In this document: positions 1 to 64,000 of the stretch, piece by piece
Position numbering within the stretch: position 1 is the stretch's first letter
Layout of the letters: every line of letters begins with the position of its first letter
Assembly: GCA_015207195.1 (NCBI GenBank)
Contig: JADEXJ010000001.1
Coordinates: 1 to 64,000 of the forward strand
DNA from: Pleurocapsales cyanobacterium LEGE 10410
Lineage (GTDB): Bacteria; Cyanobacteriota; Cyanobacteriia; Cyanobacteriales; Xenococcaceae
Direction of reading: 5' to 3'
Length of the DNA stretch: 64,000 nucleotides
Program-made: the position numbers and the translations under genes
Notes under the pieces: generated by a model
What the model saw: the letters and a program-made list of their open reading frames with translations, nothing else
Told to the model about the DNA's origin: nothing
Database searches by the model: none

Positions 1-1
1 A

Positions 2-106
2 TTTTTCCAAGATGTTGTTCGAGAGTTGCTCCGTTTTTCCACTGCCAAAAATGATTATTATCGCCAGGGTATGAGGGCTAAATCCTTGATTCAGCAAGCT
101 CTGTGA
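2..106 (+). CDS. C-terminal fragment of an unidentified protein (cut by window start)
   Basis: An open frame enters from the left edge and runs 34 codons to a TGA at 104-106. It ends in ...KSLIQQAL. The composition (RELLRFSTAKNDYYRQGMRAK) looks like an ordinary amphipathic soluble C-terminus rather than random sequence. Too little remains to name a family. No T-rich hairpin follows it on this strand. Confidence 0.45.
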   Translation, partial: FFQDVVRELLRFSTAKNDYYRQGMRAKSLIQQAL

Positions 107-136
107 TTGTTTGTGTCGCCCCCGCAGGGTAGAGAC

Positions 137-165
137 AAAAAAACCCAACAAAAGTTTATTGGGTT
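137..165 (-). terminator. Rho-independent terminator for the dienelactone hydrolase gene
   Basis: AACCCAA (142-148) and TTGGGTT (159-165) form a 7-bp stem with a 10-nt loop. On the minus strand the stem is followed by a run of seven T (137-143). It lies about 140 nt downstream of the minus-strand gene ending at 308. Similar AACCCAAC hairpins are common between cyanobacterial genes, so it may also be a dispersed repeat. Confidence 0.55.
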
Positions 166-192
166 ACACGTTTGATATTGATTTGAAAAAGC

Positions 193-214
193 GTCCACAG
201 ATGAACGCAGATGG
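193..214 (+). repeat. Solo copy of the CACAGATGAAC dispersed repeat
   Basis: The stretch GTCCACAGATGAACGCAG followed by ATGG matches the arms that flank the GxxExxY gene near 42.9 and 43.5 kb, and copies near 47.75 and 62.7 kb. No gene is attached to this copy. Confidence 0.6.
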
Positions 215-307
215 TTTTCCTGCTATGCCGTCTATTTTTAGGGTTTTGATAAATGGGGATAGTTGTAATAGTGTTAAGTTAGTGTGTTGAGCGATCGCTA
301 TCTTTAG

Positions 308-1168
308 CTAACTCAAATACTCGTTGAGAAATTCAGTAGTTTCCTTCCAGGCTGCTTCTGCTGCTTCAGGGACGTAGTTTTGACCAGAAGGGTTGGCGAA
401 GGCGTGTCCCGCATCTTGATAAACTATAATTTCTGCTTCTTTGTCTAACTCATTTAAGGTAGATTCAAACTCTTCTACTGTCTCTAAGGGAATCGAACTA
501 TCTTCCGCGCCAAATATGCCTAAGATTGGCATTTCTAGGGTACTTAATTCTTCTGCTGTGGCTTCTCCTATTTCTCCGCCATAATAGATTACGGCTGCAT
601 CAAGTTCCTGAGGGAACAGTAGGGCGGTTTCTAATGACCAGCTACCGCCAAAGCACCAGCCAATAGAAGCTACTATAGAAGCTTGTTTCTCTTCTGATAA
701 ATAGTTGTAAGCTTTGGTAATATTTGCTTCTGCACCAAAAGGATTGTTCGCCACCTCCTGTACTAATTGACTGGCTTGTTCGGGGGTTTCAGCTACTTGT
801 CCGTTATATAGATCTACTGCTAACGCCCGATAACCTTCTCCTGCCAGCCTACGTGTCATCGCTTCAATATTTTCATTTAGTCCCCACCATTCATGAATAA
901 CTAGAATTCCTGGTAAAGATTCAGTTACGCCTTCAGGATAGGCGTAATAACCACTAATCGCCTGTCCGTCGATGTTGACGTACTCTACTGATTCTGTAGC
1001 TACAGGAACACTAGGTTCAACTAGAGCGATCGCCGTTGAACTAGGAGTGTCATAGCGATGTGCTGCAAGTATTGCATTACTGGGCTTGGTCAAAGACCAG
1101 CCTAAGCTAAACAGCAGAGTAATAATAAAAATAGCAGCAGTTAATTTCCACCGAGCAATTCTCTTCAT
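308..1168 (-). CDS. Dienelactone hydrolase family protein, membrane-anchored or exported
   Basis: Alpha/beta hydrolase of the dienelactone hydrolase family; the substrate cannot be told from sequence. I chose the ATG at 1168 because AAAGGA lies 5 nt upstream; an upstream in-frame start at 1213 would add 15 residues and lacks a ribosome site. The first 35 or so residues (MKRIARWKL then a hydrophobic run) form a signal anchor or signal peptide, so the enzyme probably acts outside the cytoplasm. The catalytic triad is visible: nucleophile Cys in GWCFGG (about residue 172), Asp in GAEDSS (about 223) and His in DAGHAF (about 255). A hairpin terminator follows. No neighbour suggests a pathway. Confidence 0.85.
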   Translation of the reverse strand: MKRIARWKLTAAIFIITLLFSLGWSLTKPSNAILAAHRYDTPSSTAIALVEPSVPVATESVEYVNIDGQAISGYYAYPEGVTESLPGILVIHEWWGLNENIEAMTRRLAGEGYRALAVDLYNGQVAETPEQASQLVQEVANNPFGAEANITKAYNYLSEEKQASIVASIGWCFGGSWSLETALLFPQELDAAVIYYGGEIGEATAEELSTLEMPILGIFGAEDSSIPLETVEEFESTLNELDKEAEIIVYQDAGHAFANPSGQNYVPEAAEAAWKETTEFLNEYLS

Positions 1169-1359
1169 ATTTTTCCTTTGAGATAAACACAAATATTCTA
1201 GGTGGTTTCCCAAAAGAAGAAAAATAGTTTTGTTTGATAGTAAAATTTTAGCTATCTTAAAAATAAGTTAACCGTCAATTACTACTCGGCAAGGGAAATA
1301 TATGTTAGATTTTCCCCAACGCTTTGATTAAGAAAGAACCTGTAGCGCGGTAATTTTCT

Positions 1360-1563
1360 CTATTTCATGGGGCTTATTCTGATTTCTTGCGGTTGATATA
1401 ATATTCTCGGTGCAGGCTGAGGGTTACTGCTAAATGGCGAGTAGGAGGCAATCATCACTATAGGTAGAATTAAGGTAACTACCGCAACTCCTGTTCCTAA
1501 GATTCCTGCCCACCTATGACCAGGAGAGTCTTCTGCTTGTCCTGGGCGTTGGCTAACTTCCAT
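1360..1563 (-). CDS. Small single-pass membrane protein, unknown function
   Basis: A 67-residue protein with a polar N-terminus, one hydrophobic segment (about residues 19-41, GILGTGVAVVTLILPIVMI) and a proline-rich tail. It is transcribed away from rsmH. Codon use and the clean membrane segment argue that it is a real gene, but the ribosome site is weak. I do not recognise the family. Confidence 0.55.
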   Translation of the reverse strand: MEVSQRPGQAEDSPGHRWAGILGTGVAVVTLILPIVMIASYSPFSSNPQPAPRILYQPQEIRISPMK

Positions 1564-1736
1564 ATATTATGCTAAATTCCGCTTGAACTTGATAAATAGT
1601 TTAATTTAAAAAAGCAGGGAGAAAAGAAAATACTCTTTATAAGATCCCTACTTATAATTGTACCCATAAATTCTTATAAATTGGTATTCTGCATAACTTA
1701 GATATAAAATTTTGATTAAGATTTAGAGGAAAGTTA

Positions 1737-2606
1737 ATGAAAGCACAGATGCCAATATTCAATCATCGTTCTGTGCTGAGTCGCGAACTGATTACAGGAT
1801 TAAATATTTCTGAGGAGGGAATGTTTTTAGATGCTACTGCGGGTGGTGGCGGACATAGCGAACTAATCTTGAATCAGGGAGCAAACGTCAAGCTAGTGGC
1901 AATAGATCGGGATGAAACGGCGATCGCTGCGGTAAAAGCTAAATTAGCCAATTTAGATCCTCAGCGAATAGAGTTTTGGCAGGGCAATTTTGCTGACTAT
2001 CAACCAGCAAATCTCTTTGACGGTATCATAGCCGATTTGGGTGTCAGCTCACCTCAGTTAGACGTTGCCGAACGAGGCTTTAGTTTTCGTTATAGTGCGT
2101 CTTTAGATATGCGGATGGATCGTTCAACAGGAATCACCGCAGCAGAAATTGTTAACCATTGGCAGGAAGTATCTTTGGCTGACTTAATCTATGAGTATGG
2201 CGAGGAAAGATTTTCGCGACGCATTGCTAAAAAAATTGTGCAACAACGTCCTTTTCAAACCACAATCGAGTTGGCTGAAGCGATCGCCTCTGCTGTACCA
2301 GGTAAATATCGACATGGTAGAATCCATCCTGCTACCCGTACTTTTCAGGCACTACGAATCGAAGTCAATCAGGAATTAAAGTCTTTAGAAAAATTTATTG
2401 ACCGCGCTCCTACTTGGCTCAAGCCAGAAGGCATAATTGGTATTATTAGTTTTCATAGCCTAGAAGATCGTATTGTCAAACATCGCTTTCGTAATAGCGA
2501 ATTGCTCAAAGTGATTACCAAAAAGCCCATTACCGCTCAACCAGACGAACAGAGAGAAAATCCGCGATCGCGATCGGCTAAATTAAGATTTGCTCAACGA
2601 AAATAA
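1737..2606 (+). CDS. rsmH: 16S rRNA (cytosine(1402)-N(4))-methyltransferase RsmH
   Basis: Methylates the exocyclic amine of C1402 in the 16S rRNA decoding centre, using S-adenosylmethionine. The SAM-binding motif [10 protein letters not shown] is at residues 32-41. The family signature [12 protein letters not shown] with the following RGFSFR lies near residue 100. The C-terminus carries [14 protein letters not shown] and the basic end [12 protein letters not shown]. At 289 aa it is near the normal family length. GAGGAAAG precedes the ATG. In many bacteria rsmH heads a division/cell-wall cluster; here it stands alone, as is usual in cyanobacteria. Confidence 0.95.
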
Positions 2607-2687
2607 ACCTGGCACTGATACTGGAGATGACTGGGCGATCGGAAAAAAATCTCCTACCTAGCTTTTGATACTCGACTCCATTGTTTA

Positions 2688-2936
2688 CTACAATTCTTCT
2701 TCGCTCAGGTCAATACAAAGAGCATTTACCTCTGGTTTAGAAAGGGTAATAATTTTATCTAGTAACATAACTTGTACATTACCTTCTTTAGCCAAATTCA
2801 ATACCACAAAAGAAGTTCCAGGCTCTAATCCTTTGGAGATTAGCTTTCCTACATAACCGCCATAAACACGACTATATCCAGCAACTACAGCCACCGAGCC
2901 AGACTGTAACTCAAAAATACTAGTTTTTATTCTCAT
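2688..2936 (-). CDS. FeoA-domain protein, second of a tandem pair
   Basis: An 82-residue protein made of a single SH3-like FeoA domain (SGSVAVVAGYSRVYGGYVGKLISKGLEPGTSF, then a short beta-rich end). FeoA is the small cytosolic partner of the FeoB ferrous-iron permease. The ATG shares its A with the TAA of the upstream FeoA-like gene (TAATG), so the two are translationally coupled. No feoB lies beside them; rsmH follows on the other strand. It may serve a distant feoB or be a free-standing FeoA-fold regulator. Confidence 0.75.
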   Translation of the reverse strand: MRIKTSIFELQSGSVAVVAGYSRVYGGYVGKLISKGLEPGTSFVVLNLAKEGNVQVMLLDKIITLSKPEVNALCIDLSEEEL

Positions 2937-3304
2937 TATTTTGCCCGATCTACCAAAGTTACGATAATCCTTTGAGCAATTTCTGCTCCCATACCAAGCA
3001 ATCCTTGTTTCGAGCTGATTACCACAGAGCCGTTAGCGGTTTTGCTCACTAGCTGTACAGTATTCCCTGGCTTGAAGTCTAGATTCCGCAGTTGATTAAT
3101 GATATTTCGAGGCGTGTGAATCTCGATAATCAGTAAAGAGCTTCCGACATCAATTTGGTCTAAAAAATTACTATTGGGAGTTAACTGCAATTGCCTAGTA
3201 GGGAGAGATGAAGATTTAATCGCCGTGTTCCCAATAAAAATAAATTTCTGAAATTGCTTGTTAGCCTGGAATGAACGACCTGGCAAGTCTATAGCATAAG
3301 TCAT
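2936..3304 (-). CDS. FeoA-domain protein, first of a tandem pair
   Basis: About 122 residues. The first 50 are unassigned; the C-terminal 75 or so form a FeoA domain (LLIIEIHTPRNIINQLRNLDF, then KPGNTVQLVSKTANGSVVIS and a GMGAEIAQRIIV end). I chose the ATG at 3304; a TTG two codons upstream is also possible and neither has a clear ribosome site. It overlaps the next FeoA gene by one base. The N-terminal extension is unusual for a FeoA protein of about 75-85 aa. Confidence 0.7.
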   Translation of the reverse strand: MTYAIDLPGRSFQANKQFQKFIFIGNTAIKSSSLPTRQLQLTPNSNFLDQIDVGSSLLIIEIHTPRNIINQLRNLDFKPGNTVQLVSKTANGSVVISSKQGLLGMGAEIAQRIIVTLVDRAK

Positions 3305-3458
3305 AAGCAATAATGTTTATTGATATAAATTACTATTTAGTTTCTCTTACTATAGATATATCGCGATTAGGTCTTGTTGACAATCATTTTTAAATAGATT
3401 TAAGAATTTATCTTCATATAGCGTTTGTCAAAAATTTAAATTGATTGTTTTCTTCTAA

Positions 3459-4322
3459 TCATTCCCTAATCGGAGTTATTTTTGTTCTTAAAATAATTAT
3501 TCCAGCCAATACAATCAAGATAGCACCGAAAAAAGAATTTTTATCCAGTAGCTCTTTCCAGAACAGCCAACCCAGAAATGTTCCAAAAGGAACGGAAGTA
3601 TAAGTAAAAATTCCGACACTGGAAGCAGGAGCGTTTTGATAACCGCGAGTTAATAGTAGTTGACCAACAGTCGTACTCAAGCCGATGCCAATCAGCATAA
3701 AATATTGGCTGATTGTTGGAGTTTGCCAATGCCAAATCATCGGGATCGCAGAAATAGCAAGACCAAAAATAGCAAAGTAGGAGACTATACGTAAAGCTGG
3801 TTCTGTTGCAGAGAGTTTGCGCACTGTAACAAAAGCCATTGCAGCCATTAAACTGCTAGCCAAAGCAACCAGGCTTGCCCAATTAGTATCGCCATTCGGC
3901 TCTAAAATTAGAAACACGCCGACAAATCCTAAGATTCCAGCTATAATTACTCGCTGAGAAATATTTTCTTTGAGCCAAAGAGCAGATATGAAAGGAATAA
4001 TTAAGGGAATAGTCGATTTAATCAGCATCGAGTCTCCCAAAGAAATGTGGGCTAAAGCATAGAAAAAACAATACATTGCTCCCATACCAAACCCAGAACG
4101 GATCAAATGTATATTTAAACGATTTGTTTGTAAAATTTTTGGACTACTTCTGAGCAACAGTGGAGTTAAAATCATTAAGCCAAATAAATTGCGAAAAAAT
4201 ACAATCGACTCGTTAGGCAATGAAGTTGATACTAACTTGATAATGGCTGCGCTGAGAGCAAAACTTAATTCTGAAGCGATGATAAAAAATGCCCCACGCA
4301 CAATACTTTGACTATTAGTCAT
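3459..4322 (-). CDS. EamA/DMT-family transporter
   Basis: An integral membrane protein of 287 aa with about ten hydrophobic segments arranged as two five-helix EamA repeats. The repeat ends are marked by the conserved P-F-x-S/A-x-x-W-L-x-E pattern (PLIIPFISALWLKENIS in the first half, PFGTFLGWLFWKELLD in the second). The family exports metabolites such as amino acids or nucleotides in the inner membrane. The substrate cannot be predicted. It is monocistronic, upstream of and divergent from the exopolysaccharide locus. Confidence 0.85.
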   Translation of the reverse strand: MTNSQSIVRGAFFIIASELSFALSAAIIKLVSTSLPNESIVFFRNLFGLMILTPLLLRSSPKILQTNRLNIHLIRSGFGMGAMYCFFYALAHISLGDSMLIKSTIPLIIPFISALWLKENISQRVIIAGILGFVGVFLILEPNGDTNWASLVALASSLMAAMAFVTVRKLSATEPALRIVSYFAIFGLAISAIPMIWHWQTPTISQYFMLIGIGLSTTVGQLLLTRGYQNAPASSVGIFTYTSVPFGTFLGWLFWKELLDKNSFFGAILIVLAGIIILRTKITPIRE

Positions 4323-4981
4323 ATAAGAAATAGCAGATTTTTTTTAGCTAATCACCGATCGTAAATATAGCTCGTATCTCAAACTTCAAGTTGTATTGCA
4401 AAAGTAACTTTTATAATTGCTGGCGATCGCTTATTTTTATCTAGTAGATTGAGTCTCATATTCTAGCTCTAAAACCCCCATTTTCTCAGAAAATTCAGCA
4501 GCTGTTTGAGAGCGAAATGTAGAAACAGTAGATTTCTAAGTCGGTTTTTTGTTAATATTTTCAGCAATTCTTATTTTACTTAGATTAGTTCTATTATTCA
4601 AAATCAAATTCTGCCAAAAAGCATATTACCAACGTATTAAATGAGTAGCTTACTGATAAGAGCCACTAAATAAATACTATAAAAATTGATGCTAGCTATA
4701 ATACAAAATCAACTAGGTTAAATATTGGGTTCGCTGTGTTAATTAGCTTACAATAAAGCGACAAAACCTGGTTGAAAAACTATCTTTTGGTAAATTTGAT
4801 TACTTAATATACTTGGCTGACAATTATTGAGCGATCTTCAAAGTTAATTGTGTACAATACCTTGAGGACACAAACGATCAAAGTATTATATTTTTTACTC
4901 TTTTGGGAAAATACCTAAAAATTTATTATTTTCTTGTTATAGTTAGCTGTTTTTTTTAGCATTATTTTAGGAGTAAAAATT
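4323..4981. other. 659-bp AT-rich intergenic region, promoter side of the exopolysaccharide locus
   Basis: It separates the EamA gene from the divergent co-polymerase gene. I see no open frame with gene-like character and no strong hairpin. It must hold promoters for both genes, but I could not fix a -35/-10 pair with usual spacing. Confidence 0.4.
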
Positions 4982-7303
4982 TTGTCTGATATTATTCTTA
5001 GTGAAGAAAAAAACGAGCAAAGTTATCCACCACAGCCAAGGATAAACTTATTTCCACTGTTGAGAATGGCAAAAAGAAACGCTTTTTTGATTGCCATAAT
5101 CACGGCTTTCGTAACCTTATTGTATGGCTATATAGATTATAAAAAAAATTCTTCATTAGAATATGCAGGAAGTTTTCAACTGTTAGTCGAGCCTTTGACT
5201 CTAGAAGAAAAATCATTAGAACCCAGCAACTTGATGAATTCTAAGGGTTTGCCCAATGATAAACTTTTAGCGGTAGACTATCCTACTATATTAAGGATTT
5301 TAACTTCTACAGATATGCTATCTGAGATTACTGAAGAAGTGCAGACTAAGTATGCCGACTTTAACATCGATAGATTAGCAGAAAATCTAATTGTAGAACG
5401 GGTAAGCGATGGTGAAAACAGGTTTGATGCCAGTAAAATTATTGCAATTAACTATACAGAGCAAGAGCCAGAGTTAGTTCAGCTGGTTCTAGAAACAACA
5501 GCCCAAAAATATTTAGACTATTCTCTCGACAGTCGTAAGCAGGGGATTGATAAGGGTTTACAGTTTGTTAAACAGCAACTGCCTGAACTGAATCAAAAAG
5601 TAGCTCGAAATCTCGACGAAATACAAGAGTTGCAGGAGCAATATCAATTAGTTGAGGCTGATGCTAAAGGTGAGTCGTTGTTAGACAAATTGCGTGAGAT
5701 TGAATCTCAACAGTTGAAAACCCAAGAAGAAATTGAAGAGCAGACTCAAATCAAAAATAATCTTGAGTCGAAACTGGGGATAAGTTCCGACGAAGCGATT
5801 ACCATATCAGCTTTGAGAGAAAACCCTAATTATCAGAGCCTGGTTATGCAGCTTAAAGAAAAAGAAAATGCTTTAGCCATAGCATCGGCGACATTCAATT
5901 CTAATAGTCCGCAGGTAATTAAGCTGCAAGAGGAAAAACAAAAAGTATTAGATTTACTAAATAGTGAAAGAAGACAAATCTTGGCAACGGATCGGGTATC
6001 CGATCGCGTCAATCGATTTCTATATTTAAACAACAATAATTCGATCCTGCTGAGTTTAGTCGAGCAGCTAGTTGAATCTACTAATAGATTAGATACCTTA
6101 CAAGCTCGTCAGCAAGCTCTTGCCAGAAACGCCAGTTCCTTCAAGGAAGAGGCAGTAAACTTTCCAGCAATCTCGCGAAGATATAAAAATCTACAGCAAG
6201 AATTAGAAATTGCCAATCGAACGCGGGAACAGCTATTAGTTCAACGAGACAGACTACAAATACAGGCTTCACAAACTCAGTCGCCATGGACGCTCGTTTC
6301 CCAACCACGAGTTCTACAAGACAGTGAGGGAAATCCTAGTTCTCTGGCTGATAGTTCACCAAGCGGAGTTGTGAAAGGATTACTTTTGGGCTTGCTGCTC
6401 GGTACGGGAGCGGTAATATTAAGGGAAAAAATGCAAGATGTTTTTTACACTAGTGAGGATCTTGCTGATGCAACCAAATCATCCTTAGTCTTAGGTGAAA
6501 TTCCTTTCGATCAAAAATTTGCTACGGCAAAAGACCAGTTGTCTATAGAATCTTTGTTTAACATCAGAAAAGCTGAAAACAATCGGCATCGCGATCGCCT
6601 AGATTTTGCTCGGACTGATGGTAAGCCTGATTTTTTAAATGCTTTTAAAAAGCTTTATGCCAATCTATATTATCGTTACCGCGATCGCACGATTCGCTCT
6701 ATTGCCGTTTGTTCGCCATCACCAGGAGACGGTAAATCTACTGTTGCCCTGTATTTAGCCAAAACGATTGCTGACAGTGGCAAAAAAGTCTTATTGGTCG
6801 ATGCTAATTCATTTAATTATCAGCTTCCCAAGCGTTTAGTTTCGGCAAATCAGGCTGGAGACAATTTGTTTGTCTTAATTGTTTCTCAAGAAGCATTCAA
6901 CAATTCCGAACAAAGAGAACAGCTGATGAATGAGTTTCAAGCCAACTACGACTATGTTGTTTATGATACACCTGCTCTATTGGATTCAGTTATGGCTGGT
7001 ATGCTGTCGGTGAATACAGATGGTATTCTGCTGGTCGCAGCCCTAGGAAAAACCAAAAAATCATTATTTAGACAGGCTTTTGAACAAATAGAGACTTTCA
7101 ACCTGCCTTTGTTGGGGATTGTGGCTAATCATACCGAATCAAATCAGACTCAGAATGAGCAGCAAAATATTAGTATTCTAGACCCGACCAAATTTCTGAA
7201 ATCATCCCAAGCCAACACTTTAGATGCAGAAACCGACTCTCGACCAGAAGCAGAAAATTCTTCTACCAGCGAAAAACGAGGCATAAAATCTTCCAATAAT
7301 TAA
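4982..7303 (+). CDS. Wzc-like polysaccharide co-polymerase with degenerate BY-kinase domain
   Basis: Controls chain length and export of a surface polysaccharide. A TTG start is supported by AGGAG eight bases upstream. Order: cytoplasmic N-terminus, TM1 near residues 35-52, a long periplasmic Wzz-type coiled-coil region (about 55-460, rich in Q/E/L), TM2 near 463-480, then a cytoplasmic P-loop ATPase. Walker A is SPGDGKST (about 579-586), Walker A' VLLVDAN (about 605) and Walker B YVVYDTPA (about 657). The gap between A' and B is only about 50 residues, half the usual span. The C-terminus has no tyrosine cluster. It may therefore lack tyrosine autokinase activity. It is followed 19 bp later by the flippase gene. 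Confidence 0.85.
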   Translation: MSDIILSEEKNEQSYPPQPRINLFPLLRMAKRNAFLIAIITAFVTLLYGYIDYKKNSSLEYAGSFQLLVEPLTLEEKSLEPSNLMNSKGLPNDKLLAVDYPTILRILTSTDMLSEITEEVQTKYADFNIDRLAENLIVERVSDGENRFDASKIIAINYTEQEPELVQLVLETTAQKYLDYSLDSRKQGIDKGLQFVKQQLPELNQKVARNLDEIQELQEQYQLVEADAKGESLLDKLREIESQQLKTQEEIEEQTQIKNNLESKLGISSDEAITISALRENPNYQSLVMQLKEKENALAIASATFNSNSPQVIKLQEEKQKVLDLLNSERRQILATDRVSDRVNRFLYLNNNNSILLSLVEQLVESTNRLDTLQARQQALARNASSFKEEAVNFPAISRRYKNLQQELEIANRTREQLLVQRDRLQIQASQTQSPWTLVSQPRVLQDSEGNPSSLADSSPSGVVKGLLLGLLLGTGAVILREKMQDVFYTSEDLADATKSSLVLGEIPFDQKFATAKDQLSIESLFNIRKAENNRHRDRLDFARTDGKPDFLNAFKKLYANLYYRYRDRTIRSIAVCSPSPGDGKSTVALYLAKTIADSGKKVLLVDANSFNYQLPKRLVSANQAGDNLFVLIVSQEAFNNSEQREQLMNEFQANYDYVVYDTPALLDSVMAGMLSVNTDGILLVAALGKTKKSLFRQAFEQIETFNLPLLGIVANHTESNQTQNEQQNISILDPTKFLKSSQANTLDAETDSRPEAENSSTSEKRGIKSSNN

Positions 7304-7322
7304 TGGCTGAAAACGAGAATTT

Positions 7323-8669
7323 ATGACTTCGACTTCCTTAAAAAAGCAAGCTATTCGCGGTACTATCTGGACTGTTTTTGGATACGGCACCAGTCAAACC
7401 CTACGTTTTGGTAGCAACCTAATTTTGACTCGTTTGCTAGTTCCAGAACTGTTTGGCTTGATGGCTCTGGTTCAAGTTTTTATCACAGGTTTAAACTTAT
7501 TTTCCGATATTGGTATTCGTCCTAGTATTATTAGAAGCGATCGCGGTGACGATCCAGTTTTTCTGAATACAGCTTGGACAATACAGGTAATACGGGGCTT
7601 TGGACTGTGGTTGGGTTGTCTGATAATTGCTTTACCAGTAGCCAACTACTATGACGACCCTAGGCTTACCTGGCTCATTCCCATGGTCGGACTTAGCACG
7701 ATAGTTTCTGGCTTCAACTCTACGAGTCTGGCTAGTCTTAATCGACATTTAGAAGTAGGCAAGCTATCTTTATTTGAGTTAGGGATACAGGTTGTTTCTC
7801 TAGTAATTATGATTGTTTGGGCTTGGTTGCGTCCTACCATTTGGGCGTTGGTTGGCGGAAACTTAATCTCACTTTCCCTGATGGCATTATTGAGTCATCG
7901 TCTAAATTCGGGAAAACCCAACCGATTTGCTTGGAATCAAGAGGTAGTTCGCGAAATTGCTTCTTTCGGTAAGTGGATATTCGTCTCAACTGCCATGACT
8001 TTTTTAGCGTCTCAGGCAGACCGAATCTTATTAGGTAAATTTTTCTCTTTAGAATTGTTGGGAGTCTACATAATTGCTTTTACTTTTGCCGATATACCCA
8101 GACAAGTAAGTCTAAAAATTGGCAGTAAGGTGATTTTTCCGACAATTTCTCAACTAATAGATTTACCTCGCAAAAAGCTCAAGGATAAGATTGCCAAGAA
8201 ACGCTGGCAAATGCTGTTGTTGCTAGCTTTTATCGTCACTATTCTTTTTTGCTTTGGAGACCTAGTTATACTAAAGCTGTACGATGCTAGATACGAGCAG
8301 GCAGCTTGGATGTTACCTATTCTTGCTTTGGGTCTTTGGCCTCTGTTGCTGTGTACCACTATAGATCGCTTCCTCATGGCAATTGGCAAGCCTGGATATT
8401 TGGCTTGTGGTAACTTGCTCAAATTTATTTATATGGTTATCGGAATTCCTTTAGGATTTTCCCAGATGGGAATTTTGGGCGCAATAATCGTAATTGCATT
8501 TAACGACCTGCCCTATTATCTAGCCGTTCATTATGGCCTTTGGCGAGAAAAACTTACTTTAATAGTTCAAGATTTTCAGGCATCTTTGCTGCTTATTGGC
8601 GCGATCGCTTCGATATCAATCATAAGATATATGTTCAATTTCGGTATTCCTATAGATGGAATCTTATAG
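7323..8669 (+). CDS. Oligosaccharide flippase family (Wzx/MOP) transporter
   Basis: Moves lipid-linked sugar repeat units across the inner membrane. The 448-aa protein has about 12-14 hydrophobic segments. The N-terminal signature (KKQAIRGTIWTVFGYGTSQT, with ILTRLLVPELFGLMALV) is typical of MOP-family polysaccharide transporters (Polysacc_synt_3 type). ASQADRILLGKFFSLELLGVY is the usual mid-protein match. It lies 19 bp after the co-polymerase and is probably in its operon. Length is normal. Confidence 0.85.
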   Translation: MTSTSLKKQAIRGTIWTVFGYGTSQTLRFGSNLILTRLLVPELFGLMALVQVFITGLNLFSDIGIRPSIIRSDRGDDPVFLNTAWTIQVIRGFGLWLGCLIIALPVANYYDDPRLTWLIPMVGLSTIVSGFNSTSLASLNRHLEVGKLSLFELGIQVVSLVIMIVWAWLRPTIWALVGGNLISLSLMALLSHRLNSGKPNRFAWNQEVVREIASFGKWIFVSTAMTFLASQADRILLGKFFSLELLGVYIIAFTFADIPRQVSLKIGSKVIFPTISQLIDLPRKKLKDKIAKKRWQMLLLLAFIVTILFCFGDLVILKLYDARYEQAAWMLPILALGLWPLLLCTTIDRFLMAIGKPGYLACGNLLKFIYMVIGIPLGFSQMGILGAIIVIAFNDLPYYLAVHYGLWREKLTLIVQDFQASLLLIGAIASISIIRYMFNFGIPIDGIL

Positions 8670-8927
8670 TTTTAATAGGGGTTGTCTATACCATTATTAT
8701 TACTTTTGACCCATATTTTTTGCGATTTGTTTAATGTAATAATTAACGTTTAACCCAATGCAAACTTTCGCTCATGACGAAACATGATTTAATAATCAAT
8801 TTGCTTATTACTTTGTCAAAAATCTTTGTCAAAAATGATATTATATCCAAAAACAATAGGCAAATTTTGACAATTTTTTAGCTCTTTGTGCTTCAAGTTT
8901 TAATAGTAAAAACTAAAAATCATTTTG

Positions 8928-9818
8928 ATGAATCTAAAAACTCCTGATTTTATTATTATTGGTGCTGCTAAATCTGGAACGACATCTCTGTATGAATACT
9001 TATGCCGTCACCCCCAGATTTTTATGTGTACCCCCAAAGAGCCAGACTTTTTTTCTATTGATGCCAATTATGCCAAAGGAATGGATTGGTATTGTTCACT
9101 TTTTGATGAAGCTTCACCAACACAAACTTGTGGAGAGGCATCGACTACATACTCTAGATGGCATCAGCATCCGCAGACTGCCGAGCGTATTTATCAGGCA
9201 CTTGGGCAAATCAAACTTATATACATCATGAGGCATCCCGTAGATCGAGCTTATTCATTTTATATCCATCGATTTAAAGGTTCTCTTCACAAACCAGAAC
9301 TTGCTGTATCAAATACTTTTGAAGAAACTATTAACCAACAAAGCGAATTTATAGAAAGTAGCTATTATCTCCAACAAATCGAACAGTATTTACAATTTTT
9401 CCCTCAAGAATCATTGTTGTTTCTTTTAATGGAAGACTTGATTGACAGACCAGCAGAAACACTAAATAAAATCATGACTTTTATCAGTGTAGATAATCAA
9501 GTCGATTTGATCGAACAAGAAAAAATAGTAGCTAATCAAGCTGGTGATTATCCTGAATGGTATGTTAAAAAGCAGCTACTTACGCCTTTAAAAGCAATTC
9601 CAGGAGTAAATACTCTTACTTCATTGCTTCCTGAAAAAATGAAGAACAATGTATATCAAATAATCAAAAAAGCCAAATACAAAGAATGGAAAAATTCTCA
9701 GTTTACGCCACCGCCGATGTTACCAGAAACTCGTACCATGCTTCTAGAACATTTTAGAGAACCCAATTTAAAACTTGCTCGATTTTTAGATCGCGATCTG
9801 TCTCACTGGAACAAGTAA
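8928..9818 (+). CDS. Sulfotransferase family protein
   Basis: Transfers sulfate from PAPS to an acceptor, here most likely a sugar of the exopolysaccharide. The 5'-phosphosulfate-binding loop is at the N-terminus (FIIIGAAKSGTTSLYEYL, residues about 8-25), and the 3'-phosphate motif is IYIMRHPVDRAYSFYIHRF (about residues 99-117). This matches the heparan-sulfate/NDST-type bacterial sulfotransferase fold. I start at ATG 8928; the TTG immediately before would add one residue. It is preceded by a 255-bp gap, so it may have its own promoter. The acceptor assignment is inference from neighbours. Confidence 0.85.
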   Translation: MNLKTPDFIIIGAAKSGTTSLYEYLCRHPQIFMCTPKEPDFFSIDANYAKGMDWYCSLFDEASPTQTCGEASTTYSRWHQHPQTAERIYQALGQIKLIYIMRHPVDRAYSFYIHRFKGSLHKPELAVSNTFEETINQQSEFIESSYYLQQIEQYLQFFPQESLLFLLMEDLIDRPAETLNKIMTFISVDNQVDLIEQEKIVANQAGDYPEWYVKKQLLTPLKAIPGVNTLTSLLPEKMKNNVYQIIKKAKYKEWKNSQFTPPPMLPETRTMLLEHFREPNLKLARFLDRDLSHWNK

Positions 9819-9862
9819 TAAATCACTAGTCTATTTTTTATTAAATCAATACTTTCATAGCT

Positions 9863-10696
9863 ATGGTCACAGAATTTAAGTCTCAATTACAACCTAAATA
9901 TTTAGAAGATTTAGTTAATAAATATCAGCAAGAATATTCTCAAGCCTTACCATTCCCTCATATTGTTATCGATAATTTCTTACCCGAACCCATACTGAAT
10001 AGAGTTCTTCAAGAATTTCCTTCTCCCGAAACAATAGATTGGAAAACATTTGATAATTCTGCTGAGAAAAAACTGGCATCTACATCAGAATTACAGATGG
10101 GAGAAAATACCAGACTGCTATTACAGCAGCTTAATTCTTCGACATTCATCAATTTCTTAGAACAACTGACGGGCATTGAGGGAATTATTCCCGATCCCCA
10201 TTATTTAGGTGGTGGTCTGCATCAAATAGAACAGGGTGGCTATTTAAAGATTCATGTAGACTTTAACCGTCACAAAAGACTACGCCTCGATCGCCGTTTA
10301 AATCTACTCATCTATTTAAATAAAGACTGGCAAGAGGAGTATGGCGGACATTTTGAAATGTGGAACACAGACATGACAAAATGTGAGAAAAAAATACTTC
10401 CCATTTTCAACCGCTGTGTTATTTTTAATACCACAGATTTTTCTTTCCACGGGCATCCCGAACCTTTAAACTGCCCCGAAAACCGAACCAGAAAATCCCT
10501 AGCACTTTATTATTACAGTAACGGAAGACCTGCGAGTGAAGTAGCCGACGGACACACCACAGTATTTAAAGATCGACCCGAAGACTCCATTAAACGCAAA
10601 GCGGGTTTCACCTCGGCAACCTTAAAAACCACACTTAAGAAGCTGTTACCACCTATTTTAATAGACATAAAAAAATACCTGAGTCATAAAAGTTAG
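9863..10696 (+). CDS. 2OG-Fe(II) oxygenase superfamily protein
   Basis: An oxygen- and 2-oxoglutarate-dependent hydroxylase. The N-terminal part (PFPHIVIDNFLPEPILNRVL) is typical of prolyl-4-hydroxylase-like bacterial proteins. Metal ligands are visible as HVD in YLKIHVDFNRH (about residues 133-135) and a distal His in FHGHPEPL. The 2OG-binding Arg is in ENRTRKSLALYYY. The gene begins 44 bp after the sulfotransferase, suggesting it modifies the same product or a secreted protein; the substrate is unknown. Confidence 0.8.
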   Translation: MVTEFKSQLQPKYLEDLVNKYQQEYSQALPFPHIVIDNFLPEPILNRVLQEFPSPETIDWKTFDNSAEKKLASTSELQMGENTRLLLQQLNSSTFINFLEQLTGIEGIIPDPHYLGGGLHQIEQGGYLKIHVDFNRHKRLRLDRRLNLLIYLNKDWQEEYGGHFEMWNTDMTKCEKKILPIFNRCVIFNTTDFSFHGHPEPLNCPENRTRKSLALYYYSNGRPASEVADGHTTVFKDRPEDSIKRKAGFTSATLKTTLKKLLPPILIDIKKYLSHKS

Positions 10697-10724
10697 TCTT
10701 TGTTAAATGTCCTACGAATAAGTT

Positions 10725-12060
10725 ATGAGCATTCAATCACAATTAATCATGATTGCTTGGATACCCGCTGTTTTTTACTTGTTTACTAAATTTAAAACAC
10801 AAGAAGCAGTGATTATCAGCTTTTTAGTGGCATGGCTATTCCTACCGGGCAGGTTTTGTCTTTCCTGGTATACCCGATTACGAGAGAATGTCTGCTACTG
10901 TCTATGGCATTTTGCTAGCTACGATAGTTTACGACATTCAACGCTTTAACAAATTCAACCTCAGCTGGATTGATTTTCCCATGCTTGTCTGGTGCATTTG
11001 TCCGCTCTTTTCTTCTGTAAGCAATGGTTTGGGTGTCTATGATGGCATTTCCGAATCTCTCTCTCAAACTGTTGCCTATGGTGGACCTTATTTCTTGGGC
11101 AGAGTATATTTAAACAATTTGGCTAGTCTGCGTAAATTGGCTATTGGGATGTTTCTCGGTGGTTTAATCTATGTTCCTTTGTGTTTATACGAGGTTCGCT
11201 TTAGTCCACAGCTACACAGAATAGTTTATGGCTACCACGGTAATCCACAGTTTTCCCAAACAATCCGGTATGGAGGATTTAGACCAACAGTATTTATGCA
11301 GCATGGTTTATCTGTGGGCATGTGGATGATGGCAGCTACTCTAATCGGCATCTGGTTCTGGAAAACTGGCGTAATTAAGGAAGTTTACGGCATTCATATT
11401 CGCTGGTTAGTGGGGATTTTATTAGTAACATTTGCTCTGACAAAATCTACTGGTGCTTATGGACTACTATTAATGGGAATCGTTTTCATGTTTTTAGCTT
11501 GGCAGTTTCGCACTTCTATTGCCTTTTTGCTGCTAATTTGTGCGATGGTTTTTTATTTACAGCAAAATGTGTCTGCCAGTTCTCAACTAACAGAGCGAAT
11601 AGTTACAACTTTAAGCCCTGTTGTCCCAGCAGAAAGAATGCAGTCTTTAGAATATAGATTTGATAACGAAACGATACTAAAAGCAAAAGCTAGAGAAAAA
11701 ATAATTTTTGGTTGGGGAGGATGGGGCAGAAACCGCGTATTTGATTACAATTCAAGAGGAGAGTTGATCGATACCTCAACTACCGATAGCCTTTGGATTA
11801 TCACTTTTGGAAAAAATGGGATTGTCGGCTTAATTGCCTTGTTTAGTTCGATATTGATACCCGTTTTGAGCTTTTGTTTGCTGTGTTTTCCTGCAATTAC
11901 CTGGTCCAATTATAAAGTAGCTCCAGCAGCAGTACTAACAGTTGTTGTTACTTTGTATATGTTAGATTGTCTGTTAAATAATCAACCCAACCCTATATTT
12001 ACTCTGGCTACTGGAGGTATCTCAGGTTTGGTGGTCGAACAGACCTCACTCAAACGATGA
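10725..12060 (+). pseudogene. Frameshifted O-antigen ligase/polymerase-like membrane protein
   Basis: Two overlapping frames make one polytopic protein of about 444 aa. The first (from ATG 10725) gives TM1-TM2 and breaks after ...WLFLP near 10847. The other frame continues AGFVFPGIPDYERMSATVYG to 12060 with about nine more hydrophobic segments. The reading is restored if two bases (for example CA, giving CCG CAG GCA GGT) are missing around 10848. The second frame has its own ATG at 10888, so a protein lacking the first two helices could still be made. Family: Wzy/WaaL-like proteins that polymerise or ligate sugar repeat units. It could be a sequencing error or a true lesion. Confidence 0.7.
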
Positions 12061-12107
12061 ATTTAAAATTGCTTCTTCGCCCTGCCAAAAATTGTTTGTC
12101 TCCGTGA

Positions 12108-13940
12108 TTAATCAGCACGAATAGGTGACAAGGTAAAACCTTCTCTTATATAGTTGTTGAACGAATTAAGGTCGATACCGCTGCCATTAATCATTGAGTT
12201 TTTTTGTTTAGCCTTGTCAATAAACCGCTCAAACAGCTCATTATCGTGCATAATCTGGCAATTATCTTGAAGATTGCCAAGCACAAAATCATCATAATAA
12301 GTTGCCATAGTTCTACAGGGATCGATCAGACTAGAATAATTTAATCCTTTGGCTCTAGACTCAACGTTTTTTTTCCAGTCTGTAAAATTAGCATGATACT
12401 TTCCTGGTAGAGAAAATAATTTACCGTTGGTTAGATTGTTACTAATATATGTATTGCCTCTAAATGTATAGCGGTCTTTTAGAGTTTCTTTCTCAAAACT
12501 AGTGAATTTCACGCCGCGATCGACTGCTATAAATGTATTATTCTGAAAATGGTGATTTGTCAACAGGTCGTTGTTAAAATTTCTACCAGATAATAGATTA
12601 CCTCCTAGTTCGTTTCCCCAATTGAAAACAAAGTTGTTCCTGAATCGAGCTTGACATTGTCCGCTAATGCTGGTGTGAACATCATTAGTTTTGCAAACAA
12701 TATCGATCGCTTTTTTGTTTGGTTTGGATAGCGAGAGAACATGGGCAACAATATTATTTTCGTATAGAGCAAAAAAAGCATTGTTGTGTTGAATTCCCAA
12801 ACCTCTGGGTATCGAATAATTAATGTCATTGCCCTCCAAAACAATATTATTTCTGGCTATCATAAGTCTTTGATTGGCATTGCCGTTTAACCCTTTACTT
12901 GAAATAAAGAACTGTATTGGGTTGCGAGCAAAAAGGTTATTTTCAACCAATGCTCCAGATCTCGCCTGTAAACCATGAGATGAAGCGCGAGTTATGATAT
13001 TGTTCCTAATTCTTGCAGGATATCCCTTACCCTGAAGATATATACAATGATTAAACATAGTAGCAATTCTAGAGTCTTCTAATTCTCCGTTGCGATCGAT
13101 ATACCATCCGCAGGTGTCGAGAACATTTCCTTGGATAACAAGTTTTTTTACGTCTTCGGCATATATCCCTTGGGAGTGTCCTTTACCCGAACTGGCAGAA
13201 TCAGCAATAACATTATCTTTGATCAAGACTTTAGAAAACCATTGATTTACTTCTGCCTTTCCCCGCAAATTTATCCCAACACCAAACCCACTTATGTAGT
13301 TATTGTGAATTACGTAGTTTGTTCCACCCCTTAGAGTACGAATCCCTGTCCCTCCAGATCCTGGTTCAGAATCAAACTTTAAACCTGAGATTGTAATGTT
13401 TCTAAAAGCTCCCCACAAATCTATACCATTGTTCTGCGGACGAATTGTGGGACGCAACCTTGACTCACCATAAGAAGTGATTACGAAAGGTTGTTCAATA
13501 TTTCTTCCCCCCAAAGGCTTCTCGTGTTGGTGACGTTTTATAACCCCGAAACTATCGTCAAATATTTCACCCCGCTTTAATACAATCCAGTCAGGTGATT
13601 TTCTTCTGGTCAATTCCACTGCATAAGATAAAGATTTTACGGGAGAATTGGGGGATAAACCATCGTTGTTATCGTTACCCGATGTACTTACATAAACAAT
13701 TTTTGAACTATCACTCGGACAAGAAGTTCGATTATTAGCAGTAGGTACGGCATAAATCTGTTGAGATTCATAACCAGGACATATACTTAAGGTATTAGCC
13801 TTAGCCTGTAATGACTTAGATTTGCTGTTAACCAAGAAAAGTAACGTATAAATAACTAAACTAGATATTGAGGTTAGAAAAAGATTTGGTTTCTTAATTA
13901 AATTGTATTTGTTTATTGTTATTTTTATTTTGTTTAGCAT
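12108..13940 (-). CDS. Secreted right-handed beta-helix (pectate-lyase-like) protein
   Basis: A 610-aa protein. Residues about 20-38 are hydrophobic and followed by SLQAKAN, a probable signal peptide or anchor. Then comes the repeat-family entry motif YVSTSGNDNNDGLSPNSPVK (about residues 88-107). The body contains many short N-rich rungs (IRNNIITRASSHGL, VENNLFARNP, ARNNIVLEGN, FRNNFVFNWG), the hallmark of parallel beta-helix proteins that bind or cleave polysaccharides. It is convergent with the polysaccharide genes, suggesting a glycan lyase, epimerase or structural surface role. No catalytic residues can be assigned. Confidence 0.8.
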   Translation of the reverse strand: MLNKIKITINKYNLIKKPNLFLTSISSLVIYTLLFLVNSKSKSLQAKANTLSICPGYESQQIYAVPTANNRTSCPSDSSKIVYVSTSGNDNNDGLSPNSPVKSLSYAVELTRRKSPDWIVLKRGEIFDDSFGVIKRHQHEKPLGGRNIEQPFVITSYGESRLRPTIRPQNNGIDLWGAFRNITISGLKFDSEPGSGGTGIRTLRGGTNYVIHNNYISGFGVGINLRGKAEVNQWFSKVLIKDNVIADSASSGKGHSQGIYAEDVKKLVIQGNVLDTCGWYIDRNGELEDSRIATMFNHCIYLQGKGYPARIRNNIITRASSHGLQARSGALVENNLFARNPIQFFISSKGLNGNANQRLMIARNNIVLEGNDINYSIPRGLGIQHNNAFFALYENNIVAHVLSLSKPNKKAIDIVCKTNDVHTSISGQCQARFRNNFVFNWGNELGGNLLSGRNFNNDLLTNHHFQNNTFIAVDRGVKFTSFEKETLKDRYTFRGNTYISNNLTNGKLFSLPGKYHANFTDWKKNVESRAKGLNYSSLIDPCRTMATYYDDFVLGNLQDNCQIMHDNELFERFIDKAKQKNSMINGSGIDLNSFNNYIREGFTLSPIRAD

Positions 13941-14856
13941 CGATTTTTTTTAAGGCTATCGGTATTAAAATACGCTTGTGTGGATTAACTTCGCTAAAAA
14001 CTTATTAGTTAGAAGCTTCGTAAGATACAAGAAACGAGAAGAAATAAATAAATCAAAATATGGTTGACCAACAGTTAGGGCTTGTGAGCTGGATTTGAAA
14101 TCTAGCTCATTCCCTGACTAAATTCAAAACCAATAAACTTTGTAAGTGATTGATTTTAAAGCTTTTTAGTCCACATAAAGCATTGAGAATATATTGTTAT
14201 AGTAAATATTATAAAGATCAGAAAGTTGAATTATCAGTCCCATCTATTAGCTGTCGGCTAAAGCATTCGTCTTCATGTTAAATGAGCTAGCAATAACTAA
14301 AAATTAAATTTGTATATTTATAGTGCAAGTATACATAATTAAAGCGGTTTTAAATTCGGTAAAATTACTATTATTTGTCAAATCAAATATAATTGAATGA
14401 GCAATTTGGTCTATATATTTTAAAGATTGACTAAAGAGTTAAATTGAATACACTAACTTCTTACCGATAAACTTAAATTTGGCATCTCAGATACTAAGAT
14501 TCTCCAAGAAAAACTGATGCAAACTGCATTTTGAGCAGCAGTGACGGTAGCATTGTTTGAATCCAAGTGAATAAAGTTCAGCTAGCTAATGTTCCTGATG
14601 TTGGCTAGAAAGAAGTATGATGTATCCTTGATACTACGGAATCAAATTGGCAATTTTGCAACGTATACCTAGCGTATACCTAGCATCTTGAATGGGGTCA
14701 CGGTATCTTCTTGAGGACGGTGGAGTCCTAAAAGATACCGCTTCGCATATACCCACAGGGCATCAGATAATCTCTGACTATAGTTGATCGAGAATATGTT
14801 TAAGGCTCTAATATCTAATATATTTATAAATAGTCTTTAATCTACAAAAATTTAAC
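13941..14856. other. 916-bp intergenic region with repeats
   Basis: AT-rich, with no convincing open frame. It contains a tandem 11-mer (CGTATACCTAG, 14662-14672 and 14673-14683) and, right after it, a palindromic element at 14701-14764 listed separately. It separates the exopolysaccharide locus from the phycoerythrin cluster. Confidence 0.5.
14701..14764 (+). repeat. Palindromic dispersed element, copy at 14.7 kb
   Basis: CGGTATCTT (14701-14709) pairs with AAGATACCG (14732-14740), and inside it AGGAC (14714-14718) pairs with GTCCT (14725-14729). The unit shares TATCTTCTTGA and AGTCCTAAA-GATAC with the insert at 43407-43482. It is a member of the same small palindromic family. No T-run follows, so it is not an obvious terminator. 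Confidence 0.6.
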
Positions 14857-15351
14857 GTGAGCGATCGGTCTACTGAGAGAATGTTACTCTCGCACAACTT
14901 TAATTTGAGAAAAAATGAACTTCCTGGATTAAACAGAGAAGAATTTGCTCAAGTATTCATTGATGGGCTGCAAAAACGAGAAAATATCAAGTGTAGCTAC
15001 ATTCAGAACCCGCACTGGGTAGTAGAAATTGTTTTTCCCCTAGATGAATTTGAGCCAAAAGAAATTGGTCAGATGTGTGGTGATATTTTACTGAGTAAAA
15101 GACAAACCCAGCAAGCTGACTCTAAATTAATCACCAAATTAATCACCGATACCTTGATCTTAGGCGGTAGAAAAACCACTCCTGCCACTAGTATGTCGCC
15201 AACATCCCTACAATTTGGAGAATGGGGGGTAGACGTGGTAGAAACACCCCAAGCGGAAGTCTTTTTGAAAGAAATAGCCTGGGATAAAATGATCGCTGAC
15301 AAACCTAGCGACGGTATCTTTAAAATTGAATATTTTGGCATGAAAGATTAG
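14857..15351 (+). CDS. DUF2656-like protein of the phycobilisome cluster
   Basis: A soluble protein of 164 aa from the GTG at 14857, or 156 aa from the ATG at 14881; neither start has a clean ribosome site. Features include LLSHNFNL near the N-terminus, HWVVEIVFP in the middle and LILGGRK...GEWGVDVVETPQAEVFL near the end. From memory this pattern matches DUF2656 proteins found beside phycoerythrin genes, and the location agrees, but that match needs a profile search. The role is unknown, probably linked to phycoerythrin assembly or regulation. Confidence 0.65.
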   Translation: MSDRSTERMLLSHNFNLRKNELPGLNREEFAQVFIDGLQKRENIKCSYIQNPHWVVEIVFPLDEFEPKEIGQMCGDILLSKRQTQQADSKLITKLITDTLILGGRKTTPATSMSPTSLQFGEWGVDVVETPQAEVFLKEIAWDKMIADKPSDGIFKIEYFGMKD

Positions 15352-15494
15352 CGATCTTCCACAAAGCAATTCGTCATAACTATTAGTTTATTCCTAGGTT
15401 TAATAGTAAATTTATCAAGTCTAGTTCTCCAATTGCAAACTTCCAACTCTCAATTCTTAATTAGCTAATTTTGTTTCCACCGAGTTTTTTAAAT

Positions 15495-16049
15495 ATGAAC
15501 ATTGCTGTATTTGAACAATTTTTTGCTGACTGTGTTGGCAACTGGCAATCAGATCGCACCTATCACTATCTGACTCACAATGAAATCGAGCGATCGCGGA
15601 CTACTTTTCAAGTTGAATCTTTAACCAGCGAACGAAAAGCCAGAGTTTTAGCTGACAATGCTTATGAAGGGCTGAATAACTTAGAACGCTTACCTGGGTT
15701 TAGCCTAGGTTTTCATACGATTTCGGAAACAGGGGAAGAAGTCAAGCAGCATCTCAACTTAATGTTTGTTCCCAAGTCAGAAAATGATTCAATCATACAA
15801 GGAGACTATTTACGCGATCGCGCTTATGAAGAAGCTAGACCAATTGTTTCTCACTTTAGCTTTGATTCTCATACTAGAGAGTTGTTGATGACTACCAACT
15901 ATACCCGCGTGGTTTCCGTTGATTCAATCGTCTTAGCCAATCCTACTCTACGTATTCGCAAAATTCTTAACTACGAAAAACCTCCTACAGGGCAACCACT
16001 ACAAAATGTCTTGTTAGCTGGTTTTGGAGTGGAACAAAAATATGGCTAA
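15495..16049 (+). CDS. CpcS/CpeS-family phycobiliprotein lyase (CpeU-like)
   Basis: Attaches a bilin to a conserved Cys of a phycobiliprotein subunit, in a lipocalin-like fold. ATG 15495 fits the family N-terminus (MNIAVFEQFFADCVGNW) better than the TTG eight codons upstream. Family marks are GNWQSDRTYHYL, the central GDYLRDRAYEEARPI, LLMTTNYTRVVSVDSI and the end ...LAGFGVEQKYG. It differs clearly from the CpeS at 18971, so the cluster has two lyases of one superfamily. The CpeU-like label is from memory of related clusters. Confidence 0.75.
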   Translation: MNIAVFEQFFADCVGNWQSDRTYHYLTHNEIERSRTTFQVESLTSERKARVLADNAYEGLNNLERLPGFSLGFHTISETGEEVKQHLNLMFVPKSENDSIIQGDYLRDRAYEEARPIVSHFSFDSHTRELLMTTNYTRVVSVDSIVLANPTLRIRKILNYEKPPTGQPLQNVLLAGFGVEQKYG

Positions 16050-16677
16050 TTTGCACCGTGAATTGTAACTTTTACTGCAAATACTTAACAATTCTTCACT
16101 CAAATCTTATTAAGTTTTACAAAAGTTGCTCGGACAAGTTCGGGCAGCATTGTATAAATAGACTGTAAATGGCTGCCTTGTTCTTAATTTGATAAGGCTT
16201 ACGCTCATTTATCTAAGGTGTTACAAAATGGATCAATTTATATTTCGTCTAACAAAGATCGGATTAGATCGAACACCTATAAAATAACTGCACTGTTAAC
16301 CAAATAGTGCATCAATATGAAGGTTGCTATTACTTCTATCAGAAGAAACCAACTCGAAATATTTAGTAGCTATAGGCTAATCACAAATCCTCATCGGTAG
16401 TAATCGTGGGGCAGTAAAATTTCTCAATATTAATTTATCGATTTCTTACTGCTTTGCGTTTGCTTTCGAGCGGAATCAACTGTGGCAAGCAAGGGTCAAA
16501 TGTAATTTTACTCAGATTTGGCAACAGCTTGTCGAGTTTGTGTATTCACATATAACTCATCTAAAAAAATCACCTGACAAATATAAAGTGCAATCCAGAT
16601 TTTTTTGAGGATTAAGTTCCGTATATTTTTGTTACATACATCTTAGAAAAATTTTATTTCTCAAGGGAGATCATTAA
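16050..16677. promoter_or_regulatory. 628-bp leader/promoter region of the cpeC operon
   Basis: No gene-sized frame. It is the upstream region of a linker operon that is regulated in other phycoerythrin strains. A 19-codon frame (16228-16287) preceded by AAGGTG sits in it. AAGGGAGAT at about 16663-16671 is the ribosome site for cpeC. No transcription-factor site could be assigned. Confidence 0.4.
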
Positions 16678-17589
16678 ATGGCTTTTGGCTCATTTGGACC
16701 AGCATCACAACTAGGTGTTGCCCTATATGAAGATACGCCTCCTCTAGAATACGTACCAGGGTGTTCACAAGAGGAACTAGAAACAATTATCCGCGCTGTA
16801 TACAAGCAAGTTTTGGGTAATGCTTACATCATGGAGAGTGAGAGAGCAAAAATACCTGAATCTCAATTCAAACAGGGAAACCTGACCGTCCGCGATTTTG
16901 TCCGTGCTATAGGTAAATCCGACCTATACCGTTCTCGCTTTTTTGACACTTGCCCTCGCTATCGCTATACAGAGTTAAACTTTAAACACTTTCTGGGACG
17001 CGCTCCTAATGGTTACGACGACATGAAAGCCCATAGTGCCATTCTAGACCAAGAAGGTTTTGAGGCTGATATTGATTCTTATATTGATAGCGAAGAATAT
17101 CAAAACGCCTATGGTGACTATTTTGTTCCCTATCCCCGCGGATATAAAAGTCAGCCTGGTCAAACAATGGTGGAATTTACTCATATGTTTGCCTTGATGC
17201 CTGGTGCTGCGGGAAGCGATTTCAAAGGTAGTTTGTCAGGTAAAGCCTCTGTACTCAACAAAGACATCATTTTAGAAAGTCCCATTTCTGTAGTTGCTCC
17301 TTCTGGGGGAACTGCGGGTGATGGCTGGTCTTTCCAAGAACCTGCGTTGTCTGCTCGTACCCGTCAAGGTGCTGGTGCAGGCGCAAACGGCAAGGTATAT
17401 CGGATCGAGGTGACTGGTTATCAGGCTGCGGGAGTCAGAAACCGAGTTGGTAGATTTCCTGTCAACAGCTACTCCAGATTTCGTCGTAGTAACAAGGTGT
17501 ATTTAGTACCTTACGACCAGCTATCTCAAGAATATCAGCGGATTCACCAACAGGGTGGGAAAATAGCCAGTATTACCCCTGTCAATTAA
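16678..17589 (+). CDS. cpeC: Phycobilisome rod linker, phycoerythrin-associated (CpeC)
   Basis: A non-pigmented linker that stacks phycoerythrin hexamers in the phycobilisome rod. Residues about 30-155 are the PBS linker domain (TIIRAVYKQVLGNAYIMESE, LTVRDFVRAIGKSDLYRSRF, NFKHFLGRAP, ADIDSYIDSEEYQNAYG). A low-complexity G/S/A spacer follows. The last 60 residues are a CpcD-like capping domain (VYRIEVTGYQ...RRSNKVYLVPYDQLSQEYQ...GGKIASITPV). The N-terminus MAFGSFGPASQLGVALYEDT matches CpeC-type linkers. A strong ribosome site precedes the ATG. First gene of cpeC-cpeD-linker-cpeS-cpeT-cpeR. Confidence 0.88.
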   Translation: MAFGSFGPASQLGVALYEDTPPLEYVPGCSQEELETIIRAVYKQVLGNAYIMESERAKIPESQFKQGNLTVRDFVRAIGKSDLYRSRFFDTCPRYRYTELNFKHFLGRAPNGYDDMKAHSAILDQEGFEADIDSYIDSEEYQNAYGDYFVPYPRGYKSQPGQTMVEFTHMFALMPGAAGSDFKGSLSGKASVLNKDIILESPISVVAPSGGTAGDGWSFQEPALSARTRQGAGAGANGKVYRIEVTGYQAAGVRNRVGRFPVNSYSRFRRSNKVYLVPYDQLSQEYQRIHQQGGKIASITPVN

Positions 17590-17706
17590 GGCTATGTCTG
17601 CATAGCTATTTTTGGGAACGGAAAACTCATTGAGCTTATCTTGGCTTTTCCGTTCTTAATTAGTAAATCATTTGCTCATAGAATATTTATTCAGGAGAAA
17701 TCTATC

Positions 17707-18471
17707 ATGTCATTATGGATGACTGACGTACAGCCGACTGAACTTCGCGATCGCCAACCAGACCAAGACTTCGATATTATTATCCGCACTGCCTACAAAC
17801 AGGTTTTGGGCAACGCCTATCTATTAGAATGCGATCGCCTAGAAACTGCGGAATCTCTATTTAGAAATGGAGATCTGACGGTGCGTGGTTTTGTGCGGGC
17901 GATCGGACAATCAGAGCTATACCGTTCACTGTTCTTTGATAACTCTTCTCAATATCGCTTTATTGAGATGAACTGTAAGCACTTTTTGGGACGCGCTCCT
18001 TTAGATCAGGCAGAAGTTTCAGAACACGTACAGAGATATAACAATCTTGGTTATGAAGCCGAGATCGATTCCTATATTGATAGCGATGAGTATACCAACG
18101 CCTTTGGCGAAAACACCGTTCCCTGTCCTCGTACAGAAAGCAACCAGCGCACCCTATTAAACATAGGCTTCAATCGAACCTACGCTCTATATCGTGGTTA
18201 CGCCAGCAGCGACACCACTACTAATAAAGCCAAGCTGATTTCTGATTTGGCAGCCAACAAACCTACTGCAATTATCTTTCCCAAAGGTAGAGGTGGTGGA
18301 ACCCCAGGTGTCAACAACAAACGTTTCTGCATTAAGGCAACCAAGGCAAGTATTGGTTCACTTAACCGCTTTAGCAACCAGACTTACAATGTTGACTACG
18401 ATCAGCTAAACGCCAAGATTAAGAGTTTACATCGTATGGGAGCAAAGATTACTAGTATTACTGAAATTTAA
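17707..18471 (+). CDS. cpeD: Phycobilisome rod linker, phycoerythrin-associated (CpeD-type)
   Basis: A 254-aa rod linker. ATG 17707 is chosen because AGGAGA lies 8 nt upstream; the frame is open for 22 more codons upstream without such a site. PBS linker domain at about residues 20-145 (IIIRTAYKQVLGNAYLLECD, LTVRGFVRAIGQSELYRSLF, CKHFLGRAP, AEIDSYIDSDEYTNAFGEN). A short CpcD-like domain is at the end (RFCIKATKAS...YNVDYDQLNAKIK...GAKITSI). The end is shorter and less canonical than in CpeC. The CpeD rather than CpeE label rests mainly on order. Confidence 0.78.
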   Translation: MSLWMTDVQPTELRDRQPDQDFDIIIRTAYKQVLGNAYLLECDRLETAESLFRNGDLTVRGFVRAIGQSELYRSLFFDNSSQYRFIEMNCKHFLGRAPLDQAEVSEHVQRYNNLGYEAEIDSYIDSDEYTNAFGENTVPCPRTESNQRTLLNIGFNRTYALYRGYASSDTTTNKAKLISDLAANKPTAIIFPKGRGGGTPGVNNKRFCIKATKASIGSLNRFSNQTYNVDYDQLNAKIKSLHRMGAKITSITEI

Positions 18472-18495
18472 GCAGGACAAATAAAATACTTAAAG

Positions 18496-18513
18496 GGCGA
18501 ACATACGTTCGCC
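18496..18513 (+). promoter_or_regulatory. Perfect hairpin between linker genes
   Basis: GGCGAAC, a 4-nt loop ATAC, and GTTCGCC form a 7-bp GC-rich stem in the 68-bp gap between cpeD and the small linker. There is no T-run after it, so it is better read as an mRNA processing or stability element than a terminator. It would let the downstream genes be made in different amounts. Confidence 0.5.
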
Positions 18514-18539
18514 TCAGACATAAAATTGAGGGATAAAAT

Positions 18540-18782
18540 ATGTCAGGAATGATTACCACGGGAGATACTAATGTTAGTGGCTATGCAAGCCGTACTGTTG
18601 CCATTGAAGTAACGGGGGTACGTCGTCAAGATCTGATGCGTACTAGTAACTACACTGTCAAAGTTCCCTATAGTCGGTTGTCCCAAACCATTCAAAATAT
18701 TAGCCGTATGGGAGGAAAAATAGCCACTGTTTCCCTAGAAGAAACTGCTCCCGTCGCCGAAGCTTCTGAGAGTGATACCTAA
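18540..18782 (+). CDS. CpcD-domain-only small rod-capping linker
   Basis: An 80-aa protein that is essentially one CpcD domain: TVAIEVTGVRRQDLMRTSNY, then TVKVPYSRLSQTIQNISRMGG and KIATVSL, with an acidic tail. CpcD-type linkers cap the distal end of rods. GAGGGA lies 6 nt before the ATG. In the known cpeCDESTR order this slot holds the full linker CpeE; here a short capping protein occupies it. It could cap phycoerythrin rods. Confidence 0.8.
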   Translation: MSGMITTGDTNVSGYASRTVAIEVTGVRRQDLMRTSNYTVKVPYSRLSQTIQNISRMGGKIATVSLEETAPVAEASESDT

Positions 18783-18970
18783 AAGTTCTGAAGGTTTCAA
18801 GAATCGCCATCACCAACAAAGCGTTACTATTGCGGTAACCAAATCAGTAAAGCGATCGCCATTGTCTAGCAGCAGGTTTTCAGCTGCTAGGATTGAAACC
18901 AAACAGCTAGCCGATCAGAACTAGTCGCCCAATAAAATAAAAATTTTTTATCAACTTTCTTTATTAAGCT

Positions 18971-19507
18971 ATGAACATTGATGAATTTATCGAGCGTTCT
19001 TTAGGGAAATGGCGATCGCAACGCAGCGCGCATCATTTGGCTTTTCATCATTTTGAAGAAGTAACTTCTGAGATTGAAATTCTATCTTTAGATAACCACG
19101 ATGCCAGAGTAACAGCTCTTTGTAAAGCCAACCAAGTTGACCCTCATTTAATTTCAAGTCCTTTTTATATGGCTTGGACGGGGGAATCAGATTGGGATGA
19201 AGACGAGGTGCTTACTGGTTCTACAGTGCTAGTTCCCGTCCCCGATAGCGAAAACCCAACCCAAGGTAGATTGTTAAGAGAACAGGGATATGCAGAAACT
19301 GTTCCCGCGATCGGTCACTATCAGCTGATTGAAGATGGTTCATTCATTTTAAGAACTAAATACGACAGAGCAACTGCGGAAGAAAAAATTTGGTTTGCTA
19401 CGCCAAACTTGCGTCTTCGAGTTTCTCTAATCAAAACAGGAGATGGCAAAGGAGTTACTACCGCTTCTTTTTCTTCTGAGATTCGTTCTTTAGACCTCAG
19501 TGAATAA
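18971..19507 (+). CDS. cpeS: Phycoerythrin bilin lyase CpeS
   Basis: A CpcS/CpeS-family lyase, 178 aa, expected to attach phycoerythrobilin to a phycoerythrin Cys. The N-terminal signature is FIERSLGKWRSQRSAHHLAF (residues about 6-25), and FILRTKYDRATAEEKIWFAT is the family's second half. It lies between the small linker and cpeT, as in cpeCDESTR operons. The 188-bp gap before it contains an isolated 8-bp hairpin (18866-18890). Confidence 0.88.
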   Translation: MNIDEFIERSLGKWRSQRSAHHLAFHHFEEVTSEIEILSLDNHDARVTALCKANQVDPHLISSPFYMAWTGESDWDEDEVLTGSTVLVPVPDSENPTQGRLLREQGYAETVPAIGHYQLIEDGSFILRTKYDRATAEEKIWFATPNLRLRVSLIKTGDGKGVTTASFSSEIRSLDLSE

Positions 19508-19753
19508 AGGGAAGATAGTCTCCTAGAGGACATTGTGTTCGCAGGTGATGATTGAAGAGGAGATAGGAAGCAGAGGGTGATGGGGAAGTAAGACACAGAA
19601 GCTATTAACTCCAAACTCATAAGCTAATAGTTTTCTAGTTTTCGTGTCCTAAGCGGTCAATGTACTGCAAGATACACATTAGTTTTTTAAGCAAGTATTT
19701 ATTGTTTCTCAAATTTTTTTAGTTATTTTTTAAAACTCGATCGATATTAAATT

Positions 19754-20365
19754 ATGTTGACCGAAGAAAATCATTCAGCGCAAGGAAATAGTTTACTTGA
19801 TGAGCTGGCTCACCTGATGGCAGGTGATTTTAGTAATCGTCAACAGTCTGATGCCGACCCCAAAAACTATGCTCATATTCGGATCTTTTTTCGTCCTTTA
19901 CCTTGGGAGTTTTTTTCGGGAATTGGCTTTTATTCCGAGCAAGTTTACGACTACGATCTTTGGACTCCCTACCGTCAAGGTGTTCATCGTTTAGTAGATC
20001 GAGGCGATCATATTTATATCGAAAACTATAGTCTCAAGAATGCCGAAAATTATGCGGGTTCTGGTCACAATCGCGATATTCTGCTGACAATTCCCTCTGA
20101 GGGAATCGAACGTCGTCACAACTGCTCAATGGTGTTTCGTAAAGACGGAGCAATGTTTCGCGGTAGTGTCGAGCCAGGAAACAAATGTTTGATCCATCGC
20201 AAAGGAGTTAAAACTTATTTAGTTAGCGAGGTCGAACTTACTGAAACAACCTGGATTAGCTGGGATAGAGGAATGGATCTAGACAACCACCAACAAATTT
20301 GGGGGTCGGCGGTAGGACCATTGAAGTTCGCTAAAAAAGAGAGCTTTGCTGAGGAACTGCCTTAA
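19754..20365 (+). CDS. cpeT: Phycobiliprotein lyase/chaperone CpeT (CpcT family)
   Basis: A CpcT/CpeT-family protein, 203 aa. Marks: LLDELAHLMAGDFSN near the N-terminus, HIRIFFRPLPWEFFSGIGFYSE, YDLWTPYRQGVHRLV, and CSMVFRKDGAMFRGSVEPGN. CpcT proteins attach bilin to Cys-155-type sites of beta subunits; CpeT is the phycoerythrin counterpart, reported as a bilin binder or chaperone in related strains. It follows cpeS and precedes cpeR, separated from cpeR by a repeat-filled gap. Confidence 0.88.
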   Translation: MLTEENHSAQGNSLLDELAHLMAGDFSNRQQSDADPKNYAHIRIFFRPLPWEFFSGIGFYSEQVYDYDLWTPYRQGVHRLVDRGDHIYIENYSLKNAENYAGSGHNRDILLTIPSEGIERRHNCSMVFRKDGAMFRGSVEPGNKCLIHRKGVKTYLVSEVELTETTWISWDRGMDLDNHQQIWGSAVGPLKFAKKESFAEELP

Positions 20366-20492
20366 TGTCCGTTGGTATATGTTGAAAGCTGCTTATTTAG
20401 TCGTCTCATAAACTTTACGCCATAGATAAGTAGGTGGGGGTAATTAAAGAGAAGATAGTTGGTCAGTTTGGGGAGATGGGGAGTTAGGGAGA

Positions 20493-20542
20493 CTGCCCTA
20501 TCCTAAAGGATTCCCTTCGGTCAAGGATTAGCTAGCGCGTCG
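20493..20542 (+). repeat. Palindromic dispersed element, copy inside the octamer array
   Basis: It contains CCTAAAGGATTCCCTTCGG followed by TCA, which occurs in the opposite orientation in the insert at 47758-47830. It lies between two blocks of the same GAGATGGG-type array, so it probably inserted into that array. Confidence 0.6.
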
Positions 20543-20612
20543 GAGATGGGGAGATGGGGAGATAGGGAGATGGGGAGATAGGGAGATAGGGAGATAGGGA
20601 GATAGGGAGATG
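20543..20612 (+). repeat. Octamer tandem repeat GAGATRGG, about 8.75 copies
   Basis: A direct tandem array of GAGATGGG and GAGATAGG units, purine-only on this strand. A shorter related block lies just before the inserted element (about 20471-20491). Arrays of this kind change length easily by slippage. Confidence 0.85.
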
Positions 20613-20668
20613 TTTGGGTGTTGTAAATTATTGTGCCTACCTACTTAATATCAAATTGAATAAAAAAA

Positions 20669-21010
20669 ATGATTCGTATTGCGGAGCGAACAACTAAAAG
20701 TATGTTGCCACCACTGGCTCGCAAGAAAATGCAAGCCTGGATTAGAAGCCGTCATCTAATTTGTTCAGGTCACTTTTTCATCTTTGAAACCCTAGAGTAT
20801 TCTACAATTGAACGTTTTGAAGACTGCGTTAAAGGATTAGGAGGAACTTTTATTTCTGTAGAACCGATACGCAAAGTTTGGATTGGCAATCATCGCCAAG
20901 TAATTTTATATCAGGCGAAAGCTAGTCTGCACACACCCCACCACGAATTAAAACAGTATTGGATTAAATATGGTGGTTTCTACACTAGGTTCGATGAACG
21001 TTCTTGTTAA
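20669..21010 (+). CDS. cpeR: Phycoerythrin operon activator CpeR
   Basis: A small protein, 113 aa from ATG 20669, or 102 aa from the ATG at 20702 that starts closer to the family core. The core pattern ARKKMQAWIRSRHLICSGHF, FETLEYSTIERFEDC, GNHRQVILYQAKASLHTPHH and KQYWIKYGGFYTRFDE is the CpeR family. In Fremyella-type strains CpeR is encoded last in cpeCDESTR and is needed for cpeBA expression; the position here agrees. No DNA-binding motif is obvious. Confidence 0.85.
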   Translation: MIRIAERTTKSMLPPLARKKMQAWIRSRHLICSGHFFIFETLEYSTIERFEDCVKGLGGTFISVEPIRKVWIGNHRQVILYQAKASLHTPHHELKQYWIKYGGFYTRFDERSC

Positions 21011-21295
21011 AGAAATCGAACGTGTGATTGAATAATGCCGAACACATTTACTACCAAATCAATAGTTCATTTTAGATTTCAGCGATCGCTTGAGATGATT
21101 TTTGGAACTTCTGGTTCTCGACTATCAGTTTTGCTAGACTCCTTAACTACAGTTGTTAATTATTAGTTTTAGGGAAAATAAAATTTATATTTTGCAAATC
21201 GTAAATGGGATTATATTTAACGCTCAAACAACTATAATTTAATATACATCTGGTTTTAGATAAGCTTGAATTAAATATCGGAGAACAGGAAAGAT

Positions 21296-23200
21296 ATGCC
21301 ACGCAAAAAAACTAAGTCTAGTAAATCTAGTAGTAGACCACGCAAGACAAGCAGTTTTTTAGAAAAATCTCAAGTGGGAATTTCTCTGACTCCTCAGGCT
21401 TTACAAAACCTCAATGAAATTGTTGAAGAAACAGGATTATCCAAATCAAAAGTTTTCGAGGGTTTGGTTACGGGGAATTTGGCGATCGCCAGCCAAGCAG
21501 CAGAAAAAACTATTTCGATTGAGTCCGATGATAGTTCGGCAGAAAATGCTGTAGCAAAAATACAAATAGTAGATGGCATAATTTCAACTGAGCAGCCAAA
21601 ATCAGATATTGCAGAGGAACAAGAGGCTGATTCTACAGCAACAAGCGAGCCAAAGGTTGATTCTCAGGCATTAGAAGAAAAAATTGCCGAGCAAGAAGCT
21701 TTAGTCAAACAACTTACTGAGCAACTAGAAGCAAAAAATTTAGCAGTACAAGAAGCGAAGTCTACCGATTTAGAACAGTCAAAGCAGCAACTGGCTCAGC
21801 AAGAAACAGAGCAAAAACAGCTCGAAGAAACTCTGGCAACTCGCGAAGCTGCTATCAAAGATCTAGAGCAGCAGTTACAATCTCAGCAGGATAATAGCAG
21901 CAGTCTGCAACATCAAATAAGCGACAAAGAAGAAGCTTTAACTCAGCTACAGCAACAGCTAGAACAGAAGCAGAACGAGGTAGAAAGTCTAGGTGACGAA
22001 CGTAGCCAAGCTCAACTACAGCTATCTGAAAAAGAGGAAACTCTAACTCAACTACAACAGCAACTAGAACAGGCACAGAATGAAGTAGATAGTGTCAAGA
22101 GCGATTTGCAACATCAAATAAGTGACCAAGAAGAAGCTTTAAACCAGCTACAGCAACAGCTAGAACAGAAGCAGAACGAGGTAGCAAGCCTAGGTGACGA
22201 ACGTAGCCAAGCTCAACAACAGCTAACCGAAAAAGAGGAAGCTCTAACTCAACTACAGCAGCAGCTATCCGAAGCGGAACAAAACAACGAGAATATTCAA
22301 CAGCAATTAACCGAAAAAGAACAGGCTCTAACTCAATTACAACAGCAACTAGAACAGGCACAGAATGAAGTAGATAGTGTCAAGAGCGATTTGCAACATC
22401 AAATAAGCGACCAAGAAGAAGCTTTAAACCAGCTACAGCAACAGCTAGAACAAAAGCAGAATGAGGTAGCAAGCCTAGGTGACGAACGTAGCCAAGCTCA
22501 ACAACAGCTAACCGAAAAAGAGGAAGCTTTAACTCAACTACAGCAACAGCTATCCGAAGCAGCACAAAACAACGAAAGCGTTCGGGGGCAGCTGACTGAT
22601 GCTCAACAGCAGGTAAGTAAATTAAGAGATGAGGTGCAGCAACAACAGGGCAAGATCGATCGCCTGAATACAGACAGCCAAACCTACCAAAAGCAACTAA
22701 CTAATAAACAAGAGCAGGTTAGCAACCTAGAGCAGCAAATTGAGCAGCAAAAAGTTCAAATAGACGAACAACACAAAGCTACAGAAAATTTACAGCAACG
22801 GGCGAGCGAACGAGAACAGCAAATATCAGAGCAACAGCAAGCTATCACAGGGATTCAGCAGCAGCTAGAGCAAGAAGTAGCGCAAAAAAAACAGCAAATT
22901 GCTAACTTGAGCCAAGAAACTGCAAAAAGCAGGGAATTAGAACAACAAATAGGCGATCGCTCTCAGCTTATCGAGCAGTTAGAACAGCAGTTAGAAGAGC
23001 AAAAAAATAGCTATGGCTTGTTGAATCTTAAAGGAAAAGAACAAACAGGCTTGATTGAAAGTTTGCGATCGCAATTGGAAGAACAAGAGTCTTTAGTAGC
23101 CAAAAAAAGTGCTTCTGGAACTTACAAAACTTGGACAATAATTTTGTTGGGAATCTTGTTGACTATAACCTCGATTATATCGGCTAAGTCTTATCTATGA
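21296..23200 (+). CDS. Ribbon-helix-helix-like head, long coiled coil, C-terminal membrane anchor; unknown
   Basis: A 634-aa protein not recognised as a named family. Residues 1-24 are basic and Ser-rich. Residues about 25-64 (VGISLTPQALQNLNEIVEET, GLSKSKVFEGLVTG) resemble a ribbon-helix-helix strand-helix-helix unit. Residues about 120-605 are Q/E/L heptad coiled coil with internal 95-residue repeats. Residues about 611-631 (WTIILLGILLTITSIISA) are a single membrane helix ending the chain. AGGA precedes the ATG. The layout suggests a tail-anchored filamentous protein whose N-terminus may bind DNA; that is inference. It is convergent, 14 bp away, with the haemagglutinin-type gene. Confidence 0.75.
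   Translation: MPRKKTKSSKSSSRPRKTSSFLEKSQVGISLTPQALQNLNEIVEETGLSKSKVFEGLVTGNLAIASQAAEKTISIESDDSSAENAVAKIQIVDGIISTEQPKSDIAEEQEADSTATSEPKVDSQALEEKIAEQEALVKQLTEQLEAKNLAVQEAKSTDLEQSKQQLAQQETEQKQLEETLATREAAIKDLEQQLQSQQDNSSSLQHQISDKEEALTQLQQQLEQKQNEVESLGDERSQAQLQLSEKEETLTQLQQQLEQAQNEVDSVKSDLQHQISDQEEALNQLQQQLEQKQNEVASLGDERSQAQQQLTEKEEALTQLQQQLSEAEQNNENIQQQLTEKEQALTQLQQQLEQAQNEVDSVKSDLQHQISDQEEALNQLQQQLEQKQNEVASLGDERSQAQQQLTEKEEALTQLQQQLSEAAQNNESVRGQLTDAQQQVSKLRDEVQQQQGKIDRLNTDSQTYQKQLTNKQEQVSNLEQQIEQQKVQIDEQHKATENLQQRASEREQQISEQQQAITGIQQQLEQEVAQKKQQIANLSQETAKSRELEQQIGDRSQLIEQLEQQLEEQKNSYGLLNLKGKEQTGLIESLRSQLEEQESLVAKKSASGTYKTWTIILLGILLTITSIISAKSYL
22081..22565 (+). repeat. 285-bp direct duplication inside the coiled-coil gene
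   Basis: The segment from 22081 (TGAAGTAGATAGTGTCAAG) recurs at 22366, an offset of 285 bp or 95 codons, and matches nearly base for base for about 200 bp. The period is a multiple of three, so the reading frame is kept. This points to a recent in-frame duplication. Confidence 0.85.
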
Positions 23201-23214
23201 TTGAGTTTCACAAA

Positions 23215-26200
23215 CTACAAAGAACAAGCAGAATTAAACTGGGAAGCGAGTAAGCCTTTGCTTGTAGATGCAACCAGTTCGACCTGACCATTTTCGTTTA
23301 TTTTCCACTCCTGAGCTTCAACAACCGTTTGAGTAGGGGTGACGATCTCGATGCGCTCGGTTTCAGATTGGCGTTCGACGGGAGAATAATCGGGAAGAGC
23401 CAAATCGGCGATCGCCATATTACCACTTTGGTACTCGGTTAAAGGGCTAAATGGTAGACCGCCTCTACCAGTATAGGTAAATACACCTTGAGAGGAATTA
23501 GTCCTGCAACTTTGTACGATGTAATTATCGGCTTCAATTATCTGTTCGGGTAGCTTGGTCAAGCTATTGCGCTCTGCATTGGGAAAAGTTTCAATTGTTA
23601 CCTCGCCATCAATACCCAAGACAGAACTTGCAGTGATTTGACTATTCGGGGTAAGAAATAAATCGTTGGTCGTAACACTAACGTTGCCACCATTTCCCAA
23701 ATTTCGCGCATTGGCAGAGATCGAACTATTATCTGAGACAATAACAAAGTCAGCACCGATCGTAATATTCCCCCCATTGCCAATCGCTGCGTTAGTATCA
23801 ATCGAGGAACGATCTATTACCTGTAAGATATCATCTACCTGTAGAACAATATTACCTCCCTGTCCAGAGAAAGTAGTGCCGTTGAGATTAGCCTCATTTT
23901 CTAAGGAAACCGAGCCTGCCACAATTTTTAAACTTCCTGCTGCACCATTTCCCAAGCTATCTACCGAAATTTCTCCGCGGTCAGAAATAGACAGGTTTCC
24001 TGTAGTGATCAAAACGTCGCTAGCAGGGGCAGAGGTGCTAGTAGTGCTAGAAATATGGCTGTTGGGATTAGCATTAAAAGAACCAATTTGTGAACTATTA
24101 CCAGATATTTCTATTGACTCTGAGGCGTTGATAGTTAGTTGACCTCTGCTATGGGGAAGGTTTTTTAATGGTGCGGGAAAAACATCTTCTGTAGTGTTAG
24201 AAAAGCTGATCGACGCATTATTAGCTTGAATATTTGCGCCATTTTTGAGAGACAGACGTTTAGTATCGATAGTTAAATCTCCTGGAAAACTCAGACCCTT
24301 GTAACTACCTGTAGAAATACTTCCAGAAAACAACAAATTGGCACTGGTGTTAGAAATTTCGACTGATTCTGTAGCAGAGATCGACAAATCTCCCGCATCA
24401 CCGCCACCAAGACTAGCCGAAGCGATCGCTCCTCCCTCAATCAGACTTAAGTTTTGAGTACTAATATCTATCCTGCCTGCGTCGCCATCGCCAAAAGTAG
24501 GAGCAGCTACAGTCGAACCGATTAAATCTATACCTTCGGTAGCAGTAATTTTCAAAGAGCCTGCATCACCATTACCCGAAGTACCAGTTGCTAGAATTGT
24601 TCCCAACGCCAAACTCAACCGAGAAGTATTAATCGTAATGTTTCCTCCATCCCCTTCTAGGACAGTAAAGGCACCCAAACCTTGTTGAACATCTTCTAAC
24701 CTAAGCCGTCCTGTCAAACCGTTGATAAACAATTCTTGGGTACTATTAGAGCCAGCTCCCTTTAACTCAACAGAATTTTTGGCATTAATAACAATATTTC
24801 CGCCAGTTCCAGTACCTAGGGAAGAGGCAGAAATAATGCCGTGAGGATTGAGGAACAAGCTGCCAGTATCGATTGTCAAATTCCCCCCAGGATTACTCGT
24901 TCTAGTATCACTAAGGATACTGCTGGAGAAGACTCCATCTTTAGATCCACCGCTAACTTCTATAAATTCGGCAGCGTTAATAGTAATATTGCCTCCTCGA
25001 CCTCCTAAGGGAATCAAACCATTGCCCGTAATAGCTCCACTGGAAGAAGATAGCTGTCCTCCCTCTTGCACAATTAGCTTTTGCGTATCGATCTTTAGCT
25101 TGCCAGCTTCACCATTACCAAAAATTGTATTGGTATAGATTCCAGTAGGGATAATAGAATTTTCAGGGGTTTGTTTGATTTGAATTGAATCTGAAGCAGT
25201 TATGCTTAAGTTTCCTGCATTGCCATCACCTAAAGTAGAAGAAGAAACAACGCCTCCTTGTTCTACCAGCAATTCCTCAGTATTGATCTCTATTTCTCCG
25301 ACATCACCCAAGCTAAATGTACTAGAGCCTGTTAACAACCCCGCTCCTCTGACAGTAAGATCGGCAACATTGACAATTATGTCTCCTGTAGCTCCTCGAT
25401 CTCTAGTAGTGCTAATGATTCCCGCACCGTTATCGAGCAACAAATTTGGAGTTGTCAGCTTAATGTTTCCCGCCTTGCCAGCTCCTAAACTAATAGTCTG
25501 TAATCCACTATCAGTAAAATCAATATTGCCTCCAGGAGTAAAATTTCCTACTAAAAACTGCTGGAAATTATCGTCTTGACCGATAATTTTTACCGATTCT
25601 CGTGCATTGATGTTGATGTCTGCACCGTTGCCCGCACCTTCTGTCAGGGTAGTAATACTTGAGTTTTCTTCAATTGCTAAATTATTGACCTCTAGCTTAA
25701 CTTCATGAGTGTCAGAATTATCCAAGCTGCTGCTAAGTATATTTGATGCTTCGGTAAGAGTAATATCTCCACTAAGAGTAGCTGAAGAAAATTGTAGTTC
25801 CAAATTATTGTCAAGGTAAATGGCAGCATCACCCTGGACTGCACCTAGAGTAATGTTCCCTTGGGTACTGATAGCTGCATTTTTTAGGGAAATTCCAGGA
25901 CGCTCGCCAATCTGTTTCCCCAATAGGGTGATGTCTTGCTGAGCTGGTACTTCCAGCTTTGCTCCATTTAAAATAATCGAGCTACTTTCCTCTATCTGGT
26001 TAAAAAATAAAGCTGAGGGGTTCACCGTCAATAGTGCTAGAGCTTCTCCTTCGGGATTGGCAGAAAAAGTGCGATCGCCAAATTGAATTTCGTTGGCGGT
26101 GGTAGCAAAAAACGAACCATTGAGATCCAGGGCTGCACCTTCCCCAAAAATCATTCCGTTGGGGTTGAGCAAAAATAAATTAGCGTCTCCTCCCGATACT

Positions 26201-26496
26201 CCTAAGGTGCCAAATATTTCCGAAGGGTTAACTCCAGTTATCCGACTCAAGATATTAGTTACTCCAGGGTCAGCAAAATAAACTTGTTCTCCAGCAGAAA
26301 TATTAAATTCCCCGAAGCTATGAAACAAATTTTGTCCCGCAGCCGTTCCCCCAGTAATCTCACAAGAACTTTGGCAGTTACCCAAAACCGAGGTGTCGAT
26401 AGTAGTACCGTCAGGAATAATCTGACTATTAACCCGAACAGCTACCGTCAGACAAGATCCTATTACACTACCAAACCAAAATTGCTTGTAATCCAT
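23215..26496 (-). CDS. Filamentous haemagglutinin-type (TpsA) exoprotein
   Basis: A two-partner-secretion exoprotein of about 1093 aa. After a short signal-like N-terminus comes the TPS domain (IIPDGTTIDTSVLG, GQNLFHSFGEFNISAGEQVY, ILSRITGVNPSEIFGTL, NPNGMIFGEGAALDL), which guides the protein through a TpsB outer-membrane pore. The rest is degenerate beta-helix repeats (GNAGNLSITASDSIQI and similar) and a C-terminal tail common to cyanobacterial members. I start at ATG 26496; a GTG two codons upstream is possible. No TpsB partner is in the window. Probably an adhesin. Confidence 0.88.
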   Translation of the reverse strand: MDYKQFWFGSVIGSCLTVAVRVNSQIIPDGTTIDTSVLGNCQSSCEITGGTAAGQNLFHSFGEFNISAGEQVYFADPGVTNILSRITGVNPSEIFGTLGVSGGDANLFLLNPNGMIFGEGAALDLNGSFFATTANEIQFGDRTFSANPEGEALALLTVNPSALFFNQIEESSSIILNGAKLEVPAQQDITLLGKQIGERPGISLKNAAISTQGNITLGAVQGDAAIYLDNNLELQFSSATLSGDITLTEASNILSSSLDNSDTHEVKLEVNNLAIEENSSITTLTEGAGNGADININARESVKIIGQDDNFQQFLVGNFTPGGNIDFTDSGLQTISLGAGKAGNIKLTTPNLLLDNGAGIISTTRDRGATGDIIVNVADLTVRGAGLLTGSSTFSLGDVGEIEINTEELLVEQGGVVSSSTLGDGNAGNLSITASDSIQIKQTPENSIIPTGIYTNTIFGNGEAGKLKIDTQKLIVQEGGQLSSSSGAITGNGLIPLGGRGGNITINAAEFIEVSGGSKDGVFSSSILSDTRTSNPGGNLTIDTGSLFLNPHGIISASSLGTGTGGNIVINAKNSVELKGAGSNSTQELFINGLTGRLRLEDVQQGLGAFTVLEGDGGNITINTSRLSLALGTILATGTSGNGDAGSLKITATEGIDLIGSTVAAPTFGDGDAGRIDISTQNLSLIEGGAIASASLGGGDAGDLSISATESVEISNTSANLLFSGSISTGSYKGLSFPGDLTIDTKRLSLKNGANIQANNASISFSNTTEDVFPAPLKNLPHSRGQLTINASESIEISGNSSQIGSFNANPNSHISSTTSTSAPASDVLITTGNLSISDRGEISVDSLGNGAAGSLKIVAGSVSLENEANLNGTTFSGQGGNIVLQVDDILQVIDRSSIDTNAAIGNGGNITIGADFVIVSDNSSISANARNLGNGGNVSVTTNDLFLTPNSQITASSVLGIDGEVTIETFPNAERNSLTKLPEQIIEADNYIVQSCRTNSSQGVFTYTGRGGLPFSPLTEYQSGNMAIADLALPDYSPVERQSETERIEIVTPTQTVVEAQEWKINENGQVELVASTSKGLLASQFNSACSL

Positions 26497-26593
26497 AACC
26501 ACTCAACTATTAGTCAGTCAATCAATTCGTGAAACCAGCTACTGACCTTATAATTCCCATCTTTCCGAGCAAATCATGCAAATTAGTTTATAT

Positions 26594-27394
26594 TTAAGAC
26601 TTTTTGGTCAAATCCAAATGATAGCGATATAGAGCTACAGGGCGATCGCCTGCGCGGAAATAATCTGGATCTTGAGGAGAAAGGTAAATTGCCGTAATCT
26701 GTTCGGCACTAATGTCTCCCGAATCTAACAGCTGATAGCTTGCAGTGGTTTCCACCTCATTGAGATAGAGTCGTTCAGGAGATCTAAATAGCTGTTGGGT
26801 AACTTCAGTGGCAATAAATCGCTTGTCGGCGGGAATTTCGGTTTTTCTTCCCGTAATTCTCGAAATTAACTTACGTTCGCCCCGCAACAAAGTTATCTGT
26901 TGGTTAGGATTGTCGGGGTCGATCTTGACTCGATAAACATTATCATCACCCAAATATGCCCTAGCAATCTTTTCACCATTAAACGCCCGATCTGCCACTA
27001 TCATTGGCTGAAACCGCTGGAACGTTGAGAAAAACCCCGTAGCAGAAGAACCATATTCGCTGCCAAATCTGACCTGAAAAGCGATCGCCCGATTTAGATA
27101 GTTTTGATTATCTTCAAACCCTGGTGTAACAATATCTGGTGCTAGAGGAGCTACTTGTTCTACCAAAGTGCTGGTAACGTTCCAAGTGCCAGCCATCCAC
27201 TCAGGATATTCTAAGTCTCCTTTGGCAAGCTTTAAAGAGGGTTTACTAGTCCACTGAGGAAACTGTTCGATGCGATTTTCCAGAGAAGCAGCGATTGCTG
27301 GGGATATAAAACCCAACAGTATTAAGAGTGCTAAAAAAGTACACAATAGCTGTTGTTTGATTATTCTTCGATAGTTACAAGTATTGTCCTTCAT
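26594..27394 (-). CDS. Exported DUF6816-like protein, conserved in cyanobacteria and plastids
   Basis: A 266-aa protein with a clear signal peptide (hydrophobic LLCTFLALLILLGFISPAIA, cleavage near AIAAS). The mature part has WTSKPSLKLAKGDLEYPEWM, GTWNVTSTLVEQVAPLAPDI and TPGFEDNQNYLNRAIAFQVR. I remember this pattern from cyanobacterial and plastid lumenal proteins of DUF6816; function unknown. The lumen or periplasm is the likely site. It starts 9 bp from the divergent glycosyltransferase start, so the promoters must overlap the genes. Confidence 0.7.
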   Translation of the reverse strand: MKDNTCNYRRIIKQQLLCTFLALLILLGFISPAIAASLENRIEQFPQWTSKPSLKLAKGDLEYPEWMAGTWNVTSTLVEQVAPLAPDIVTPGFEDNQNYLNRAIAFQVRFGSEYGSSATGFFSTFQRFQPMIVADRAFNGEKIARAYLGDDNVYRVKIDPDNPNQQITLLRGERKLISRITGRKTEIPADKRFIATEVTQQLFRSPERLYLNEVETTASYQLLDSGDISAEQITAIYLSPQDPDYFRAGDRPVALYRYHLDLTKKS

Positions 27395-27403
27395 TGTTCA
27401 AAT

Positions 27404-28099
27404 ATGGCTCAAGATATTATTAGCATCATTATCCCAGTATTGAATGAAGCAGCGATCGCTAAACAAGCTTTGACGCAACTACAGCAGTACTCGAATGTGG
27501 AAATAATCGTGGTGGATGGAGGAAGTCAGGATAACACTGTAGCCATAGCACGACAATTAGGAGTACGAGTCATTGTCATCGCGGGAAAAGGCAGAGCAGC
27601 CCAAATGAACGCGGGGGCAAATGTTGCCCAGGGAAGTCTACTGCTATTTCTCCATGTCGATACTCAACTGCCACCAAACTTTATTACTCTGGTTACTAAA
27701 ACTTCAAGACAGCCAAACGTCATCGCAGGAGCATTTGAATTGGCTATTGCAGGACAAGAAAAATCTTTGCGCTGGATCGAAAAGCTGGTAAATTGGCGAT
27801 CGCGCTTGCTCTCTCTCCCCTATGGCGATCAGGCAATCTTCATTACTCAACAGGCTTTTGTAGACTTAGGCGGATTTGCCGATCTACCGATTATGGAAGA
27901 CTTTGAATTTATCAAGCGAGTCAAAAGAAAAGGAAAAATCGCCATCGTCCCTGGTGCGGTAACTACTTCTGGTAGACGTTGGCAAAAGCTGGGAGTCTGG
28001 AAAACTACTCTAATTAATCAACTGGTTATCATTGGCTATTATTTGGGCATTTCTCCGACCAAATTGAGTAATTTTTATCGTAGTAGGAGGAAGAAATAG
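27404..28099 (+). CDS. TIGR04283-type glycosyltransferase (GT2 fold)
   Basis: A 231-aa GT-A fold glycosyltransferase. ATG 27404 gives the standard start (MAQDIISIIIPVLNEAA); the upstream extension overlaps the divergent gene. Motifs: VVDGGSQDNT, GKGRAAQMNAGA, FLHVDTQLP (the DxD-like site) and GGFADLPIMEDFEF. Family members are annotated as arsenosugar-biosynthesis-associated glycosyltransferases, but no arsenic gene is nearby, so the actual substrate is open. Confidence 0.82.
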   Translation: MAQDIISIIIPVLNEAAIAKQALTQLQQYSNVEIIVVDGGSQDNTVAIARQLGVRVIVIAGKGRAAQMNAGANVAQGSLLLFLHVDTQLPPNFITLVTKTSRQPNVIAGAFELAIAGQEKSLRWIEKLVNWRSRLLSLPYGDQAIFITQQAFVDLGGFADLPIMEDFEFIKRVKRKGKIAIVPGAVTTSGRRWQKLGVWKTTLINQLVIIGYYLGISPTKLSNFYRSRRKK

Positions 28100-28163
28100 G
28101 CGTTGCAGCACCATTGAATGATTGAGTTGAATCAGGTTGCTGGTCAGAGAAAGCATTAGAAAA

Positions 28164-28194
28164 CCGACTAACACCTACATAAGCACTTAGTCGG
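28164..28194. terminator. Possible bidirectional terminator hairpin
   Basis: CCGACTAA (28164-28171) pairs with TTAGTCGG (28187-28194), an 8-bp stem with a 15-nt loop, between two convergent genes (glycosyltransferase and psbY). The T-rich tract after it is weak in both directions. Confidence 0.35.
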
Positions 28195-28248
28195 TCGAAC
28201 AGTTTTCTTCGAGGCTAACAGCTAACAGCTAATAGCTCAATATCTTGT

Positions 28249-28368
28249 CTATCCTTCTTTGTTGAAGTATTTTTGTACTTGCGCCAAGGCAGCAGAACCA
28301 ATGTTAAATATTGCCCAACTAGCAGCGATCGCTAAAGGCGCTAATACTATCAATATACGCCAGTCCAT
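28249..28368 (-). CDS. psbY: Photosystem II protein PsbY
   Basis: A 39-residue protein (starts [16 protein letters not shown], ends [10 protein letters not shown]). It has one membrane helix over residues 4-25 and a short basic tail. This is the PsbY pattern: M-D-W/F-R-x-L-V-V-L-x-P at the N-terminus and A-x-x-Q-V-Q after the helix. PsbY is a peripheral single-helix subunit of photosystem II next to cytochrome b559. AAGGAG lies about 10 nt upstream of the ATG, so translation is well supported. Confidence 0.85.
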
Positions 28369-28489
28369 AAGTCAAATTCTCCTTTATATCTATAAATTTA
28401 TTTTAAAGGTTTGTCAATCCACAAAACCATCTGTAACCATACTCAAATGTACCAGCTTTCCTAACTGTTTATTCAAATTTTTGAGCTAT

Positions 28490-28527
28490 AAAAAATCGGG
28501 CGAGTAGTTTTGTTTACATCACCCGAT
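28490..28527 (-). terminator. Rho-independent terminator for the DUF1517 gene
   Basis: ATCGGG and CCCGAT pair across a 21-nt loop. On the minus strand the second arm is followed by a run of T (28490-28495). It lies about 50 nt downstream of the stop at 28580. Confidence 0.55.
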
Positions 28528-28579
28528 CTGAAAATTTGATTAGATTGTGACTATGATTAGTAGCCAGAATTTGTATCCT

Positions 28580-29539
28580 CTAAACTAGCTTGAGGTTGGG
28601 ATAGTACGCCAAGATATCATCAGAGGACAGGGTATCGCCATCTGCTTGAGGTGTCCACAGAACTTCTACGGCTAAAAGGCGATCGCTGCCAACGCTACCA
28701 ACCTGCTGTAATGCCTGACGCAGATCGTCCGAGCCATTAATTTTAGGTAGATCTAGATTACCAGTTGCGCCAACGATCACCGTAGCAATAATATATTCTC
28801 CAGAATCTCCTTCTCTAAGCTGAATTGCCCCTTCTTCTGTTTCGCCCCCTAAAGCTTGTTGCGATTTGTCATCGATTACGCTGTTAACGTTGGTTAGGGT
28901 TTCGTCAGTAAACTTACTACGCTCTGTCAAAGCCAACTGATTGAACTTAGCTTCTGCTGCTTCTAAGCTAGCTTTTTGTGAGTCTGTTGCCCCATATACC
29001 CAATATTCAGGATGGCGTAATAAAGCCAAGGTTGCTTCTTGAACTACGGTGGCTCTACCTGAAGCCGAACTGGTATCCGCAGTTAGAGCTAAACGGTTGA
29101 GTTCGGGCTGCAATTCACGGGCATTGGCTAACAAGCCCACCTGTACCTGAGCGACGGATACTTTGGAACTAGCACTATAGCCACCATCTTCACTGACTCC
29201 CGCACTACGAAAGGCACGCACTAAAAAGTTAGCTAGAGCAAAAAAGATCAGGATGGAGAACAAACCGCCACCGCCAAAGCCAAAGAAGGGAAGCAAAAAG
29301 GGAAACCCAAAACCGCCACCGCCATAGCCAGGTCGATAGCCACCACCATAGCCACCACCATAGCCACCGCCACGAGGGGTAGAATAGCTACGGGAAGGAG
29401 CGCGGAACGAGCCACCGCCAATTCTGCCTCCAGTACGGGCAGCCATTGCCGTACTAGCGTTACCCAAGACGAGAACGCCAACTAGCAATAGAGCGGTAAT
29501 AGATTTGAGCCAAAATTTACGTTTAAAAATCATTTTCAT
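28580..29539 (-). CDS. DUF1517 membrane protein
   Basis: A 319-aa protein with a signal-like hydrophobic N-terminus (ITALLLVGVLVLGNASTAMA), then a Gly/Arg/Tyr-rich low-complexity stretch (about residues 35-75, repeats of YGGG). A second hydrophobic segment (FSILIFFALANFLVRAF) is followed by a soluble C-terminal domain with VAQVQVGLLANARELQPELN and EYIIATVIVGATGNL. This is the layout of the DUF1517 family, found in cyanobacteria and chloroplasts; function unknown. The soluble part probably faces the cytoplasm or stroma. Confidence 0.82.
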   Translation of the reverse strand: MKMIFKRKFWLKSITALLLVGVLVLGNASTAMAARTGGRIGGGSFRAPSRSYSTPRGGGYGGGYGGGYRPGYGGGGFGFPFLLPFFGFGGGGLFSILIFFALANFLVRAFRSAGVSEDGGYSASSKVSVAQVQVGLLANARELQPELNRLALTADTSSASGRATVVQEATLALLRHPEYWVYGATDSQKASLEAAEAKFNQLALTERSKFTDETLTNVNSVIDDKSQQALGGETEEGAIQLREGDSGEYIIATVIVGATGNLDLPKINGSDDLRQALQQVGSVGSDRLLAVEVLWTPQADGDTLSSDDILAYYPNLKLV

Positions 29540-29581
29540 TTATTTGTTCAGTTAGCTGTATATTTAATCTTTATAAAGGGT

Positions 29582-29803
29582 TTAACCGCCTCCAACAATG
29601 GTGACAATTTCCAGGCGATCGCCCGCTTGCATCTGAGTATCCGACCAATATTGACGATGTAGAATTTCTCCGTTGTATTCTACGGCGATCAAACGAGGAT
29701 TGAGTTCTAATTGGTTTAGCAGCTTGGGCAAAGAAGTTTGGGCTACGCAAGTATGAGGTTCACCGTTAACCTGTATTTTTATTGTATTGGTTGCGTTCAA
29801 CAT
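29582..29803 (-). CDS. thiS: Sulfur carrier protein ThiS
   Basis: A 73-aa beta-grasp protein that carries sulfur as a C-terminal thiocarboxylate for thiazole synthesis in thiamine biosynthesis. The chain ends in the required Gly-Gly (IVTIVGGG). The rest (IKIQVNGEPHTC...LLNQLELNPRLIAVEYNGEI) fits ThiS. It lies 24 bp downstream of thiE in the same direction, so the two are very likely co-transcribed. Confidence 0.93.
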   Translation of the reverse strand: MLNATNTIKIQVNGEPHTCVAQTSLPKLLNQLELNPRLIAVEYNGEILHRQYWSDTQMQAGDRLEIVTIVGGG

Positions 29804-29827
29804 ATATCTAACTAGATCGGGTCGTAA

Positions 29828-30841
29828 TTACCGTCTGATTAATTGAGATAAAAACTGACGAGTAATTTGCGTTGGTTGCTCTGCTTGCATGATAGCGCGA
29901 ACTACTGCTACTCTTCGTGCGCCTGTGGTTAGAACTGCATCGAGATTATCTAGATTGATTCCGCCAATGGCAAACCAAGGAACGGGACATTTTGCTTTGA
30001 CATAATCGAGATATTCTGTACTTAATGCTGCCTTACCTGGCTTAGTGGGAGTCTCGTAAAATGGTCCAACCCCGACATAGTCAGCGCGTTCGGCGATCGC
30101 CCTGTTTAACTCTTGTTTATTAGTAGTAGAACGACCGACAATTTTCTGAGAACCTAAAAGTTCGCGAGCAAAAGCCACTGGAGCATCCTGTTGTCCTAAA
30201 TGTACTCCATCAGCATCTACCGCCAGAGCGATATCTACCCGATCGTTAACAATAAACAGGGCATTATAACGATGACATAGCTGACATAGCCGATGCGCTT
30301 TTTCTAGGCGATCGCTGTCTTTACCTTCTTTATCGCGGTATTGTACCAAAGTTAAGCCACCTTTGAGGGCAGCCTCGACTACCTCGAAAATTTTTGGTTC
30401 GGGAGAAGTTACTAAATATAGAGCAGCATTATGTAATTGCTGAAAACGATAATTGTTGAATAGGCTGCTTTCGATCGTATAAACACGATAGCGCAACTGT
30501 TTGCAGGCTACTGCCATCTTTGGCTCATAAAGCTTGCTATATTCTTCTAAGACTCTTAAAGCTTCTTGCGATCGACACAAATTTGCCTGAAGCAACTGTT
30601 CGATACTCTCTCGCACTTCTTCTTGAGGATGAGACAAATCTGTTCCCACGTCGTTGGGGGTATCCCTTGCCTGACGCAACTCCCAACCGTGCCACTGAGC
30701 TAATTCCTGGCGGATTTGCTTGCATTCTTCAGCCAGGGGTTGATGGTTCAAACCCAAACGGCACCACTCTTCTATTATTCTCAATCCTTCTCTGGCGCGA
30801 TCGAGATTGGCATCTAGAATACGATGTATAGCTTGTTTCAT
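29828..30841 (-). CDS. thiE: Thiamine phosphate synthase ThiE with N-terminal extension
   Basis: Joins HMP-pyrophosphate and thiazole phosphate to give thiamine phosphate. ATG 30841 is chosen (MKQAIHRILDANLDRAREGL); a TTG three codons upstream is less likely. Residues 1-125 or so form the helical extension common in cyanobacterial ThiE. The TIM-barrel enzyme follows: LVQYRDKEG, LFIVNDRVDIALAVDADGVH, KIVGRSTTN, YVGVGPFYETPTKPG and WFAIGGI. At about 337 aa it is longer than the E. coli enzyme because of the extension. No riboswitch was recognised upstream. Confidence 0.93.
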   Translation of the reverse strand: MKQAIHRILDANLDRAREGLRIIEEWCRLGLNHQPLAEECKQIRQELAQWHGWELRQARDTPNDVGTDLSHPQEEVRESIEQLLQANLCRSQEALRVLEEYSKLYEPKMAVACKQLRYRVYTIESSLFNNYRFQQLHNAALYLVTSPEPKIFEVVEAALKGGLTLVQYRDKEGKDSDRLEKAHRLCQLCHRYNALFIVNDRVDIALAVDADGVHLGQQDAPVAFARELLGSQKIVGRSTTNKQELNRAIAERADYVGVGPFYETPTKPGKAALSTEYLDYVKAKCPVPWFAIGGINLDNLDAVLTTGARRVAVVRAIMQAEQPTQITRQFLSQLIRR

Positions 30842-31527
30842 ATAATTCAATTTTACAAGTTCACTTTTAGAACAATACCTTGCATTATTATCTTTAGTTT
30901 CAGGTGATGAAACAACTTGTCATAGTAACTCAATACAAAGTCTCGAAAAACCTAAGGAAAGATTATTGTTGCCAATTTTATTTTGAGCGATTATGATTGT
31001 GCCTGAAAACAATCTCAGTATTTTTTCTTAGATAATTTTACGGATTAAAGGTATTGGTATTGATACATTTTTAGTTATTAGGTCGGTAATATCAAATCAA
31101 ACAAACCCCAAGACATTATTTTTGATTTAGAAATGAATCAGTTCGAGTTAGCTACCAATTAAGGTCGTATAGCAATTCTCATTTTAATAAGTTAAGGTAC
31201 AGTCTCGATGCTTGAGATTTGCTTAATCCTCTAAAAATACTTTAGAACGCTCAAACTAGATACGGTTTAGTTTAAAAATCACCGTTATTTTAATAGGAAA
31301 AATTGATATTAAACTTGGCAACGGCATAAAATATTGCAAAATTTGCTGGCATTTTGCTGAGCAAAGATAATGATTAATTAAGTGTTTAGTTCGCAACCAG
31401 TGTTTAATTTATTGGATAAAAAATACAGCAATAAAACAACAGAATAAAAATTAATTTGGCAATAGCATTTAATTACAACAGCCAGCACTTCTACTTTTTG
31501 TTTATCCATACAATCAGGTGTCTAAAA
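30842..31527. other. About 690-bp AT-rich intergenic region
   Basis: It lies between the divergent thiE and a GT4 gene. The only structure I noticed is the tandem decamer TCTAAAATTG (31521-31540), which overlaps the likely start of the glycosyltransferase. No small gene or strong hairpin was seen. Confidence 0.4.
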
Positions 31528-32679
31528 TTGTCTAAAATTGTAATGATTCATCCCAACGCGGGGGTCGGCTGGGGAAACTCAGAGATTTTCGCCGTCGAAC
31601 TAGCTCGTCGTCTGGATAATTACCTAGAACTAGAATTACTTAGTGGTGCAGACTGCGGTTCATTTAGTCGTCCAATCAAATCGATAACTCGCAGTAATAT
31701 TCATGGTATAGCTAACCATCCTTTAATTGCTTGTGTTTTAAAGAAATGGTTCAGCCGTCCTGAAATAGCGATCGAGCATCTAACTAGCTTTTTTCCCTGT
31801 ATCGCTTATCTACTCAAAAATCCCGCAGACTTGATTTTTCCTCAGAATGATTATGGTGGTTTGTTTGTTGCCACCTGCGTCAGGGCTATTAAAGGCACTC
31901 CAATTATGTTTACCGAACATAATAGTCTGGCAAACTGTGGTAATTGTCTCAAACGTAATCTTGCCCTAAAACCCGATCGCTTAATTCTAATCAATCCCGA
32001 AGCTGCTAATCAGGCTCGTAATCTAGCTCCCAACCAGGTCTTAAATGTGATTCCATATGGTGTCGATCCTAGAGAATTCACTCCAGAAGGAAAAGCAATC
32101 GTTACAGGCTTACCTAAACCAACCGTATTATGTGTTGCCCCCTTAAATCGCGATCGCAACCAGAGAATTGAACTAACTATTGAGGCTGTTTCTCGCCTTC
32201 CTGATGCCAGCTTATTGATTTGTGGCAATGGTATTGACCGCGATTACTTCCAAGATTTGGGCGATCGCCTTTTGGGTAGAGAGCGATTTCAAATTAGAGC
32301 CTTTGCCTATGCTCAAATGCCTCAGGTTTACCGTGGCGCTAATGTTTTTACCTCAGCCTCGATACAAGAACCTCATGGATTAACATACATTGAAGCAATG
32401 GCTAGTGGTTTACCCGTCGTGGCAACCGATGATGCCGTTCGCCGTTATTTGATTGGCAACGGTGGCACAACCTGCGATGTCACTAACCCCGATGTCTATA
32501 CTCAATCTCTTCAAAATGCCCTAGAAGTACATTGGGATTGGCAACAACAACCACGGCAAAATGCCCTACGGTTTAGCTGGCAAAAAATTACGCAGCTCTA
32601 TTACAAAGCGATTTTACAGACTATTTTCAATTCAAACAAAACATTTTCCCTCAGCAGTAACCACTCACTAAAACAATAA
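31528..32679 (+). CDS. Glycosyltransferase family 4-like protein
   Basis: A GT-B fold glycosyltransferase. I start at TTG 31528 (MSKIVMIHPNAGVGWGNSEI) because the first beta strand of the fold begins two residues later. The ATG at 31543 would remove part of that strand, and a TTG at 31456 would add 24 unconserved residues. The C-terminal nucleotide-sugar domain is clear: PTVLCVAPLNRDRNQRIELT, the EX7E-type SASIQEPHGLTYIEAMASGL and PVVATDD. The acceptor is unknown. It is monocistronic. Confidence 0.8.
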   Translation: MSKIVMIHPNAGVGWGNSEIFAVELARRLDNYLELELLSGADCGSFSRPIKSITRSNIHGIANHPLIACVLKKWFSRPEIAIEHLTSFFPCIAYLLKNPADLIFPQNDYGGLFVATCVRAIKGTPIMFTEHNSLANCGNCLKRNLALKPDRLILINPEAANQARNLAPNQVLNVIPYGVDPREFTPEGKAIVTGLPKPTVLCVAPLNRDRNQRIELTIEAVSRLPDASLLICGNGIDRDYFQDLGDRLLGRERFQIRAFAYAQMPQVYRGANVFTSASIQEPHGLTYIEAMASGLPVVATDDAVRRYLIGNGGTTCDVTNPDVYTQSLQNALEVHWDWQQQPRQNALRFSWQKITQLYYKAILQTIFNSNKTFSLSSNHSLKQ

Positions 32680-33240
32680 TTTGGCTTGATTGAGTTAAAA
32701 GTTCTTGAATTTTATCTTGTCATTTCTCAAATTTGTCTCTCAACGCCAGTTTTTGACTAACTCTTGATTCCTCTTATTAATTTCGTACCTCGTATTACTG
32801 GACTGTTAAAAATTGCTTACTAGGTAATCAATTAAACTCAAAGTCGATCAATTATTCCGTACCTCAAATCACCAAAACCCTTTGCCTACAATACTTTGAG
32901 GTCATGCCAAACAGCTTGCAGCTAATCTCATGTAACAAAAGTATATATGCTATGTAAGAACTGCATAAAACCAGCCCTTTTAGTCGGTTTCTGTAGCTAA
33001 ATATACGATAAATCATTTTTTGAAGTGCAATTATTACCTCTAGTTCAATACATCTAAAGACCTATATGCAATTTATATAGTCAGATAGATGTTAGAGGGG
33101 CAAATATTTTAAATAGCAACTATCACTTATGTAATAGGTAAGCTTTAAAGCAAAAAAATAGATATATATAGTTCGCATTTTAGTATTTAGTCTCTTAATT
33201 TTGACTGCTGTAGTTTTGGATTCTTAGGGAAGACATAAAA
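32680..33240. other. 561-bp intergenic region, nrtP promoter
   Basis: AT-rich, with no gene. It carries a perfect NtcA-type site (32993-33006) listed separately. GGGAAG about 10 nt before the GTG of nrtP is its ribosome site. Confidence 0.5.
32993..33006 (+). promoter_or_regulatory. NtcA-type binding site GTA-N8-TAC
   Basis: The sequence GTAGCTAAATATAC fits the cyanobacterial nitrogen regulator consensus exactly, upstream of the nitrate permease gene. If it sits at -41.5 as in class II NtcA promoters, transcription would start near 33041 with a leader of about 200 nt. The -10 box is not clear, so the start point is a prediction. Confidence 0.65.
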
Positions 33241-34857
33241 GTGTTTTTAGCTGAATTATTTAGTAAGGCAACTCAAGGAAGGTATAAAATCCTTCACATG
33301 ACTTGGTTTGCATTTTTCTTATCGTTTGTTGTTTGGTTCAATTTTCCGCCTTTTGCTACTACTATCGGGCAAGATTTTGGGCTGACCAAACCCCAGTTGG
33401 GAACTATTGGTTTGTGTAACGTAGCATTGACAGTGCCTGCACGAATCATTATTGGGATGTTATTGGATAAATATGGTCCTCGTTTGACCTATTCTTTACT
33501 ATTAATCTATGCAGCAATTCCCTGTTTAATTTTTGCTACAGCGCAAGATTTCAACCAGCTCGTTCTAGGTCGTCTATTGATGGGGATTGTCGGTGCTGGC
33601 TTTGTAATCGGTATTCGTATGGTAGCTGAATGGTTTCCTCCCAGAGATGTAGGTACGGCAGAAGGTATCTATGGTGGTTGGGGCAACTTCGGTTCGGCTT
33701 TTTCTGCCTTCACCATGGTTCTTTTTGCAGCATTACTGAGCTTTTTACCAGGGGCATTTAACTTTGGCGTGCCTGAAAGCTTCAAAATTCTATTTTTTCC
33801 CGCATTTAATACTGATATTTTAAATTGGCGTGCTGCGATCGCTGGTAGTGGAATTATTGCAGCTCTCTACGGTGTAATCTACTACTTTAGCGTTAGCGAT
33901 ACTCCTCCTGGAAGAGTTTATCGTCGTCCTCGTAGTGCCAGAGGTATGGAAGTTACTTCTAAAAGAGACTTCTGGTTCTTGATGGTAATGAACCTACCTC
34001 TAACCTTAATTCTCTGCGTCTTAGCTTGGCGATTGACTAAGGTGAACTTCTTGACTACAGGTGGAATGCTGATCGCTTGGCTAGTCTTGGCTGGTCTATA
34101 TGCTTTCCAAGCTTATAACTGTTGGGTAGTTAATAAAGATCTTTTGGCTGGACGCAAACGTTATCCTCCGCAAGATCGTTACGAATTCAAGCAGGTTGCT
34201 CTTCTAGAATTGACCTACATTGTTAACTTCGGTTCGGAATTAGCGGTAGTGACTATGTTACCCGCCTTCTTTGAGGGAACTTTTGGCTTGGACAAAGCAA
34301 CAGCAGGGATTATCGCTTCTAGCTATGCCTTTATGAACCTAGTCTCTCGTCCTGGTGGCGGAATTATCTCCGATACTGTGGGCAGTCGTAAGTGGACGAT
34401 GGTAGTACTCACTGCGGGAATGGGAATCGGCTACCTGTTGATGGGGCAGGTGGGCAGTAGCTGGCCCTTACCTTTGGCGGTATTGCTAACTATGGCTTGC
34501 TCGTTCTTCGTCCAGGCTTCAGAAGGCTCTACCTTTGCAATGGTTCCTCTGGTTAAACCGCGCATTACAGGGCAAATTGCTGGTAACGTGGGTGCTTATG
34601 GAAACGTGGGTGCAGTAGCCTACCTGACAACTCGCTTGCTCTTGACTGAATCATCGGAGGCTGCCAATGGTGGGGAAGCAGTTATGTCTGCTGTAAATGC
34701 TGGTTTCTTCCAGGTTCTGGGTATTGCAGGATTAATCGTTGCTTTCTTGTGTGTGTTCTTTATGAAAGAACCAAAAGACTCGTTTGCTGCTCAGCATATG
34801 GGTGATAGCGAAGATATAGCGATACCTGAGCCTAGTTTAGAGCCTGAAAGAATCTAA
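33241..34857 (+). CDS. nrtP: Nitrate/nitrite permease NrtP (MFS, NNP family)
   Basis: Imports nitrate and nitrite across the inner membrane. 538 aa, GTG start, about twelve membrane segments. NNP signatures: FAFFLSFVVWFNFPPFATTI near the N-terminus, ARIIIGMLLDKYGPR, RLLMGIVGAGFVIGIRMVAE, and NLVSRPGGGIISDTVGSRKW in the second half. It carries the extra central loop common in cyanobacterial NrtP proteins. Many freshwater strains use the ABC transporter NrtABCD instead. It is followed by a terminator and then narB, so its operon may be single-gene or partly read through. Confidence 0.93.
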   Translation: MFLAELFSKATQGRYKILHMTWFAFFLSFVVWFNFPPFATTIGQDFGLTKPQLGTIGLCNVALTVPARIIIGMLLDKYGPRLTYSLLLIYAAIPCLIFATAQDFNQLVLGRLLMGIVGAGFVIGIRMVAEWFPPRDVGTAEGIYGGWGNFGSAFSAFTMVLFAALLSFLPGAFNFGVPESFKILFFPAFNTDILNWRAAIAGSGIIAALYGVIYYFSVSDTPPGRVYRRPRSARGMEVTSKRDFWFLMVMNLPLTLILCVLAWRLTKVNFLTTGGMLIAWLVLAGLYAFQAYNCWVVNKDLLAGRKRYPPQDRYEFKQVALLELTYIVNFGSELAVVTMLPAFFEGTFGLDKATAGIIASSYAFMNLVSRPGGGIISDTVGSRKWTMVVLTAGMGIGYLLMGQVGSSWPLPLAVLLTMACSFFVQASEGSTFAMVPLVKPRITGQIAGNVGAYGNVGAVAYLTTRLLLTESSEAANGGEAVMSAVNAGFFQVLGIAGLIVAFLCVFFMKEPKDSFAAQHMGDSEDIAIPEPSLEPERI

Positions 34858-34883
34858 AGGCTCGGTAGTTTGGAAATGCTTTG

Positions 34884-34921
34884 GTGCTGGGAATATCTAT
34901 TAGGTTTTCTCAGCACTTTTT
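34884..34921 (+). terminator. Rho-independent terminator after nrtP
   Basis: GTGCTGGGAA (34884-34893) pairs with TTCTCAGCAC (34907-34916), with one G-T pair, and is followed by TTTTT. It lies 26 nt after the nrtP stop and before narB, implying that narB has its own promoter or depends on read-through. Confidence 0.75.
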
Positions 34922-34965
34922 GGTTGTTTAAACTAGTTAAGAAAAATTAAGAAGAGTTTAATTGG

Positions 34966-34979
34966 GTATTGTTGTTAAC
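34966..34979 (+). promoter_or_regulatory. Weak NtcA-like site upstream of narB
   Basis: GTATTGTTGTTAAC matches GTA-N8-TAC except for one base in the second half. It lies about 100 bp before the narB start and after the nrtP terminator, the right place for a separate nitrogen-controlled promoter. One mismatch makes a chance match possible. Confidence 0.3.
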
Positions 34980-35077
34980 AGCAATCAAGTTGAACTCAAC
35001 GATATAAGCAAATATAACCTTAAAAATCAGCAGAAACCTTTTAATACCTATAAATATTTAACTGGGAGAGAAGAGAA

Positions 35078-37390
35078 GTGAGCGAACCAACAAAAACCCT
35101 ATGTCCTTATTGTGGAGTTGGCTGCGGTTTAGAAGTATTGCCTCCCGCCCAATCGGGTAAAGCTACCAATAGAGATAGTCAGGGAAACCCTATTTGGTCA
35201 GTTAGGGGCGATCGCTCTCATCCTTCCAGCAAAGGTAAAATATGTGTCAAGGGTGGCACGATCGCCGAATCCTTAGATAAAGACCGTCTCAAATATCCGA
35301 TGATGCGAAATTCTCTAGATGAAGAGTTTCGTCGTGTTAGCTGGGATGAAGCTCTAGATCGCATTGTCCATCGAATCAAAGAAGTCCAGGCTACTCAAGG
35401 GTCTGAAGCCATCTGTATGTACGGTTCGGGACAGTTTCAAACCGAAGACTATTATATTGCCCAGAAATTGCTTAAGGGGTGTTTGGGTACGAATAACTTT
35501 GATGCCAACTCTCGCCTTTGTATGTCTTCGGCTGTAGCAGGATATATTCAAAGCTTTGGTTCAGACGGGCCTCCTGCTTGCTATGACGATCTAGAATTAA
35601 CCGACTGTGCTTTTTTAATTGGGACTAATACTGCCGAATGCCATCCCATTGTTTACAATCGTTTGCGGATGCACCACAAGAAAAACCGCAAGGTGAAAAT
35701 GATCGTAGTCGATCCTCGCGAAACCAAAACAGCCAAGGATGCTGACTTACACCTAGCAATCCAGCCTGGCACAGATATGGATCTGCTCAACGGCATTGCT
35801 CATTTGTTGCTGCGTTGGGGAGAACTGGATACTCTATTTATTGATGAATGTACCCAAGGCTTTAGTAATTTTACCCAGGTAATTCAAAACTATCCTCCCG
35901 AACTAGTTGCCCGTCGTTGCGGTATTCGCATCGATCATTTAGAACAAGCAGCCCGCTATTGGGCAGAATCGGAGCAAGTCTTGTCTTTGTGGTCGATGGG
36001 AGTCAATCAGTCTTCTGAAGGTACGGCAAAGGTACGCACCATCATTAACCTGCACCTGATGACGGGAAACATAGGTAAACCTGGAGCGGGACCATTTTCC
36101 CTAACGGGACAGCCTAACGCCATGGGGGGAAGAGAAGCAGGAGGTCTGTCTCATATTATTCCTGGCTATCGAGTAATTAAAAATCCCCAACATCGTGCCG
36201 AAGTGGAGCGAGTTTGGCAGTTGCCCCCTGGTAGGATCAACCCCGTTCCTGGCAAAGATGCCTGGAGTATGATTACGGGTTTGGAAACAGGAGAAGTGGG
36301 GGTCTTGTGGGTGGCAGCGACTAATCCTGCCGTAAGTATGCCCGATTTAGTCAGAACCAAAAAAGCCTTGTGGCGATCGCCCTTTACTATCGTACAAGAT
36401 GCCTACTATCCGATGGAAACAGCCAGCTTTGCTCATGTAGTTCTACCCGCAGCCCAGTGGGGAGAGAAGACAGGAATCATGACTAATTCCGAAAGGGTAG
36501 TAACTCTCTGTCCCCAGTTTCGTCCTGCTCCAGGGGAAGCCCGACCAGATTGGGAGATCTTTGCCGAAGTTGGTCGCCGTCTGGGTTTTACCACAGAATT
36601 CGATTTTGCCAACTCTGCCGAAGTCTACCAAGAGTTTGTCAAGTTGACCCAGGGTCGTCCCTGCGACATGAGTGGTTTGAGTCATGGCAGATTACGCCAA
36701 CAGGGGGCGATCCAGTGGCCCTGTCCTTTGGAAGAGGCAAATGATTTAGACAGCAATGCCTTGACTTGTAATACGGCAGGAAACGACCCTAAAGAAGAAA
36801 CCAAAGGCTTATTTTCCAATCTGTTTAGAGAGAAAGACGAAACCATAACAGCTAAAAGACTTTACACCGACGGTAGATTTAATACCCCCGACGGACGGGC
36901 AAAATTCTCGGCTTTCCATTCCAAAGGTCTGGCAGAACCAGCCGATGCTGCCTATCCCTTTGTCCTGACCGTAGGTCGCCTCTATGAACACTGGCACACC
37001 ATGACACGCACGGGGCGCATTGCCAAAATCATGAAAAAGCAACCCGAATCATTTATTGAAATTCACCCCAAAGACGCAGCTAAATTAGGCATTGAAGAAC
37101 AAACCATGGTAGAAGCGCGATCGCGACGGGGAGTGGGGCGTTTTGCAGCCAGAGTAACCAAGGCAATTATTCCTGGTACGGTCTTTATCCCGATGCACTG
37201 GGGCGCACTGTGGACGGACAACGGCGAAGCTAATTCCCTGACTCACCCAGAAGCTTGTCCTATATCTCTAGAGCCAGAATTAAAAGCTTGTGCGGTAAAT
37301 TTAACTCCAGTCAAGTTGGAAGATTCTCAGATTGACAATATATCTCAGGGCGTTGACCGAAGTTTAGTGGAAGAGTCCATATCAGTTTAA
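35078..37390 (+). CDS. narB: Ferredoxin-nitrate reductase NarB
   Basis: Reduces nitrate to nitrite with electrons from ferredoxin. 770 aa, GTG start behind GGGAGAGAAGAGAA. The N-terminal [4Fe-4S] site is LCPYCGVGC with a fourth Cys in GKICVKG (Cys 9, 12, 16 and 56). The bis-MGD molybdopterin domains follow ([36 protein letters not shown], and the C-terminal [17 protein letters not shown]). This is the cytoplasmic cyanobacterial NarB. It needs MobA, encoded just downstream on the other strand. Confidence 0.95.
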
Positions 37391-37396
37391 GTCCCG

Positions 37397-37813
37397 CTAA
37401 GCCAGTAATTTCTTAAAAGATTCAGCAGACAGTTCTAATTCTTGAGCTGTCTCTTTTAGTGCCGTTTGAAAACGTTTGGTATCTGAGCCAAATCCACATA
37501 GTTCGGCTGCTTTTTCTAATCCAGCAGAGGCATTTGCTCTGGCACAATTAGCTAGCTCTTTACCTTGTAATGGTTCTTTTCCTGACAGAATTTTGGTTCT
37601 CGATTCTCCCCAAAAGGCACTAAGAGTACAGATTTGCTGGTCTTCCTTATTTTCAATTGACCAGCGATACATGACCGCCTGGGGGTCTACCCTAACTTCA
37701 ATCAATTTTGCCCCCATATAATACTGCATCTGACTTAGAGTTTGCTGTCTAACTTCCAAGGGATCGTTTTTATTTACCGTGCGTTCTAAATGTGCTTGAG
37801 TAGGTTTTGCCAT
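37397..37813 (-). CDS. Conserved hypothetical protein between narB and mobA
   Basis: A soluble 138-aa protein convergent with narB (6 bp apart) and in the same direction as mobA. Notable stretches are GAKLIEVRVDPQAVMYRWSI and ELANCARANASAGLEKAAEL. I do not recognise the family; it lacks the features I recall for the NarM assembly protein. Its place beside nitrate and molybdenum-cofactor genes hints at a linked role, but that is context only. Confidence 0.65.
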   Translation of the reverse strand: MAKPTQAHLERTVNKNDPLEVRQQTLSQMQYYMGAKLIEVRVDPQAVMYRWSIENKEDQQICTLSAFWGESRTKILSGKEPLQGKELANCARANASAGLEKAAELCGFGSDTKRFQTALKETAQELELSAESFKKLLA

Positions 37814-37945
37814 GTTGTTTAAAGCCGTTCATTTTAACAATTATTATTTTATATTTTTGGTTACTAAGATCTTGAGAGTCCCACAATTTTAGACAGAACT
37901 TTACTGCTTTTGCGACTCTTGCTGCTCCTGCTATTTGGCCCACCC

Positions 37946-38554
37946 TCACCCGTCCTTGAATAACTTCCAATCTTCAGGAGTGTTGCAGTTAAATAAACAG
38001 GTGCGATCGCTAAGGGGTAATTCTTTAACGGGATATTTTGCCAACCATGACTGAAAAGACCTGCCACCATCTTTGATGTAAGTCTCTAACAAGGACAAAC
38101 AGCTTTGACGATAAAAACCACACAAAGGCTCCCATCCTTGAGAATTTCTTGGTAACAGGGCGATTTCTGTGGGTAACACTGTTGCCAAAGCTGGTAACCA
38201 CTGTTTTACTTGAGACGAAGATAGACGAGGTAAATCACAGGCGAGTAATAATACCCATTCTGTCTCAACTAGCCGTAGTCCTTGGGCAAAACCAATCGTG
38301 GGGGTATTAGAGCGACAATCCATGATCGGCTTTTCTCTAACTAGCTGACAATTCGAGGGTAGAACATTTTGGTATTTTTCAATCCAAGGCGTGACTACAT
38401 AAACCCGATTAGTACATTCTTTGGCAACCAGACAAATTCGAGACAGCAAAGTATCATTACCGATAGTTAACAAGGCTTTGTCTTTGCCCATACGAGAACT
38501 TTCTCCTCCAGCTAAGATAATCGCCGTTACCTCATCTTCAAATGATTTTTTCAT
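37946..38554 (-). CDS. mobA: Molybdenum cofactor guanylyltransferase MobA
   Basis: Adds GMP to molybdopterin to make the MGD cofactor needed by NarB. The nucleotide-binding loop AIILAGGESSRMGKDKALL is at residues about 11-29. LLACDLPRLS is the conserved metal-site region, and the C-terminus has the common FNCNTPEDW motif. 202 aa, normal length. It starts 24 bp from the divergent gene at 38579, so the two probably share a short promoter region. Confidence 0.93.
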   Translation of the reverse strand: MKKSFEDEVTAIILAGGESSRMGKDKALLTIGNDTLLSRICLVAKECTNRVYVVTPWIEKYQNVLPSNCQLVREKPIMDCRSNTPTIGFAQGLRLVETEWVLLLACDLPRLSSSQVKQWLPALATVLPTEIALLPRNSQGWEPLCGFYRQSCLSLLETYIKDGGRSFQSWLAKYPVKELPLSDRTCLFNCNTPEDWKLFKDG

Positions 38555-38578
38555 CAGATATTACTTAGTAAAGAAACA

Positions 38579-38938
38579 ATGAACCGTCAATCTCAGCTCC
38601 AAAGACGAACAGAGCAACATCTCAAGCTCTGGATTTATTTATTACCCGTTGTGGGAGTAATTCCTGCCGTTTGGACTCTATATCGCCAGAACAATATTGC
38701 TGATAATTCGTCTAAGGATCGCGAGCGACAGAAAATTAGCCGTTTTTCAATTAATTTACTTTTAGTTTGGTTAAGTTGCTATTCTTTATGTTCTTTGGGT
38801 GCAGCAAATGCTTCGGAAATCACCTCTTTTCGCCTACTATATGCCAATGCCATTATTACTACGGGATATTTTATCACCTGTACTTTTTTGATGACTCGCT
38901 TGGGGAAAAGCCAGCTACCAACTGACGAAATGAATTGA
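38579..38938 (+). CDS. Small polytopic membrane protein, unknown function
   Basis: 119 aa with three hydrophobic segments (about residues 17-33, 57-77 and 88-105) and a basic N-terminus (QLQRRTEQHLK). Divergent from mobA. I do not recognise it, but the segment spacing and codon use look like a genuine conserved cyanobacterial membrane protein. Confidence 0.6.
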   Translation: MNRQSQLQRRTEQHLKLWIYLLPVVGVIPAVWTLYRQNNIADNSSKDRERQKISRFSINLLLVWLSCYSLCSLGAANASEITSFRLLYANAIITTGYFITCTFLMTRLGKSQLPTDEMN

Positions 38939-39239
38939 TTTTTGTAATTATTATGGCAAAATAATACAGCTATACAATCTTTAATCAGCTAAATTGTTGC
39001 TCTGACAAGCTCAAAATCAAATATTGTTTTTTGCTAGATAGCAACCAACAGCCAGAACCAGCCTTTTAATTAATCTTATTTTGATGACAAACTTGGTTTT
39101 AGATATTTTTTCGATTAAATAACTGCTAAATAACTGCTATTATTATTTGAATTATACTTGTATCTATATACATTCAAATTTTCCTTATTTTCAGTTAAAA
39201 ACTATAATTTACTTTCTTATTTAGCGAGAGGATAAAAGA
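38939..39239. other. 301-bp AT-rich gap upstream of the LCP gene
   Basis: It contains a tandem 11-mer TAAATAACTGC (39116-39126 and 39127-39137). AGAGGA lies a few bases before the GTG start of the next gene. Nothing else was seen. Confidence 0.45.
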
Positions 39240-40751
39240 GTGCCAGTTAGAAAAGCTTACCAATCAAATCCTTCGGGAAGACAACCTACCGCTCGAATTG
39301 ATTCGACTACCTACTCTTCAAACCACAAGAGAAAATTGAATAAAAAAAGAGCGATTTTAGTTGGTCTGGGCTTGACAACTGTATCTCTAGTCTCAGCAGC
39401 ATTTGGTGCATTCCTTGCCGTTGCTATGTCTACTGCTTCTCCGCTACAGCAAGCAGAATTGAGCAATGAAGAACAAAAAGTTTTTAGTAAGGCAGAAACC
39501 GTAACTGCAAAAAACCTCAATCTACCAGAACTAAAACGCCCCGTAAATATTTTGGTTTTGGGTATTAAAGTAATTAGCTCAGATTTAGAGGAGAAAGGAA
39601 TTAAATACAAAAAACAAGACGTTGGTTATCATCATTTAGTCAACTCTTTTGATGGTCTCAGCGACAGCATTCTATTGCTGCGGTTTGACCCTGAAAAAGA
39701 GAAGGTGTCGGTGCTTTCTGTTCCCAGAGATACTCGCGTCTATATAGAAGGCTATGGAGTCAGAAAAATTAATCATGCCAATGATTATGGTGGTCCCGCC
39801 TTAACCGCAAGTGTTACTAGCGAATTGTTGGGTGGAATTAATATCGATCGCTATGTAAGGGTCAATGTCCAGGGAGTTGAAAAACTGATTGATGCCTTGG
39901 GCGGTGTCACGGTTAATGTACCCAAAAACATGAAATATAACGATTTTAGCCAGCATCTTTATATCGACCTCAAAAAAGGCATTCAGCACCTAGATGGTGA
40001 CAAAGCTATGCAGTTTTTGCGCTATCGATATGACAACTACGGCGATATTTCTAGAGTACAACGCCAGCAAATGCTGATGCGATCGGCAGTGGAGCAAACA
40101 CTCAAACCCGCCACCGTGGTTAAAATACCCAAAATCCTCTCGGTAATTCAATCTCATCTGGATACCAATTTGACCGTCAGAGAATTAATGGCTTTGTCTA
40201 ACTTCGCCTCGAAAACTGATAGATCTGATATTAAGATGATGATGCTGCCTGGAGACTTTAATAGTGGAGATGAGAGGGTTAGCTACTGGCTACCTAACCA
40301 CAAGGGCATCAACAAGTTGATGTCTAAGCATTTTAATTTGCCTCAAGAACAAAACAATGAGGAGATCTCGCCCCATCGCTATGCCAGCTTGAAAAGTGTA
40401 CCAGACGTTAGTAACCCTCGCCTGAAAATTGCGGTACAGAATAGCATCAAAGATTCAGAAACATTACAGTCTGCTTTAGATTTGCTGCGAGAGGCAGGCT
40501 ACAGAAGAGTATTTGCCAGTAAGAATTGGCAAGATCCTTTGCCCACTACTAGAGTAATTGCTCAATCGGGAGACGATGATGCTGCCGAAGAGGTGCGTTC
40601 GATTTTGGGTGTAGGAGAAGTAGTAGTAGAAAGTACTGGAGTTTTAAAGTCAGATATTACAGTGCAGCTAGGACAAGACTGGGAACAACAGCTACAAAAG
40701 CTGATTGAATCCGAGCTAGAACTTGATTTTGAATTAGAGTCAGATCTTTAA
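39240..40751 (+). CDS. LytR-CpsA-Psr (LCP) family protein with LytR_C domain
   Basis: LCP proteins transfer lipid-linked glycans to cell-wall or other acceptors. 503 aa, GTG start with AGAGGA upstream. A basic cytoplasmic N-terminus is followed by one TM (about residues 39-62). The LCP domain spans about 100-330 (GLSDSILLLRFDPEKEKVSV, LSVPRDTRVYIEGYGVRKIN, and GDKAMQFLRYRYDNYGDISR with the conserved Arg residues). The C-terminal LytR_C-like domain is about 390-490 (LKIAVQNSIKDSETLQSALD). It may attach exopolysaccharide or other glycans to peptidoglycan. Confidence 0.88.
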   Translation: MPVRKAYQSNPSGRQPTARIDSTTYSSNHKRKLNKKRAILVGLGLTTVSLVSAAFGAFLAVAMSTASPLQQAELSNEEQKVFSKAETVTAKNLNLPELKRPVNILVLGIKVISSDLEEKGIKYKKQDVGYHHLVNSFDGLSDSILLLRFDPEKEKVSVLSVPRDTRVYIEGYGVRKINHANDYGGPALTASVTSELLGGINIDRYVRVNVQGVEKLIDALGGVTVNVPKNMKYNDFSQHLYIDLKKGIQHLDGDKAMQFLRYRYDNYGDISRVQRQQMLMRSAVEQTLKPATVVKIPKILSVIQSHLDTNLTVRELMALSNFASKTDRSDIKMMMLPGDFNSGDERVSYWLPNHKGINKLMSKHFNLPQEQNNEEISPHRYASLKSVPDVSNPRLKIAVQNSIKDSETLQSALDLLREAGYRRVFASKNWQDPLPTTRVIAQSGDDDAAEEVRSILGVGEVVVESTGVLKSDITVQLGQDWEQQLQKLIESELELDFELESDL

Positions 40752-40821
40752 TTATTAAACTTAGGGCTAAAAGCTAATCTTGCTATACTTTGGATTGCCC
40801 ATATAGATCTTGATTTACAGA

Positions 40822-42885
40822 ATGAGCGATCGCCAATCCCCAGATTATCGCCCGATTCGCAGACGTTTACCCAACCAAAGATGGCAGATTGCCAAGCCTC
40901 AACCAGAACGCGCTTTAGAATTAAGCGTTTCGACTGGCTTGCTGCCCCTAGTAGCTCAGATAATTATCAATCGAGATATTGCTACTCCCGACGCAGCCCA
41001 CACCTATATCGAACCAGAATCCCAGAGTTTACCCTCTCCCCTAGCAGAATTTAAAGATTTAAAAACCAGCGTCGAGCTGATCGAAGCAGCGATCGCCGAT
41101 GAAGAACAGATTGCTATCTGCGGGGATTATGATGCTGACGGCATGACCAGTACTGCTTTACTATTGAGAGCGTTAAAACATTTAGGAGCTAAGGTAGACT
41201 ATGCCATTCCCAGTCGCATGAAAGACGGTTATGGGATCAATAATCGCATCGTCGAAGAATTTGCCGAACATGGAGTGGGTTTGATTCTGACGGTGGATAA
41301 CGGTATTTCTGCCTATGAGCCTATTGCCAGGGCGATCGATCTCGGCTTGAGCGTGATTATTACCGATCATCACGACTTACCAGAAAAACTTCCCCCAGCA
41401 GATGCAATTCTTAACCCCAAATTATTGTCAGATAGCTCTCCCTACAAAGGACTAGCAGGAGTTGGCGTAGCCTATGTTTTGGCGATCGCCACAGCTCAAA
41501 GTTTGGGCAAGCTCAAGGGTTTGACCAATCCGATTATGGAACTATTTACCCTGGGAACAATTGCCGATCTCGCTCCCCTGACGGGAGTTAATCGCCGTTG
41601 GTTGAAAAGAGGTTTACGCGCCTTACCCAATTCCCAACTACTCGGTATTCAGGCATTAATGCAGGTAGCGGGGGTAGATGAAGCACAAAAACAACTAAAG
41701 CCCGACGATATTGGCTTTCGCCTAGGACCAAGAATCAATGCGGTGGGGCGGATTGGCGATCCCCAGATGGTGATCGAGCTATTGACTACCGAAGATCCCC
41801 AGGTGGCATTAGAAAGAGCATACCAATGCGAGGGAATTAATCAAAAGCGTCGCCAGCTATGCGAACAAATAGAACAAGAAGCGATCGCCCTGGTGGAAAA
41901 TACACCCCTTCCCTGGAAAAGCGATCGGGTTTTAGTCGTAGTGTCGGCGGGGTGGCATCATGGGGTAATCGGCATTGTTGCATCCCGCTTGGTAGAACGT
42001 TATGGCGTGCCTGTATTTATTGGTACTTACGAGGATGATGAACCAGAATCAGACGCAGCTCCTTCCATGATTCGCGGATCGGCAAGAAGCATTGACGAAT
42101 TTAACGTATTTGATGCTCTCAACTATTGCAGCGATTTGTTGGGTAAGTTTGGCGGACATCGCGCAGCAGGAGGCTTTAGTTTCCCTGCGGATAATTTAGA
42201 ACAGGTAAAGCAAAGATTGAGTGAGTTTGCTCATAAATGTCTGGAGATAGAACACCTCAAGCCCTTGGTTAAAATAGACGCTCAGGCTAGCTTAGGACAA
42301 ATTAATTACCAACTCTACGAACAGATCGAAGGATTGCAGCCCTGGGGGATCGGCAACAGCACTCCTGTATTCTGGACACCTAATGTAAGTGTTATCGAGC
42401 AAAGAGCGATCGGCAAAAGTCAAAGTCACCTTAAGTTGACCTTACAAGAAGCTGACAGTTCGACTCAAATTAAAGCCCTAGCTTGGCGATGGGGTGAGTA
42501 TTGTCCTTTACCAGAACGTTTAGATATTGCTTACAAATTAAAAGAAAACCATTGGCAGGGTAATACCAACATCGAACTAGAATTAGTTGGAGTCAGACTG
42601 CCTCAAGGAGAATCGAATGATAATATCGCTGCTTCAAATAAGCGCGCTAAAGATAACGTTCAAAAAGCAGTGTTTACTTATAACAGCAGAATCTATGTAT
42701 GCAGTAAATCTTCCGCAGAACTTCGGATCAGAAACGATCGCGGTAATGTTTTAGCCGTCAGTAAAGGCGATCGCACTGGTTTAATTGGTAAATCTAGAGA
42801 GGAAGCTAAACAGGTTGATGTAACTAAAGCACCTTATTTTCAGCTGATTAAGGCTGCGCTACGGGCAATTGAAGAAGATAAATAG
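40822..42885 (+). CDS. recJ: Single-stranded-DNA-specific exonuclease RecJ
   Basis: A 5'-3' exonuclease in recombination and repair. ATG 40822 is preferred over a TTG four codons earlier. The DHH phosphoesterase domain includes CGDYDADGMTSTALLLRALK, LTVDNGIS and the namesake ITDHHDLP. The DHHA1 domain has GKFGGHRAAGGFSF. A C-terminal OB-like domain and a tail follow, giving about 687 aa, longer than E. coli RecJ, as usual in cyanobacteria. The G of its TAG stop is the first base of the inverted repeat that encloses the next gene. Confidence 0.95.
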   Translation: MSDRQSPDYRPIRRRLPNQRWQIAKPQPERALELSVSTGLLPLVAQIIINRDIATPDAAHTYIEPESQSLPSPLAEFKDLKTSVELIEAAIADEEQIAICGDYDADGMTSTALLLRALKHLGAKVDYAIPSRMKDGYGINNRIVEEFAEHGVGLILTVDNGISAYEPIARAIDLGLSVIITDHHDLPEKLPPADAILNPKLLSDSSPYKGLAGVGVAYVLAIATAQSLGKLKGLTNPIMELFTLGTIADLAPLTGVNRRWLKRGLRALPNSQLLGIQALMQVAGVDEAQKQLKPDDIGFRLGPRINAVGRIGDPQMVIELLTTEDPQVALERAYQCEGINQKRRQLCEQIEQEAIALVENTPLPWKSDRVLVVVSAGWHHGVIGIVASRLVERYGVPVFIGTYEDDEPESDAAPSMIRGSARSIDEFNVFDALNYCSDLLGKFGGHRAAGGFSFPADNLEQVKQRLSEFAHKCLEIEHLKPLVKIDAQASLGQINYQLYEQIEGLQPWGIGNSTPVFWTPNVSVIEQRAIGKSQSHLKLTLQEADSSTQIKALAWRWGEYCPLPERLDIAYKLKENHWQGNTNIELELVGVRLPQGESNDNIAASNKRAKDNVQKAVFTYNSRIYVCSKSSAELRIRNDRGNVLAVSKGDRTGLIGKSREEAKQVDVTKAPYFQLIKAALRAIEEDK

Positions 42886-42983
42886 TCCACAGATGAACAC
42901 GGATAAACACAGATGGGTTTGTTGGTTGGTATCGAGATTAGTGTGTTATGGTTTGATGATTTGTGTTTTGTGCTTTTGATGGG

Positions 42984-43388
42984 ATGAGTCGTAGTCAAGC
43001 GGATTTGAATGATTTGACACAGAAAATTATTGGTTGTGCTTTTGAGGTGAGTAATGTTTTGGGTTGTGGTTTTCTGGAGAAGGTTTATGAAAGAGCCTTG
43101 GTACGAGAATTGAGCATAGCTGGATTAGATGTCCAGGCTCAATATCCCATATCTGTTTACTATAAAAAAACAGTTGTCGGTAACTTTTTTGCCGATATTT
43201 TAGTTGAAAAATCTATTTTAGTAGAACTTAAAGCCTTAAACTCTTTAGAAAATAAACATCAAGCACAGTGTCTTAACTACCTCAAGGCTAGTGGCTTAAA
43301 CCTCTGTCTGCTTATCAACTTCGGTCAACCAAAAATTCAAATAAAAAGAATTATCCAAAACCCACAAACAAACACAACCCACAGATAA
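42984..43388 (+). CDS. GxxExxY family protein (PD-(D/E)XK nuclease-like)
   Basis: A 134-aa protein. ATG 42984 is preferred; a GTG 7 codons upstream is possible. The namesake motif is GFLEKVYERAL, followed by LVRELSIAGLDVQAQYPISV. The restriction-nuclease-like core is VGNFFADILVEKSILVELKA (Asp ... Glu-x-Lys), and the usual end is NYLKASGLNLCLLINFG. Family function is unknown; the core suggests a nuclease fold. The gene lies entirely inside inverted repeats and its end (TNTTHR-stop) runs into the right arm. Confidence 0.85.
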   Translation: MSRSQADLNDLTQKIIGCAFEVSNVLGCGFLEKVYERALVRELSIAGLDVQAQYPISVYYKKTVVGNFFADILVEKSILVELKALNSLENKHQAQCLNYLKASGLNLCLLINFGQPKIQIKRIIQNPQTNTTHR

Positions 43389-43406
43389 CCCCATCTGTGT
43401 TCATCT

Positions 43407-43482
43407 TCTTGATGCAGTCCTAAAGGATACACCTTCGGATATCGCTCTAAGAAGGAAACCTTCAAGACCGCGCTGCATCGCT
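43407..43482 (+). repeat. 76-nt palindromic insert in the right arm of the GxxExxY cassette
   Basis: It begins TCTTGATGCAGT and ends GCATCGCT; GATGCAG and CTGCATC form short terminal inverted repeats. Inside are GAAGG-AAA-CCTTC followed by AAGACCGC. It splits the repeat between ATCT and GTGTT at the same point as the 73-nt insert at 47758-47830. Confidence 0.7.
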
Positions 43483-44307
43483 GTGTTCATCTGTGGACAC
43501 GATCAAAGTCAAACCAGCTAAAAAAATCAATCCCATTACTCCCGCGATCGGATTCCCATCAATACCCGTAACCCAAACAGGAACGCGATCGCTATACTCA
43601 ATCAATTCACCAACATTAACAATATAGTAGCCCCAGACCAACCCCCCGTGGATGCCGATACAAATTCCCAAGCGATCGCCATGCCGATATTTAGCCAACA
43701 CCAAAGCTATTCCCAATAAAACTAAAGCAGGAAAAGTTACCGCAGTGCGGATAATTTCTGTAATTGGCTTGAGAAAGTGAGCTAAGGCAAAGATAGTAGC
43801 ACTAAGATAAATGCAGGTTTTTTTGTCGTAATCTCGCTGTAATTCGTCTAATAGCCAGCCACGAAACAGTAATTCTTCTGCTAAACCAATGCCCACCGCA
43901 CTCAACCAGCCTTCAACCACAATCTTTAGCAAACTAGCCGAGGGTGTAGTAACCTCAATCCAACCTAATAGTGCTTCGACAATAAACAAGCCCAAACAAA
44001 ACCATAAGCCAATTGCTAAACCCTTAAGAAACTCTTGGCTATTTCTGCTACTTCTTACTAAACCGTAGCGAGCAAAAATATGTGCTTCATTGTGTACCGA
44101 TTTGCCCCAAAATCTCCAGAAAAATAGCAACTCAACAAACAGCAAAGCCATAGTTAAAATGCTAGCGAGATTGGAATCGTAACGCAGTAGCCAATAAATC
44201 GGAATTGCTAATGGCAGCCATAAAATAGACAAAACACCAATGAAAATTAACAATCTCACTGGTGCTGTAAAACTCGATATTTTCCGCAAATCTGGTGTAA
44301 TTGGCAA
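43462..44307 (-). CDS. CPBP family intramembrane glutamic endopeptidase
   Basis: A polytopic membrane protease of 281 aa (Abi/CAAX-processing type). TTG start; no ATG fits and the ribosome site is weak. Motif 1 is EELLFRGWLLDEL (Glu-Glu-x-x-x-Arg, about residues 145-157), motif 2 FALAHFLKP, motif 3 HGGLVWGYY. About eight hydrophobic segments. It lies 29 bp after clpS and is probably co-transcribed. Oddity: the last 11 residues (STDEHSDAARS) are encoded by the dispersed repeat and its insert, so the original C-terminus has been replaced or extended. Confidence 0.85.
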   Translation of the reverse strand: MPITPDLRKISSFTAPVRLLIFIGVLSILWLPLAIPIYWLLRYDSNLASILTMALLFVELLFFWRFWGKSVHNEAHIFARYGLVRSSRNSQEFLKGLAIGLWFCLGLFIVEALLGWIEVTTPSASLLKIVVEGWLSAVGIGLAEELLFRGWLLDELQRDYDKKTCIYLSATIFALAHFLKPITEIIRTAVTFPALVLLGIALVLAKYRHGDRLGICIGIHGGLVWGYYIVNVGELIEYSDRVPVWVTGIDGNPIAGVMGLIFLAGLTLIVSTDEHSDAARS

Positions 44308-44336
44308 TTAATTATGTAACCAAAAAAATAGACTAA

Positions 44337-44630
44337 TTACTCATCAGGCTCAATAGTGCTGGTTAAACCGTGATTCAACAGAGTTTCTGAATAGAATTCT
44401 GCGTGTTCCAAAGCACAGGTGATCACCAACCCTACACCACTGTTGTGAGTTTCCATCATGATGTTGACTGCCTGGGGTTGAGTCATTCCACCGACAGTCT
44501 GCATCAAAACCTGTACCACATACTCCATCGAGTTAAAATCATCGTTATGAAGCAGCACCTTATAGCGAGGTGCGTGTTTTCGCACGGTTGAGGTTGAGCT
44601 TTTTTTGATTACAGAAGTTCCCAAGGACAT
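44337..44630 (-). CDS. clpS: ATP-dependent Clp protease adaptor ClpS
   Basis: A 97-aa adaptor that binds the ClpA/ClpC N-domain and delivers N-degron substrates. Core: YKVLLHNDDFNSMEYVVQVL (residues about 23-42), then MTQPQAVNIMMETHNSGVGL and CALEHAEFYSETL. AAGGAG lies 8 nt before the ATG. It is upstream of the CPBP protease gene on the same strand. In cyanobacteria the ClpS partner is ClpC. Confidence 0.95.
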   Translation of the reverse strand: MSLGTSVIKKSSTSTVRKHAPRYKVLLHNDDFNSMEYVVQVLMQTVGGMTQPQAVNIMMETHNSGVGLVITCALEHAEFYSETLLNHGLTSTIEPDE

Positions 44631-44990
44631 TGATCTCTCCTTTAAAATTCCTTTTACTTTTACTAAATTGTTTAAATTGTTCCCGTTATTATTATTTAGG
44701 GATTAAAGATTTCTGTGACTGCTCAAAAACGAGCTACATCAGGTTTTGAATGTCGCTTGCAAGTAATCTTAACTTTTATAAATCACTTACTTATGATACT
44801 TAATTTTAATTCGATCCTCATCCATCTGAACTCAGGATTATATTAGTCAAATTTATCGGTAAGCCAATAGCTATAGTTTTTAATTGTAATCGAGCTAGCA
44901 ACTGCTTATCAACAAAAAGAACTTTGACCAAAGTAAACTGTACAATAAAAAAGTTAACACAAGTTAATAAGAACTAGCTTTGATTTGAAA
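44631..44990. other. 360-bp divergent promoter region
   Basis: It lies between clpS (minus) and an alpha/beta hydrolase gene (plus). AT-rich. I saw no hairpin, repeat or small gene. Confidence 0.4.
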
Positions 44991-45893
44991 ATGCCGATAA
45001 CTTCTCCACCAACGATGCAATTTCCTGGGACATACTGGCAGTGGCGAGGCAACTCGATTTACTATGTATGTGCGGGAGAAAAGCAGTCTGCCAAACCGCC
45101 TCTACTGCTAGTACACGGTTTTGGAGCATCTACCGATCACTGGCGCAAGAATATTGCTCAATTACAAGAACAGTTTCAGGTTTGGGCGATCGATCTCTTA
45201 GGTTTTGGGCGATCGGCTAAACCTAAACAAGAGTATAGTGGCAGTATTTGGCGAGAACAGCTACAGGACTTTATTACTGAAGTTATCTGTCAGCCTACCG
45301 TGTTGGCAGGTAATTCTTTAGGAGGTTATGCCTGTCTTTGCGTAGCAGCAGAATATCCCCAGTCTACGGCAGGTTTGATTTTGATTAATAGTGCTGGACC
45401 TTTTTCCGATACTGAGGTCACTTCGACTCAAACTTACTCTAATTCAGTCGGTAAGCTGATGAGATCGATTCTCTTACAGCCTTGGGCAAGTTTTTTGTTG
45501 TTTCAATATGTCCGTCGTCGTTCTATAATTCGTAAGACACTAAATCAAGTCTATTACGACCGCAATGCCATAACCGACCAGTTGGTAGAAGATATCTATC
45601 GCCCTTCGTGCGATCGCGGTGCAGCAGACGTTTTTAATGCCGTATTCAAAACCCCCCAAGGAGAAAAAGTAGATGTACTATTAGGTAAAATGCAATGTCC
45701 TCTACTAATTTTGTGGGGAGAAAAAGATCCCTGGATCAATGCCAGAGAAAAAGGTTCAAAATTTAGACAGTATTACGATCGGGTGACAGAACACTATCTT
45801 GAAGCTGGTCATTGTCCCCACGATGAAATTCCCGAACAAGTCAACGCTCTAGTAACAGACTGGATTTTGTCCATTAGTGAGCTACAATCTTAA
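44991..45893 (+). CDS. Alpha/beta hydrolase fold protein
   Basis: A 300-aa hydrolase from ATG 44991. The oxyanion-region motif PPLLLVHGFGASTDHWRKNI is near residue 38. The nucleophile elbow GNSLGGYACL gives the catalytic Ser. LLILWGEKDPWI supplies the Asp and EAGHCPHDEIPEQV the His. The family is often annotated as haloperoxidase or esterase in cyanobacteria and its plastid relatives; the substrate is unknown. The next gene begins 55 bp downstream on the same strand. Confidence 0.85.
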   Translation: MPITSPPTMQFPGTYWQWRGNSIYYVCAGEKQSAKPPLLLVHGFGASTDHWRKNIAQLQEQFQVWAIDLLGFGRSAKPKQEYSGSIWREQLQDFITEVICQPTVLAGNSLGGYACLCVAAEYPQSTAGLILINSAGPFSDTEVTSTQTYSNSVGKLMRSILLQPWASFLLFQYVRRRSIIRKTLNQVYYDRNAITDQLVEDIYRPSCDRGAADVFNAVFKTPQGEKVDVLLGKMQCPLLILWGEKDPWINAREKGSKFRQYYDRVTEHYLEAGHCPHDEIPEQVNALVTDWILSISELQS

Positions 45894-45948
45894 TTGCTGT
45901 CTTCTTAATAATTTGTTACAAGGTAATAGTAACTCAATCTATAGCTTT

Positions 45949-46740
45949 ATGTTTGGTGGATTTGTCGGATTTGGTAATAATAAAGGCGGAGATTGGGGCG
46001 AAAACCTCATCAATACTGTCGCAAGCAACACAATCCGTCATCTATTTACTCGTAGCGAGTCGGTAGAAGTAGCGGTAAAATGCAATCCTTCTAGCAAATT
46101 ACTACAGGGAACGATTGACAGCTTTAAAATGAGTGGTCGCGGTTTGGTAATCCGCAAACAGTTTCGCACCGAAGAAATGTCTTTCGAGACTGATGCCGTA
46201 GCAATAGATTTTGGTTCTGCGGTTCAAGGAAAGATCGCTCTCAAGCAGCCTACTCAGGCGATCGCCCAGGTAAGACTATCTCAGGCTGACATTAACAAGT
46301 CCTTTGAAGCAGATCTAGTCAGAAAACGCTTAGAGAATTTAACTCCTGATGCTTTAACAGCAATATCTGAAGGTAAACCTGTTTCTTTTACTGATGTAGA
46401 AGTACAGCTACTACCAGAGAATAAAGTAAAGCTTTTTGCCCAAGCTAGTTGGGACGATACCACCGTTCCCGTCAGTCTCAACTGCACTTTAGCCATAGGT
46501 AAACGTAGAAGAGTTAAATTTGATAATGTTCAATTTGACCCAGAAGACGTATCCTCGGAGTTACAAGAAACTTCAAAAAAACTGTCTCTGGCATTGGGTG
46601 AAATCCTCAACGAGATGGTAGATTTAGACCGATTTAACCTCGATGGAGTCAAATTAAGACTAAATCGTCTAGAAACAGAGGGAAAAATGCTTTTATTCAG
46701 CGGTTATGCCCAAATAGAGAGAGTGCCACAGACAGGCTAA
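45949..46740 (+). CDS. DUF2993 (LmeA-like) lipid-binding protein
   Basis: A 263-aa protein from ATG 45949 (MFGGFVGFGNNKGGDWGENL); upstream codons overlap the previous gene. Typical DUF2993 features are VEVAVKCNPSSKLLQGTIDS, FKMSGRGLVIRKQFRTEEMS and the central beta-rich repeats, related to tubular lipid-binding proteins. Cyanobacterial members are common and of unknown role. It is probably co-transcribed with the hydrolase before it. Confidence 0.8.
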   Translation: MFGGFVGFGNNKGGDWGENLINTVASNTIRHLFTRSESVEVAVKCNPSSKLLQGTIDSFKMSGRGLVIRKQFRTEEMSFETDAVAIDFGSAVQGKIALKQPTQAIAQVRLSQADINKSFEADLVRKRLENLTPDALTAISEGKPVSFTDVEVQLLPENKVKLFAQASWDDTTVPVSLNCTLAIGKRRRVKFDNVQFDPEDVSSELQETSKKLSLALGEILNEMVDLDRFNLDGVKLRLNRLETEGKMLLFSGYAQIERVPQTG

Positions 46741-46876
46741 GTAGAGTCAAAAGTAGCAAGTTTAGTGTTTACTAAGAAAGATAAACTGGAAACTATCTAA
46801 AATCGATCTTTGCCTGAGGACGTAAGGTATTTTCCAAATTATCGATTGAGCTTTGTTAAAAAAATTTATTTTTAGA

Positions 46877-47509
46877 ATGATATTAACCAAACTACTTAAG
46901 TTGACTTCTAAACCTAAGCATCTTTTTCGCTTTCTCGGACAAAACAAATCACGATCGTTGTGGTCTTTAACCAAGCTTAGTCTCTGTTGTTTAATTTTAG
47001 TCGCTGGCTTCTTTCTTTGGTCTTCTCCCGCATCAGCTAGCATCAATGACGATCGCTACGAAGGTAACATTTACATTTTATATGCAGGAAATGGTTCTTT
47101 AGTTCCACCCCGCATGGATTTGCCGACCTCTCTAAAACGAGAAAAACCAGCTATCCTAGTATTTTACGTGGATGATAGCAGTGACTGTAAACAATTTTCA
47201 GGTTTGGTAACGCGCATTCAAGAATTTTACGGTCGAGCAGCCAGTATCATTCCCGTAAGTGTTGATTCCTTTACCGATCGAGATCAGTACACCCCAGAAG
47301 AACCAGCCTACTATTACAGTGGCGTTGTCCCAGAAACTGTGATCCTCGACCAAAAAGGTAAGGTCGTTTATGACGGCAAAGGACAAGTCCCCTACGAAGA
47401 GATCGATGATGCCTTACGGGAAGTTTTCGATCTGCTACCACGCTCTGAATCTCAGGTTCTAAAACGTCGCTCGTTTAACGAATACAATTCTGGCATGACC
47501 GAAGAATAA
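46877..47509 (+). CDS. Thioredoxin-fold thylakoid protein, photosystem I accumulation factor-like
   Basis: A 210-aa protein from ATG 46877. An N-terminal membrane segment (LCCLILVAGFFLWSSPASA) is followed by a lumen-facing domain: NIYILYAGNGSLVPPRMDLP, KREKPAILVFYVDDSSDCKQ, AASIIPVSVDSF and VPETVILDQKGKVVYDGKGQ. The thioredoxin position has DSSDC instead of CxxC, so redox activity is unlikely. I recall this family as a thylakoid factor for photosystem I accumulation, but that needs a database check. Its end (LLPRSESQVLKRRSFNEYN) is well conserved in cyanobacteria. Confidence 0.72.
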   Translation: MILTKLLKLTSKPKHLFRFLGQNKSRSLWSLTKLSLCCLILVAGFFLWSSPASASINDDRYEGNIYILYAGNGSLVPPRMDLPTSLKREKPAILVFYVDDSSDCKQFSGLVTRIQEFYGRAASIIPVSVDSFTDRDQYTPEEPAYYYSGVVPETVILDQKGKVVYDGKGQVPYEEIDDALREVFDLLPRSESQVLKRRSFNEYNSGMTEE

Positions 47510-47613
47510 GCAATTTACCACTACAATTCCTGAACTGTTGACGGCTGTTATTCCTCAGTCGTCATTTATAGTCGTTCTAATTAATTTCCTTACTTTTTCA
47601 AGTTACCGTTTCG

Positions 47614-47650
47614 GGGGAATGGGTAATGGGGAATGGGGAATGGGGAATAG
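47614..47650 (+). repeat. Heptamer tandem repeat GGGAATG, about 5 copies
   Basis: Near-perfect units (GGAATGG, GTAATGG, GGAATGG, GGAATGG, GGAATAG). Purine-rich, like the octamer array at 20543-20612, but with a different unit. Confidence 0.75.
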
Positions 47651-47741
47651 AGTATATTTGTTCGTATGGTTCTTATTTGGAATGACTATACTCTCGGTTA
47701 CCTATCAACTAAAAACCGAGAACTGGTAGGAAACAGACAAA

Positions 47742-47846
47742 CCATCTGCGTTTATCTTCTTGATGCAGTTGCTCATGGGGGAAACCCCCAAGACCGCACG
47801 TGACCGAAGGGAATCCTTTAGGGCATCGCTGTGTTCATCTGCGGAC
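47742..47846 (+). repeat. CATCTGTG-family repeat split by a 73-nt palindromic insert
   Basis: The left arm is CCATCTGCGTTTATCT (47742-47757), the insert 47758-47830, and the right arm GTGTTCATCTGCGGAC (47831-47846). The insert carries TGGGGG-AAA-CCCCCA followed by AAGACCGC and, near its end, an AAGG-GAAT-CCTT hairpin. There is no GxxExxY gene here. Confidence 0.7.
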
Positions 47847-47848
47847 TG

Positions 47849-48667
47849 CTATTTCCGAGAAGGCAAAACACACTCAACTAAAGGTTTAAACTTGGGTATC
47901 AATTCGCTGCGACAGACCCCCAAGCTGGGAATAGAAACTTCACCATAATCACGACCGATCTCCAAAGGAAATCTAGGCTTGTCGTCGATGAAGACAAATT
48001 CTCCCCCAGCAGCTTTAATAATTACCCATACCGCAGCGATATCCCAAATTTTGGGTGTAGCCTCGACTCCGCCGATCGCCACTCCCGCAGCTACCAAGAG
48101 CAAGTTATAGCTAGCAACCCCTAGCATTCTAACTTTGCAGGGGAAAGGCTGTTTAAAAATAGCTTTACTACGAGCGCAAAGGTTAAACAATTGACTTCCC
48201 CCAGGAAAGTCTTGGCTGGTATGTATCGGTCGATCGTTGAGATAAGCACCCGTATAGCCAGATAGTCCTGACTCGCCATACCAATAGCCATGAAAAGCTT
48301 GCTTCAAAGGCGGTACATAAACAAAACCAAAGACGGGAGTTCCTTGATAAAGTAAACCAAGAGAAATTGCCCAAATCGGCACACCACGAGTAAAGTTAGT
48401 CGTACCGTCTATGGGATCGACAATCCAACACCAATCGTTTTTAGGAAAAATCTGGACGGTTTCTTCGGTCACAACCCCATGATCGGGAAAAGTATCAGCG
48501 ATCGCCGTTCTAATCTGCTCATCTGCCCATTTATCCGCCTGAGTCACCAAACTGCCATCTTCTTTTTCACTTGCCTGAATCTTACCAAAATCTTGCATCA
48601 GGCGATCGCTCACCTGCTCGGTAGTTTGAACGCAGAAGTCTAGAACTCGATCCCAAAATTCATTCAT
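47849..48667 (-). CDS. Inositol monophosphatase family protein
   Basis: 272 aa. Metal-binding motifs of the lithium-sensitive phosphatase family are visible: GVVTEETV (Glu), WIVDPIDGTTNFTRG (motif A, D-P-I-D-G-T) and KIWDIAAVWVIIKAAGGEF (motif B, W-D-x-A). Substrates of this family include inositol-1-phosphate, histidinol phosphate and others; the specificity is not clear. The stop codon directly abuts the dispersed repeat at 47742-47846. Confidence 0.88.
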   Translation of the reverse strand: MNEFWDRVLDFCVQTTEQVSDRLMQDFGKIQASEKEDGSLVTQADKWADEQIRTAIADTFPDHGVVTEETVQIFPKNDWCWIVDPIDGTTNFTRGVPIWAISLGLLYQGTPVFGFVYVPPLKQAFHGYWYGESGLSGYTGAYLNDRPIHTSQDFPGGSQLFNLCARSKAIFKQPFPCKVRMLGVASYNLLLVAAGVAIGGVEATPKIWDIAAVWVIIKAAGGEFVFIDDKPRFPLEIGRDYGEVSIPSLGVCRSELIPKFKPLVECVLPSRK

Positions 48668-48685
48668 AGGTTGGTTAGTAATTGA

Positions 48686-49213
48686 TTAATTATCTGTATT
48701 TTTGAAGCGGTCTAGCAACTGATTTAATCTCTCACGATCGAGAGTCACCGTTATTTCCAATTTTTGTGCTTCGTCTCGCAATAATATTATCCCGTTATGA
48801 TCTTTTGCCGTGGCTGCTATTTGCGGATTGACTAAATTAAGCTTTTGATAGACAGTTTTTGGCAAACTAACACTAATTACTACCTGAGACTGAGATTGAG
48901 GAAAAACATATAGCTGTTGTTGTCTGAGATCCAATTCCAGCTTATTCGGAGTAATGTTGCGTTCCTCTGTAGTTTTATTGTTGCACCAATAAATGGTAAT
49001 TCCTCTAAGTTGAGGTGTTTGCAACACGAATTTCTCATCAAACTTTTGCGGTTGCCAATCAACATCTTGCAGATCGCCACTGGCGGGGATCAACCTTTGT
49101 CGCCAAACAACTTCTTTTGCTGCTAAATTCGACCACCAATTAGCGATCGCCGAAAGATGATCCGCATTATGAGAATCATTGCTATTTTGCTGCCAAATTA
49201 ACCGATCGCTCAC
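48686..49213 (-). CDS. Conserved hypothetical protein
   Basis: A soluble 175-aa protein with a GTG start that has AAGGAG 7 nt upstream, which makes the start firm. It is 18 bp upstream of the phosphatase gene and co-directional. I do not recognise a domain; it shows alternating beta-strand-like stretches (GITIYWCNNKT, QVVISVSLP, KLEITVTLDRERLNQLLDRF) and no signal peptide or membrane segment. Confidence 0.65.
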   Translation of the reverse strand: MSDRLIWQQNSNDSHNADHLSAIANWWSNLAAKEVVWRQRLIPASGDLQDVDWQPQKFDEKFVLQTPQLRGITIYWCNNKTTEERNITPNKLELDLRQQQLYVFPQSQSQVVISVSLPKTVYQKLNLVNPQIAATAKDHNGIILLRDEAQKLEITVTLDRERLNQLLDRFKNTDN

Positions 49214-49303
49214 TGTAAGACTCCTTATATTACTTATTGAGGCAGAAGAATGTTCTAAAATAGTAAATCGTAGAAAACACTAATAAAAGTAATATTCTTA
49301 AAT

Positions 49304-50395
49304 ATGTCAGTATTAGCGGCGATTTCAGTCGTGCTTCTATTAATCGTAGTCCACGAATTTGGTCATTTTGCAGCAGCACGGTTACAGAAAATCAGAGTCA
49401 ACCGTTTCTCGATTGGATTTGGACCTACTCTGTTAAAATACCAGGGTTCAGAAACAGAGTATGCAGTGAGAGCTATTCCCTTGGGGGGTTATGTGGGTTT
49501 TCCCGATGACGATCCCGACAGCAGCATTCCGCCAGATGACCCAAATTTACTACGTAATCGTCCTGTACTAGACAGAGCTATTGTTATCAGTGCTGGGGTA
49601 ATTGCTAACCTGATTTTTGCTTATTTTCTGTTGGTCGGTCAAGCAGCCACAATCGGATTTCAGGAGATTAATTACCAGCCAGGAGTATTAGTACCACAGC
49701 TATTGAATGAAGCTGAATCTGCTGCTGCTCAAGCGGGAGTAAAGCCTGGAGACATTATTTTGCAAATCGATAATGTAAAATTGGACGATTCAGCCAATGC
49801 GCTGGAAAACTTGAGAAAAACTATTCAAAAATCACCCAATAGACCTTTAGAGCTGACGATCAAGCGAGATACTGAGACTGTTACTTTAGATGTTGTGCCA
49901 GAGGCAGGACAAGATGGTAAAGGTAAAATTGGCGTAATGTTAGCACCCAACGGAGATATTGTGCGTCGCCGTGCCAGTAATTTCCTTGAAGCTTTTGCTG
50001 CTGGAGCTAATGAGTTTCAAAGAATCGTTCAGCTAACAATCAAAGGATTTTGGCAGCTAATAAGTAACTTTAGTGAAAATGCGCAACAGGTTGCAGGACC
50101 AGTAGCAATTGTCGCGGTGGGTGCAGAACTTGCTCGTAACGACCTGGGTAACTTGTTTCAGTTTGGAGCTTTAATCAGCATTAACTTAGCAATTATTAAT
50201 ATTTTGCCTTTACCTGCTTTGGATGGTGGTCAATTAGCGTTTTTGACCGTAGAGGGAGTTACAGGAAAACCTTTACCTAGCAAACTGCAAGATGGCATCA
50301 TGCAAACTGGTTTGGTTTTGTTACTTAGCCTGGGCGTATTTATTATTGTTAGAGATACGGTTAATTTGGCGTTTTTCCAGAATCTATTTCAGTAA
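49304..50395 (+). CDS. rseP: Site-2 protease family zinc metalloprotease (RseP-like)
   Basis: An inner-membrane protease that cuts membrane-bound regulators. 363 aa. The zinc motif VVHEFGHFAAARL has H17-E18-x-x-H21. A single PDZ domain lies at about residues 115-210 (GVKPGDIILQIDNVKLD). The second active-site motif NILPLPALDGGQLAF is near residue 300. About four membrane segments, normal for the RseP/EcfE family. The substrate is unknown. nth starts 4 bp after its stop. Confidence 0.9.
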   Translation: MSVLAAISVVLLLIVVHEFGHFAAARLQKIRVNRFSIGFGPTLLKYQGSETEYAVRAIPLGGYVGFPDDDPDSSIPPDDPNLLRNRPVLDRAIVISAGVIANLIFAYFLLVGQAATIGFQEINYQPGVLVPQLLNEAESAAAQAGVKPGDIILQIDNVKLDDSANALENLRKTIQKSPNRPLELTIKRDTETVTLDVVPEAGQDGKGKIGVMLAPNGDIVRRRASNFLEAFAAGANEFQRIVQLTIKGFWQLISNFSENAQQVAGPVAIVAVGAELARNDLGNLFQFGALISINLAIINILPLPALDGGQLAFLTVEGVTGKPLPSKLQDGIMQTGLVLLLSLGVFIIVRDTVNLAFFQNLFQ

Positions 50396-50399
50396 CTGA

Positions 50400-51119
50400 A
50401 TGGCGAGTGATATTTCTGCTAACCCAGAGCAAAAGCCAACAGCCAAGGCAAAAAGAACGGGCAAGCGATCGCCAAGTAAGGCAATCAAACAGCGATCGCT
50501 TGCTATCTATAGTTTGTTATCAAGTCTTTATCCTGATGCCACCTGTAGTCTAAACTATCAAACCCCCGTCCAGCTTTTGGTGGCAACGATACTTTCTGCG
50601 CAATGCACTGATGAACGGGTTAATAAAGTAACTCCAACGTTGTTTGAGCGGTTTCCCGATGCTGTTGCCTTGGCGGGGTGCGATCGCTCTGAGTTAGAGA
50701 GCTTAATCCGTTCTACGGGCTTTTTTCGCAATAAAGCCAAAAATATTCAGGCTGCTTGTCAAATGATCGTTACCGACTTTGAGGGAGAAGTTCCTCAAGA
50801 GATGGAACAGCTCTTAAAATTGCCAGGAGTAGCCCGTAAAACCGCTAACGTAGTTTCTGCCCATGCTTACGGCAACATTCAAGGGGTTACGGTAGATACC
50901 CACGTCAAACGCCTGAGTAATCGTTGGAAATTGACTAAATCTGACAAACCGCTTCAAATTGAACGAGACTTGATGGCTTTAATCCCCCAGCCAGAATGGG
51001 AAAACTTTTCAATTCGCACCATCTATCACGGCAGAGCAGTATGTAAAGCTCGCAAACCTTTATGCGAAATCTGTGAGCTGGCTCATCTGTGTCCTTCAGC
51101 AACAAAATATTTAAATTAG
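50400..51119 (+). CDS. nth: Endonuclease III (Nth)
   Basis: A DNA glycosylase/AP lyase that removes oxidised pyrimidines. 239 aa with a basic N-terminal extension (about 30 residues). Key parts: VATILSAQCTDERVNKVTP, the helix-hairpin-helix LLKLPGVARKTANVV with the catalytic Lys, and VDTHVKRLSNR with the catalytic Asp. The [4Fe-4S] cluster is C-x6-C-x2-C-x5-C (CKARKPLCEICELAHLC). It is close behind the RseP-like gene, so co-transcription is likely. Confidence 0.95.
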   Translation: MASDISANPEQKPTAKAKRTGKRSPSKAIKQRSLAIYSLLSSLYPDATCSLNYQTPVQLLVATILSAQCTDERVNKVTPTLFERFPDAVALAGCDRSELESLIRSTGFFRNKAKNIQAACQMIVTDFEGEVPQEMEQLLKLPGVARKTANVVSAHAYGNIQGVTVDTHVKRLSNRWKLTKSDKPLQIERDLMALIPQPEWENFSIRTIYHGRAVCKARKPLCEICELAHLCPSATKYLN

Positions 51120-51129
51120 ACCGAGGTTA

Positions 51130-51166
51130 GAAAAGAAAAAGAAGCACGTCATGCGACTGTGCTTCT
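51130..51166 (-). terminator. Rho-independent terminator for the rhomboid gene
   Basis: AGAAGCAC (51140-51147) pairs with GTGCTTCT (51159-51166), extended inside by GTC and GAC. On the minus strand the stem is followed by a T-rich tract (TTTTTCTTTTC). It lies between the convergent nth and rhomboid genes, about 200 nt after the rhomboid stop. Confidence 0.6.
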
Positions 51167-51368
51167 CCCAACTATATTACCGAGTTGATAGTAATAACAA
51201 ACTATTCATTTGTTATCACTAATTTTTATTATTTCATAACTCGTTTGTAATTTAACAAACTTCACCAAATCTTTGCTCTAAGTATATTTTGAAGATACAT
51301 CCCCTTACACTTCGTAGCCAAGGATAGCTATGGGCTTTTAGTTGTTTGCTGGTGACTATCAAAATAAC

Positions 51369-51962
51369 TTACCCATGAAATTTCTTTTCTTTAGCAATCA
51401 TTCTAGCAGCGATCGCTCCACCAATAAAGCCGAACAGGTGTCCTTGCCAAGAGACTCCCGTTTGTGAAGGAAATACGCCGTAAATAAAACCACCATAAGC
51501 TATGGCGACGAATACCGATAGGGCGATTGAAGGAAAGTTCTTTTGAAAATATCCTCGCAACAGCAAAAAGCCTAAATAACCATAAATCAGAATACTGGCA
51601 CCGATATGAACCGAATTAGCTCCGCCAAATACCCAAACACCAATCCCACCAACTAGCGCGCTAACCAAAGAGACAATAAAAAAGTCGCTTGTTTCCTGGA
51701 TCATAGTCAACCATCCCAAAGTAAGAAAAGGGATCGTGTTAGCCATCAAATGTCCAAATCCGCCATGGAGTAGGGGGGCAAATAAAATTCCTAATAGTCC
51801 AATTGTTTCACGAGGCTGTATGCCGTACTGATCTAAGCTGTTGTTAAAAACAAAAAAATCAAGAATTTCGATCGCCCAAAATACAGCGATCGATGCTAAT
51901 AAAATTTTAAATTCTTTCAAAACTGGTTTCTGTCTTGCTGACTTCCGATAATAGCTACTCAT
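51369..51962 (-). CDS. Rhomboid family intramembrane serine protease
   Basis: 197 aa with about six membrane segments. APLLHGGFGHLMANTIPFL is the HxxxN-containing TM2 motif. The catalytic Ser is in SVHIGASILIYGYLG (GxSxxxxG type) and the catalytic His in WQGHLFGFIGGAIAAR. Substrates are unknown; in bacteria rhomboids trim membrane proteins. It is transcribed away from psbU. Confidence 0.88.
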   Translation of the reverse strand: MSSYYRKSARQKPVLKEFKILLASIAVFWAIEILDFFVFNNSLDQYGIQPRETIGLLGILFAPLLHGGFGHLMANTIPFLTLGWLTMIQETSDFFIVSLVSALVGGIGVWVFGGANSVHIGASILIYGYLGFLLLRGYFQKNFPSIALSVFVAIAYGGFIYGVFPSQTGVSWQGHLFGFIGGAIAARMIAKEKKFHG

Positions 51963-52422
51963 GTTTAATTATAAATTATCTACCTATAAACTTATGGGCA
52001 AAATTGAGCGGGTAAATAGTACTTTTCTTGGAAAGACTATGCTTGCGTCCACTTCATCAAAATTTCCTGACTTGATGCTGCTTTTCTATTCGGCTGTCGC
52101 TCAATTTATCGATTTGAGATCTTTGAACCCTAACAGCAAAAGAACCAAGACTCGGTTGAGTAAGAGCAAACAAACTGTTTAATTATGTATACGATTGACC
52201 TGTTTTGTCGAGCAGCAAACCTACTAATTAAAACTTAGTATTCAAAAAATGTGTTGAAAGAATTATGATATATATACAATGCTATCTATTACGTGGTTTA
52301 GTTTGTCTACCAGACACAAAAACCGCAATAAAGAGAAAATAGAAAACAAAAATTAATATTTATTGAGAAAAAGTACTTCTCTGTAGATAACATATCTTTA
52401 GATCAGGAGGAATTAAAATTAA

Positions 52423-52833
52423 ATGAAGAGATTGATCGGCATTTTAGCAGCCTTGTTGTTGGCTATAGGTTCTTGGGGATTTGCAGGCGCAGCCCAAGCA
52501 AACGAAATGGACTTGTTTACCTCACAGCCTTCAACGCTGTTGGCTCGTATAAACACAGCAGATGCTAAACGCCAAGAGTTAATCAAAGGTAAGCTCGACC
52601 TTAACAACAGCGATGTTAGAGAGTTTCGTAAGCTAAGAGGATTTTATCCCAGCCTAGCCAGCAAAATTATCCAAAATGCACCTTACGACGAAGTTGAAGA
52701 TGTTTTAGAAATTCCTGGCTTGAGTGACAGCCAACGAGAGCGTTTGCAGGCAAACTTAGAGCAGTTTTTTGTTACAGACATGGAAGCTTCGATGAATGCT
52801 GGAGGCGATCGCTATAACCCTGGACTATATTAA
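52423..52833 (+). CDS. psbU: Photosystem II extrinsic protein PsbU (12 kDa)
   Basis: A lumenal subunit that stabilises the oxygen-evolving complex of photosystem II. 136 aa with a signal peptide (MKRLIGILAALLLAIGSWGF, cleavage near AQA-N). The mature helix-hairpin-helix protein has KLDLNNSDVREFRKLRGFYP, LASKIIQNAPYDEVEDVLEI and PGLSDSQRERLQANLEQFFV. AGGAGGAA precedes the ATG, a very strong ribosome site. A terminator follows, so it is monocistronic. Confidence 0.96.
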   Translation: MKRLIGILAALLLAIGSWGFAGAAQANEMDLFTSQPSTLLARINTADAKRQELIKGKLDLNNSDVREFRKLRGFYPSLASKIIQNAPYDEVEDVLEIPGLSDSQRERLQANLEQFFVTDMEASMNAGGDRYNPGLY

Positions 52834-52915
52834 ATAACAATTAATAATTATTGTCTTGCTCGACAGTTGCCTGTCGTCATCTGTCGCCAAAAGTAACTTG
52901 GTGATTTGTAATTTC

Positions 52916-52945
52916 AACCACGTTTGTTAATCAGACGTGGTTTTT
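52916..52945 (+). terminator. Rho-independent terminator after psbU
   Basis: AACCACGT (52916-52923) pairs with ACGTGGTT (52935-52942), an 8-bp stem with an 11-nt loop followed by a T-run. A second small palindrome, CGACAG-TTGC-CTGTCG (52861-52876), lies just before it. Confidence 0.8.
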
Positions 52946-52999
52946 CAGTCGCTATATGGCATGATAAAACCCAGTCTAGATGTGTCAGAATAATTAAAA

Positions 53000-54631
53000 T
53001 TGAATTATCCTAAGTTCGATGTCATAGTAGTCGGTTCAGGAGCAGCAGGGCTTTACGGTGCTTTGTGTCTGCCCAATAAGTTCAAAGTTGCCCTAATTAC
53101 CAAAGACAAGCTCAATACAGGAGCGAGCGATTGGGCGCAGGGCGGAATTGCAGCAGCGATCGGTCGAGATGATTCTCCGCAACTACATCTAGGCGATACC
53201 TTAAAAGCTGGCGCGGGACTATGCGATCGCAGTTCAGTACAATTTCTAGTCGAAAATGCTGCTGATTCAATCAAGTCTCTGGTAGAAATGGGAGTTGCTT
53301 TTGATCGCCATCAGAGTAGGCTATCGATGACTCTTGAGGCTGCTCATTCCCGTCCCCGTGTGCTACACGCTGCCGACACTACAGGTAGAGCGATTGTGGC
53401 AACCCTAGCCCAACAGGTGTTACAGCGGGAAAATATTCAAGTAATGTCCCAAGCTTTTGCACTTCAACTATGGCTAGACCAAAAGACCAATAGCTGTCGG
53501 GGAATCAGCGTTTTAAAAGAAGGCAAAATAACCTGGATTCAATCTTCGGCAGTAATTTTGGCGACAGGCGGGGGAGGACAGGTGTTTTCCCAAACAACTA
53601 ATCCCGTAGTGAGTACGGGAGACGGAGTTGCGATCGCCTGGCGTAGTGGTGCAATTATTAAAGACCCAGAATTCGTGCAGTTTCATCCCACAGCTTTAAC
53701 CGTGCCAGGCGCACCGCGTTTTTTGATCAGCGAAGCAGTCAGAGGAGAAGGAGCGCATCTAATCGACAGTAGTGGACGGCGTTTCCTCAGCGACTATCAT
53801 CCAGATGGAGAATTAGCTCCTAGAGATGTGGTAAGTCGAGCTATTTTTACTCACCTGCAAAAAACGGGAGAAAGCAACGTTTATCTCGATCTTCGACCAA
53901 TCCCCGCAGATCGAATCCGCTATCGCTTTCCCAATATCATTCGTGTTTGTCAACATTGGGATGTAGACTTGTTTACCAAACCGATCCCCGTCGCCCCAGC
54001 TGCTCACTATTGGATGGGGGGTATTGCAGTAGACACGATGAATCAAACCTCAATTCCTGGACTATATGCTGTGGGTGAAACCGCTAGTACAGGAGTTCAC
54101 GGGGCAAATCGCCTAGCAAGTAATTCCTTACTCGAATGTGTAGTTTACGCTGCCCAACTTGCCAAATTAGAGCTTAGTCCAATTTCTCCCCTCGCAGCAC
54201 CTAAGATTGAAGCAATTACTGCCAATTGGGAATCAGAAATAGAGCTAGTTAGCTTAATTAGAAATCAACTACCAGATCTGATGTGGAAAAGTGCAGGAAT
54301 CTGCCGTACCGCCGAAGTTATGGAAGAGGCGATCGCAGCAGTAGCTTCTTGGCGATCGCAGCTTAAAAGTTTGCCTCTCAATCAATACGTAAATAGTCTA
54401 GTTCCTAGCCAACAATTTGAATTAAACTCTGTTGAGGCTCAATCGCAGTTAAAACTATATGCAGAAACGCTCAATTTACTAGATATTGCCTATTTAATTC
54501 TCAAAAGTGCTGCTTTTCGTACTGAAAGCCGAGGGGGACATTATCGTCTGGACTATCCTGCTACTTCTGCCGACTGGTCACAACATACGGTTATTCAACA
54601 AGAACAATGGCATAAATCGCCTCTAAACTGA
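53000..54631 (+). CDS. nadB: L-aspartate oxidase NadB
   Basis: FAD enzyme that makes iminoaspartate for NAD synthesis. 543 aa, TTG start without a clear ribosome site. The dinucleotide-binding motif FDVIVVGSGAAGLYGALCL is at residues about 6-24. TGASDWAQGGIAAAIG, the catalytic-region FVQFHPTAL, RFLISEAVRGEGAHL and HYWMGGIAVD follow, and the late TSTGVHGANRLASNSLLECV-type segment is present. This matches the aspartate oxidase branch of the fumarate-reductase family. Confidence 0.93.
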   Translation: MNYPKFDVIVVGSGAAGLYGALCLPNKFKVALITKDKLNTGASDWAQGGIAAAIGRDDSPQLHLGDTLKAGAGLCDRSSVQFLVENAADSIKSLVEMGVAFDRHQSRLSMTLEAAHSRPRVLHAADTTGRAIVATLAQQVLQRENIQVMSQAFALQLWLDQKTNSCRGISVLKEGKITWIQSSAVILATGGGGQVFSQTTNPVVSTGDGVAIAWRSGAIIKDPEFVQFHPTALTVPGAPRFLISEAVRGEGAHLIDSSGRRFLSDYHPDGELAPRDVVSRAIFTHLQKTGESNVYLDLRPIPADRIRYRFPNIIRVCQHWDVDLFTKPIPVAPAAHYWMGGIAVDTMNQTSIPGLYAVGETASTGVHGANRLASNSLLECVVYAAQLAKLELSPISPLAAPKIEAITANWESEIELVSLIRNQLPDLMWKSAGICRTAEVMEEAIAAVASWRSQLKSLPLNQYVNSLVPSQQFELNSVEAQSQLKLYAETLNLLDIAYLILKSAAFRTESRGGHYRLDYPATSADWSQHTVIQQEQWHKSPLN

Positions 54632-54633
54632 GC

Positions 54634-55194
54634 TTATTTTTTTCTGTTCAAATTACGATGTCGCGATCGCGCACGCCAGCGTTTTAAAATTGCCAGACTA
54701 TAAAAGTAAGCAATAGTAGCCAAAATCATCCCGACTACAAAGCTGCCTACGAGCAGAGTGACTGCAAAAGTTGAGCCTAATTCCTTAAAAGCAGTAAAGG
54801 AATTCAGGTCTAGGGGTGGTAACGTAGCATCATCTATTCCTAGCAACAATTTACCGATTTTATAATTAAAAACAAAAATTGGTACATAGGTTAGAGGATT
54901 GCTAATCCAGGTGGCAGCTACTGCTGCGACTCTACTCCCGCGACACACAGTAGCCAAAATAATACCAAGCAAACTTTGTAAACCAAAAAAAGGAAAGCAG
55001 CCAGCAAAAACCCCAACAGCCAAACCTTTAGCTACTGCTGTTGGGTTGCCACGCAATCTTAACAGTCTTAAATAGATCGAGCGACAACGCCTGGCAAGCC
55101 AAAATTTTCGGCGATACTTGCGATGTTTATAGCGATAGTTCGGAGGTTTCAAAACATTCGACGATGGCGAACTACGATCAAAATTCTGGCTCAT
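54634..55194 (-). CDS. DUF2062 membrane protein
   Basis: About 186 aa from ATG 55194; 14 more codons lie in frame upstream but no better start is seen. Core: NPTAVAKGLAVGVFAGCFPF, FGLQSLLGIILATVCRGSRV and AATWISNPLTYVPIFVFNYK, which is the DUF2062 pattern (three to four membrane segments with a conserved Asn-Pro). A basic, Arg/Tyr-rich N-terminus. Function unknown. It converges with nadB, 2 bp apart. Confidence 0.82.
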   Translation of the reverse strand: MSQNFDRSSPSSNVLKPPNYRYKHRKYRRKFWLARRCRSIYLRLLRLRGNPTAVAKGLAVGVFAGCFPFFGLQSLLGIILATVCRGSRVAAVAATWISNPLTYVPIFVFNYKIGKLLLGIDDATLPPLDLNSFTAFKELGSTFAVTLLVGSFVVGMILATIAYFYSLAILKRWRARSRHRNLNRKK

Positions 55195-55273
55195 GTTAAA
55201 AGCGAATAGTATGCCATTAAGAAAAATAACGGGCAATCTATTTTCACTTCATAAATACAGGGTAAAATATTCT

Positions 55274-56059
55274 TTATTTCTTTGCTGGAGCTGGCTTTTC
55301 TTCGACGTTAACTCGATGAGCGATCATCGTAATACCATCTCCTCGAACCAAAATAGCCGAAAGCCAGTTGCTGTCGGGGAGCAAGGGAGCTATCGCCGTC
55401 TTGTATATTCCTCCCGCTGGTAACGGTTCTAATTCTAATGCTGGAGGGTTGAGATATAGATTACTCGCAGTTTTGTTTTCTTGCACCCCTCCCAATAAAA
55501 CTCTATCCCCCAAGGGTTGATTGACAATTAGGTCAAAATTATACCGCTGTCCCGTTGTAACTGTTGTTGGAGCAGAAATTTGCACTTGAGGCGGATTTTC
55601 TCCAGAAGTCAGTCGAGACTGCTCGGAAAGAATTTCCTGACGAACTAATTTCTGTTGCTCAAAATATTGACGGGATCTAATGGTTGAGTTTAAGCGCACT
55701 ATCCTACCATTATTGTTTTGAACGCCTCGAACTGTGGTTTTAGTTTCTGCTACTAGCTGCCCTCCTTGTTCCGACCAAGATTCGATCTCTGTATTGTATT
55801 TGAGTCGAGGATAGGTTTTCCACATCTGGGTCAATGCTTTAGCTAAAGTATCGACGTTCAAACCATCGGTATGAGTAAAATCTTGACTGTAATATTCAAG
55901 CACTTCTTCAATATTTTTGTCATTGGCAGCTTGTTCGATGCTCTCTACTATCTCGGTTAGTTCTTCTGGTGCAGTGGCGACACTTTCTGCTCGACTTAGG
56001 TTAGCCCATCCAGTAATAATTCCTAAATTTAGCAATAAAGCAGTAGTGAATCTTTTCAT
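55274..56059 (-). CDS. Exported NTF2-like (SnoaL-type) domain protein
   Basis: About 261 aa from ATG 56059 (MKRFTTALLLNLGI). An N-terminal signal peptide (cleavage near SRAES) precedes an NTF2-like fold at about residues 30-150 (VESIEQAANDKNIEEVLEYY, FTHTDGLNVDTLAKALTQMW). The second half (about 165-255) is a beta-rich region with QISAPTTVTTGQRYNFDLIV. I do not know the function; a periplasmic or lumenal binding role is possible. Confidence 0.7.
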   Translation of the reverse strand: MKRFTTALLLNLGIITGWANLSRAESVATAPEELTEIVESIEQAANDKNIEEVLEYYSQDFTHTDGLNVDTLAKALTQMWKTYPRLKYNTEIESWSEQGGQLVAETKTTVRGVQNNNGRIVRLNSTIRSRQYFEQQKLVRQEILSEQSRLTSGENPPQVQISAPTTVTTGQRYNFDLIVNQPLGDRVLLGGVQENKTASNLYLNPPALELEPLPAGGIYKTAIAPLLPDSNWLSAILVRGDGITMIAHRVNVEEKPAPAKK

Positions 56060-56427
56060 CTGTCTGTTTTTGTAGAAGTCAATATACATATTTGAAACAG
56101 CTTAAAGCGATTAATAATTCTTTAACAGCAGCCCGATTATCTGCTTCATTCTATCTTTATACATTAAGAATAATCTTTAGACGATCTTTATTGTTGGCAG
56201 AACAATAAAGGTCACAATAAAATAGTGGAGAAAGTAAAAAACTCGATAAGGCAATGACTACAAGGAAATTTCTTTTTAGTTACAAGATTTTAATCCTAAG
56301 TGAAAAATCGAATTGCTTTTCTAGGTATTTATTCTCTATCGCGAGGGTTAAAGCTTAAGAAATCTTCTGGGAAAAAATTTCTTATTTAATCGATAACTCT
56401 CTATTTATTCCTCTCTAAATAGTATGA
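56060..56427. other. 368-bp divergent intergenic region with a perfect palindrome
   Basis: It lies between two genes that start in opposite directions. Its main structure is the hairpin at 56186-56210. No small gene was seen. Confidence 0.45.
56186..56210. promoter_or_regulatory. Perfect 10-bp inverted repeat in a divergent promoter region
   Basis: CTTTATTGTT, a 5-nt spacer GGCAG, then AACAATAAAG. It is symmetric and lies between two divergent start codons, with no T-run on either side, so an operator is more likely than a terminator. The binding protein is unknown. Confidence 0.45.
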
Positions 56428-57801
56428 ATGAAAGCCATTGTAGCAAACGTACTCTTTGGTGGTATTTTCGGCTGTCTTAACTGGCTAAGTTCTGCCAATG
56501 CTAATCCAGCAAATTTACCTCAGCCTACGGTAACCAAACCGCCAATTTTTTCTGCCAAACTTTTGCAACGAAACAACTCGATCATACCTTCAATATTCAT
56601 TCCGATCGATCACATTTTAACTGTTAACAAATCCAAGAGCTTGATTAATAGCGATCGACAACTTGTCTTGCACAATAATTTTGATTCCCTGTTCAATTTC
56701 AATCCTCGGCAAAATCTATCTTTGAGGAAATCTTTCTACACTCATCAAAACAAACAGAGTGATTTAATTTTTGGCTTTCAAAACACATTTTGGCCCAGTG
56801 CCAACAAACATAAATACTGGGGTGTAACTACCGTCGAACATTGGCAGAACAACAGCAATCAGAGGTCAAATCTATCTAAGTTAAACTATGTAGACTCCGC
56901 ACCACTATTATCTTCGGGTAGTTCTGCGTTAACGGTTTCTGGGGGCGGAAACCGCAATCTGGTCAAAAAAATCTCTCTCAATCAGGGCAATTCTTCCCAA
57001 AAATTTGAAGAATTTCGCGGGGGAATTACCTATCATCATGGGATAGCCCAAGATGTAACTATGGGAGCAGGCTTTATTTATGAAGACCTGTTGATTGGTT
57101 TTACTCAGCTAACCTATCAAAGCGAGCTTCTTCCCCTGCGTACTACTCTTTCTTTGTTGGCTAAAGATTCAGATCTCAATTTACATTCTCATATACGCTT
57201 TCAACCTGCGCGCAATTTTGTCGTCAACTACTACCAAGACGAAGAAAAATACAAGTTTGATTTTAACTGGGGTGTCATTTCAGGATTAACTCTAGTAGCT
57301 AGAGGAAATAGCAAACAAGAATCTTATAGTACGGGGCTTAAACTTGCAGTACGCCATAGTAGTAATTTAACCCTTTCGGCGACGGCAGCTTTAGACAATA
57401 ATCATAAATTGCAGTGGAAGTTAAATTCGCAGCTCGGTCGTTTTAAGTTTTCCCACAGCGAAAACAAGCGAAAAAGTATCTCTGAGCTGAAGGTAAATTT
57501 ACTCAACCTCAAACACTTTGGTTTTCAATGTTCTGCTTTTATCAAATATCAAAATCGTGAAGCAAAAGAATTAGAAGAATTTGTTGTTTGGGGAGGTAAA
57601 CTACATTCTGCTAAAAAAATTAGCCCCAATAAACATTATTGGACGCTGGAACTAGGCTATGGTTCTGGTTCTAGGGGTAGAGGTTTGGTTGCCAATGGTT
57701 CTCTGGCGTTGAATCCCAATTTGTTTTTGAAGCTAGATTATCAAGAAATATCTCCCGTTTCCGATAATACGAAGATTAAACTACAGCTTAAGTCTAAGTA
57801 A
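56428..57801 (+). CDS. Probable outer-membrane beta-barrel protein, unknown family
   Basis: 457 aa. The N-terminus looks like a signal peptide (VANVLFGGIFGCLNWLSSAN, cleavage near ANA-N). The body alternates short amphipathic strands (GGITYHHGIAQDVTMGAGFI, LPLRTTLSLLAKDSDLNLHS, KLAVRHSSNLTLSATAAL, KLQWKLNSQLGRFKFSHS). The chain ends in strand-like KLDYQEISPVSDNTKIKLQL with no TM helix. This is the profile of an outer-membrane barrel, perhaps usher- or autotransporter-like. I do not recognise the family. The palindrome at 56186-56210 lies upstream. Confidence 0.65.
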   Translation: MKAIVANVLFGGIFGCLNWLSSANANPANLPQPTVTKPPIFSAKLLQRNNSIIPSIFIPIDHILTVNKSKSLINSDRQLVLHNNFDSLFNFNPRQNLSLRKSFYTHQNKQSDLIFGFQNTFWPSANKHKYWGVTTVEHWQNNSNQRSNLSKLNYVDSAPLLSSGSSALTVSGGGNRNLVKKISLNQGNSSQKFEEFRGGITYHHGIAQDVTMGAGFIYEDLLIGFTQLTYQSELLPLRTTLSLLAKDSDLNLHSHIRFQPARNFVVNYYQDEEKYKFDFNWGVISGLTLVARGNSKQESYSTGLKLAVRHSSNLTLSATAALDNNHKLQWKLNSQLGRFKFSHSENKRKSISELKVNLLNLKHFGFQCSAFIKYQNREAKELEEFVVWGGKLHSAKKISPNKHYWTLELGYGSGSRGRGLVANGSLALNPNLFLKLDYQEISPVSDNTKIKLQLKSK

Positions 57802-57926
57802 TTTTCTAAGTAATTTTGCAATTAGCTAGCTTATTTGGGGATGAATATAGAAGTTGATTGTGCGATCGGATAAATAAGATTACTATCTATTAAGGTTTAC
57901 AAATAAAAATTAGAGGAACTTAATTT

Positions 57927-58106
57927 ATGCCATACACGGAAGAAGAAGGGGGCAGACTTAACAACTTTGCTAGAGACCCCCAAATGTATCAAGCTGAAGA
58001 ACCTAACTCAACCGAAAAACGCAACTATGCAATTTTTGGTGTCTTAGCATTTTTGCTCTTAGGCGGGGTTATAGCGGTTGCAGTATACGCTTCAGGTGCT
58101 AGCTAA
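57927..58106 (+). CDS. psb34: Photosystem II assembly protein Psb34 (ssl1498 family)
   Basis: A 59-aa protein. The N-terminus MPYTEEEGGRLNNFARDPQM and the following YQAEEPNSTEKRNY match the Hli-like ssl1498/Psb34 family; one membrane helix (about residues 35-55) ends the chain. Psb34 binds photosystem II assembly intermediates at the CP47 side. AGAGGA lies 9 nt before the ATG, and a strong terminator follows the stop. Confidence 0.88.
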   Translation: MPYTEEEGGRLNNFARDPQMYQAEEPNSTEKRNYAIFGVLAFLLLGGVIAVAVYASGAS

Positions 58107-58144
58107 ACTTTTAAAATATTAGGTTAATAATTAATGTTGTTTTG

Positions 58145-58188
58145 CCCCGTGTTTAACTGTTCGCAGCACGGGGTATTTATTTAATTTT
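58145..58188 (+). terminator. Rho-independent terminator after psb34
   Basis: CCCCGTG (58145-58151) pairs with CACGGGG (58167-58173), a GC-rich 7-bp stem with a 15-nt loop followed by a T-rich tract. It separates psb34 from cyanoP. Confidence 0.8.
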
Positions 58189-58265
58189 GGTCTCACTCTG
58201 CCTCATGAGATAATAACGGCAGAAATACTAACCTTAAAACAAATTATAGAGGTAACGACATCAAA

Positions 58266-58820
58266 ATGTTTAAGTCATTTTTGGCTGGATTATTAATTGT
58301 TCTTAGCTTAGTAACGACAAGCTGTGCAGCAGGAGTAACGGGATTACAAAGCTATGTTAATACTAGTAAAGGGTATGAGTTTTTATATCCTAATGGCTGG
58401 ATCCCCGTCAATTTAGGAACATCTGCCAGAAAAACTGTAGACGTTGTGTTCCGCGATTTGGTCGAAAGAACAGAAAACTTGAGCGTTATCATCAACGATG
58501 TTCCTGAAGACAAAACTTTAGAAGATTTGGGCAGTCCTTCGGAAGTAGGCTACCGTTTGCTAAAAGCAATGAACAACACTCCAGATTCTGAGCAAAAAGC
58601 TGAATTTATTAGAGCAGAATCTCGTCAAGGTAAAGACAAAACCTACTACCTTTTGGAATACGAAGAAAACTTGCCCGATCGCGAAGCCAGACACAATGTC
58701 GCTAGCGTAGCGGTAAGCAGAGGCAAAATTTTTACATTCAACTTGTCTACACCTCAAAGACGTTGGGATACGGTCAAAGATAGTTTTGAAGTTGCAGCCA
58801 AATCTTTTACCGTGCGGTAA
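58266..58820 (+). CDS. psbP: Photosystem II reaction center PsbP family lipoprotein (CyanoP)
   Basis: 184 aa. The signal peptide ends in a lipobox (VTTSC, Cys about residue 20), so the mature protein is lipid-anchored on the lumenal side. PsbP fold marks: [40 protein letters not shown] and [19 protein letters not shown]. In cyanobacteria this is CyanoP, an assembly factor of photosystem II. AGAGG precedes the ATG. maf starts 20 bp after the stop. Confidence 0.92.
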
Positions 58821-58840
58821 TAATTTTAGATAATTGTTAC

Positions 58841-59458
58841 ATGGCTATAAATAATCCATATCCAGATACATATATAAGTTTTGTTTTGGCTTCTGCTTCT
58901 CCTGCTCGTCTTAAGCTGTTGCGGATGGTCGGATTAGAACCTATTGTCTGCAAAAGTGATTTTGATGAAGACCAAATACAAATAGAAGATGCTGCCAAAC
59001 TGGTAACAACCCTAGCTAAATGCAAAGCGGAAACTGTTGCCCCTCAATTTAGTAACGCTTTAGTTTTAGGCTGTGATTCAGTGTTGACGGTAAACGATCG
59101 CATTTATGGGAAACCAGAATCCCCTCAGATTGCGATCGCTCGCTGGCGTGGGATGCGGGGCAAAATGGGAAAAATTTATACAGGTCATGCCTTGCTCGAT
59201 CTCGAACAACAAAGGCAAGTTATTCGCTGTGGTATTACCAAAGTTTACTTTGCCGATATTAGCGATCGCACTATTGAAGCCTATGTGGCGACTGGCGAAC
59301 CACTTAAATGTGCTGGTAGCTTTGCTTTGGAAGGAAAGGGTGGTATGTTCATCGAAAAAATCGAAGGCTGTCACAGCAACGTTATTGGTCTGAGCCTGCC
59401 CCTGCTCTATCAAATGCTGGAAACTCTGGGCTACAATATCACCAATTTTTGGCGATGA
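58841..59458 (+). CDS. maf: Maf family nucleotide pyrophosphatase
   Basis: 205 aa. The signature [19 protein letters not shown] (residues about 11-29) is followed by VLGCDSVL with the conserved Asp, [20 protein letters not shown] and [10 protein letters not shown]. Maf proteins hydrolyse noncanonical nucleoside triphosphates such as dTTP, UTP and modified bases. It probably shares a transcript with cyanoP upstream. Confidence 0.92.
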
Positions 59459-59701
59459 CTGAGTAATTATTGTTAGTTGTCATTGGTTATTGGTTAAGAG
59501 ACTGGTAGCCAAATTGAATCGAGTCGGCACTAGTAAGCAATGTTTGCAGGTGCTGTGACTTACTGCAAGAAACAGAGAATCTCCAAGTAAAGCTCAAATT
59601 GATTGACAATCGAGTCGATGGGGAACTAAAACAATGGTATAACCTGATGGATTCAGAAAAATCCTTATTTAGTTCCCTATCAAATATCTAAAATCAAACA
59701 A

Positions 59702-60448
59702 ATGACCGAGAACGAAGATTTCAAAAGAGCAATAAGAGCGGGAAATATTAATGAAGCGTTTCTAGTTGCCATGAGCAACGCCCCAGAATTAAGCATTACT
59801 ACCAAAATAATTACTGCCGAAGGAACAGTCGCAAAAACTCAGACAGATAATTGTTTACACACTCACATCAACTTAATCGAAGGAAAAATTGAGAATGAAA
59901 TTGGTGAAAAGCTTACGGGCGATCGCTATTTAGAAATTAACCAGTTTCATCGACAGCAGGTAACTCAGGGACATCAAACTATTCAACAGAATTTGATTAG
60001 TCTGCAAAAGATGTTCCAGCTAATGTCTTCTTTTCAACAACAGCAAGCTTCCGACAAGCATTTAAACTGGGTTGATGTTGCCACCGATATTGCCAGAGAT
60101 GCTTTGCCTGCTAAATCTGACCCTAGCCAGCTATACGGGACACAAGTTCCTAACGCTATTGAAGCGGGAGCGGTTAACCATCGGACAGATCAGTCTTCAC
60201 TAGCAGAAGATGAAGCTGACAGCATTGTACAAGACTTATTATCCATGACTGACTTAGATGATGCTCTAGGAGAACAAGTCGATAATTCAGCAGACTGGAG
60301 TGAATGGCTAGACGATGAACCTGATGTAGAAACTAAAGTTATTGATTTTAAATCTCCTAGTGATGGAGATAGTGAAATTTGGCAAGATTGGGAATCACAA
60401 AATCAGGCTCTGGATGAGGATTTATCTGACGAAGCTCGATCGCAATAA
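59702..60448 (+). CDS. Conserved hypothetical cyanobacterial protein
   Basis: A soluble 248-aa protein. The N-terminal half is helical (FKRAIRAGNINEAFLVAMSN, GHQTIQQNLISLQKMFQLMS) and the C-terminal half is acidic and low in complexity (EDEADSIVQDLLSMTDLDDA, DWSEWLDDEPDVE). I recognise no domain. It lies 127 bp before another unknown gene, in the same direction. Confidence 0.65.
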   Translation: MTENEDFKRAIRAGNINEAFLVAMSNAPELSITTKIITAEGTVAKTQTDNCLHTHINLIEGKIENEIGEKLTGDRYLEINQFHRQQVTQGHQTIQQNLISLQKMFQLMSSFQQQQASDKHLNWVDVATDIARDALPAKSDPSQLYGTQVPNAIEAGAVNHRTDQSSLAEDEADSIVQDLLSMTDLDDALGEQVDNSADWSEWLDDEPDVETKVIDFKSPSDGDSEIWQDWESQNQALDEDLSDEARSQ

Positions 60449-60514
60449 AGCCTATTGAATACAGATCGAAACAAACCAGCGAGTTTTGCCCCAAAAATTA
60501 CAGCTAATAATGGC

Positions 60515-60532
60515 GGGGCAGTGCTTTGCCCC
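60515..60532. repeat. GGGGCA hairpin, dispersed cyanobacterial-type palindrome
   Basis: GGGGCA, a 6-nt loop GTGCTT, then TGCCCC, in the gap between two unknown genes. Similar GGGGCAAAGCACTGCCCC-type palindromes are common between cyanobacterial genes. No T-run follows. Confidence 0.5.
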
Positions 60533-60574
60533 AAGAAATTCCGAACTTACGTCAAGCCAAAGTAATATTATTCT

Positions 60575-61246
60575 ATGAACCACAATCTGCTAGAAAATAT
60601 TACCGCCGTAGAAATTAGCACCGTCATCGTCGAAGAGATTGTTGATGAGATGTTTATTCCTTGGGAGGTTTATCAGGCTATATATTATCTTTCTCGCTCT
60701 TGTTTGGAATCGACAGTCGATTGTTCCTTGAGAAACCACTATTTACAATTACGCCGTCAATTAGAACTGGCTTATTGTCTGTTGCTGGTCGATCCTAGTT
60801 CACCGTTGTATAATCGCCGTTTGGTAACAGAAATTAAACGCGATTTGCCTATTTTAAGTCAGAGTGCCAGATGGGAAACGATACCTAGCAGATTACCAGA
60901 GCCAATTCCTAGTAATCGCCATCAAACTATGTCTGCGGTCAACAAGCTATTGGGCGATCGCTCTTTTATTAATATTTTGCAGCAGCTACACCAACGGAAG
61001 ACTATATTAGATCGACGTGATCGCATTTTGCGTAATTCAAATTTTCGCCAAGACATTACTGGCACCCCCTATGCTCAAACCTCTTTACAACTCGATGGCA
61101 AAATTATTAACCGCTATTCCCAAGCCATTTTAGAACGCAGCGATCGCGCTCTCTTATTACAACTCCACGAACGGTCAACCGCTACTGGAGAACAACAGTG
61201 GCGGGGTTTAATTGAATTTGTACTCTCTCTAATTGGCAGACGGTGA
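60575..61246 (+). CDS. Conserved hypothetical cyanobacterial protein
   Basis: A soluble 223-aa, mainly helical protein (EIVDEMFIPWEVYQAIYYLS, HYLQLRRQLELAYCLLLVDP) with a basic C-terminus (LIEFVLSLIGRR). No known domain is recognised. Its TGA overlaps the GTG of the next gene (GTGA), so translation is coupled. Confidence 0.65.
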   Translation: MNHNLLENITAVEISTVIVEEIVDEMFIPWEVYQAIYYLSRSCLESTVDCSLRNHYLQLRRQLELAYCLLLVDPSSPLYNRRLVTEIKRDLPILSQSARWETIPSRLPEPIPSNRHQTMSAVNKLLGDRSFINILQQLHQRKTILDRRDRILRNSNFRQDITGTPYAQTSLQLDGKIINRYSQAILERSDRALLLQLHERSTATGEQQWRGLIEFVLSLIGRR

Positions 61247-61974
61247 ATGAGCGATTGGGATCGACCAACGAGATTTTAAACTCCTGTATCAAAATTGAGT
61301 CGATAAAAATTAGTCGTCAGCTTGCTATTCCTCACCAGGTATATTTTTGTCTTAATTCAGATATTCTTGACCAAATCGAGATCGAGCAAAGCCATCACAA
61401 ATTAACTCTTTCTTCCGATAAATTGGCAGACTTGCGCTATTATATCTTGCTCAATATCCCTTTAAACAAGACCACCAGCTCGTTATCTTATCAGCGATCG
61501 CCTATAACTTTTTCCACTAATTATTTGTTTTCTAATAAGCAACAGCCTACTACCGTAGTTCGCAGCGTTATCAATTTAGAATCAGGAAAAATTACCCAAC
61601 AAATTCAGCAAGATTTGTGGCAAAACAGGCAACTATTATCAAAAATTATATCAGCACATTATTGGTTGATTTACCAAATAATAGAGCAGTTGCCTCTTGA
61701 AAGCTCAAAGATTGATTCTCGGTTAATTTGTGCTTGCTCTTTAGCTGTAGCCGTGACGACTTTTGCAACACTTTGGTATTTCTTTCCTCTTAATTATTTA
61801 GCAACAGTAGTAATTGCTTTGGGAGTATTTTTTGGCTGGATAATCTGGAATAAATCTTGGTTTAACAAGCAGTTGAAAAGCTGGATCATACATCATTTGA
61901 TAGATGGTTGTCTGGCAAAAAACGTCCGAAGACGCAAAATTGCCCTAAGAATTCTAAGTTTTATGATTCACTAA
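61243..61974 (+). CDS. Conserved hypothetical membrane protein
   Basis: 243 aa, GTG start overlapping the previous stop by four bases. The N-terminal 150 residues are soluble; two adjacent membrane segments follow (LICACSLAVAVTTFATLWYF and LATVVIALGVFFGWIIW), then a basic cytoplasmic tail (KNVRRRKIALRIL). Unrecognised. The pair with the upstream gene suggests a partnered cytosolic and membrane component. Confidence 0.65.
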   Translation: MNERLGSTNEILNSCIKIESIKISRQLAIPHQVYFCLNSDILDQIEIEQSHHKLTLSSDKLADLRYYILLNIPLNKTTSSLSYQRSPITFSTNYLFSNKQQPTTVVRSVINLESGKITQQIQQDLWQNRQLLSKIISAHYWLIYQIIEQLPLESSKIDSRLICACSLAVAVTTFATLWYFFPLNYLATVVIALGVFFGWIIWNKSWFNKQLKSWIIHHLIDGCLAKNVRRRKIALRILSFMIH

Positions 61975-62086
61975 AACTATTGATAGATAGTGTTTACCGA
62001 AACAACAACATAAAGTTATCCACACTGAATTTTTCTTCGTTGTCTGTCAGAATAAAACTACATTAGTTAAAGACGTAAATATAAAG

Positions 62087-62392
62087 ATGAATTTCTCCCC
62101 ATCCTCCCTCTATAAATGGTATCGCAACGCAATTCGTCATCCTAAATATCGTTGGTGGGTGATTTTGGGAACGGCAATCTATCTTATTAGTCCAATTGAC
62201 ATTGCACCTGATTTCATCCCCATTGCAGGGCAAATAGATGATGTAGTGTTAGCAGGTTTGCTATTTACAGAATTGTCACAAATGGTAATGGCTAAACTAC
62301 AGGCTCGCCAAGAAACCAAAAACAATACGGCAGCGGAAACTCCAGGTAATGAAACTGTTGATGTCGATGCTGAAACAGTTGCCACTAATTAG
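62087..62392 (+). CDS. YkvA/DUF1232 family protein
   Basis: A 101-aa membrane-associated protein. The DUF1232 signature is the segment WWVILGTAIYLISPIDIAPD followed by FIPIAGQIDDVVLAGLLFTE (residues about 24-65), with the conserved P-I-D-x-x-P-D and D-D. The C-terminus is polar and acidic. Family function is unknown. Confidence 0.88.
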   Translation: MNFSPSSLYKWYRNAIRHPKYRWWVILGTAIYLISPIDIAPDFIPIAGQIDDVVLAGLLFTELSQMVMAKLQARQETKNNTAAETPGNETVDVDAETVATN

Positions 62393-62614
62393 AGCCAGTT
62401 TAAGTCAAAACAAGCCCAAACTTAAGTTAGCTATCAGCTTGAGGAACGTTTTTTATCAAGCTTTACAAAAAGGTTGGAGAAAAATATTACTTTCAACAAC
62501 CGATAAGCAGCAATTTTAGTTTATTCTAAATCCTTGTCAATTATCGTTCTTCGAGCTTAAATTTATTTTTATAAGTTGTATAAATAATGTTGTCTTGACC
62601 CAATCAACGCAGCT

Positions 62615-62788
62615 TAGTGGACTGACACAGCTAAAATAGGGCAATAATAAACGAGCGGGAAAAACCAGAACTATCTGCTGCATCTCAAAAACCCAATCAT
62701 CTGTTGGTAGGCAAGCAAATCATCTGTGTTTATCTGTGTTTATCTGTGGACTTTAATTACGCAACATTTCAGGCGTGTCAGTCTACTA
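62615..62788. mobile_element. MITE-like element with imperfect 17-bp terminal inverted repeats
   Basis: The left end TAGTGGACTGACACAGC (62615-62631) and the reverse complement of the right end, TAGTAGACTGACACGCC (62772-62788), agree at 14 of 17 positions. The interior has no gene and holds a CATCTGTG-type repeat at 62721-62751. Target-site duplication is not clear. It probably derives from an insertion sequence whose transposase lies elsewhere. Confidence 0.45.
62721..62751 (+). repeat. Uninterrupted CATCTGTG-family repeat
   Basis: CATCTGTGTTTATCTGTG followed by TTTATCTGTGGAC: a short tandem of TATCTGTGTT. It shows the unbroken target site (ATCT-GTGTT) into which the palindromic inserts at 43407 and 47758 have gone. 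Confidence 0.75.
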
Positions 62789-62795
62789 GTGTTAC

Positions 62796-64000
62796 TTAGA
62801 CTTTGGTAACTACCGATCTTTTAGTATCTAAGATAGGAATACGCACCAAAAAGCAACTACCGATGTTTAGTTCGCTGGTGACTATAATTTTACCTCCGTG
62901 GCGTTTAGCGATCGCCTGAGAAATTGCCAAACCTAAACCAGTGCCACCTTCTCTACGAGAGCGAGCTTTGTTGGCACGCCAAAAACGGTCAAAAACCCTA
63001 GAGATTTGCTCTGGAGCAATGCCAATCCCCGTGTCGCGAACGCTGACTATGGCAAAGCGATTTTGCCGATATAAATCTAAGCTAACTCGTCCTTCTTCGG
63101 GAGTGTATTGTAAAGCATTTTCCAATAAGTTAGAAAATAGGCGAGAAAGATGAGCAGGATCACCCAATATTTTTACCTCACTTCTAAATTTGGATTGAAA
63201 GACAATTTTTTTGTCGTTAGCAAACGGTTCTAACAAAACAAAGCAATTTTGTAAAATTTGATTGAGAGATACTGGAGTTAGTTTGCGAGCCTGTACTGGT
63301 ACATCAGAATCAGCATCCGCACGAGCCAAAAACAGTAAATCCTCTAAAGTTTGGTTCATTTGTAGCGTTGCCCCAGCGATCGCTTCTAGCTTCTTAACAT
63401 CTTTAGAATGAACCCGCTCTGGATGATTGCGTATAATATCTACTGAAGCTTTGATCGCGGTTAGGGGACTACGTAGCTCATGGGATGCGTCGGCAGTAAA
63501 CTGTTTAAGCTGTAAAAAGCTAGCTTCAATCGGTTCAATTGCCTTCAAGGTCAGCCAGAAACCACCCAGACCAATTAAAACTAGAGTCAGCATACCACTA
63601 ACAACCAAAATCCAGAAGAGCTGTTCTTCTGCTGCCTCGATCTCTGCACTAGATTGGGTTGCTCGAATAAAGCCAATCAAAGAAGGTGGTCCAGCTTGAC
63701 CGTTATTGCGGACAAAAACAGACAGAGTGTGGGTACGGAATACTTCTCCTGTTTTTGGCTGTTGGACGATTTTTGTTCCTACTTCTGGTTCGACACCAAG
63801 ATGAATCAAGCCTTTTCTACCGAGTAATTTTCCTTTTTCGTCAAACCATTCCAAACTTTGCTGATCTCGGTTAAAAATATCGCGCCAAGGAACTTCCTCC
63901 ACCTGATTTAAATATTTGCTACCGCGATCGCGAACAGCCGTAAAAGAAGGTGTAGCCGATTGAGCCAGGGTTAGTAGTCTCTTGTCAAGCTGGTTATATA
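62796..64000 (-). CDS. Sensor histidine kinase, N-terminus beyond the window
   Basis: Two-component sensor kinase, incomplete: the frame stays open through base 64000. Visible are an extracytoplasmic part, a membrane segment (LFWILVVSGMLTLVLIGLGG), and a HisKA domain with the phospho-His box FTADASHELRSPLTAIKASV. The HATPase domain has N box SNLLENALQYTPE, G1 VRDTGIGIAPEQI, F box FDRFWRANK and G2 GGTGLGLAISQAIAKRHGG. The response regulator partner would lie beyond the window on this strand. The signal is unknown. It is transcribed towards the MITE-like element. Confidence 0.88.
   Translation of the reverse strand, partial: YNQLDKRLLTLAQSATPSFTAVRDRGSKYLNQVEEVPWRDIFNRDQQSLEWFDEKGKLLGRKGLIHLGVEPEVGTKIVQQPKTGEVFRTHTLSVFVRNNGQAGPPSLIGFIRATQSSAEIEAAEEQLFWILVVSGMLTLVLIGLGGFWLTLKAIEPIEASFLQLKQFTADASHELRSPLTAIKASVDIIRNHPERVHSKDVKKLEAIAGATLQMNQTLEDLLFLARADADSDVPVQARKLTPVSLNQILQNCFVLLEPFANDKKIVFQSKFRSEVKILGDPAHLSRLFSNLLENALQYTPEEGRVSLDLYRQNRFAIVSVRDTGIGIAPEQISRVFDRFWRANKARSRREGGTGLGLAISQAIAKRHGGKIIVTSELNIGSCFLVRIPILDTKRSVVTKV

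Follow-up and report, generated by a model that had tools for sequence, protein, structure and literature searches.

Two inserts in decamer arrays of a cyanobacterial genome are copies of a mobile DNA hairpin of about 51 nucleotides

Two inserts of 76 and 73 nt in the 64,000-nt stretch of cyanobacterial DNA analysed here (hereafter the window) are copies of a mobile DNA hairpin of about 51 letters that is found in many cyanobacteria. Comparison of the copies with one another, and of filled with empty sites, showed both the hairpin and the mobility of this element, and we consider it probable that the two inserts represent a very small dispersed cyanobacterial repeat that is moved in trans via a folded single strand. 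A preliminary description of the window had placed the inserts at 43407–43482 and 47758–47830, and our check of the sequence bore out these coordinates and letters: both inserts have TCTTGATGCAGT at the start, GCATCGCT at the end and AAGACCGC within, both split their host repeat as ATCT|GTGTT, and insert 1 carries GAAGG-AAA-CCTTC where insert 2 carries GGGGG-AAA-CCCCC. That the flank was kept along with the loop is true for the 3' side only, because the 5' flanks differ (CTCTAA and CTCAT respectively); that both stem arms changed together is right as to the paired change, which concerns only two of the five inner-stem pairs. From this pattern the description had read selection for a hairpin or movement through a hairpin form. 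Our results support this reading, and movement fits better than a role of the hairpin in place, because the family keeps its pairing even though the outer stem of insert 2 is disrupted by a nested insert. The features of the two inserts are as follows.

43392..43496, + strand: decamer array (CATCTGTGTT)n, host of insert 1, split after ATC (43405)
43406..43481, + strand: insert 1, a hairpin-element copy of 76 nt, TTCTTGATGCAG...CTGCATCGC; its boundary is uncertain by one T (hence 43407–43482 above)
43413..43417, + strand: insert 1, 5' arm of the outer stem P1, TGCAG, with the bulged T at 43418; folds with 43473–43477; P1 covaries across copies
43419..43442, + strand: insert 1, nested second repeat CCTAAAGGATACACCTTCGGATAT, adjoining the bulged T in the 5' part of the outer stem; predicted to form its own arm of a three-way junction
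43451..43463, + strand: insert 1, inner stem P2, GAAGG (43451–43455), loop AAA, CCTTC (43459–43463); from letters, covariation and fold
43464..43472, + strand: insert 1, constant 3' side, AAGACC plus GCG, the latter pairing with CGC at 43443–43445; invariant in alignment A1, the search for which demanded AAGACCGC
43473..43477, + strand: insert 1, 3' arm of P1, CTGCA; from covariation and fold
47743..47844, + strand: decamer array, host of insert 2, split at the same point as that of insert 1
47757..47829, + strand: insert 2, a 73-nt copy of the same hairpin element (47758–47830 in the preliminary description)
47777..47789, + strand: insert 2, inner stem P2, GGGGG, loop AAA, CCCCC; from letters, covariation and fold
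47800..47822, − strand: insert 2, nested second repeat (GTGACCGAAGGGAATCCTTTAGG on the + strand), a relative of the nested repeat of insert 1 in the opposite orientation

The near-equal lengths of the two inserts are a coincidence: each contains a second, nested repeat (24 nt in insert 1 and 23 nt in insert 2), and its subtraction leaves units of 52 nt (insert 1) and 51 nt (insert 2). The unit of 51–52 nt has two stems, an outer one that varies in sequence and an inner one closed by an AAA loop, together with a bulged T and a middle part that is invariant; in the window's subfamily it is laid out as KTCTTG, arm, T, YGC-TC, inner stem, AAGACC-GCR, arm', CGC. The nested repeat of insert 1 was present at the same place in two other copies (L010 and L011) and missing from a third (L015). 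That of insert 2 interrupts the 3' arm of P1, where one arm T is absent compared with simple copies. In the fold predicted for insert 1 as single-stranded DNA (−15.6 kcal/mol, z −3.81), both stems are intact and a three-way junction is present, and a simple copy (L021) gave a predicted fold with a z of −3.9; in the predicted fold of insert 2 the outer stem was not formed (z −1.66).

The neighbours of insert 1 are a PDDEXK_3 nuclease-like gene (42963–43388), which we take to be of the GxxExxY type, and a CAAX protease-like gene on the − strand; those of insert 2 are a thioredoxin-like and an inositol monophosphatase-like gene. No tRNA was found within the 64-kb window. The CAAX protease-like open frame (43462–44307, −) crosses the decamer array and takes its stop from within insert 1. 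The PDDEXK_3 gene is flanked by inverted decamer arrays (42888–42914, −, and 43392–43496, +) in a cassette-like arrangement with inverted ends, and a tblastn search over the window and 30 genome decamer loci found only the gene itself.

Further copies, beyond the two of the preliminary description, were obtained. A covariance model (R1) gave 33 matches in the window's genome, and it matched insert 1 at 43433–43481 (48.8 bits) and insert 2 at 47760–47807 (53.6 bits), both being among the sequences from which R1 was built. The core GGAAACCNNCAAGACCGC had 29 matches in the genome, 24 exact and five with one mismatch, two of which (L033 and L034) look unrelated; its reversed control had none. These 29 matches present one unit within many different outer arms, such as gatgcag/ctgcatc, cgacaa/ttgtcg, gttagt/actaac and ggcatt/aatgcc. 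With 150 candidates scored per genome, R1 found matches in 25 of the 27 genomes of the window's family, and the core pattern was present in 25 of 60 genomes searched (own included), namely 24/27 of the same family and 1/33 outside it. In a wider set, 11 of 386 genomes had a match, at least four of these (L158, L163, L164 and L165) being unrelated sequence. With a single copy as the query, there were no matches in phage records and four in plasmid records. Named carriers of the exact core include Nostoc, Calothrix, Scytonema, Moorena, Okeania, Xenococcus, Pleurocapsa and Crocosphaera, and by their names we take all 80 of the 80 carriers among the matches listed, of at least 119 stretches, to be cyanobacteria. 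Since the 119 named-record stretches were found with the exact inner stem, they are uninformative on its variation, and the inner-stem variants given below come from other searches.

Most copies lie outside long reading frames. Among the 105 named copies with enough flank (18 of 123 near stretch ends were left out; three fragments without a recognisable loop were dropped and 102 distinct copies kept), eight were in frames of at least 150 codons and 97 outside. At 12 of the 27 loci examined in the window's own genome a frame of at least 130 codons spans the core; one of the 12, L033, appears to match the core by chance, and true insertion into a frame is established by empty relatives only for L021 and L025. 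Some copies sit in open frames in the opposite orientation. Three contigs (C182, C194 and C209) end, at their first bases, inside element copies with identical flanks, suggesting that copies on multicopy sequence break the assembly. A left flank of the form ..A(A/T)ATTACA(T/C)CA(C/T)TG is similar at L014, L017 and two named copies, L043 (Xenococcus) and L080 (Xenococcaceae), and a right flank TTCTT(G/A)ACTGAAG is common to L014, L017 and L080 and not to L043; these four copies possibly belong to one mobile host element.

The compensatory change first seen between two inserts extended to the family as a whole. In an alignment of 102 distinct copies (A1), covariation was well above shuffled and slid controls, of which the shuffles ignore kinship among copies and the slid controls preserve it. 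Base-pair cells changed on both sides numbered 174, compared with a shuffle mean of 43, and none of 500 shuffles reached this value; the slid controls gave 10–45. Paired cells made up 92.4% vs 78.5% in shuffles, and the covariation score was 0.353 vs 0.106. Two of the five measures discriminated less clearly, with 8 pairs changed on both sides vs 6.7 shuffled (85 of 500 shuffles as high) and 24 further pair types vs 20.7 (41 of 500 as high). The outer stem was analysed in 116 distinct sequences anchored on middle letters only (YRCTY ... AAGACCGC), a set that holds at least two chance rows without an inner stem and whose total of 168 double-counts some genomic copies, as loci overlap. Outer arm pair 5 was paired in 95 of the 116 sequences (shuffle mean 55.5), and pair 6 in 38 (shuffle mean 36.4), i.e. 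down to the shuffle level. Because pairing ends so sharply after five pairs, the outer stem is part of the element and not of its surroundings. Outer pairs 1, 3, 4 and 5 and the Y-R pair covary, pair 4 for example occurring as GC in 52, CG in 26, AT in 15 and TA in five sequences, and pair 2 is almost constant A-T (105 paired, shuffle mean 100).

The inner stem is less variable than the outer, partly because the searches fixed its letters; its middle two pairs showed 14 and 17 both-side changes in the 102-row alignment, and the variants include GGGGG/CCCCC, GAAGG/CCTTC, GTTGG/CCAAC, GACGG/CCGTC and GTGGG/CCCAC. Since the stems of the hairpin change in matched pairs, its folded shape outweighs its letters. 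Compared with the counted structure, the RNAalifold consensus omits pairs 8-43, 11-41, 12-40, 13-39 and 20-32 and adds 10-41, 14-36 and 15-35. Double changes were present in two pairs absent from this consensus, 8-43 (two cells) and 11-41 (31 cells); the TC/GA pairs 14-36 and 15-35 also occur in the fold of L021, which leaves a bulged CC, and their letters do not covary.

The composition of the stems bears on the nature of the folded form. In P1 of 91 clean copies there were 608 Watson–Crick, four G-T, 13 A-C and 12 other cells, clean copies being those of 114 distinct ones with at least five of seven P1 and three of five P2 Watson–Crick pairs, a filter that itself lowers the mismatch count. 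As a pointer to which strand is folded, the mismatches over both stems looked strikingly asymmetric, with 28 A-C and five G-T cells, but in several such pairs the letter on the 3' side had been set by the searches; in the five outer P1 pairs and the Y-R pair of the rows inspected the figures were six and four. The G-T wobble expected of folded RNA was not enriched among the mismatches, which mildly favours DNA rather than RNA as the folded form.

Mobility was established by comparison of filled with empty sites. All 13 same-genus genomes (own included) hold DNA matching the neighbourhood of each insert, and in none of the 11 relatives fetched per insert did a blastn match extend to the element at the orthologous position. 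In one of these relatives (G001, locus L228) the orthologue of insert 1's array is present without the insert and consists of two decamers. The own genome also holds unfilled arrays with the same upstream flanks as filled ones, namely L212 for L010, and L210 and L222 for L015, L018 and L029. In coding sequence, the 51 nt of L021 are missing from the paralogues C219 and C143 and from a relative in G010, and the 51 nt of L025 from the paralogue C368. The empty site of C219 holds an intact copy of the palindrome HIP1, and the insertion at L021 adds 17 codons in frame (AMQRGLGGFPHERLHQE). The filled HIP1 site reads ATCGC...ATCGC, which formally also allows a unit of 46 nt together with a direct repeat of 5 bp, a repeat that the decamer-array copies do not show.

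The junctions of copies in tandem repeats define the unit more closely. The boundaries compared extended TCTTG...CGC by at most three bases on the left and two on the right, and in all eight tandem-repeat hosts (seven heptamer and one decamer) the flanks regained register once the unit alone was removed. No target duplication beyond at most one T was found in these eight hosts; a single T may be duplicated, because the best unit was TCTTG...CGC plus one base in six of them and plus two bases in the others (L038 and L106). In the TCTTG subfamily (67 distinct copies), the base after the unit is T in 63 and the base before it a pyrimidine in 64; nine copies directly follow CGATCGC and others lie in heptamer and decamer arrays.

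The repeat split by the two inserts is an array of the 10-bp unit (CATCTGTGTT). A two-decamer pattern with at most one mismatch had 107 genome matches, overlapping registers of one array being counted apart, and its reversed control had none; within the window CATCTGTG occurs eight times vs 1.24 expected. The insertion point common to the two inserts recurred, in that eight copies read in the own genome split the decamer array identically, and all eight filled arrays use the second decamer. Other copies sit elsewhere, most of those inspected being outside decamer arrays.

Movement in trans via a folded strand has to be weighed against other origins of these patterns, as the paired changes could also arise by copying of one arm from the other and the shared array point by exchange between repeats. 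Hairpin-templated mutation, i.e. the correction of quasi-palindromes during replication, would change both arms together with neither selection nor hairpin-dependent movement. The dominance of Watson–Crick pairs speaks for it, both in P1 of the clean copies and in alignment A1, where the 174 both-side changes compare with eight cells changed on one side that are still standard pairs. However, an indiscriminate correction of the arms should erase the bulged T beside the outer stem, and this T is kept in 112 of 116 sequences though the search left that base free (the remainder of the asymmetric middle was demanded by the search and carries no weight against templated mutation). Nor does templated mutation account for the filled and empty sites, and we regard it as unlikely. 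For the array point, an explanation that we find conceivable, though on balance doubtful, is that a composite of decamer array and element was spread by recombination or gene conversion, in place of repeated targeting. In agreement with this, L015, L018 and L029 have approximately 48 nt of upstream flank in common, L011, L032 and insert 2 have upstream flanks that, judged by eye, resemble diverged versions of it, and use of the second decamer in 8/8 filled arrays is explained as well by shared descent or gene conversion as by targeting. Against it, at least three clearly different upstream flanks were distinguished by eye (insert 1, L010 and the rest), two flank types are also unfilled in their own genome, the array of insert 1 is unfilled in G001, and most copies inspected lie outside such arrays. 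Spread of a composite may hold for the arrays while the element itself is still mobile.

A structured regulatory or processing RNA, maintained at each site by selection on transcripts, would agree with the two-stem structure and its GAAA-like loop and with the 97 of 105 named copies outside frames of at least 150 codons, but we consider it scarcely credible. There was no Rfam match at the gathering score over the window, nor at E up to 1 around insert 1, and G-U pairs were not enriched; moreover, the orthologous sites in the 11 relatives fetched per insert gave no match to the element, the outer stem of insert 2 is broken, and there are copies oriented against the open frames that hold them. 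We also consider it very unlikely that the element was derived, as a miniature form, from a classical insertion sequence with terminal inverted repeats and target duplication. The element is indeed palindromic and multicopy, some copies lie approximately 1–2 kb or less from transposase genes, and the 5-bp ATCGC repeat at HIP1 could be read as a duplication, but the 8/8 tandem hosts have no duplication beyond at most one T and the many outer-stem sequences differ too much for the arms to be a fixed inverted repeat.

On the preferred reading of movement in trans, the element would be moved by a cellular or transposon protein, because the unit is too short to code for a transposase. This mover would recognise the folded single strand by the bulged T and the constant middle and ends rather than by the letters of the stems, and would join the element between a pyrimidine and T. 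Only foldable copies would then spread, so that stems stay paired across the lineage, and resting copies would be free to decay or to take nested inserts. Insertion sequences probably carry some of the copies as well, and those within decamer arrays may spread by exchange between arrays. Two copies lie beside what we take, from the translations, to be transposon genes, L001 adjoining an ISL3-like and L005 a TnpB-like reading frame. No mover was found across 27 genomes, in which matches to Y1 transposases and reverse transcriptases were the candidates; element number was weakly related to the number of Y1 transposase matches (rho 0.37, p 0.055) and of reverse transcriptase matches (rho 0.38, p 0.048), with kinship ignored, and the own genome has 33 model matches but two Y1 matches. 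A more specific version, which seems to us quite improbable, is that the hairpin is made anew at every move, with one arm copied from the other by fold-back synthesis on single-stranded DNA and the product joined at pyrimidine|T without target duplication. If that were true, the outer arms would be a freely changing, self-templating pair and the bulged T, middle and ends a recognition code, and the element, at approximately 51 nt, would be a DNA-level replicator at the lower bound of mobile-element size.

As to known systems, Elhai et al. reportedly described in 2008 the small dispersed repeats SDR1–SDR8 of Nostoc and relatives, which are said to form families of 21–27 nt, three of them with a common secondary structure backed by compensatory changes, and to occur in heptamer arrays and nested in each other. 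Our element is likewise a very short dispersed repeat whose structure is kept by compensatory changes (in statistics that ignore kinship), with copies nested and located in tandem heptamers; it was recently mobile, as judged from filled and empty matching sites, and its core is in a Nostoc punctiforme record (L113). It differs from the SDRs in that the movable unit including the outer stem is 51–52 nt. The best reading, drawn from features rather than from sequence, is that it is of this kind already known, and the family could well coincide with an SDR family that already has a name, because many of the carrier records listed are Nostoc. Neither the core nor the peptide strings were found printed in the cyanobacterial literature searched by string, the one paper that matched being unrelated. 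To our knowledge, SDR5 is found in HIP1 only; by contrast, 9/67 distinct copies of the TCTTG subfamily directly follow CGATCGC, and because most of its copies are not at HIP1 we have not filed the family as SDR5. L021, when compared with C219, can nevertheless be placed exactly between nucleotides 3 and 4 of HIP1, at one site and with ambiguity within the repeated ATCGC, which is where SDR5 inserts according to a passage of PMC4390886. The SDRs of Elhai et al. are cited in PMC4390886, PMC3116915 and PMC3733652.

REP sequences and REPINs go with RAYT transposases and are GTAG-tagged, REPINs being hairpin-forming with a putative transposition intermediate, according to PMC3733652 and PMC3116915. 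The present element resembles them in being short, palindromic, multicopy and non-autonomous; it differs in its nested insertions, in its weak relation to the number of Y1 transposases and in its stem feet, which in the aligned copies have no GTAG and are TTGA/GTTC-like, with TCTTG and CGC in the window's subfamily. By the missing GTAG at the stem foot it is not a GTAG-tagged REP. Rickettsia palindromic elements, of approximately 150 bp, are described in PMC10969869 as inserting in frame into unrelated genes, with many of them lying in genes. The present element is also palindromic and inserts in frame on occasion, but its unit adds 17 codons and long frames hold eight of the 105 named copies. 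We also rejected a MITE, the tandem hosts (8/8) having no target duplication beyond at most one T and the HIP1 sites being ambiguous. Elements of approximately 50 nt are near the lower size limit for mobile DNA. The own genome offers a covariance model, a unit of measured length, sites that are matched in filled and empty form, and a Y|T junction at which no clear duplication is seen, and therefore the moving form (folded DNA or RNA, and its strand) and the mover become testable. In-frame insertion at HIP1 is, in addition, a route for 17-codon peptides into cyanobacterial proteins.

The nested inserts belong to a second repeat family of approximately 24 nt, CCTAAAGGA plus TACACCTTCGGATA, TACCGCTTCGCATA or TTCCCTTCGGTCAC, which occurs in the window at 20502, 43419–43442 and 47800–47822 and appears, by inspection without statistics, to have matched stem changes of its own (CCTTCGG, GCTTCGC). 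Among own-genome copies, L015 has neither nested insert, L018 and L029 have the type of insert 2, and L010 has both. The nested insert GTGACCGAAGG... is present at one outer-stem point in six copies of two host kinds (window 47800, L010, L018 and L029; L014 and L017), and its recurrence at the same point counts against the preferred reading, in that it suggests continued multiplication of copies whose stem is broken, perhaps via exchange between repeats or by riding on insertion sequences. Four further copies (L182, L183, L191 and L192) carry more insertions in or near the inner stem, some with the sequence CTTGCACC..., a hint of a third small repeat family sitting in hairpin loops.
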